Part shown: positions 1-25,794 of the stretch, one piece after another
How the letters are laid out: each line of letters starts with the position of its first letter
Numbering within the stretch: position 1 is the stretch's first letter
The notes under the pieces: generated by a model
Database searches by the model: none
Told to the model about the DNA's origin: nothing
The model's input: the letters and a program-made list of their open reading frames with translations, nothing else
DNA from: a virus
Reading direction: 5' to 3' (one strand)
IMG/VR virus record: IMGVR_UViG_3300049840_000035
Location: 1 to 25,794 of that record
DNA length: 25,794 nt
Translations under genes and position numbers: made by a program

Positions 1-2
1 GG

Positions 3-173
3 ATGTATGGAATCTACAGTGTAGGTGGACACCTTATGGTGCTTGGTGCATTCTTCATCACTGTTGCTATATTCAGCGACGCGGAGAAAAATGGTCACTT
101 GTGGGTACAACGGACTAAGTTACCCGCAGTGCCGAAACGTCGTATTGTTTGGGATGTGGAGAAGGAAGGATGA
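3..173 (+). CDS. Small single-span membrane protein, possibly 5'-truncated
   Basis: The frame is open from the window edge to TGA at 171-173. The first ATG is at 3, with only two bases upstream, so the true start may lie outside the window. From that ATG it gives 56 residues: a hydrophobic stretch at about residues 7-24 (GGHLMVLGAFFITVAIF), then a polar basic tail ending VEKEG. This suits a one-span inner-membrane microprotein. The stop overlaps the ATG of the next gene (ATGA), suggesting translational coupling. I do not recognise a family. Confidence 0.5.
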   Translation: MYGIYSVGGHLMVLGAFFITVAIFSDAEKNGHLWVQRTKLPAVPKRRIVWDVEKEG

Positions 174-397
174 GTGATATTGCCGATTCGCCTATTTCGA
201 AAACAGGTAACGAAGAGTGGGATAGAACATTCAATGAGTGTTTCTATGAAAATGCAAGAACCGTGATGTGGTCTCACCACTGTATGCATGACGGTTACAT
301 ATATGTCGCACGGGGACAAGAATGTTCTTGGTGCGGCGGAACAGAAGATACAGAACTACAATCCGAAAAGGTTGTGGTTCCTATATTAAAGTTGTGA
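170..397 (+). CDS. Small hypothetical protein with Cys/His pairs
   Basis: 75 residues. An in-frame TTG lies 21 nt upstream, but ATG at 170 is preferred because it overlaps the previous stop (ATGA) and follows a purine-rich GAAGGAAGG Shine-Dalgarno-like stretch. The central part contains HHCMH and the C-terminal half has CSWCGG, so residues for one metal site (C/H pairs about 20 residues apart) are present. Metal binding is inferred, not established. No family recognised; it belongs to a run of small co-directional accessory genes. Confidence 0.6.
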   Translation: MSDIADSPISKTGNEEWDRTFNECFYENARTVMWSHHCMHDGYIYVARGQECSWCGGTEDTELQSEKVVVPILKL

Positions 398-404
398 GGT
401 AACA

Positions 405-617
405 ATGCCAATTAAGTACAAAGAAGACACGATCGTGAAGGACCGTATGACCGGAAAGGTTACGACATCACGTTTCTACGTAAAGAACCTTTCTATCGAA
501 GCGTTGTGGAATGAGTTCCTATCATGCCGCACACCTAAGTTGAAACAGAAGTTCCGCAATGAACTCGCGGCACGCAAAGTCACTCACGAAGAGATGGTGG
601 AACGGGCAAACGCGTGA
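405..617 (+). CDS. Small conserved-type phage protein, unknown function
   Basis: 70 residues beginning MPIKYKEDTIVKDRMTGK. ATG 405 follows a GAGGT ribosome-binding sequence. The N-terminal half looks like a short beta-strand-rich region (TTSRFYVKNLS) and the C-terminal half a charged helix ending in KVTHEEMVERANA. Similar MPIKYKE-type proteins seem familiar to me from marine T4-like phages, but I assign no function. Its stop (TGA 615-617) overlaps a GTG start of the next small frame. Confidence 0.65.
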   Translation: MPIKYKEDTIVKDRMTGKVTTSRFYVKNLSIEALWNEFLSCRTPKLKQKFRNELAARKVTHEEMVERANA

Positions 618-745
618 GTGTAGGAATGTTGGGTCTTCTCGCAGTCTTTATGTGCCCTATGGTCTTTGGTGGTATTACGATGTACTACTCTCATAAAACT
701 ATACATAAAGACACACTAAAAAGGTGGGGCAAAGATGAAGTTTAA
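614..745 (+). CDS. Membrane microprotein (GTG start)
   Basis: 43 residues from GTG 614, which overlaps the preceding stop as GTGA; ATG 626 is an alternative start. Residues about 4-24 (GMLGLLAVFMCPMVFGGITMYY) form one hydrophobic helix, followed by the basic tail SHKTIHKDTLKRWGKDEV. It overlaps the next gene by 11 nt. The close coupling on both sides and the positive-inside tail make it plausible as a real small membrane protein, though the length is near the limit of what sequence alone can support. Confidence 0.5.
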   Translation: MSVGMLGLLAVFMCPMVFGGITMYYSHKTIHKDTLKRWGKDEV

Positions 746-1112
746 AATAGTTTATAGGGAAGAGAATCAGTCAATATTCCCTTGGAAGTCTCGTTTTCGT
801 GGTGTTGTATTGTGGCCGTATATGATTATGCGACCTAGAAAGTATGCGACCGGATCAATTGCTCAATCAGAGTTGATGACACGTCGTTCTCTCGTGAAGT
901 TATACCGACACGAGTTGCAGCACTGTTATCAGATCAAACAGAGAGGGATATTGGGGTTCTATATACGGTATGTCTTTCTCAACCTCACTAAGGGATATCA
1001 GAACCACCCAGACGAACTAGAGGCGCGTCAGTACGAGAATGAAAAATTGACCCCTTTAGAAGAAAAGTGGCTCCATGAAGGGGTTGTGAATTTAAACGAT
1101 TTGGACACTTGA
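735..1112 (+). CDS. Zincin-like (HExxH) putative metallopeptidase-fold protein
   Basis: 125 residues with H59-E-L-Q-H63, the zinc-binding/catalytic HExxH signature of zincin metallopeptidases. A downstream acidic segment (HPDELEARQYE) could give the third ligand, as in gluzincin-like domains. No signal peptide or transmembrane helix is visible, so it would act in the cytoplasm or virion. The start overlaps the previous small gene by 11 nt. The stop codon TGA 1110-1112 lies inside the TTGACA box of the tRNA promoter. Peptidase activity is inferred from the motif; the substrate is unknown. A second HExxH protein lies at 4546-4914. Confidence 0.7.
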   Translation: MKFKIVYREENQSIFPWKSRFRGVVLWPYMIMRPRKYATGSIAQSELMTRRSLVKLYRHELQHCYQIKQRGILGFYIRYVFLNLTKGYQNHPDELEARQYENEKLTPLEEKWLHEGVVNLNDLDT

Positions 1113-1137
1113 CAGTCCTCTTAGTTTTTGATATAAT
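1109..1137 (+). promoter_or_regulatory. Consensus sigma70-type promoter for tRNA-Asn/tRNA-Leu
   Basis: TTGACA at 1109-1114 and TATAAT at 1132-1137 with a 17-nt spacer, a perfect match to the bacterial housekeeping consensus. It sits 14 nt upstream of tRNA-Asn. The preceding gene's TGA stop is embedded in the -35 box. Confidence 0.85.
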
Positions 1138-1150
1138 ATGCACATAATTT

Positions 1151-1226
1151 TGGCGAGTAGTTCAGTTGGTAGAACGCGTGACTGTTAATCACGTTGTCGC
1201 AGGTTCGAGCCCTGCCTCGCCAGCCA
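1151..1226 (+). tRNA. tRNA-Asn (GTT)
   Basis: A complete cloverleaf of 76 nt. The acceptor TGGCGAG pairs with CTCGCCA. The anticodon arm CGTGA/TCACG holds GTT at 1184-1186, and the T arm is GCAGG-TTCGAGC-CCTGC. Discriminator G1223 is followed by an encoded CCA at 1224-1226. It lies directly behind the consensus promoter at 1109-1137 and 4 nt ahead of tRNA-Leu, so the two are probably cotranscribed. Confidence 0.95.
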
Positions 1227-1230
1227 TTTT

Positions 1231-1315
1231 GCGAGAGTGGTGGAATTGGTAGACACGCTGGTTTTAGGTACCAGTGCCGCAAGGCGTGAGAGTTCGAGTC
1301 TCTCCTTTCGCACCA
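1231..1315 (+). tRNA. tRNA-Leu (TAG)
   Basis: An 85-nt class II tRNA. The acceptor GCGAGAG pairs with CTTTCGC (one G-U). The anticodon stem CTGGT/ACCAG encloses TAG at 1265-1267. A variable arm (TGCCGCAAGGCG) and T arm GAGAG-TTCGAGT-CTCTC are present, with CCA encoded at 1313-1315. It is cotranscribed with tRNA-Asn. Confidence 0.95.
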
Positions 1316-1340
1316 TTTATTATGATCCGGTGAGAGTAGT

Positions 1341-1694
1341 ATGACTATGAAGGCAGGAAAGATTTGGGGACAGACAGAACTCATTCATGCGAATGGCGTT
1401 CTAGAGTTTCATCGTATCGAATACAAGAAAGGTTTCAAGTGTTCCGAACATCTCCATGAATATAAGTGGAACGGGTTCTTCGTAGAGTCCGGTGAGATGA
1501 TCGTGCGCGTATGGCAAGATGACCAAGACGGTCTTGTCGATGAGACCATTCTACGTGCGGGTGAGTTCACTCAAGTCAAGCCAGGCAAGATTCACCAGTT
1601 CGAAGGTGTAAAGGACGGTGTTGCATTCGAGTTATATTGGGCAGAGTTTAATCACAACGATATCGTTCGACGCACTATTGGGAGCAAATCTTAA
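1341..1694 (+). CDS. Cupin-fold protein
   Basis: 117 residues. The pattern H37-L-H39 (CSEHLHEYKWN), E51 in VESGEMIVRV, then LRAGEFTQVKPGKIHQFEG with a late His matches the two conserved cupin motifs (HxH...E and a C-terminal H) that bind a metal in a small beta barrel. Cupins of this size are often isomerase-, dioxygenase- or sugar-binding-like; the reaction cannot be read here. ATG 1341 follows a GTGAGAG sequence. The stop TAA shares its last A with the ATG of the next gene (TAATG), implying coupled translation. Confidence 0.75.
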   Translation: MTMKAGKIWGQTELIHANGVLEFHRIEYKKGFKCSEHLHEYKWNGFFVESGEMIVRVWQDDQDGLVDETILRAGEFTQVKPGKIHQFEGVKDGVAFELYWAEFNHNDIVRRTIGSKS

Positions 1695-1996
1695 TGCCCC
1701 CTAAACAAGGACGTGGAGACCCAATGGTACGTGCAGATGGTCGCAATAAACCCGACCGTGGATGGTACCCCGAAAACTTTGATTGGTATCTAAAGTGGGT
1801 TGCTTCTATTTTAATTCTAGTTTCAATGGCCATGCGTTCTGCTGGACCAGATTATCGAATGTATGACTTGACAATCGGGTTCTTAGGTATTATACTATGG
1901 ACTTGGGTATCAGTTATTTGGAAGGATCGCGCACTGATTATGTTGAACGCGGTTTCCTTGTTTATGTTAGGCACAACTATATTGAGAGAATGGTAA
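1694..1996 (+). CDS. Three-span membrane protein, unknown function
   Basis: 100 residues. After a hydrophilic N-terminus (about 30 residues, RNKPDRGWYPENFDWY) there are three hydrophobic segments: about 32-49 (LKWVASILILVSMAM), 59-76 (LTIGFLGIILWTWVSVIW) and 80-96 (LIMLNAVSLFMLGTTIL). This predicts an integral inner-membrane protein. ATG 1694 overlaps the previous stop; ATG 1724 is a weaker alternative. A near-consensus promoter lies inside the reading frame at 1868-1896. Unnamed conserved membrane proteins of this design occur in marine phages; I give no function. Confidence 0.65.
   Translation: MPPKQGRGDPMVRADGRNKPDRGWYPENFDWYLKWVASILILVSMAMRSAGPDYRMYDLTIGFLGIILWTWVSVIWKDRALIMLNAVSLFMLGTTILREW
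1868..1896 (+). promoter_or_regulatory. Intragenic sigma70-type promoter
   Basis: TTGACA at 1868-1873 and TATACT at 1891-1896 with exactly 17 nt between them, inside the membrane-protein gene. Predicted transcription would start near 1903, about 95 nt before the ATG at 1998, so it could supply the DUF3310-like gene and those after it. Confidence 0.55.
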
Positions 1997-1997
1997 T

Positions 1998-2381
1998 ATG
2001 ACTAAGAAGGTATATGCACACACTCCGCCCTACTTCAATGAGACGGTAGAATTTGAAAGATACTCGGACGGTGTGACGATGCGAGAGGCTGCTGATATTA
2101 GTACAGTAGACTATAAGTTTAGTGAAGGTGAGTTGATTGAAGAATTCAAGAATTATGTTGATTCTACATATGGTCAACACTACGCGAAGCAGAAGTTTCA
2201 GGCGACTGAGTTCATCGTAGACGGTGGACACGGTACAGGGTTTTGTATTGGAAACGTGTTGAAGTATGCACAACGGTATGGTAAGAAAGGAACCGATGCA
2301 GACGCACGTAAAGACCTAATGAAGGTTCTACATTACGCATTGATCCAGTTACACGTACATGACCAATCTGCTTCTAACTGA
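1998..2381 (+). CDS. DUF3310-like (SaV-type) protein
   Basis: 127 residues. The C-terminal half contains FCIGNVLKYAQRYGKKG followed by DARKDLMKVLHYALI. This matches the characteristic FxxGNxxKY...R.GKKG...DLxKxxxY pattern of DUF3310, a small helical phage family sometimes labelled SaV-like or nucleotide kinase. Biochemical function is not established. The start follows the previous stop by two bases. The 3' end overlaps the following gene by 23 nt, a long overlap that may mean the neighbour's start is further in. Confidence 0.7.
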   Translation: MTKKVYAHTPPYFNETVEFERYSDGVTMREAADISTVDYKFSEGELIEEFKNYVDSTYGQHYAKQKFQATEFIVDGGHGTGFCIGNVLKYAQRYGKKGTDADARKDLMKVLHYALIQLHVHDQSASN

Positions 2382-2994
2382 TAGAATTCGTTACGTCGGT
2401 CTGGGTGACCGACTTGACGCCCTAGGTGTCGCAAAGATCATGAGCAAAGAAGGACGCGTAAAGATCCTTCAGTCCAATGGTTGGTTCCGACAACTAGAAG
2501 AACTCACAGAGTTGTTCGATCTCAACTGTGTTTACTATCACGGTAAACCAGTGGATCATGAGACTTACAGAGTCCACGATCCAGACGGAGATCACAAGTT
2601 CTGGAGTGTCCGCGACTACCCTCGATTGAGCGTCGATCTCAATCTGGAGTTGCCAAAGAAATTCGTGACCATGCAGTTTGATGGTACACATAATCATAAT
2701 AGGATTCGCAATCCTCAGACCATCATGTCAGAGTGGCGAGAACGGGGGTACGACATTATCCAAGTTGGTGGTAAGGCGACCGATCCAAGGTTCGCACCCA
2801 AGGCGGGTAATCTCAAAAACATAGCTTACGCAATGTCCAAGTCTCACGGACATATCGGTGTCGATTCGGGTATGATGCATCTCGCAAAATTCTCGATGGA
2901 CGCAGATAAAATTTGTGTATATACAGTTATGGAACGAAAGACTAGTTTTGTGTGTGCCCTTGAGAAAAAAGGAGCACTTATTTTAGAACACTAG
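2359..2994 (+). CDS. Glycosyltransferase family 9-like protein
   Basis: 211 residues. It begins with a GLGDRLDALGVAK segment like the glycine-rich N-terminal strand-turn of heptosyltransferase-type (GT9) enzymes. The C-terminal half has IIQVGGKATD, then LKNIAYAMSKSHGHIGVDSGMMHLA. The G-x-D-S-G-x-x-H-L-A motif is the nucleotide-sugar-binding signature of GT-B/GT9 proteins. Length is short for a full two-domain GT9 (usually over 300 residues), so it may be a minimal or degenerate version. Acceptor and donor sugars are unknown; modification of host surface sugars or phage DNA is possible. The last base of its TAG stop is also the first base of tRNA-Asp. Confidence 0.65.
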   Translation: MTNLLLTDRIRYVGLGDRLDALGVAKIMSKEGRVKILQSNGWFRQLEELTELFDLNCVYYHGKPVDHETYRVHDPDGDHKFWSVRDYPRLSVDLNLELPKKFVTMQFDGTHNHNRIRNPQTIMSEWRERGYDIIQVGGKATDPRFAPKAGNLKNIAYAMSKSHGHIGVDSGMMHLAKFSMDADKICVYTVMERKTSFVCALEKKGALILEH

Positions 2995-3070
2995 GAGCGG
3001 TAGTTCAGTTGGTTAGAATACCGGCCTGTCACGCCGGGGGTCGCGGGTTCGAGTCCCGTCCGCTCCGCCA
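2994..3070 (+). tRNA. tRNA-Asp (GTC)
   Basis: A 77-nt cloverleaf. The acceptor GGAGCGG pairs with CCGCTCC. The anticodon arm CCGGC/GCCGG has GTC at 3028-3030, the T arm is GCGGG-TTCGAGT-CCCGT, and CCA is encoded at 3068-3070. Nucleotide 1 coincides with the last base of the upstream TAG stop codon. Confidence 0.95.
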
Positions 3071-3087
3071 ACTTTCGAGAGAAAATT

Positions 3088-3309
3088 ATGAGATTTCTTT
3101 TAGTTGCAGTATTGACAATCGTTACAAGTTGTAGTATAATTGTTGCCAATGAAGATGAAAGAATATGTCTTGATTGGAAGTCTAGGGTAATAGTTCAAGA
3201 AAGATGTATTCCCTATTATGGCACAATAATGTGTGCTGATGAAGAGAAAGTTCAAACGTGGTGTGTCCTCTATGAGGAACTTGAACCGATGAGGAAAGAC
3301 GATGCGTAA
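3088..3309 (+). CDS. Small putative lipoprotein / secreted Cys-rich protein
   Basis: 73 residues. Residues 1-15 form a short basic start, a hydrophobic core (FLLVAVLTIV) and a lipobox-like V-T-S-C15, consistent with signal peptidase II processing and lipidation. The mature part has five further cysteines (C27, C40, C49, C59 and nearby), suggesting disulfides in the periplasm. A Sec signal cleaved after VAN is the alternative. It overlaps the next gene by 8 nt. A perfect consensus promoter (3112-3140) is embedded in the signal-peptide codons. Function unknown. Confidence 0.6.
   Translation: MRFLLVAVLTIVTSCSIIVANEDERICLDWKSRVIVQERCIPYYGTIMCADEEKVQTWCVLYEELEPMRKDDA
3112..3140 (+). promoter_or_regulatory. 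Intragenic consensus sigma70-type promoter
   Basis: TTGACA at 3112-3117, a 17-nt spacer and TATAAT at 3135-3140, all inside the first 53 nt of the lipoprotein gene. It would start transcripts near 3147 for the genes from 3302 onward. The match is perfect, but activity is untested. Confidence 0.6.
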
Positions 3310-3541
3310 AAGCATAACCCCATACCTACTAAAATTAGATGACCGACTTTGGGATGAGATTGAAGACAATCGAATGGCACTCAAGGCATTGTTCCCTTCA
3401 GGTGTATCAAAAAAAGAGTTTATCCAGAATGCGATAATCGCATATAACCAGTCGTTTGTTGAGTCTGGGGTTAAGGAAAAGTTAAGACAAATCCGGCAAG
3501 TGGAGATTGAAGATCCGCTGTCGCCATACTACGGAGAGTAA
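3302..3541 (+). CDS. Small ribbon-helix-helix-like protein (tentative)
   Basis: 79 residues. The start ITPYLLKLDDRLWDEIEDN, then GVSKKEFIQNAIIAYNQSF, reads as a short beta strand followed by two helices separated by a turn, the layout of Arc/MetJ-type ribbon-helix-helix DNA-binding proteins. The fold call is by pattern only. It overlaps the preceding gene by 8 nt and is followed after one base by the next ATG. If correct, it would be a small transcription regulator acting as a dimer. Confidence 0.5.
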   Translation: MRKSITPYLLKLDDRLWDEIEDNRMALKALFPSGVSKKEFIQNAIIAYNQSFVESGVKEKLRQIRQVEIEDPLSPYYGE

Positions 3542-3542
3542 A

Positions 3543-3743
3543 ATGGCAAGAGGAAAGTTAGAAATCAAGCGCCGTCGTGAAGGTGCTTTAGAACGTCTCC
3601 GTGCGTCAAAGTTCTTTGAGAAGAACGATCGCACAGAGGCAAAGTGGCAGGCACGTAAGGACAAGGAGATCGAAATTCTTGAGATCTCCCTTGGTCTGAA
3701 ACAGGCAGCCAAAGTGAAGAGAGAGGAAATCTCTCTCGATTGA
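3543..3743 (+). CDS. Small highly charged helical protein
   Basis: 66 residues from ATG 3543, which lies one base after the previous stop; an in-frame ATG at 3507 would run inside the upstream gene and is not preferred. The sequence is almost entirely charged and helical (LEIKRRREGALERLRASKFFEKND), rich in Lys, Arg and Glu, with no cysteines or hydrophobic spans. This suits a nucleic-acid- or protein-binding helix. No family recognised. Confidence 0.6.
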   Translation: MARGKLEIKRRREGALERLRASKFFEKNDRTEAKWQARKDKEIEILEISLGLKQAAKVKREEISLD

Positions 3744-3755
3744 TAGGGGAATGAT

Positions 3756-3887
3756 ATGGAAATCCTAGCAGTTGTAGCAGTAGTTGTAGTAGTATATTTT
3801 GTCGTGCGAGGTCGCGGCGGTAAAGGTGGTTCAGGCGGTTCAGGTGGATCGAATGGATCAGGTGGAGATGGTCTCAACCGGAAGTGA
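3756..3887 (+). CDS. Membrane microprotein with Gly/Ser-repeat tail
   Basis: 43 residues. ATG 3756 is preceded by AGGGGA at suitable spacing. Residues 2-17 (EILAVVAVVVVVYFVV) form one very hydrophobic, valine-rich helix. A basic hinge (RGRGGK) is followed by repeated GGS units (GGSGGSGGSNGSGGDG). The architecture is a short membrane anchor with a flexible hydrophilic tail on the positively flanked side. It may interact with membrane proteins or act in lysis; no homologue recognised. The tail repeats arise from imprecise GGTTCAGG-type DNA repeats. Confidence 0.55.
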   Translation: MEILAVVAVVVVVYFVVRGRGGKGGSGGSGGSNGSGGDGLNRK

Positions 3888-3970
3888 GTTTTGGTCCTGA
3901 GATGACTTTAAACTCACTCTGGTCGTTACGCCCGTCACCTGAGTATGTGAAAAACTGCTCTACTAATTAA
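3884..3970 (+). CDS. Possible 28-residue microprotein (GTG start)
   Basis: GTG 3884 overlaps the previous TGA (GTGA) and opens a frame to TAA 3968-3970. It encodes 28 residues with Trp and Cys but no clear domain. ATG 3902 is an alternative start. Support is only the coupling geometry and the fact that it fills an otherwise empty 92-nt gap between two genes. It may be untranslated leader for the gene at 3980. Confidence 0.25.
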   Translation: MSFGPEMTLNSLWSLRPSPEYVKNCSTN

Positions 3971-3979
3971 GGAAATGTT

Positions 3980-4141
3980 ATGATACACGAATGGAAAATT
4001 TTCTATAAAGGTATTCAGGTGGGTCTCACCTATTCATTGACAGAGTACGGCGCGAGAGAACGTTGGTATAATACACACTCTATGAGTTCAAGTAAGTACT
4101 CCGGTCTTTCATTTGATGATATCTTTGCAAAGCGAGCATGA
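3980..4141 (+). CDS. Small protein, tandem paralogue A
   Basis: 53 residues. ATG 3980 follows a TTAAGGAAATGTT sequence with AAGGA as ribosome-binding site. It begins MIHEWKIFYKGIQVG and continues LTEYGARERW. The next gene (4138-4308) aligns without gaps over the first 30 residues with 10 identities (W5, K6, I7, G11, G15, T21, G24, A25, E27 plus Met1), so the two look like a local duplication. The probable fold is a beta hairpin followed by a helix. Its TGA overlaps the next ATG (ATGA). Function unknown. Confidence 0.65.
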   Translation: MIHEWKIFYKGIQVGLTYSLTEYGARERWYNTHSMSSSKYSGLSFDDIFAKRA

Positions 4142-4308
4142 CAGGTCTTTGGAAGATTTATATAAACGGGAATTTTATGGGGATCGTTTCGGCGGTTACC
4201 AAACACGGTGCCTGCGAAAAGTATTGCGCAGTATTTGGAATTCCCACGGACATGACTCACACGGGACATGTCCATATCGTAGCAGAGAGGTTCAAATATG
4301 AGCTTTAA
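4138..4308 (+). CDS. Small protein, tandem paralogue B
   Basis: 56 residues beginning MTGLWKIYINGNFMG, then VTKHGACEKYCAVFG. It is paralogous to the product of 3980-4141 (same W-K-I, G, G, T, G-A-x-E pattern in register) but diverges at the C-terminus (HTGHVHIVAERFKYEL). The start is coupled to the previous stop through ATGA, and the end overlaps the following gene by 11 nt. This frame is preferred over an overlapping + strand frame at 4113-4301 because of the paralogy and junctions. Function unknown. Confidence 0.65.
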   Translation: MTGLWKIYINGNFMGIVSAVTKHGACEKYCAVFGIPTDMTHTGHVHIVAERFKYEL

Positions 4309-4549
4309 ATTACCAAGTCCCAACGACATGGGCAATGTGGTCCGTGACTCTCTTCATCAATATTTGGAGTGGCACATATGCGAACACTATGGTGTTCACC
4401 GTATAGATGATCTCACAGTAACAGAGATTACCGAAGTCATGGCCGAATACTTTAACCAGAAATCCGCGCGACTCGATTCGATGGTTGCGCAGGCACTTAG
4501 GATCGCGATAGGAAACTGGGAGTCCAGTAACGGAAAAGGAATCCTATGA
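4298..4549 (+). CDS. Small hypothetical protein
   Basis: 83 residues starting MSFKLPSPNDMGNVVRD. The sequence is mostly helical with several His and acidic residues (HICEHYGVHRIDDLTVTEITEVMAEYF) and a C-terminal helix (LDSMVAQALRIAIGNWE). There are no membrane spans or signal. The start overlaps the previous gene by 11 nt and the TGA overlaps the next ATG (ATGA), so it is firmly embedded in the operon. No family recognised. Confidence 0.65.
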   Translation: MSFKLPSPNDMGNVVRDSLHQYLEWHICEHYGVHRIDDLTVTEITEVMAEYFNQKSARLDSMVAQALRIAIGNWESSNGKGIL

Positions 4550-4914
4550 AAAGTTTAACCTTATCTATTTTAATTTTGTTTATTATATCTTTCCAACCAC
4601 TTCAGGTCAGTGCACAGAAATATTATGGAAAGGATGATTTCAGATTTTTAAAAAAGGAATATGAAAACCTTACGCCAGGCGTTGAATTTGTTTTGATAAA
4701 GAACAAACAAGAATATGACAGGGTCAGAAAGGAACATCTTGGAGTTCAGTGGGACACTATTAGTGCCTTTGCGTATTGGAATCCTAAGAAAGGTACTTGT
4801 AAGATATATATTAAAGATCCGTCATGGAAGTACGAACCTGAGTTGATCGGACACGAAGTCGCTCACTGTATCTGGGGTCGTTTTCATAACGGAAGAAAAG
4901 GAATGAAACCATAG
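4546..4914 (+). CDS. Secreted zincin-like putative metallopeptidase
   Basis: 122 residues. An N-terminal Sec signal is clear: MKSLTL, hydrophobic core SILILFIISF, and a VSA-Q cleavage site near residue 23. The C-terminal end has H103-E-V-A-H107 followed by C-I-W-G111-R-F-H114. The HExxH motif predicts zinc binding. The downstream Gly and His resemble the metzincin HExxHxxGxxH signature but with one extra residue before Gly, so it is near-metzincin rather than canonical. The likely location is the periplasm or outside the host cell; the target is unknown (envelope protein or peptidoglycan are possibilities). The gene is coupled to the preceding one through ATGA. Confidence 0.7.
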   Translation: MKSLTLSILILFIISFQPLQVSAQKYYGKDDFRFLKKEYENLTPGVEFVLIKNKQEYDRVRKEHLGVQWDTISAFAYWNPKKGTCKIYIKDPSWKYEPELIGHEVAHCIWGRFHNGRKGMKP

Positions 4915-4946
4915 TGAATTCCTTCTTTGGTTTGTTTGAAAAACTA

Positions 4947-5035
4947 ATAGGGTCTGATTCCCCTATCCAAATAACTGAATCAGTGGTGCCCAGAAGAGCA
5001 GAGAGTCTCGTTCCTCTCTCAAATCAACGAACGAG
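4947..5035 (+). ncRNA. Two tandem H-type RNA pseudoknots
   Basis: PK1: stem 1 ATAGGG 4947-4952 with CCCTAT 4961-4966; one-nt loop T4953; stem 2 CTGATTC 4954-4960 with GAATCAG 4977-4983; 10-nt A-rich loop 4967-4976. PK2: stem 1 AGAGAG 5000-5005 with CTCTCT 5014-5019; loop T5006; stem 2 CTCGTTC 5007-5013 with GAACGAG 5029-5035; 9-nt A-rich loop 5020-5028. All 26 pairs are Watson-Crick. The two units share flanking sequence (TGGTNCC after each) and differ by compensatory changes in both stems. The topology (6 bp, 1-nt loop, 7 bp) matches the T-even gene 32 leader pseudoknot as I know it. The pair lies in a 147-nt gap between the metallopeptidase gene and tRNA-Arg. The role is unknown. Confidence 0.75.
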
Positions 5036-5060
5036 TGGTACCGGAGGCTGGAAAGAATTG

Positions 5061-5137
5061 GCGGGTGTAGCTCAGTTGGATAGAGTGTCGGTCTACGAAA
5101 CCGAAGGTCATAGGTTCGAATCCTATCACCCGCGCCA
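5061..5137 (+). tRNA. tRNA-Arg (ACG)
   Basis: A 77-nt cloverleaf. The acceptor GCGGGTG pairs with CACCCGC. The anticodon arm TCGGT/ACCGA has ACG at 5095-5097, the T arm is ATAGG-TTCGAAT-CCTAT, and CCA is encoded at 5135-5137. A34 would need host TadA-type deamination to inosine to read all CGN(U/C/A) codons. Confidence 0.95.
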
Positions 5138-5142
5138 GAAAT

Positions 5143-5217
5143 TGGGGTGTCGCCAAGTGGTAAGGCAACGGGTTTTGATCCCGTCATTCGTAGGTTCGAA
5201 TCCTTCCACCCCAGCCA
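5143..5217 (+). tRNA. tRNA-Gln (TTG)
   Basis: A 75-nt cloverleaf. The acceptor TGGGGTG pairs with CACCCCA. The anticodon arm ACGGG/CCCGT has TTG at 5175-5177, a T arm carrying TTCGAAT is present, and CCA is encoded at 5215-5217. It is five nt downstream of tRNA-Arg, so the pair is surely cotranscribed. Confidence 0.95.
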
Positions 5218-5233
5218 TATGATGAGGAATAGT

Positions 5234-5497
5234 ATGAGTTTTATTAAAGAGTTAGAAAGACTGCAACAGAATATCAAAGAGTTGAATCAGACATTCGAAG
5301 CTTTGACGGAAAGTGTCGAACGATACCAAAACACTCGAAAACCTACAAGAAAGCAATCACCACCAGAGTGGCCAAGTGATTTGCATGAACCAGACCCCAT
5401 AGATCTTGTAGATCCCGAACCAAGATTGTCAATTGATGAAATATCTCCACGAGAGTGGGACGCAATTTCCAAAAGGTTCTATCAAGAACCCAAGTAA
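5234..5497 (+). CDS. Small coiled-coil protein
   Basis: 87 residues from ATG 5234. An upstream open frame continues through tRNA-Gln, but ATG 5234 has an AGGA ribosome-binding site six nt before it. Residues 3-35 (FIKELERLQQNIKELNQTFEALTESVERY) show clear heptad spacing of hydrophobics and predict a short coiled coil. The rest is proline- and acid-rich (HEPDPIDLVDPEPRL), probably disordered, ending in a short helix. No family recognised. It sits between tRNA-Gln and tRNA-Ser. Confidence 0.65.
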   Translation: MSFIKELERLQQNIKELNQTFEALTESVERYQNTRKPTRKQSPPEWPSDLHEPDPIDLVDPEPRLSIDEISPREWDAISKRFYQEPK

Positions 5498-5505
5498 TAA
5501 AATTA

Positions 5506-5593
5506 GGTGGGCTGGCTGAGTGGTCGAAAGCGGCGGTCTTGAAAACCGTTGAACCGAGAGGTTCCGTAGGTTCGAATCCTACGCCCACCGCCA
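5506..5593 (+). tRNA. tRNA-Ser (TGA)
   Basis: An 88-nt class II tRNA. The acceptor GGTGGGC pairs with GCCCACC, anticodon TGA is at 5540-5542, and the long variable arm is GAACCGAGAGGTTC. The T arm is GTAGG-TTCGAAT-CCTAC and CCA is encoded at 5591-5593. It starts 8 nt after the coiled-coil gene. Confidence 0.95.
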
Positions 5594-5600
5594 CTTTTTG

Positions 5601-5608
5601 TATAAATA
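5601..5608 (+). promoter_or_regulatory. T4-type late promoter box
   Basis: TATAAATA at 5601-5608 equals the T4 late -10 consensus recognised by gp55-type sigma. It lies 31 nt upstream of the kinase gene at 5640 and just after tRNA-Ser. No -35 box is expected for this class. Confidence 0.7.
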
Positions 5609-5639
5609 AATACATCTATAACCAACTGACTGTATTACA

Positions 5640-6389
5640 ATGAAATCTTTTAAAACATTCCTAGACGAAGGTGTCGACGATCCGGCAATATTTAAGGCGG
5701 TATTCCTTGCAGGTGGGCCAGGTTCTGGTAAGTCATTCATCGTCGGTAAGACCGGACTTCCGGCACTAGGATATCGAGTCATAAACTCTGATGATGCTTT
5801 TGAGGCGGGACTTGCAAAGGCAGGTCTTGAAATGACACCAGATAATATCTTTTCACCACAGGGTCAGGAGATCCGTGGTAAGGCAAAAAGTGTCACTAAG
5901 AAAAAAGAAGTTAGATCTATGATAGGTCGTCTTGGTCTTGTCATTGATGGTACAGGTAAAGATTCAGACAAAATTGCACGTCAGGCAAAATCTCTAAAAG
6001 GTCTTGGTTATGATGCTGCAATGATTTTCGTCAATACTGATTTGGATACCGCCCTTAATCGTAACCGTATGCGAGCACGATCTCTTCCGGACAAAGAAGT
6101 GACCGCATATTGGAAAACCGTACAGAGCAACATAGGTAAATTCCAAACCCTTTTTGGTAAAGACAAGTTCCTAGTGGTCGATAACTCTGACGGTAAAGAC
6201 TATAAAGCAGAGACTCTACGTGCATACAAAGACATCCGTAAGTTTACTGACAAACCACCAGAGTCTAAGAAGGCAAAGGATTGGATTGAAAAACAACGTG
6301 AGTTAAAGAGAACTGGTGGTCAGAGAGACGCAAAAAGACTTCCTGGCAAGTCCATGAAGATCAAAACCAGATCCGGAAAGATTCGTTAA
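5640..6389 (+). CDS. Zeta-toxin-like P-loop kinase with N-terminal capsid-targeting-like peptide
   Basis: 249 residues. Residues 25-32 (GGPGSGKS) are a Walker A P-loop. INSDDAFEAGL and VIDGTGKDSDKIARQAKSLKGLGYDAAMIFV follow the order seen in zeta-toxin/polynucleotide-kinase-like ATPases, which phosphorylate small substrates such as UDP-GlcNAc or nucleic acid ends. The substrate here is unknown. The N-terminus MKSFKTFLDE matches a peptide shared by other genes in this window and resembles the T4 internal-protein capsid-targeting sequence; cleavage after E10 would release the kinase in the head. The basic Lys/Arg-rich C-terminal tail (about residues 205-249) suits binding to DNA or the head core. 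A late promoter (5601) precedes it. Confidence 0.75.
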   Translation: MKSFKTFLDEGVDDPAIFKAVFLAGGPGSGKSFIVGKTGLPALGYRVINSDDAFEAGLAKAGLEMTPDNIFSPQGQEIRGKAKSVTKKKEVRSMIGRLGLVIDGTGKDSDKIARQAKSLKGLGYDAAMIFVNTDLDTALNRNRMRARSLPDKEVTAYWKTVQSNIGKFQTLFGKDKFLVVDNSDGKDYKAETLRAYKDIRKFTDKPPESKKAKDWIEKQRELKRTGGQRDAKRLPGKSMKIKTRSGKIR

Positions 6390-6396
6390 AAAACTC

Positions 6397-6426
6397 TTGA
6401 CACTCCCCCCCAAACTATAGTATAAT
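6397..6426 (+). promoter_or_regulatory. Sigma70-type promoter for the diheme peroxidase gene
   Basis: TTGACA at 6397-6402 and TATAAT at 6421-6426 with an 18-nt, C-rich spacer. It lies in the 80-nt intergenic gap directly upstream of the peroxidase ATG at 6470, so the gene appears to be transcribed on its own early-type promoter. Confidence 0.75.
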
Positions 6427-6469
6427 TCCTCTCGTAAATTGAAATAGAGTATTGAGAGGCTCTTATATT

Positions 6470-7888
6470 ATGCAACGTTTACTTACTGTAGCGGTAACAA
6501 GCGCACTTATCAGTGCGTGTTCCGGTGGAGGTTCTGACACCCCACCACCCGTCGTGGCAGATCCTGTCACATCACCACCCACAACGACACCCGTCGACCC
6601 AGCAGTCGAGGCACGTGATAATCTACTCACGTTACTTGACTCTACGTCACCGACAGGTTCATACGAGGCATACATCCTACCCGCGAGTGATGACTTCGAC
6701 AATATCCCGCAAGATCCCAGCAATGAGATCACCGCAGAGAAAGTCGCATTGGGTAAGTTGATCTATCACGAGACTGGTATCACCGATGGTAACATCGCGG
6801 GTATGGAAGATACTTTCTCTTGTGCATCTTGTCACAATGCACAGAACGGATTCAAGTCCGGTATTCGTCAAGGTATTGGCGAAGGTGGTATCGGTTTTGA
6901 TCATCGCATGATTGCTGAAGGAATTAATCCAGAAGATGCTGATGTGCAACCAGTAACATCACCTACAGTACTGAATACTGCCTACCAAGAAGTTATGCTT
7001 TGGAATGGTCAGTTCGGTAATGAAGTTGGTGGTATTGTGAACATAGGCATTGACCCAGATCGTCACTTCACGGAAGGTACTCCTAAAGAAGCAAACTTAC
7101 GAAATCTGTCCGGACTAGAGACTCAGGCAGTCGCGGGTCTTGGTGTTCATCGAATGAATGTTGAAGAGGGTTCCATACTCACAACCAATGAATTGTATCA
7201 AATGATGTTCGAAGATGCATATGGAATCGCACAACCAGACGACATGTTGGAAGCTGCTGCTCTTGCAGTCGCTGCATTCGAACGAACCGTCCTATCTAAC
7301 GAGGCACCATTCCAAGACTATCTCCGTGGAGATGAGACTGCGATGACTGAGACTCAGGTCGCTGGTGCAGAAGTATTCTTCGGAAAGGGTAACTGTCACT
7401 CATGTCACAACGGTGCTGCACTATCGTCACCCAAGGGTGCGATGGCAGACCAAATCTTCATGACTGTCGGATTCCACGATCTCGACATCTGGGAAGACGT
7501 GATTGGTGACGTGAATGAAGCAACACGTGAGGGACGTGGGGGTTTCACTGGAGATACACTGGACAAGTTCAAGTTCAAAGTACCACCACTTTACAATCTT
7601 ATAGATACAGAAGTGTTTGGTCATGGTGCTTCGTTCTCTAGTGTAGAAGATGTTGTTAGGTACAAGATTGAAGCGGTACCACAACACCCACAAGTAGAAA
7701 TTGCGGATCTTGACTACAGGTTCACACCTCTGGATCTGACTGAGGATGAGATTGCAAATCTCGTTGAATTCCTTGAAGTTGGTCTACGAGATGACAACTT
7801 GATGCGGTATGTGCCTGAATCTTTACCCAGTGGTAACTGCCCCGTCAACAACGACGAAGTGTCGCGACAAGAACTAGGTTGCGACTAA
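6470..7888 (+). CDS. Diheme cytochrome c peroxidase / MauG-family lipoprotein
   Basis: 472 residues from ATG 6470; an in-frame TTG at 6452 is not preferred because the lipoprotein signal begins at 6470. Residues 1-17 are a signal peptide with lipobox I-S-A-C17, then a Pro/Thr-rich linker (to about 50). Two c-type heme sites are clear: C118-A-S-C121-H122 and C309-H-S-C312-H313. SPTVLNTAYQ...MLWNGQFGNEVGGI corresponds to the inter-heme region (FWDGR-type) of bacterial cytochrome c peroxidases, and KFKVPPLYNL to the conserved segment before the C-terminus. The family reduces H2O2 or oxidises protein substrates in the periplasm, using host cytochrome c maturation. Such an enzyme is highly unusual in a phage; it was probably acquired from a host. 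It has its own promoter and no other respiratory genes nearby. Confidence 0.85.
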   Translation: MQRLLTVAVTSALISACSGGGSDTPPPVVADPVTSPPTTTPVDPAVEARDNLLTLLDSTSPTGSYEAYILPASDDFDNIPQDPSNEITAEKVALGKLIYHETGITDGNIAGMEDTFSCASCHNAQNGFKSGIRQGIGEGGIGFDHRMIAEGINPEDADVQPVTSPTVLNTAYQEVMLWNGQFGNEVGGIVNIGIDPDRHFTEGTPKEANLRNLSGLETQAVAGLGVHRMNVEEGSILTTNELYQMMFEDAYGIAQPDDMLEAAALAVAAFERTVLSNEAPFQDYLRGDETAMTETQVAGAEVFFGKGNCHSCHNGAALSSPKGAMADQIFMTVGFHDLDIWEDVIGDVNEATREGRGGFTGDTLDKFKFKVPPLYNLIDTEVFGHGASFSSVEDVVRYKIEAVPQHPQVEIADLDYRFTPLDLTEDEIANLVEFLEVGLRDDNLMRYVPESLPSGNCPVNNDEVSRQELGCD

Positions 7889-7899
7889 GAAGGAGAATT

Positions 7900-8109
7900 A
7901 TGTCTTACAAAGAATATCACGGTGATATCGCTAAGGTCTGTGACCAGTGTGGATATATCATACAACACATCGAAGATGCAGAAACGCAGCGTGATATTCT
8001 TACAGGTCAATTGAAGTTTTATGTGAAGTCTCTCAAGGTGGAGTCGGAATTACGCGAAACCTTGGTACAATCATACGACAAATGCGACGATTGTGAGACA
8101 TATAAATAG
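7900..8109 (+). CDS. Small protein with two CxxC pairs
   Basis: 69 residues. ATG 7900 has an ideal AAGGAGA ribosome-binding site; an in-frame upstream ATG at 7879 overlaps the peroxidase gene and is rejected. CDQC near the N-terminus and CDDC near the C-terminus flank a helical, heptad-like middle (IEDAETQRDILTGQLKFYVKSLKV). This suggests a helical hairpin closed by a zinc site or a disulfide pair. The last codons and TAG stop lie within the TATAAATA late-promoter box at 8101-8108. Function unknown; redox or zinc-binding is inference. Confidence 0.65.
   Translation: MSYKEYHGDIAKVCDQCGYIIQHIEDAETQRDILTGQLKFYVKSLKVESELRETLVQSYDKCDDCETYK
8101..8108 (+). promoter_or_regulatory. T4-type late promoter box ahead of tRNA-Ala/ncRNA
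   Basis: TATAAATA at 8101-8108, overlapping the stop codon of the previous gene (TAG 8107-8109) and only 10 nt before tRNA-Ala. Transcription from it would start close to the tRNA 5' end and run on into the structured RNA and its terminator. Confidence 0.6.
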
Positions 8110-8117
8110 GAAGTATA

Positions 8118-8193
8118 GGGGCTATAGCTCAGTTGGGAGAGCGCTTGATTTGCATTCAAGAGGTCGTGGGTTCGACTCCCTCTAGCTCCACCA
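8118..8193 (+). tRNA. tRNA-Ala (TGC)
   Basis: A 76-nt cloverleaf. The acceptor GGGGCTA pairs with TAGCTCC (one G-U), the anticodon stem CTTGA/TCAAG has TGC at 8151-8153, a T arm with TTCGACT is present, discriminator is A8190 and CCA is encoded at 8191-8193. The structured RNA's closing helix begins only 4 nt after the CCA, so tRNA 3' processing would create its 5' end. Confidence 0.95.
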
Positions 8194-8363
8194 GTTCCCC
8201 CGCTTGTGCGGGACTCGACATAAGATCGGATAAGCGCAATATCTATGCTGTGCGCCCACGAACGTGATCTCTCAAACGTGCATGTTGAAAATGCCTTGAC
8301 GTTCGTTGGATCTGACTTGCCATCACATGTCCTTTGAGTCCCGCATAAGCGGGGATCTTTTTT
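8194..8363 (+). ncRNA. Candidate structured non-coding RNA
   Basis: The roughly 200-nt stretch between tRNA-Ala and the exonuclease has no convincing gene but much complementary sequence. A 19-bp continuous helix pairs 8198-8216 with 8336-8354 (one G-U). Inside it, GACAT 8217-8221 pairs with ATGTC 8327-8331, AGATC 8223-8227 with GATCT 8309-8313, GCGCA 8234-8238 with TGCGC 8251-8255, and ACGAACGT 8258-8265 with ACGTTCGT 8299-8306; GCAT 8280-8283 pairs with ATGC 8291-8294. These nest into a rod opening on a three-way junction. The 3' arm doubles as an intrinsic terminator. T4 also carries stable non-tRNA RNAs (C and D) in its tRNA cluster, but no homology is claimed. Confidence 0.7.
8339..8363 (+). 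terminator. Intrinsic terminator
   Basis: CCCGC 8340-8344, loop ATAA and GCGGG 8349-8353, then six T residues at 8358-8363. It is the 3' end of the structured RNA. The same arm can instead pair with 8198-8216 over 19 bp, so terminator and long-range helix are alternative partners. Confidence 0.75.
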
Positions 8364-8365
8364 AC

Positions 8366-8394
8366 TTGACATTGACTTTTAACTGTGGTATTAT
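8366..8394 (+). promoter_or_regulatory. Sigma70-type promoter giving a leaderless exonuclease mRNA
   Basis: TTGACA at 8366-8371 and TATTAT at 8389-8394 with 17 nt between; the expected +1 falls on or next to the ATG at 8401. A second overlapping pair, TTGACT 8372-8377 and TATATT 8395-8400 (also 17 nt), would start inside the gene and is less useful. Confidence 0.65.
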
Positions 8395-8400
8395 TATATT

Positions 8401-9078
8401 ATGTTTGAACACGTATTTACAGAACTAACCGAAATGAATGCTGTTACCACTGAGAAGGGGCGACAGTACCGCACACCTGAAGGCATCAACCTTCCATCCA
8501 TCACAACAGTTCTTTCGATACTGTCCCGTGAATCTATTGCAAAGTGGCGAGCAAGAGTAGGTCATGAAGAAGCGAATCGTATCTCGCACCGCGCATCCTC
8601 GCGTGGGACGCGAGTCCACGAGATCGTAGAGAAGTATATCAACAATGAGGAGACCTTTAAGGATGGATATACTCCAGACATTATTAGTAGCTTTGGTGAT
8701 CTTAAGCCCATTTTGGATAGCCGTATCGGTAGAGTATATGCACAGGAAGCCCCTCTCTACTCAAACCACTTGGGAGTGGCTGGTCGCGTCGATTGCGTTG
8801 CTGAGTTCGATGGTAGTCTTTCTATCATTGATTTCAAAACATCTATGAAACCCAAACGGAAGGATTGGATCACCAATTACTTCATGCAAGAGTCCGCCTA
8901 CGCAATCATGTGGGAGGAACGCACGGGTCGTCCCATCACTCAACTTGTCACCATCATATCCGTAGACAACCACGAACCGCAGATCTTTGTCGAACACAGA
9001 GATACGTGGGTCCGACCCCTACGCGAAACAATCGCTAAATATAACGAAGAAAATTCACACAATTCCCTTGACATATAA
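8401..9078 (+). CDS. RecB/Cas4-type PD-(D/E)XK exonuclease
   Basis: 225 residues. The RecB-nuclease motif order is complete: H73 in RGTRVHEIVEKY, D131 in GRVDCVAEF, D144-F-K146 in SIIDFKTSMK, and Q163-x3-Y167 in FMQESAYAIMW. These residues bind Mg2+ and cut DNA in RecB/AddB/Cas4-like exonucleases. Related proteins in T4-like marine phages are probably used in recombination or host DNA breakdown. No ribosome-binding site precedes ATG 8401 and the promoter implies a leaderless transcript; internal ATG 8434 is the alternative start but would drop the N-terminal FEHVFTEL. The TAA stop lies in the next late-promoter box. Confidence 0.8.
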   Translation: MFEHVFTELTEMNAVTTEKGRQYRTPEGINLPSITTVLSILSRESIAKWRARVGHEEANRISHRASSRGTRVHEIVEKYINNEETFKDGYTPDIISSFGDLKPILDSRIGRVYAQEAPLYSNHLGVAGRVDCVAEFDGSLSIIDFKTSMKPKRKDWITNYFMQESAYAIMWEERTGRPITQLVTIISVDNHEPQIFVEHRDTWVRPLRETIAKYNEENSHNSLDI

Positions 9079-9095
9079 ATAGAACCATGTATACT
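9068..9095 (+). promoter_or_regulatory. Overlapping early-type and T4-type late promoters
   Basis: TTGACA 9068-9073 and TATACT 9090-9095 (16-nt spacer) form a sigma70-like promoter. The late box TATAAATA occupies 9074-9081, starting at the first base of the spacer. Both point at the gene at 9124. The exonuclease stop TAA 9076-9078 lies within the late box. Confidence 0.65.
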
Positions 9096-9123
9096 TACCA
9101 TATCAAATTATTAGGGAATTGAT

Positions 9124-10200
9124 ATGAAAACTTTTAAAACATTCCTCTCAGAACAGAGAGTTGATACGACTGCGACTGCGTCATATACCGAACTCTATCC
9201 TGCGCTTATGTTTAATCATAAGTATAGACCCGTCTCCGCAGAAGACGTTAAGAAATTCGTCTACAGAGTGCGACTAGACGATTCTAACAGTAAGAAGACA
9301 TTCATTAATAATTCTGGTACTGATCCAGAATCTGCACGTCAGTACATCGACAAGATGTCTTCTCTCAAAGCATCGCTTGTAAAAACTAAACTAGAGAATT
9401 CAATAGGTATTGTTAACTATCTCTACGATTTGCACAGTTCCAAACCTATCGATTCGGTTCAGTGGGGATTTAGGGATAAACCAAGAGGTGTTGGTAGAAA
9501 TCACGCTGGTGATATATTTGTAAATTTCTCCGACGGCAGTATGATAGGTATCAGTCTAAAGGCAGGTACTTCTAAATCGAAAGAACCTCTATTAAACAGT
9601 TACGTCAATACACAGTATAAGAAGATCGGAAAAGAGGATAGACTCTCTGAACTAGAAAACGCACTCTGGGATTCGGTATATTCTAAATTACCAGCCTTAG
9701 ACTCTTCGGTTAATAAGTCGAACTACATGGAAAATAAAGCCAAGGTTCGACAAGCATACCTTGATTACTTCATTGATAATGAATCTGAGGCGGATGAGTT
9801 ATATGTCATTCAAAACAGAATATGTCGAGAGAAGTTCTGTGAAGAACTCAATACTCTTTCCCTAGAAGAGTTCAAGGAGTGGATATCTTCCAACTTTAAT
9901 CTACAGAAACCACAGACTCCACCTCTTGTATTAGTCAAGGCTGTTAAGAAAACCGCAGAACAAAAGGGCGACGATCTTCAATCTGTCCTACCTCTAGTCA
10001 CGGGGTTCAAGGCAAAACTCAATAAGAAGTCCGTCCAAGAGTGGTTCATTGATATCGATACCGCTGACGAAAGTAAGCGATTAACCATGACCATACGATC
10101 CGATGCGGGTGTAAGAGCAGGTAAAAAACTTGCTGGTCTTGGTAAGTTAGGAAAGTTCACCGCACTCAAGTTGCAGTATAATGGTATCACGGACATATAA
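9124..10200 (+). CDS. Putative packaged PD-(D/E)XK-like nuclease
   Basis: 358 residues. The N-terminal MKTFKTFLSE is the same capsid-targeting-like peptide as in the kinase at 5640, with a possible processing site after E10. The only catalytic-looking segment is GD130-IFVNFSDGSMIGIS144-L-K146-AG: an Asp, then an x-x-K at the end of the following strand, the spacing of PD-(D/E)XK endonuclease cores, with Ser replacing the usual acid. Nuclease function is therefore tentative. No membrane or signal segments. It has early and late promoters in its 45-nt leader and is coupled to the next gene by TAATG. If packaged, it could attack host DNA on injection. Confidence 0.55.
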   Translation: MKTFKTFLSEQRVDTTATASYTELYPALMFNHKYRPVSAEDVKKFVYRVRLDDSNSKKTFINNSGTDPESARQYIDKMSSLKASLVKTKLENSIGIVNYLYDLHSSKPIDSVQWGFRDKPRGVGRNHAGDIFVNFSDGSMIGISLKAGTSKSKEPLLNSYVNTQYKKIGKEDRLSELENALWDSVYSKLPALDSSVNKSNYMENKAKVRQAYLDYFIDNESEADELYVIQNRICREKFCEELNTLSLEEFKEWISSNFNLQKPQTPPLVLVKAVKKTAEQKGDDLQSVLPLVTGFKAKLNKKSVQEWFIDIDTADESKRLTMTIRSDAGVRAGKKLAGLGKLGKFTALKLQYNGITDI

Positions 10201-11420
10201 TGGAAAACTTCTCTTCCTACATTACTGAACAAAAAAACACTCACATGACCCACATTGAGGACAAGGTTCTTTATGGTGGTGTCGACGGGACGCGCGAGGC
10301 GATCAATGCACTGCGTGGACTACGTGATATGTTAGCGGGAAAGAAGGCGGGTAATGTGTCGGTCAAGTGGGACGGCGCACCCGCCATCTTTTGTGGCACC
10401 GACCCGTCAGACGGTCAGTTCTTTGTCGCGAAGAAGGGCATCTTCAACAAGAACCCGAAGGTCTACAAGACCGACGCGGACATCGACGCGGACACCAAGG
10501 GTGACCTTAACACGAAATTAAAACTCGCACTTCAGTATCTCCCAGAACTAAACATTAAGGGAGTCATTCAGGGAGACTTCCTGTTCAGTCGTGCAGACCT
10601 ACAAGGTAAGAAGATCGACGGACAGAAGTACGTCGTCTTCCATCCGAACACAATCGCATACGCAGTGCCTTGGAATCAAGCCGCAGACCTACGCGCTGCA
10701 AAGATCGGTATCGTATGGCACACGACCTACACCGGAGATTCTTTTGAAAACATGAAGGCGTCCTATGGTGTGGACGTATCCAAGTTTCGCACTTCGCGCA
10801 ACGTATGGTCGCAAGACGCTATGCTCCGCGACGTGACTAACGCAACCATGAGTGACAAGGACACCAAAGAGGTTAACTCTCTACTGACCCAGATCGGTCG
10901 TCTATTTAAACAGACATCGTCTACTACACTCAAGGCACTCGAATCAAATCAGAACCTTGCACAGGCGATCGAGACATATAATAATTCGTTCGTTCGTGCA
11001 GGCACACTCATCCCAGACTCTACCAAACACGTCACGGGGTTGGTCGCAAATCGACAAACATACTATCAAAAAGAGATCGCCAGTAAGAAGTCCCAACGTG
11101 GAAAAGACACGTGGATTCAGAAATATGCAGATGAAATGAAGTTTTTCTCGTCAGACAACAAGGCAAATCTCGTAAAAATGTTTGAAATGCAACGTTTGAT
11201 GGTACTGGTGAAATTAAAACTTATAAATAGTTTGGACAAACTAAAGACGATCGACACCTTCGTTCAGACAGTTGACGGATACCAAGTCACTGGTGAAGAG
11301 GGATACGTGGCGATCGATACACTTGGTGGTGATGCGGTGAAACTGGTTGATCGTATGGAGTTCTCATACAACAACTTTTCATCTGATATATTGAAAGGGT
11401 GGGATTCCGCCCGTAGATAA
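10200..11420 (+). CDS. KxDG nucleotidyltransferase/ligase-like protein (DUF6267-like)
   Basis: 406 residues. The N-terminus MENFSSYITEQ fits the shared capsid-targeting-like pattern (cleavage after E10 possible). K56-W-D-G59 in VSVKWDGAPAIF matches motif I of covalent nucleotidyltransferases (the lysine that takes AMP in DNA and RNA ligases). FVAKKG (75-80) and QGDFLF (124-129) follow in the order of motifs III and IV. The sequence around GVDGTREAINALRGLRDML and HTTYTG is typical of a conserved protein of marine T4-like phages that I recall as DUF6267. A ligase-like or nucleotide-transfer activity is inference. Coupled to its neighbour by TAATG. A TATAAATA box lies inside the gene at 11222. 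Confidence 0.7.
   Translation: MENFSSYITEQKNTHMTHIEDKVLYGGVDGTREAINALRGLRDMLAGKKAGNVSVKWDGAPAIFCGTDPSDGQFFVAKKGIFNKNPKVYKTDADIDADTKGDLNTKLKLALQYLPELNIKGVIQGDFLFSRADLQGKKIDGQKYVVFHPNTIAYAVPWNQAADLRAAKIGIVWHTTYTGDSFENMKASYGVDVSKFRTSRNVWSQDAMLRDVTNATMSDKDTKEVNSLLTQIGRLFKQTSSTTLKALESNQNLAQAIETYNNSFVRAGTLIPDSTKHVTGLVANRQTYYQKEIASKKSQRGKDTWIQKYADEMKFFSSDNKANLVKMFEMQRLMVLVKLKLINSLDKLKTIDTFVQTVDGYQVTGEEGYVAIDTLGGDAVKLVDRMEFSYNNFSSDILKGWDSARR
11222..11229 (+). promoter_or_regulatory. Possible intragenic late promoter
   Basis: TATAAATA at 11222-11229 inside the DUF6267-like gene, 215 nt upstream of the basic protein gene at 11444. The sequence equals the other late boxes in the window (5601, 8101, 9074, 18304), but it is within coding sequence and could be chance. 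Confidence 0.4.
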
Positions 11421-11443
11421 CATGGGATAAACCAAAGAGGATA

Positions 11444-11809
11444 ATGACAGTGGAGTCGTTTAAACAATTTGTGGACGAAGTCCTAGATAACATCCAACGT
11501 CGCAAACTTGCAATGCGAATGAAAAAGAACAAGGCGAAGATCGCTATTGCTCGAAAGAAATCAGAACGCAAGATGGCTGACATGGACACTCTAAAGAAAC
11601 GCGCACGTCGATCTGCGCGTAGTCAGATGGTAGATAAACTCTCTAAGGGTAAGTCGAAAGAAGAATTGTCATTAGCGCAAAGAAAGAACATCGAGAAGCG
11701 CCTAGACAATCCTGCCATGCAAAAGAAAATTGACCGTGGTGCCAAGAAACAACTAAAGGTTGTTCGTAAGGCAGAAATACAACGTAAACGTGGACGCGGT
11801 CAAAAGTAA
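11444..11809 (+). CDS. Very basic putative internal head protein
   Basis: 121 residues, overwhelmingly Lys/Arg with helical character (MRMKKNKAKIAIARKKSERK, LKKRARRSARSQMVDKLSK). It starts MTVESFKQFVDE, a capsid-targeting-like peptide. GTG 11450 would give MESFKQFVDE in exact register with the neighbours, so the true start may be there; ATG 11444 is closer to the AGAGG ribosome-binding site. Proteins of this type recur in marine T4-like phages next to DUF6267-like genes. DNA binding or charge neutralisation inside the capsid is the likely role, by inference from charge and context. It is coupled to the next gene through TAATG. Confidence 0.65.
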   Translation: MTVESFKQFVDEVLDNIQRRKLAMRMKKNKAKIAIARKKSERKMADMDTLKKRARRSARSQMVDKLSKGKSKEELSLAQRKNIEKRLDNPAMQKKIDRGAKKQLKVVRKAEIQRKRGRGQK

Positions 11810-13425
11810 TGATAAAGAATTTTTCACAATACCTCGTAGAAGAGGAACGTGAAGTATTTTTCACGTTTGGTCGCATGAACCCGCCCACCATTGGTCACGG
11901 CAAGGTCATGGACACACTATCAACCAAGTCGGGCAAGTCTGACTACAAAGTCTTCGTGTCGCAATCTCAAGACCCGAAAAAGAACCCGTTGTCGTATAGT
12001 GATAAGATCAAACACACACGTAAGATGTTTCCAAAACATGCACGAAACATCATCGCAGATAAGTCGGTAAAGACCGCAATCAATGCGATGGTCGCTCTGT
12101 ATGACCAAGGTTACAGGTCAGTAACAATGGTCGTTGGGGAAGACCGTATTACAGAATTCGATGTCCTGTTGAAAAAATACAACGGGACGAAGGGCCGTCA
12201 TGGTTTCTACAATTTTAAAAACATTAACATAGTATCTGCTGGTGAGAGAGATCCAGACGCTAGTGGTGTGGAAGGGATGTCAGCGTCTAAACAGCGAGAG
12301 AATGCAGCGAATAATGATTTCGTAACGTTCGCGCAAGGCGTTCCCAAGTCTATGTCCGATAAAGACACACGTAAGTTATTTAACGACGTGCGTAAGGGTA
12401 TGGGACTTAAAGAAGCCCTAGAATTCCGTAATCACCTAGAACTAAAAACAGTATCAGAAACTCGCGAACAATATGTTGCGGGTTCTCTGTTTGAAGTCGG
12501 CGATACAGTAGTCATCAAAGAAAGTGATGAGGTGGCTACTGTAGTCGTTTTAGGAGCAAATTACGTCATTGTAGAACACAATGGCAAGAAGTCCCGCAAG
12601 TGGTTAGACGCAGTCGAGAAACTTGAAGAGGACGTATCACAAAGACAGATAGACGACCTAGAGAAGTTCGGTGATCGTTTGTTGAAGAAGTTCGACATCG
12701 ACATCGAGTTCACCCGTCATTTCGCAGACCGTATGAACGACAAGCGCAATGACCCAGAGATTAAGGTCGCAGAGATTCAGCGTTTGTTCAAGAAGATTGC
12801 AAAGAACAAGGGCAAAGACATTAAGAAACACGGAGATGCAGAAGCGGTCCTCAAGGACATGCAGTCAGATCTGAATCTTCCGGTTGTTGTAAATTTCAAA
12901 GACGGTGAGTTCGAGGTGGTCAACAAGACCATCATGCGCAAGAAGGGATTCAAGACAACGAGTCCAGAGATCAAGTACGAGGCTCAGGATCCTGATATAA
13001 AGGATAAGGAAGGAACTCAACCAGCGCGATATCACGCTGGACTCAAGAAGTCCACCAAAGATAAACGTGATGCGCACTTTAAGAAACACGGTAAAAAAGC
13101 AGACAACGATTCATCTGCATACAAACCAGCGCCAGGCGATGCAACCGCAAAGACCAAACCATCGAAGTATACCAAGGCGTTCAAGGACATGTATGAAGAA
13201 CAGGATAAGATCCTAGAGAACTGGGTGACTGATCTCATGAATAAGTTGGACGCTAAGTCTATCCATAGGAATAAATATAAGAAAGTCGCACAGTACATCA
13301 AGAAAGAACTTGATAAATCTGGAGACGGACGTTCAATAGAATATCACGCCGCTAACACTATTCGTAAGTTCAATCTGGACATGGATACAAAGGCATTGGC
13401 GGGTATGATAAGGCAATTGGCATGA
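11809..13425 (+). CDS. NMNAT/cytidylyltransferase-like multidomain protein with capsid-targeting-like N-terminus
   Basis: 538 residues. The N-terminus MIKNFSQYLVEEE fits the shared tag. Residues 16-165 form a HIGH-superfamily nucleotidyltransferase: T27-I-G-H30 in FGRMNPPTIGH, VGEDR (109-113) and S158-A-S-K-Q-R163, as in nicotinamide-nucleotide adenylyltransferases. NAD synthesis or repair is therefore plausible; the substrate is not proven. Then a small beta-rich segment (VGDTVVIKESDEVATVVVLGANYVIVEH, KOW-like), an FTRHFADRMNDKRND...FKDGEFEVVN segment of unknown role, and a lysine-rich tail (YHAGLKKSTKDKRDAHFKKH, PAPGDATAKTKPSKYTKAFK) found in several marine phage proteins. The 4-nt overlap with the next gene is ATGA. 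Confidence 0.75.
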   Translation: MIKNFSQYLVEEEREVFFTFGRMNPPTIGHGKVMDTLSTKSGKSDYKVFVSQSQDPKKNPLSYSDKIKHTRKMFPKHARNIIADKSVKTAINAMVALYDQGYRSVTMVVGEDRITEFDVLLKKYNGTKGRHGFYNFKNINIVSAGERDPDASGVEGMSASKQRENAANNDFVTFAQGVPKSMSDKDTRKLFNDVRKGMGLKEALEFRNHLELKTVSETREQYVAGSLFEVGDTVVIKESDEVATVVVLGANYVIVEHNGKKSRKWLDAVEKLEEDVSQRQIDDLEKFGDRLLKKFDIDIEFTRHFADRMNDKRNDPEIKVAEIQRLFKKIAKNKGKDIKKHGDAEAVLKDMQSDLNLPVVVNFKDGEFEVVNKTIMRKKGFKTTSPEIKYEAQDPDIKDKEGTQPARYHAGLKKSTKDKRDAHFKKHGKKADNDSSAYKPAPGDATAKTKPSKYTKAFKDMYEEQDKILENWVTDLMNKLDAKSIHRNKYKKVAQYIKKELDKSGDGRSIEYHAANTIRKFNLDMDTKALAGMIRQLA

Positions 13426-13694
13426 TAAATTTCAAGAAGTACCTTGAAGAAAAACGATATGGTCTCTACTCTGATCTCGATTTGGGAGAAGGTCCAGACG
13501 GTATCGCAGCGAAGGCGAAGAAGTCGGGTATCTCACCAGACACACTTCGCAAAGTTTATAATAGAGGTGTTGCTGCATGGAAGACGGGTCACCGCCCAGG
13601 CACCACACCGCAACAATGGGGAATGGCAAGGGTTAACGCTTTCATCGTTAAGAAGAAGAAAGGTAACCTGAACCATGATAAAGACTTAGCATAA
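13422..13694 (+). CDS. DUF5824-like small protein with capsid-targeting-like N-terminus
   Basis: 90 residues. MINFKKYLEE matches the shared tag with a possible L-E-E processing site. The rest contains GIAAKAKKSGISPDTLRKVYNRGVAAW and then TGHRPGTTPQQWGMARVNAF, a highly conserved phage signature that I associate with DUF5824. It has a small helical fold rich in Lys, Arg and Trp, probably nucleic-acid binding; no reaction is known. It is coupled to the NMNAT-like gene by ATGA. Confidence 0.7.
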   Translation: MINFKKYLEEKRYGLYSDLDLGEGPDGIAAKAKKSGISPDTLRKVYNRGVAAWKTGHRPGTTPQQWGMARVNAFIVKKKKGNLNHDKDLA

Positions 13695-13720
13695 AACTCA
13701 AATAGAGGTTTTTAACAAAA

Positions 13721-15997
13721 ATGGCAAATCAAATTTTAGCGGGTGCTGTGTTTCAGGCGGGTCAAGTAATTGCCGGTGTTGACGCAAACAACCCTCCATA
13801 CGTAGGGCCACCAGTAGCAAAATGGATTACACGATCTGTTACTGGTATGCCTCGCACTCTTTATATAAGAAGTGTGATGGACATCGACTCAGATCCTACA
13901 ACTTTAGTTAACACTGCTTCAGGATTTGGAGTAGATGATAGCGCGGCTACAGATCCAAACGGTCGATATCTTGCAGTAGCAGACACTTACGAAGGTGGTG
14001 ACGGTGTAGTTTTTGTGTATGATACACAAGATCTAAGTGCTCCACTAGCAACATTGTCACCAGATTCCGGTGAAGCGACTTATAATCAAAACTATAAGTT
14101 TGGAAGATCTATGGCAATGTCAGAAGATAAACTGTTTGTGGGGAACAACGCACAGGGTGTTCCTGTGTATTGTTACGACCTATCAGATCTTTCTGCGGCA
14201 CCTACTAAGATACCAACACCGACAACATATCACAATGGTGACTTCAGATTCTCTTGGGATATGGCGGCCAACTCTTCGTATCTGTTCATTGGACATCCAT
14301 CATCCCGCGACCCTATAAACTCAAACGACAACCAGACTGAAGGTGGTGCGGTTCACGTTTATGATGTAGAAACTCTACAATATCAAACATCGTTGTTTGG
14401 AGAAGGCACAGAATATAACGATCATTTCGGTTACGTAGTTGATGCGACCGAAACACATCTTGCGGTAGGTGCATACGGCGATGATGAACATGGTGGAACT
14501 CAAGTACAAACGGGTGCGGCATATGTGTTCAATGTGTCCGATCTTACTGCATCACCAACAAAACTTGCACCATCGACGTATAACAAAGAATATGCTCGTT
14601 ACCTTTCTTTGAGTGATACTCACCTTGCCGTTGCTGAACCAAAGAATGATGAAAATATTGGTAGCAACGCTTCACACGGTGCGGTTTATGTATATTCTCT
14701 GGGAGATTTATCTGCGGCACCTATCGTCCAATACGGCCAGTATTACGGTGAAGAACTTGGATATCAAGTTCACTTATTCAATGATGGATCTAACAGAATT
14801 TCTTACTACAGAAACTTTGGTAATTCTGGTACTGGACAAGGTCAAAAGTGGTTGGTTTACAATATCAGCGATATGTCGACTCCTCTTTGGGAATCGACAA
14901 CAGAATCGGCATATCTCGAACTACCAGCATACGTAGCTCCACCACCACCACCAACTCCATCTTTCGCGTGGCAGTTCGGTGATGATGGATCTTCATACGC
15001 AACTTATGAAGGCGATTCTCTATCTAACAGCAACGGTGATGCTGGATGGACGGTTGAATTCTGGATGAACACCGATGGTGTTAACCCAGGCGACGATAAT
15101 CTGATAGAATTCTCTAATGGACACACAATCACTCTAGGTGGTTGGGGTGGAGGAACTGAGATAATGTTCCGTAATGGCGGTAGTGGAAACTATAACATGA
15201 CGTGGAACCCAAAAATATGGGATTACGCAGGATGGAACCACTGGGCTATCGTTAAGACTCCAGCGACTACGATCAATGGAAACCCATCATCTTCTGTAGA
15301 CTTATACCTGAACGGTGTTAAGCAAGGCGGATACGGTGGAAGTCTACACGGAGCCGACAAGAACTACGGTACTACCGGAACTCACAAGATTGGTGCACAC
15401 TTCGGTGGAATGTTGTTTGACTTCCGTATAAGTTCTGCTGCGCGTTATAGTGCAGACTTTACTCCTCCGGCTGCAGCTTTCATATCAGACGCTGACACTG
15501 AACTGTTAACTCTGAACAAAGAAACATTAACTACAGCAACACCAGTCAATATTACACCAGATAGTTATCACGCATTCGCTCCAGCACCTGCAAACGTTGC
15601 TGGTATGACTGCTGCTGATTGGACTACAGTTGGTGGTAGTTCGTTAAACTTTAACCCAGGCGGCAATTCTAACGCAGAAATTCACTGGACGCCAGGCGGT
15701 TCACGTCCTAGCACTTCAGTTGCGTACTATGAAATCGCAAATATGTTGCCAGGCGAAAGTTATGAACTAACCTTCGAAGTGAAACTTGCTGCATATAATG
15801 CGCCTGTTGGTGTTGAAGTTCATCGAAACTCTGATCAATCATTCTTGATGGCAAATGTCATGGTTAATGGTGGATATCAGTCTCAAACATTATCGTGGAC
15901 TCAACCAGAAGGATTGACTGAAGCATACATCCACCTAGTCTCTCAGACCAATGGTATGGGTGAAATGAGAGATGCGGTTCTAACTAAGGTATCGTAA
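13721..15997 (+). CDS. Large virion adhesin: beta-propeller plus LamG-like domain (tail fibre-type)
   Basis: 758 residues, the longest product here. Residues about 60-395 contain six or more copies of a blade-like unit (x-L-A-V-A/G..., GA-V-Y-V-Y/F-x-x-x-D-L-S-A-P), an FG-GAP/beta-propeller pattern. A PPPPPTP linker follows at about 408-414. Residues about 415-600 (WTVEFWMN, GWNHWAIVKT, VDLYLNGVKQGGYGG, GAHFGGMLFDFRIS) form a LamG/concanavalin-like sugar-binding domain. The C-terminal 150 residues (YYEIANMLPGESYELTFEV) look like a carbohydrate-binding jelly roll. It has no signal peptide and no capsid-targeting tag. The likely role is a tail fibre or decoration adhesin binding host surface sugars. 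A 26-nt gap precedes it and TAATG couples it to the next gene. Confidence 0.75.
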   Translation: MANQILAGAVFQAGQVIAGVDANNPPYVGPPVAKWITRSVTGMPRTLYIRSVMDIDSDPTTLVNTASGFGVDDSAATDPNGRYLAVADTYEGGDGVVFVYDTQDLSAPLATLSPDSGEATYNQNYKFGRSMAMSEDKLFVGNNAQGVPVYCYDLSDLSAAPTKIPTPTTYHNGDFRFSWDMAANSSYLFIGHPSSRDPINSNDNQTEGGAVHVYDVETLQYQTSLFGEGTEYNDHFGYVVDATETHLAVGAYGDDEHGGTQVQTGAAYVFNVSDLTASPTKLAPSTYNKEYARYLSLSDTHLAVAEPKNDENIGSNASHGAVYVYSLGDLSAAPIVQYGQYYGEELGYQVHLFNDGSNRISYYRNFGNSGTGQGQKWLVYNISDMSTPLWESTTESAYLELPAYVAPPPPPTPSFAWQFGDDGSSYATYEGDSLSNSNGDAGWTVEFWMNTDGVNPGDDNLIEFSNGHTITLGGWGGGTEIMFRNGGSGNYNMTWNPKIWDYAGWNHWAIVKTPATTINGNPSSSVDLYLNGVKQGGYGGSLHGADKNYGTTGTHKIGAHFGGMLFDFRISSAARYSADFTPPAAAFISDADTELLTLNKETLTTATPVNITPDSYHAFAPAPANVAGMTAADWTTVGGSSLNFNPGGNSNAEIHWTPGGSRPSTSVAYYEIANMLPGESYELTFEVKLAAYNAPVGVEVHRNSDQSFLMANVMVNGGYQSQTLSWTQPEGLTEAYIHLVSQTNGMGEMRDAVLTKVS

Positions 15998-16683
15998 TGA
16001 AAAAGTTTACTGAAATAAGAGAAGCAAGGCGGTCTGCACAAGACCGTCTTTCCGCTCGTGCGTCGAAACATGGTCTTGGTTCGCAGAAGCGACTAGACAA
16101 GATTAAGAAGTCGGCTGACTTTTTCAGTAAACCACCACCATCCTTCTCCAAGGCTGAACTGAAGAAGATGGGGTATGCGGTTGAGGGAAGATTCGATATT
16201 GAAATTCCAGCTCCAAAAGGTATGAAAGGTAGAAAAAACCCAACTAGAACTGCTCTCAATAAAAAACTGAGCGCTAAACACGCAGATAAGATCGCAAAGA
16301 ATGCTAAAAGAGATCAAGCAAGATCTGCTCGGGCTGGTGGTGCATTGACAAGAAAGGGTCACAATGACAATAGTTATAAGAAGGGAGTCACTGGTAAATT
16401 TTTCTCTACTCAGCCTGCCTTTGAATCTGCCGATCCCAAGTTTGATGCTTGGTTCAAGAAGTCCCAAGAGTTGGACAAAATGTCTAAAGACGCAAGCAAA
16501 AAACTAAAGAAATTCCCTAGAGGATCCACGGGGTTGACTCCAGACGCAGTCAAGAAAGATCCAAAGTTTAAAAAGGCGAAGGCGGATGCAGATAACATTC
16601 ATCGCGCCATCCAAAAACACAACACGGGCGTATCTAAAGATTGGTTCCGAATGGCCAGAGATCGCAGACGACAAATGAAATAA
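15997..16683 (+). CDS. Basic putative internal head protein
   Basis: 228 residues, very Lys/Arg rich. MKKFTEIREA resembles the shared capsid-targeting-like peptide (I-R-E processing site possible). The body has repeated KxxKK-rich helices, a PPPSFSKAELKKMGYAVEG segment, LTPDAVKKDPKFKKAKADADNIHRAIQKH, and a basic end (MARDRRRQMK). No catalytic motif. Packaging with DNA is inferred from tag, charge and neighbours. It begins at the stop of the adhesin (TAATG). Confidence 0.6.
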   Translation: MKKFTEIREARRSAQDRLSARASKHGLGSQKRLDKIKKSADFFSKPPPSFSKAELKKMGYAVEGRFDIEIPAPKGMKGRKNPTRTALNKKLSAKHADKIAKNAKRDQARSARAGGALTRKGHNDNSYKKGVTGKFFSTQPAFESADPKFDAWFKKSQELDKMSKDASKKLKKFPRGSTGLTPDAVKKDPKFKKAKADADNIHRAIQKHNTGVSKDWFRMARDRRRQMK

Positions 16684-16692
16684 GGACATTGT

Positions 16693-16881
16693 ATGAGCAA
16701 ATCGAAGAAACCACGTAACAAGAAAATGTCTGTTGCAAAAAAAGAAAGACTGCAACAGGCAACCGACAACAACTATGGCGGACTGAATTTCAACCCACTA
16801 AATAACAAGGGTAGTAACACCAAATCAGTCAATCCAGTTGCGGGAACGAAGGTATTTCGAGGCGCATCAAGAGGAAGTTAA
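16693..16881 (+). CDS. Small basic protein
   Basis: 62 residues from ATG 16693 with AAGGA upstream. It begins MSKSKKPRNKKMSVAKKERLQQAT, strongly basic and helical. The second half is Asn/Gly/Ser rich (NNYGGLNFNPLNNKGS) and probably disordered. No family recognised. It lies between two genes with the capsid-targeting-like tag but lacks that tag itself. The following gene begins after a single base. Confidence 0.55.
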   Translation: MSKSKKPRNKKMSVAKKERLQQATDNNYGGLNFNPLNNKGSNTKSVNPVAGTKVFRGASRGS

Positions 16882-16882
16882 A

Positions 16883-17935
16883 GTGAAAGATTTTTTTGAA
16901 TTAAGAGAGACTAAGGTCACTGCAAAACTTGGTCTAACAGAGGCAACGGTACCTCGTAAAGAATTTGACAAACTAAAGAAAGGTGATGAAGTTACAATAA
17001 CTTATGATTCATCTATTCGAAAAGGAACAACCAGCACCTTCGTCGTGAAGGGCAAGTCTCGTAGTGCTAAACATGACGTTGATAAGGTTCAAATGCAGTT
17101 GAAGGGAAAGCCGGGCGGCATGAAGTTCTGGTTATATAGTCGAAGTGGTAAGGACGCAACACTTGCACTGGGTGACATGGCTGCAACGATGACTAAGTTC
17201 GTCAAGGAGTCAGTCGAAGAAGCAGTGAAGACCGAAGACAAGGGTCAGTTCATCTACGCCGCAAAACAGGCGAAGGCAAAGGGTGACTCTACTTTCGTAT
17301 TCGCGGGCAAGACCTACAACTGCGAAGAGGTACTTGAAGATAAACAAGAATGTCCCAAGTGTAAAGGCGAAGGGTGTGATCACTGCGACGATAAAGGTGT
17401 GCACGAAAATTCTAATTTAGATGAAGACTACCGAAAACTTGCAGTCAAGGGCATGGGTACAGAAACAAAGACCTCAACAAAGGTTGGTAGGGGAATTGAT
17501 TACTACGATGGTTCTGGCACCAAGAGGTCCGGTAAAGTCACTAAGATGGGTCCAAAAACCTATATGGTCAAGGATGATGATGACGGCAAGATAAGACAAT
17601 TCCTTTATCATGATCGTGCCAAAGCGAAAGAATTACTCGCAAAACTAGGTAAGAGTAGAGTTAAAGAATCTGTTGAACTTGACGAATCAGTAGACTTCAT
17701 GAAGATGTCTAAAGAACTCTTGAAACATAAGAGTAAAGGTATTGAATACGAGAAGGCTGCGGCATATATTCGTGTGATCCACAATAACTCTAACGTCAAT
17801 GTTCAAGACAAAGCATTCATGAGTTTGACCAAAATGTTGAAAGACATGGACGACTTGGTAAAGAAGACTACCATCACTAAGATCCTAAAAGATAACGGAT
17901 TCAAAGTGAAGGGTGGTCAACTTATGCGACAGTAA
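16883..17935 (+). CDS. DnaJ-like zinc-knuckle protein with capsid-targeting-like N-terminus (GTG start)
   Basis: 350 residues. GTG 16883 is chosen because AAGAGGAAG lies ahead of it, the previous gene ends at 16881, and the product then starts MKDFFELRE, matching the shared tag; a longer upstream frame would overlap the preceding gene. C157-P-K-C160-K-G-E-G-C165-D-H-C168 with DKG following is half of a DnaJ-type CxxCxGxG zinc finger. GRGIDYYDGSGTKRSGKVTKMGPKTYMVKDD is a second, beta-rich segment followed by FLYHDRAKAKELLAKLGK. The C-terminal 80 residues are helical and basic. A structural or chaperone-like packaged protein is inferred; no enzyme motif is seen. Confidence 0.65.
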   Translation: MKDFFELRETKVTAKLGLTEATVPRKEFDKLKKGDEVTITYDSSIRKGTTSTFVVKGKSRSAKHDVDKVQMQLKGKPGGMKFWLYSRSGKDATLALGDMAATMTKFVKESVEEAVKTEDKGQFIYAAKQAKAKGDSTFVFAGKTYNCEEVLEDKQECPKCKGEGCDHCDDKGVHENSNLDEDYRKLAVKGMGTETKTSTKVGRGIDYYDGSGTKRSGKVTKMGPKTYMVKDDDDGKIRQFLYHDRAKAKELLAKLGKSRVKESVELDESVDFMKMSKELLKHKSKGIEYEKAAAYIRVIHNNSNVNVQDKAFMSLTKMLKDMDDLVKKTTITKILKDNGFKVKGGQLMRQ

Positions 17936-17947
17936 GTTGGGTAATAA

Positions 17948-18298
17948 ATGAAAAATTTTAACACATTCCTTGAAGACACTATCGACACCTGCTGCGAGTC
18001 ATGCGCGGGCGAGGTTCTTGTCATCGAGGAATCGGAGTATCAGGGTAAGAAGGTGAAACTGAACAATCCGTTCCGTACACCCGATGGTCCAAAGAAGTTT
18101 TCTGTGTATGTCAAGAATGACAAAGGTAATGTAGTCAAGGTGAACTTTGGTGACCCTAACATGGAAATCAAGAGAGACGATCCAAATCGTCGCAAAAGTT
18201 TCAGGGCAAGACACAACTGTGACGACCCTGGCCCGAAGTGGAAGGCACGTTACTGGTCATGTTACCAGTGGCGATCAGGTGCCAAGGTAGATAATTGA
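17948..18298 (+). CDS. Conserved phage protein with Cys pair and capsid-targeting-like N-terminus
   Basis: 116 residues. MKNFNTFLEDTID fits the shared tag, followed by T-C-C-E-S-C-A. The C-terminal 85 residues contain KVKLNNPFRTPDGPKKFSVY, VNFGDPNMEIKRDDPNRRKS, FRARHNCDDPGPKWKARYW and SCYQW. This domain feels strongly conserved among marine T4-like phages and often sits near capsid-assembly genes. Its role is not known to me. The Arg/Asp-rich core with paired cysteines suggests a compact fold, perhaps metal-bound. Confidence 0.65.
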   Translation: MKNFNTFLEDTIDTCCESCAGEVLVIEESEYQGKKVKLNNPFRTPDGPKKFSVYVKNDKGNVVKVNFGDPNMEIKRDDPNRRKSFRARHNCDDPGPKWKARYWSCYQWRSGAKVDN

Positions 18299-18303
18299 TT
18301 TCG

Positions 18304-18311
18304 TATAAATA
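18304..18311 (+). promoter_or_regulatory. T4-type late promoter box
   Basis: TATAAATA at 18304-18311, six nt after the previous stop and 88 nt upstream of the XhlA-like gene. It would give a leader of about 80 nt containing a hairpin and a five-codon upstream ORF. Confidence 0.7.
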
Positions 18312-18325
18312 AAGACATTAACTCG

Positions 18326-18403
18326 TAAGTCAGAACAAGGATCCACTAGATCATATAGATGACTTATATCATTTAACACATACTAATGGAACAATCGAAA
18401 TGA
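18326..18403 (+). promoter_or_regulatory. Structured leader with five-codon upstream ORF
   Basis: TAAGTCA 18326-18332 pairs with TGACTTA 18360-18366 around a 27-nt loop. ATG 18386 then opens a five-codon frame (M-E-Q-S-K) whose TGA at 18401-18403 overlaps the ATG of the main gene at 18400. No strong Shine-Dalgarno sequence precedes 18400, so translational coupling through this mini-ORF is plausible. Confidence 0.4.
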
Positions 18404-18711
18404 GCGATAACTCCAAAGACCTGTATGAGCATGTGCAACGTGAAGAACAACGCCTCGCTAGAATTGAGGACAAAATCGACAAACTTTCCGATGCAATGAT
18501 TAACTTAGCTCGTGCAGAGGAGAAGTTGATCAATATAGAGAAAGCCAACGCACAACACTTCGAACGTATGAACCGTTTCTCTCAGAGAATGGATGACATC
18601 GAAGATGGTGTAAACGAACAAGGAAAGACCGTTAAGGTAATGCAGTATATTATTACTCTAACCGCAACAGTCTTTGCCGGTGTGATTGTCAAAATATTTT
18701 TTGACGCTTAA
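18400..18711 (+). CDS. XhlA-like coiled-coil protein with C-terminal membrane anchor
   Basis: 103 residues. Residues about 8-70 are a continuous charged helix with heptad pattern (VQREEQRLARIEDKIDKLSDAM, LINIEKANAQHFERMNRF). Residues about 80-100 (VMQYIITLTATVFAGVIVKIFF) are one membrane span near the C-terminus. This order matches XhlA/holin-associated proteins that help lysis, but a virion or membrane scaffold role is also possible. It follows a late promoter and a leader with a mini-ORF. No endolysin is recognised nearby. Confidence 0.6.
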   Translation: MSDNSKDLYEHVQREEQRLARIEDKIDKLSDAMINLARAEEKLINIEKANAQHFERMNRFSQRMDDIEDGVNEQGKTVKVMQYIITLTATVFAGVIVKIFFDA

Positions 18712-18726
18712 TTAACGGAGACTATT

Positions 18727-19410
18727 ATGTCAGATATCACTAAAATTATGGAGGCGTATTTGGGAATGGTCTCCGATCGTAATGTAGAACTTGAAGAAAA
18801 GAAGAAACTTGATCCAGTAGACGATAAGGCAAATGATAAAAAGTTCGCTGATCGTAAGGACAAGGACATCGACAATGATGGCGATGTAGATTCTTCTGAC
18901 GAATACCTACACAAGCGTCGTAAGGCAACTGACGATGCAATCGATGGTGGTAAGAAACCAGCGAAGGAAGAGGTTGAGAAGGACGAAGAAGAGTCTGAAG
19001 AAGAACCAAAGAAGAAGAAGTCCCCAGTTCCACCTAAGAAAGACGACGGCGAAGAAGAGTCCGAAGAACCAGCACCAGAGGGTGATGATGAAGAGGAAGA
19101 AGAAAAGCCAGAACCAGAAGGTGGTGATAGTAAGTTGAAACAGAACCCAAAGACCTCTGATAAGAAAGCAGAGATCTCTAAGATCGAGACCAAGGAAGCG
19201 TTTGAAGAGTTCTGGTCTGCATTGATCGAAGCTACTCAAAAGGCTGCGAAGGGAGAGACCCCAGAAGATTCTACTACTCCAGACACCAAACGTGCTCAAG
19301 AAATACACAAAGGTAAGTCTGATAAGAAGATCGAAGACATGGAAGATGACGCACAAGAAACTACTCCTAAAGCAGGTAAATCTACCAAGAAGGCTTCAGA
19401 GCCTAAGTAG
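18727..19410 (+). CDS. Acidic low-complexity protein with EF-hand-like loop
   Basis: 227 residues. ATG 18727 has a GGAG site. D47-x-D49-x-D51-G52-x-V54-x3-D58 is a dockerin/EF-hand type calcium loop, followed by EYLHKRRKATDDAI. Residues about 75-135 are nearly all Glu, Asp, Lys and Pro (EEESEEEPKKKKSPVPPKKDDGEEES) and disordered. TKEAFEEFWSALIEATQKAAK is a helix. Such acidic, calcium-loop proteins recur in marine T4-like phages, possibly as head-core or tail-associated components; the function is unproven. Confidence 0.6.
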   Translation: MSDITKIMEAYLGMVSDRNVELEEKKKLDPVDDKANDKKFADRKDKDIDNDGDVDSSDEYLHKRRKATDDAIDGGKKPAKEEVEKDEEESEEEPKKKKSPVPPKKDDGEEESEEPAPEGDDEEEEEKPEPEGGDSKLKQNPKTSDKKAEISKIETKEAFEEFWSALIEATQKAAKGETPEDSTTPDTKRAQEIHKGKSDKKIEDMEDDAQETTPKAGKSTKKASEPK

Positions 19411-19416
19411 TGCATT

Positions 19417-19623
19417 ATGAACTCGCTATGGGAGTTACTCATTAAGTTAGTGGGTCTGAGAAAGACCCACGAAACCTGTGCTGAAAAACTTCCCATACAC
19501 AAAATGAGGAAAGATCGACTCATTGAGATAGCAATTAAGGAAGGCGTTGACAGGGAGTGTTCCCTTAAACGCCTAACAAAAGACGAACTCGCTGAGAAGA
19601 TTTACCAGAAACGAAACGCTTAA
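19417..19623 (+). CDS. Small helical protein, SAP-like C-terminus
   Basis: 68 residues from ATG 19417 to TAA, sharing its last A with the next ATG (TAATG). The first helix is hydrophobic (LWELLIKLVGL). Residues about 28-65 (KMRKDRLIEIAIKEG, then LTKDELAEKIYQKR) are two helices joined by a loop, like SAP/HeH or Rho-N nucleic-acid-binding motifs. The fold call is tentative; no function assigned. Confidence 0.5.
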   Translation: MNSLWELLIKLVGLRKTHETCAEKLPIHKMRKDRLIEIAIKEGVDRECSLKRLTKDELAEKIYQKRNA

Positions 19624-20573
19624 TGTCAAGTCTGAGATTTTACGTATTGACTAGTAGTGATATCGATACGCTTATTCGTCAATTCGACACCCTACCTAAA
19701 GACCAAACCACGGTCGTCATCAACACCCAAGACTCCGATTATGAGTTTGAGGTGATAGGATACTGCGAAAGGAACAAGATCGAGTGGTTCGCCACCGACT
19801 CCGACGGCACACCCGCAACGGGTAAGAACGCAGTCCTCAAAATATTCCTAGAGAGCAAACACGATTACATGGTCCACGTGGACGGTGACGATATCATCAC
19901 GCCCTACGGAAAGAACTTCTACCGCGCAGTCGTCGATACAGACGCACCCGATGTAATCTGTCTCTACAACCAGATATCTTTCTCGCGATGGGACGACGGT
20001 CTACTGAAGATCCTAGACGCGAGACCCGACTCTCGTTCCGAAGACTTCATCTACTTCCCTAAAAAATACGTCCCCAAGTGGAGATATGAGTCCGCGAAGA
20101 AGCCGGGGAGTAACAAAGGGGTGGAAAGTAAGGTTAGATATTACAAGAGACACCACCCACATATTGATGAAGACAAACGCCTACATTGGGCGATATGTGC
20201 GGAGGAACTGACAGACTGGTGTCATCGATACAACGACAGAGGAAACTCCCTAAACCGAATGGTATTCTTCTCGCGCAAGGCGGCAGAGATGATGGACTAT
20301 GATCCCACGATTGTTGTGGGTGAGGATCAGATTCAATACTACAAACTGAAGAAACTGGCGTTCGACGGTGAGTTGGACATGCGAGTACATAACGAGAGAC
20401 CTAGATACACATACCTCTACATGCAAGATATGCAGAGCACAACACGGAATGATGAGGTCAATTACGATTGGAGAGAGTTGTTACTAGAACAACTAAATAA
20501 GATCAAATCGGACATGTACCCCGAACAATACCAACTACCAGAGTTGATACCGCCATACTATGAAGTTAAATAG
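19623..20573 (+). CDS. GT-A-fold glycosyltransferase-like protein
   Basis: 316 residues. An N-terminal Rossmann-like half ends in YMVHVD87-G-D89-D90-IITP, the DxD-type metal/nucleotide-sugar site of family 2-like GT-A glycosyltransferases. EELTDWCHRYNDRGNSLNRMVFFSRKAAEMM and VVGEDQIQYYKL (with an ED acid pair) fit the acceptor-side region. No membrane span, so it is a cytosolic enzyme. It could glycosylate phage DNA, a virion protein or a host glycan; acceptor and sugar cannot be told. It starts at the previous stop (TAATG) and overlaps the next gene by 14 nt. Confidence 0.7.
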   Translation: MSSLRFYVLTSSDIDTLIRQFDTLPKDQTTVVINTQDSDYEFEVIGYCERNKIEWFATDSDGTPATGKNAVLKIFLESKHDYMVHVDGDDIITPYGKNFYRAVVDTDAPDVICLYNQISFSRWDDGLLKILDARPDSRSEDFIYFPKKYVPKWRYESAKKPGSNKGVESKVRYYKRHHPHIDEDKRLHWAICAEELTDWCHRYNDRGNSLNRMVFFSRKAAEMMDYDPTIVVGEDQIQYYKLKKLAFDGELDMRVHNERPRYTYLYMQDMQSTTRNDEVNYDWRELLLEQLNKIKSDMYPEQYQLPELIPPYYEVK

Positions 20574-20928
20574 CAAGAACATCGTAATATACGCTGCAAA
20601 GAATTATTACAATCCTTCATGTATTGATGGAGATGAGTTCTTTGATGATCTAAAACGTTTTAAATACGTCAAGAGACTAGTCAATCGATACTACCAGAAC
20701 AACGATCTCGCAGAACGCCTCATCCTAAATCACCTCATTGTGATCTTTAATGTGTTCGGTCATGAGGCCGGAGTTGAAATTCTTGCATCCAAAATACCAC
20801 TTGAACAGTGGTCTGCCTTAAAACCTTTCCTTATTTTTCTTCGAGCCATACACAATACTGATCTTACGGGAATTGAAATGGATAAATACGTAGTAGAAAA
20901 GTTAAGAGGTGTCCGATGGGAATCCTAA
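20560..20928 (+). CDS. Conserved T4-like phage protein, unknown function
   Basis: 122 residues, helical. YVKRLVNRYYQNNDLAERLILNHLIVIFNVFG, then LKPFLIFLRAI, is a strongly conserved-looking pattern that I associate with unnamed proteins of marine T4-like phages. No catalytic motif or membrane segment. It overlaps both neighbours (14 and 13 nt), which indicates a tightly coupled operon and supports the start at 20560. Confidence 0.65.
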   Translation: MKLNSKNIVIYAAKNYYNPSCIDGDEFFDDLKRFKYVKRLVNRYYQNNDLAERLILNHLIVIFNVFGHEAGVEILASKIPLEQWSALKPFLIFLRAIHNTDLTGIEMDKYVVEKLRGVRWES

Positions 20929-21512
20929 AATCTGCCGCTGATTTGGTATACACAATTCGTTTTTTAAAATTACTCGTTACTCCGTTCGAGGACACACCTG
21001 CGTTTAAGGCAGGGATCATCGATAAAGAAGGCAAAAAAAGGAAGGATTTTAATACTGACAAAATGGATGATCGTGAGAACTATCGTGATCATTACACGGC
21101 ATTCCACCGTCTGGTTTATAATCTAAAGAAGATCATGGCGAAAGCGCCAGGCGGTCAGTCTGTTGTTGCACGTTATGGTGCCGCTCTTGCACTTATTAAA
21201 GAACACGGAGAATTGTCCGACAAACAGGTCGAGAAGATCCACGCAGAGACTGACATAGACGTGATGGACTTCTTGTTGGAGTCTCAATCTAAGTGGTATC
21301 TCGTAGAGAATGGTAACTTAGGACCAGGCGTGTATCGTATGCAAAACGACACACTCACCGATCAAGCAGAAGATATAGTCCGTAAGGACGATCAAATCCG
21401 CGTGACTGATCACAACCACATTGATGACATCTTGGGTATCGCCATTTACGAAGGTGTCCACGTCAAGACAGGACGTAGAGTTCTGTTCTCCGCAAACGAG
21501 GTCCGCAAGTGA
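20916..21512 (+). CDS. Conserved phage structural-type protein
   Basis: 198 residues. The N-terminus GILKSAADLVYTIRFLKLLVTPFEDTPAFKAGIIDKEGKK, middle YRDHYTAFHRLVYNLKKIMAK and C-terminus DHNHIDDILGIAIYEGVHVKTGRRVLFSANEVRK look like a conserved myovirus protein of the head/tail region. I cannot name the family. Early residues are helical and mildly hydrophobic but not a membrane span. It overlaps the previous gene by 13 nt and the next by GTGA. Confidence 0.6.
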   Translation: MGILKSAADLVYTIRFLKLLVTPFEDTPAFKAGIIDKEGKKRKDFNTDKMDDRENYRDHYTAFHRLVYNLKKIMAKAPGGQSVVARYGAALALIKEHGELSDKQVEKIHAETDIDVMDFLLESQSKWYLVENGNLGPGVYRMQNDTLTDQAEDIVRKDDQIRVTDHNHIDDILGIAIYEGVHVKTGRRVLFSANEVRK

Positions 21513-22102
21513 GAACCCTAGAGGATCTACAACTCGACTTCATCTTGGAGTCGATGAACAATCCGTATAAAGCTACCCTGAAGAAAACAGGAAAGACCGA
21601 ATACCGATCTGACTTTACCACTGACGGTGGTGACAAGGTCAGTGTCAACTTTGAAGGTGACGAACACATCGACGACTACGATGAGACGGACTGGGAGATC
21701 TCATTCGTTCGCAATGGAAGTCAGGCGTTAACTGGAGAAGGTGACGCTATGCGTATTTTCGCGACTGTTATAAAACTTCTCAGAGAATTTATCAAGAAAG
21801 AGAAACCCGTTTACTTCAACCTGTCTGCCGCAAAGGATGACAGGAACAACACCAACAAGTTGCAAAGTCGTGAGAAACTCTATGCGCGACTGATCAAACG
21901 ATACATCACTGGATACAACATCCAACCAGAAAGATCTAGCAGTGGTACGACCTTCTACTTCTCCGCCAAAGAAATTCAGATGGAGATGACCACAACATCT
22001 GGTGTTGCGGGTACTGGAGACGACACAGATACTGTGATTGTCCGTCGACGTAAGAAGAAAAATCCTGTCCAGATTGCCCGTCGATTAGTTCCTAAAAAAT
22101 AG
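21509..22102 (+). CDS. Conserved phage protein, possible capsid-targeting-like start (GTG)
   Basis: 197 residues from GTG 21509, which overlaps the previous TGA. The first residues MRTLEDLQLDFILES contain an I-L-E possible processing site, a weaker version of the shared tag. The body has a beta-rich region (YRSDFTTDGGDKVSVNFEG), then GEGDAMRIFATVIKLLREFIKKEKPVYFNLSAAKDD and SREKLYARLIKRYI, patterns seen in uncharacterised phage proteins. The C-terminus is basic (RRRKKKNPVQIARRL). Unknown function. Confidence 0.6.
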   Translation: MRTLEDLQLDFILESMNNPYKATLKKTGKTEYRSDFTTDGGDKVSVNFEGDEHIDDYDETDWEISFVRNGSQALTGEGDAMRIFATVIKLLREFIKKEKPVYFNLSAAKDDRNNTNKLQSREKLYARLIKRYITGYNIQPERSSSGTTFYFSAKEIQMEMTTTSGVAGTGDDTDTVIVRRRKKKNPVQIARRLVPKK

Positions 22103-22114
22103 TCAAAATAATCC

Positions 22115-22143
22115 TTGTCACCGAACCAATTTTGATATATAAT
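22115..22143 (+). promoter_or_regulatory. Sigma70-type promoter
   Basis: TTGTCA 22115-22120 and TATAAT 22138-22143 with a 17-nt spacer. It lies in a 71-nt intergenic gap before the gene at 22174 and marks the start of the early-type nucleotide-metabolism block. Confidence 0.7.
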
Positions 22144-22173
22144 TCTACTCGTTAATTTTAGGAATTGTATCAA

Positions 22174-22509
22174 ATGAAGTGTGAAGATTATGGTGACTAT
22201 AAAGTCGTCATCCTTGAAACCCCCGACGACAACCCCGATGAAACACTTCGATCTTTAGATGCAAATACTCTAATCTTTGTATCCATGTGCGGATACACGG
22301 GCGATGACATCCCACCAAACAGATTCCTAGTAAAGAATTTCGAAAACTCATTTGAGAATCATCTCATGTGGGAGGGACTTCTTGACGCTGAAGAACAGGA
22401 AGAATACATCGCAAAATGTTGTCGCAAGTTCTGGGATACCGGAAAACAGATGGTGATTGAGAACTACTCTTTTCAACAAGATGAACCGTTCTACGACTAT
22501 AGTAAGTAG
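22174..22509 (+). CDS. Hypothetical protein upstream of nrdA
   Basis: 111 residues from ATG 22174; an in-frame TTG at 22165 is too close to the AGGA site. The sequence is acidic with several cysteines (MCGYTG, KCCRKFW) and starts MKCEDYGDYKVVILETPDDN. The DANTLIFVSMCGYTGDDIPPNRFL stretch reads as a beta strand-turn region. No family recognised. It has its own promoter, and its TAG stop abuts the TTGACA of the nrdA promoter, so it is separately transcribed. Confidence 0.6.
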   Translation: MKCEDYGDYKVVILETPDDNPDETLRSLDANTLIFVSMCGYTGDDIPPNRFLVKNFENSFENHLMWEGLLDAEEQEEYIAKCCRKFWDTGKQMVIENYSFQQDEPFYDYSK

Positions 22510-22538
22510 TTGACAGACCACTTCGATTTTGTTATAAT
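22510..22538 (+). promoter_or_regulatory. Perfect sigma70 consensus promoter for nrdA
   Basis: TTGACA 22510-22515, 17-nt spacer, TATAAT 22533-22538, adjoining the previous stop codon. It gives an AT-rich leader of about 30 nt before nrdA. It probably drives nrdA and nrdB, since no promoter is seen in the 32-nt gap between them. Confidence 0.85.
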
Positions 22539-22574
22539 GACAAATCTAGCAAAAAATATTAATATGGGATAAAA

Positions 22575-24566
22575 ATGACAATAGATGTTAAATATGATCG
22601 TGATCGTCTGTTGAAAGATTATGCTGTGGGTATGTTGAAAGACTTCTATATGATGGAAGATGAGACTTCTCCACAAGACGCTTACATGAGAGCATCAAAT
22701 GCATGGGCGGTCTTTCAAGGTGAGTTAGACGAAAAACTAGCAGAAAGGTTGTACGAGTATGTGAGTAAAAAGTGGTTCATGTTCGCATCTCCTGTACTAT
22801 CTAATGCTCCAAAAAACGGTGAGACCAAAGGAAAGGGTCTTCCGATTTCTTGTTTCCTCACATATGTACCAGACACTCTTGAAGGACTCATTGAGCACTC
22901 CAGCGAGTTACGTTGGTTGTCCGTGATGGGTGGTGGTGTCGGAGGACACTGGGGTAGTGTCCGAACGGTCTCAGACATCGCGCCTGGCCCGATTCCTTTT
23001 ATGCATACGGTCGATGCGGACATGATTGCATACCGTCAGGGGAAGACGCGTAAAGGGTCTTACGCGGCTTATCTGGATGTGTCACACCCAGACATTATTG
23101 AGTTCATTAACATCCGAATTCCTACGGGAGACGTACAACGTAAGGCACTAAACATACACAACGCAGTCAATATCTCCGATGAGTTCATGGCGGCGGTTAT
23201 CAATAATACCGACTTCGATCTACGTGATCCGAAAGACGGTGCGGTCAAGGACACAGTCAATGCTCGCAAACTATGGGAACGCATTCTTGAAATTCGTTTC
23301 CGTACAGGTGAACCCTACCTGAACTTTATCGACACTGCGAATCGTGGTCTACCAATGTCTCTCAAGGAAAAGGGACTACGCATTCACGGTTCGAACTTAT
23401 GCAATGAAATTCACTTACCGACAAACGAAGACCGCACGGCCGTCTGTTGTTTGTCTTCTTTAAACTTAGAGTACTATGATGAATGGAAAGACACTAATAT
23501 CGTGCGTGATCTTGTTCGTATGTTGGATAACGTTCTCCAATATTTCATCGATCACGCGCCCGATAGTATTTCCCGCGCTCGTTATTCGGCAGAGAGAGAA
23601 AGAAGTATTGGATTGGGAGCGATGGGATTCCACTCACTCCTACAAAAACACTCTGTTGCTTGGGAATCTGACAAGGCTAGAGAGATCAATGAAGTGGTGT
23701 TCCAACACATCTCAGACGACGCTATCGCTGAAACACAACTATTGGCAAAAGAACGCGGTGAGTATATCGACGGTGAACATACTGGAAGAAGAAACTCACA
23801 CCTCTTAGCGATCGCACCTAATGCATCATCGGGCGTAATCCTATCAACATCCCCATCTATTGAACCCCTCAAGGCATGTGCGTACACGCATCGTACACGT
23901 GCGGGATCCTTCCTTGTGAAGAACGCGCACCTAGAGAAACTCCTAGAAGAGAAGGGTCATAACAACGAATCTACATGGTCTAGTATCATTACTAAAAAAG
24001 GGTCGGTGCAACACCTACCATTCCTTAACGAAGGAGAGAAGGCGGTATACAAGACCGCTCAGGAACTAGACCAGAATTGGGTAATAACACATGCCGCTGA
24101 TCGACAAAAATATATCTGTCAGGGTCAGTCGGTTAATTTGTTCTTCCCATCCGGTGCACCGAAGAGATATGTCAACAAGGTGCACTTCAACGCGTGGAGA
24201 CAAGGACTAAAGGGTCTTTATTATCTACGCACCGAAGCCAAGTCAAGGGCAGAGACGGTTTCGGACAAAGTCGAACGGGTAGCACTCGAAGACGATAACC
24301 GCACCATCATCTACGGTAAGAGTAACTGTCCGTGGTGTAAGTTGGCGACCGAAGAGTTGTCACTGCGCGGCACTCCGTTTGACTATATCGATCTGGAAGA
24401 GATCGGTAAAACCGCTGCAGAAGTAACTGGGCGAAAGGTCAAAACTGTCCCACAGATTTACATCGAAGGTCGATATGTGGGTGGGTATGAAGACCTAATG
24501 AGTCACTTGGAAAGTGATTACAACGAGACCGAATCAGGCGATGAATGTCGTGCCTGTGAAGGTTAA
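22575..24566 (+). CDS. nrdA: Class I ribonucleotide reductase alpha subunit with C-terminal glutaredoxin domain
   Basis: 663 residues. It reduces ribonucleoside diphosphates to deoxy forms for phage DNA synthesis, in a complex with NrdB. Catalytic residues are all visible: C93 (PISCFL) and C291 (TAVCCLSSLNL) as the redox pair, N274-L-C276-N-E278 as the thiyl radical site, and Y549-Y550 (KGLYYLR) for radical transfer. The N-terminus starts directly with the catalytic domain, so the ATP-cone activity site is absent and dATP shut-off is unlikely. Residues about 576-645 form a glutaredoxin domain with C585-P-W-C588, TVP-QIYIEGRYVGGYEDL. It lies before the C-terminal tail C658-R-A-C661 that re-reduces the active site. 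It is followed by nrdB after 32 nt. Confidence 0.93.
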   Translation: MTIDVKYDRDRLLKDYAVGMLKDFYMMEDETSPQDAYMRASNAWAVFQGELDEKLAERLYEYVSKKWFMFASPVLSNAPKNGETKGKGLPISCFLTYVPDTLEGLIEHSSELRWLSVMGGGVGGHWGSVRTVSDIAPGPIPFMHTVDADMIAYRQGKTRKGSYAAYLDVSHPDIIEFINIRIPTGDVQRKALNIHNAVNISDEFMAAVINNTDFDLRDPKDGAVKDTVNARKLWERILEIRFRTGEPYLNFIDTANRGLPMSLKEKGLRIHGSNLCNEIHLPTNEDRTAVCCLSSLNLEYYDEWKDTNIVRDLVRMLDNVLQYFIDHAPDSISRARYSAERERSIGLGAMGFHSLLQKHSVAWESDKAREINEVVFQHISDDAIAETQLLAKERGEYIDGEHTGRRNSHLLAIAPNASSGVILSTSPSIEPLKACAYTHRTRAGSFLVKNAHLEKLLEEKGHNNESTWSSIITKKGSVQHLPFLNEGEKAVYKTAQELDQNWVITHAADRQKYICQGQSVNLFFPSGAPKRYVNKVHFNAWRQGLKGLYYLRTEAKSRAETVSDKVERVALEDDNRTIIYGKSNCPWCKLATEELSLRGTPFDYIDLEEIGKTAAEVTGRKVKTVPQIYIEGRYVGGYEDLMSHLESDYNETESGDECRACEG

Positions 24567-24598
24567 TATAATTTAACAATAACATTAATAGGACTTAT

Positions 24599-25576
24599 AT
24601 GTCATCTTTACTAAAATTTTCAGAAACATATAAACCGTTCCACTATCCGTGGGCGGTCGATTTAGCAAAGAAACATGAAGAAATCCACTGGATTGAGGAC
24701 GAAGCAGAACTATCAGAAGACGTACAGGATTGGAAGACCAAACTGTCCGCCGCAGAGAAAGAGTTCATCACACACGTCCTACGACTCTTCACGCAGTCAG
24801 ACGTTCAGGTAGGAGAGAACTACCACGAACTACTGATTCCAAAATTTAAAAACAACGAAGTCCGCAACATGCTATCATCATTTGCGGCACGAGAGGCAGT
24901 GCACCAACGTGCGTATGCCTTACTGAATGATACCCTTGGTCTACCAGACGAAGACTTCCACAAGTTTCTTGATTATAAAGAAATGGCGGACAAGATCGAT
25001 TTCATGAAAGAGGGAAATACCCAATCGCATATGGGTCTTGCACTTGCGTTGGCACAGTCAGTGTTCAACGAAGGTATGTCGGTATTCGCGTCGTTTGTCA
25101 TGCTACTAAACTTCCAACGTTTTGGAAAGATGAAGGGTATGGCAACTATCGTAGAATGGTCCATCCGTGATGAAACTATCCACGTACAAGGTAACGCAAA
25201 GTTGTTCCGCACGTTCTGCGAGGAACACCCCCGCGCAGTTAACGATGAACTTAAATCCAAGATATATAAGATGGCGCGAAACGCTGTCAAATTAGAAGAC
25301 AAATTTATTGACCTTGCGTTTGATGGTAATGATGTACAGGGACTAACCAAACAAGAAGTCCGCGACTACATTAGACACATTGCAGATAGACGATTGCTTC
25401 AGTTGGGACTGAAGCCTAAATTTAATCAAAAAGACAATCCTCTACCGTGGTTAGACTGGGTACTAAACGGTGCATCACACGACAACTTCTTTGAGAAACG
25501 TGTTACCGAATACTCAGTTGCTGGAATGGAAGGCGACGACTTCGGTTGGGAGGAATTGGAAACTGAGGTTGCATGA
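24599..25576 (+). CDS. nrdB: Class I ribonucleotide reductase beta subunit
   Basis: 325 residues. The ferritin-like diiron subunit that makes the tyrosyl radical used by NrdA. Metal ligands read as D68, E99, H102, E158, E192 and H195, and the radical tyrosine is Y106 (AREAVHQRAY), the same spacing as E. coli D84, E115, H118, Y122, E204, E238, H241. The acidic C-terminus (GDDFGWEELETEVA) is suited to bind NrdA. No residue is missing, so an ordinary Fe- or Mn-type Tyr-radical enzyme is likely. ATG 24599 has a TAGGACTT site. The stop overlaps the ATG of the zinc-ribbon gene (ATGA). Confidence 0.92.
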   Translation: MSSLLKFSETYKPFHYPWAVDLAKKHEEIHWIEDEAELSEDVQDWKTKLSAAEKEFITHVLRLFTQSDVQVGENYHELLIPKFKNNEVRNMLSSFAAREAVHQRAYALLNDTLGLPDEDFHKFLDYKEMADKIDFMKEGNTQSHMGLALALAQSVFNEGMSVFASFVMLLNFQRFGKMKGMATIVEWSIRDETIHVQGNAKLFRTFCEEHPRAVNDELKSKIYKMARNAVKLEDKFIDLAFDGNDVQGLTKQEVRDYIRHIADRRLLQLGLKPKFNQKDNPLPWLDWVLNGASHDNFFEKRVTEYSVAGMEGDDFGWEELETEVA

Positions 25577-25719
25577 TGGAACAAGAGTACACAATTGAAT
25601 GTCCGATATGTGATATGACCACGGTTATTCGTGTACAGTACGCAAGTCTGTACGAAGACGAAGTTCCGTGTTATTGTCCCATGTGTGGTGCAGATGCTGA
25701 GGCGGAAGAATCGGATTAA
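25573..25719 (+). CDS. Small zinc-ribbon protein
   Basis: 48 residues from ATG 25573 (overlapping the nrdB stop as ATGA) or 47 from ATG 25576. C-P-I-C near residue 10 and C-P-M-C-G near residue 35 form a CxxC-x22-CxxC zinc ribbon. The acidic end is ADAEAEESD. It has the size and shape of small phage zinc-ribbon proteins found between metabolic genes. Possible roles are nucleic-acid binding or a partner of the RNR; unproven. It is translationally coupled to nrdB. Confidence 0.7.
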   Translation: MMEQEYTIECPICDMTTVIRVQYASLYEDEVPCYCPMCGADAEAEESD

Positions 25720-25726
25720 TAGTGAT

Positions 25727-25794
25727 ATGAATTTAAAACAAGTGATACAATCTGTCCCAGACTGGCCAGAACCTGGCATAAATTTTCAGGATGT
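25727..25794 (+). CDS. Adenine phosphoribosyltransferase-like protein (3'-truncated by window)
   Basis: Only the first 22 residues are present: MNLKQVIQSVPDWPEPGINF, then QD. The SxPDxPxPGIxFxD pattern is the N-terminal signature of adenine phosphoribosyltransferase, which makes AMP from adenine and PRPP. Position after nrdA and nrdB supports a purine-salvage role for phage nucleotide supply. It runs off the window end, so the catalytic PRPP loop cannot be checked and the family call rests on this short stretch. Confidence 0.6.
   Translation, partial: MNLKQVIQSVPDWPEPGINFQD

Follow-up and report, generated by a model that had tools for sequence, protein, structure and literature searches.

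A CcP/MauG-related di-heme lipoprotein gene, seemingly new to phages, in a T4-like phage lineage

The closest described systems are the bacterial cytochrome c peroxidases (bCCP) of N. gonorrhoeae, Nitrosomonas and S. oneidensis and the enzymes MauG, BthA and MbnH. In bCCP, single-residue variants of Glu and Gln are inactive (PMC10094543). In BthA, the E277Q variant impairs both activities and the Glu is essential (PMC6405878). MauG/MbnH-type enzymes use a Tyr as distal ligand (PMC6405878, PMC7567364). For phages, the nearest c-type precedent found is the reported SoxD, and the two soxD contigs lack one or both heme motifs (PMC8190135). The statement of an earlier note on this DNA that c-type cytochromes are rare in lytic phages thus needs a qualification, as they are not wholly unprecedented, if with damaged heme motifs. 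The locus described here resembles phage SoxC/SoxD in being a phage-borne periplasmic redox function that needs host maturation; SoxD differs in being a sulfane dehydrogenase subunit. No phage cytochrome c peroxidase or MauG was found in the open-licence literature, an absence that is not proof. In PMC9448743, cytochrome c peroxidase is named in a host-metabolism figure legend and not as a viral gene. Phage auxiliary genes are mostly cytosolic or photosynthesis-related; here an exported enzyme is maintained.

The window, that is, the whole stretch of DNA analysed, comprises 25,794 nucleotides of the IMG/VR record IMGVR_UViG_3300049840_000035. Positions 6470-7888 hold a genuine and intact gene carried by the phage. 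Its open reading frame starts with ATG on the plus strand and encodes a lipoprotein of 472 aa, with the following features.

6397-6426, plus strand: sigma-70-type promoter TTGACA-18-TATAAT, 12/12 consensus matches
6446-6469, plus strand: conserved leader and ribosome-binding site tattGAGAGGctcttatatt before the ATG (upstream alignment)
6470-7888, plus strand: di-heme CcP/MauG-superfamily lipoprotein, 472 aa (motifs, Pfam, AlphaFold model, Foldseek)
6470-6520, plus strand: lipoprotein signal peptide and lipobox ISAC, Cys17, with Ser at +2 (sequence motif)
6527-6667, plus strand: flexible linker rich in Pro/Thr, under less constraint (dN/dS about 0.28)
6821-6835, plus strand: heme 1 site CASCH, residues 118-122, peroxidatic heme domain (CxxCH motif)
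7001-7003, plus strand: Trp178, counterpart of the CcP/MauG inter-heme Trp (invariant; alignment)
7019-7108, plus strand: insert specific to the subfamily, about 30-35 residues, after the Trp and before the distal Gln (alignment)
7124-7126, plus strand: Gln219, the distal-pocket Gln common to CcP/MauG (alignment)
7148-7153, plus strand: His227-Arg228, replacing the catalytic Glu of CcP/MauG, invariant in phage copies (alignment)
7394-7408, plus strand: heme 2 site CHSCH, residues 309-313 (CxxCH motif)
7661-7666, plus strand: Tyr398-Lys399, at or next to the distal-ligand column of the second heme (Met in CcP, Tyr in MbnH-like proteins; alignment)

The two CxxCH heme sites and the lipobox are intact, as had been noted from the letters. 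The signal sequence is MQRLLTVAVTSALISAC. Cys17 is invariant in the full-length phage members and was present in 69 of 70 cellular homologues. Under the Lol rule, a lipoprotein with Ser at +2 is of the outer-membrane type. The lipobox Cys followed by Ser, with no Asp at +2 (ISAC-S), points to a predicted location at the outer membrane, on its periplasmic face. The sigma-70-type promoter that had been assigned to the gene is kept in relatives of the window's own subclade. It is not general to the phage family; in other phage subclades, the gene lies directly behind a tRNA gene or has no TTGACA-18-TATAAT promoter.

The assignment to the superfamily was supported by profile and fold. The Pfam profile CCP_MauG (PF03150) scored 81.6 bits (gathering cut-off, 25.6; E 1.2e-22), which together with the CxxCH motifs at 118 and 309 places the protein in this superfamily. 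The best NCBIfam matches were MauG-like families, far below their cut-offs: TIGR03981 (His-Xaa-Ser system MauG-like) gave 114.4 bits against 340, and TIGR03791 (MauG, TTQ biosynthesis) gave 90.2 bits against an equivalog cut-off of 443.85. An AlphaFold2 model built on a 56-row alignment (pLDDT 95.4, pTM 0.94) predicted the di-heme peroxidase fold, and in a Foldseek search of the PDB it matched N. gonorrhoeae CcP best (TM by target 0.79), followed by MbnH (0.73) and MauG (0.6-0.69). No PHROG matched the lipoprotein, and the viral structure library held no structural match to it. These two results, and the lack of any earlier description in the open-licence literature searched, support the view that such a gene had not previously been described in phages, and this seems to be a CcP/MauG-related di-heme lipoprotein gene new to phages.

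We then compared the active site with those of the known enzymes. Cys17, both CxxCH motifs, Trp178, Gln219, His227-Arg228 and Tyr398 are invariant across the full-length phage copies. The protein shares with bCCP the fold, the two CxxCH motifs, the inter-heme Trp, the distal Gln and an FK(V/I)P...N segment ahead of the second-heme distal helix. In fold alignments, its identity to bCCP is 19-27%. Unlike bCCP, it is a lipoprotein with a linker, has an insert behind the Trp and lacks the distal Glu/Pro, the Met ligand and the P-heme His. Where canonical relatives have Q...P...(E)(M/L), this family has QAVAGLGVHRM. Of the distal Gln-Pro-Glu set of canonical bCCP, Gln219 is kept, whereas Pro is replaced by Gly and Glu by HR; His227-Arg228 is nearly invariant in the bacterial homologues too. 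In place of the canonical Met ligand of the C-terminal heme, the column holds Lys399 with Tyr398 beside it. Tyr398 is near-universal and stands one residue before the column of the CcP Met or MbnH-like Tyr ligand. Because Lys399 is replaced by Phe in ten bacterial members, Tyr398 is the better candidate for the second-heme ligand. The first heme has no resting His ligand, and Glu138 or Gly stands where the classical P-heme has its distal His. The likeness to MauG, BthA and MbnH lies in the fold, a second heme without a Met ligand, a Tyr near the ligand column and a first heme without a resting His. Unlike these enzymes, the phage protein lacks the distal Glu, has Lys in the ligand column and its Tyr one position away, and comes with no mau or mbn genes and no known substrate; mau genes were not found in the window or in the annotation of the related complete phage C48C1.

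The nearest relatives, lipoproteins labelled 'cytochrome c peroxidase' in Alteromonadales and marine Bacteroidota, form an uncharacterised subfamily. The phage protein belongs to this same subfamily (40-57% identity) and shares its VHR(M/L) and YK/YF motifs, insert and lipobox; the difference is that the bacterial genes are chromosomal and the phage clade is a separate branch. Judged by the alignment, this is an uncharacterised subfamily with a non-standard predicted CcP/MauG active site, common to the phage and bacterial relatives, and the gene marks this di-heme subfamily, whose distal pocket is unusual. The inter-heme motifs had been called intact, which is true of Trp178 and Gln219 but not of the catalytic Glu/Pro or the E-heme Met. 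Similarly, the identification as a CcP/MauG-like lipoprotein is borne out at the level of the superfamily, by Pfam and fold and by an intact gene, although the active site is that of neither a standard CcP nor a standard MauG.

The window is otherwise that of a T4-like phage, with large and small subunits of ribonucleotide reductase, an exonuclease, a cytidylyltransferase and seven tRNAs. Three features lie directly downstream of the gene.

7902-8109, plus strand: small ORF of family 52 containing two CxxC pairs; close relatives also have it after ccp (ORF list, locus comparison)
8118-8193, plus strand: tRNA-Ala(TGC), of the tRNA cluster that marks ccp-bearing phages (tRNA call)
8401-9078, plus strand: exonuclease (phrog_298), syntenic downstream marker of the locus (PHROG match, synteny)

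The gene was found in 62 IMG/VR contigs (59 from the first scan and three later), four of which are 137-160 kb long. A gene of 84% identity, annotated 'hypothetical protein', is present in C48C1, a complete circular 156-kb T4-like phage with T4-type head, tail and replication genes. The phage context that the earlier note wished to see on longer contigs is thus confirmed. Chimerism or mis-binning was rejected, given the even GC across 6400/7890 (0.43-0.47), the 137-160 kb contigs and the complete circular genome. The locus is near-constant: tRNA genes surround the gene, and the exonuclease comes shortly downstream, except in L055-L057 and L060, whose neighbourhood is different. Among the 80 closest exonuclease loci, the gene was present in 29 and absent from 40 having enough upstream sequence. 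The carriers mostly account for the exonucleases of highest similarity, so that the gene is a clade marker. None of the 16 non-carrier loci scanned had a tRNA gene at that place.

The pairwise dN/dS had a median of 0.095 in the core and 0.28 in the linker, which indicates that the gene is under purifying selection (dN/dS about 0.09). As for the loss-of-function changes named in the earlier note, every full-length relative retains the Cys, the Trp and the two heme motifs. Many independent contigs have the gene in the midst of phage genes, and selection acts on it, as would be the case for an auxiliary gene. We take it to be auxiliary to a lytic lineage of T4-like marine phages, and the sequences show it fixed in a single clade of these phages. 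In a maximum-likelihood tree with Bacteroidota/Rhodothermota homologues as outgroup, the phage sequences form one group inside the gammaproteobacterial homologues, beside two Glaciecola sequences. The deepest fork uniting all phage copies has moderate support (91/76), and members of the clade go down to about 50% identity. The phylogeny suggested for finding the donor clade thus traces the phage gene, as far as sequence comparison shows, to a gammaproteobacterial (Glaciecola/Alteromonadales-like) lipoprotein. Zeaxanthinibacter sp. PT1 and an uncultured bacterium (L086, L103) have two tandem copies of the bacterial homologue.

For the function, our preferred reading, to which we give an even chance, is a stand-alone, outer-membrane-anchored periplasmic peroxidase that would use the heme attachment and electron donors of the host. 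The N-terminal heme, without the resting His of classical CcP, would be open to peroxide with no need for reductive activation. H2O2 would be split at this heme with Gln219 and the invariant His227-Arg228 replacing the usual Glu, and electrons would pass from host periplasmic donors through the second heme and Trp178. The gain would be that the infected cell, or its envelope and heme/iron-rich respiration, is shielded from peroxide of seawater or of the infection, alongside the cytosolic peroxiredoxin of some of these phages. Expression of the gene and protection from H2O2 are what we infer from these features. Apart from its copy of the lipoprotein, complete C48C1 encodes no c-type cytochrome (a CxxCH in one HNH endonuclease is there by chance); therefore, the host must supply both the electrons and the heme attachment. 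The dependence on host lipoprotein sorting, heme attachment and periplasmic electrons would make peroxide, or the envelope redox state, a constraint on infection. No conserved partner gene was found beside the cellular homologues, as expected for a stand-alone peroxidase as opposed to an enzyme with a dedicated protein substrate; in the phages, the locus comparison gave no consistent neighbour besides the tRNAs and exonuclease, and a dedicated substrate or partner gene was rejected. Peroxiredoxin is encoded in C48C1, G001 and G522. It is missing from several long ccp-positive contigs, so the antioxidant theme is not obligate. What stands against the peroxidase reading is that the distal-pocket catalytic Glu and Pro, conserved across CcP, MauG and BthA, are absent. 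Since BthA cannot do without the Glu, nor bCCP without the Glu and the Gln, we can only infer peroxidase activity of the phage lipoprotein.

We consider it unlikely that the protein is instead a MauG/MbnH-like oxidant, in which H2O2 would generate high-valent hemes that oxidatively modify a host envelope protein, for example a porin or receptor; the effect might be a block to superinfection or a changed surface. The E-heme distal column has no Met and is adjoined by the invariant Tyr398, and Tyr is used there by MauG/MbnH-type enzymes, but Tyr398 is one residue off the MbnH ligand column. The outer-membrane type of the lipoprotein would suit such a role, and MbnH is the second-best fold match. 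The top NCBIfam matches are MauG-like families, though far below cut-off, and the match to MauG itself is weak in sequence. In addition, the canonical MauG/BthA distal Glu is missing, and neither the bacteria nor the phages have a conserved neighbour that could serve as substrate.

It also appears doubtful that this di-heme protein has lost its reaction with peroxide and serves electron transfer or sensing, or catalyses a different reaction. Such a change of role would account for the loss of the catalytic Glu and Pro, the new invariant VHR motif and the 30-35-residue insert. However, the distal Gln and inter-heme Trp are kept, His-Arg is a plausible distal acid-base pair, and the P-heme side, without a ligating His, looks open. 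Finally, a passenger gene of no benefit to the phage, or host DNA mis-binned as virus, would fit the sister phages without the gene but has hardly any probability left, being refuted by the 62 contigs and one complete genome, the conserved locus, the dN/dS of 0.095 and the single phage clade, whose members reach down to about 50% identity.

One bacterial copy, L062 from a Halieaceae MAG, is the sole bacterial sequence nested within the phage group. A tree that groups the phage rows to the exclusion of L062 was rejected (AU p 1e-6), and with it a position of L062 outside the phage clade. We also rejected L062 as a mis-binned phage contig, since alaS, lysC, csrA and tRNA-Ser flank the gene and match relatives up to the tRNA end. 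The gene lies 1.4 kb behind tRNA-Ser(GCT) (region L062:4321-7314), and the synteny with genus relatives (lysC, csrA, tRNA-Ser) ends at or just past the tRNA end. Most of the relatives' contigs end near that same point, and no empty site is visible whole. The gene is not common in Halieaceae, as it was found in 1 of 140 family genomes. These results suggest that L062 is a likely phage-to-bacterium transfer into a tRNA-linked island, and hence a likely case of a gene moving from bacteria to phage and back to bacteria. The phage-type copy in this MAG is also a hint at the host group. A wider scenario, which we regard as a long shot, is that this T4-like lineage carries an outer-membrane-anchored di-heme oxidase, which differs from the characterised CcP and MauG enzymes in having a distal His-Arg pair and modifies a host envelope protein (e.g., excluding rival phages), and that the gene has returned to bacteria via tRNA-linked islands.

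Several further features of the locus were observed. Peroxiredoxin genes are common in the same locus (L061:2349-2942; L178, L183-L206), also in sister phages without the di-heme gene. In the window, positions 1341-1694 encode a cupin-like protein that matches a PHROG named cysteine dioxygenase, and the ribonucleotide reductase large subunit (22575-24566) has a C-terminal thioredoxin/glutaredoxin-like domain (phrog_22, residues 563-647). At least seven window proteins (starts at 5640, 9124, 10200, 11444, 11809, 13422 and 17948), a P-loop ATPase and a cytidylyltransferase among them, begin with a shared motif like M(K)xFxxFLxE. This start resembles the targeting sequence of T4 internal head proteins, cut by the prohead protease, and by this likeness many proteins of the locus may be packaged in the head and injected.
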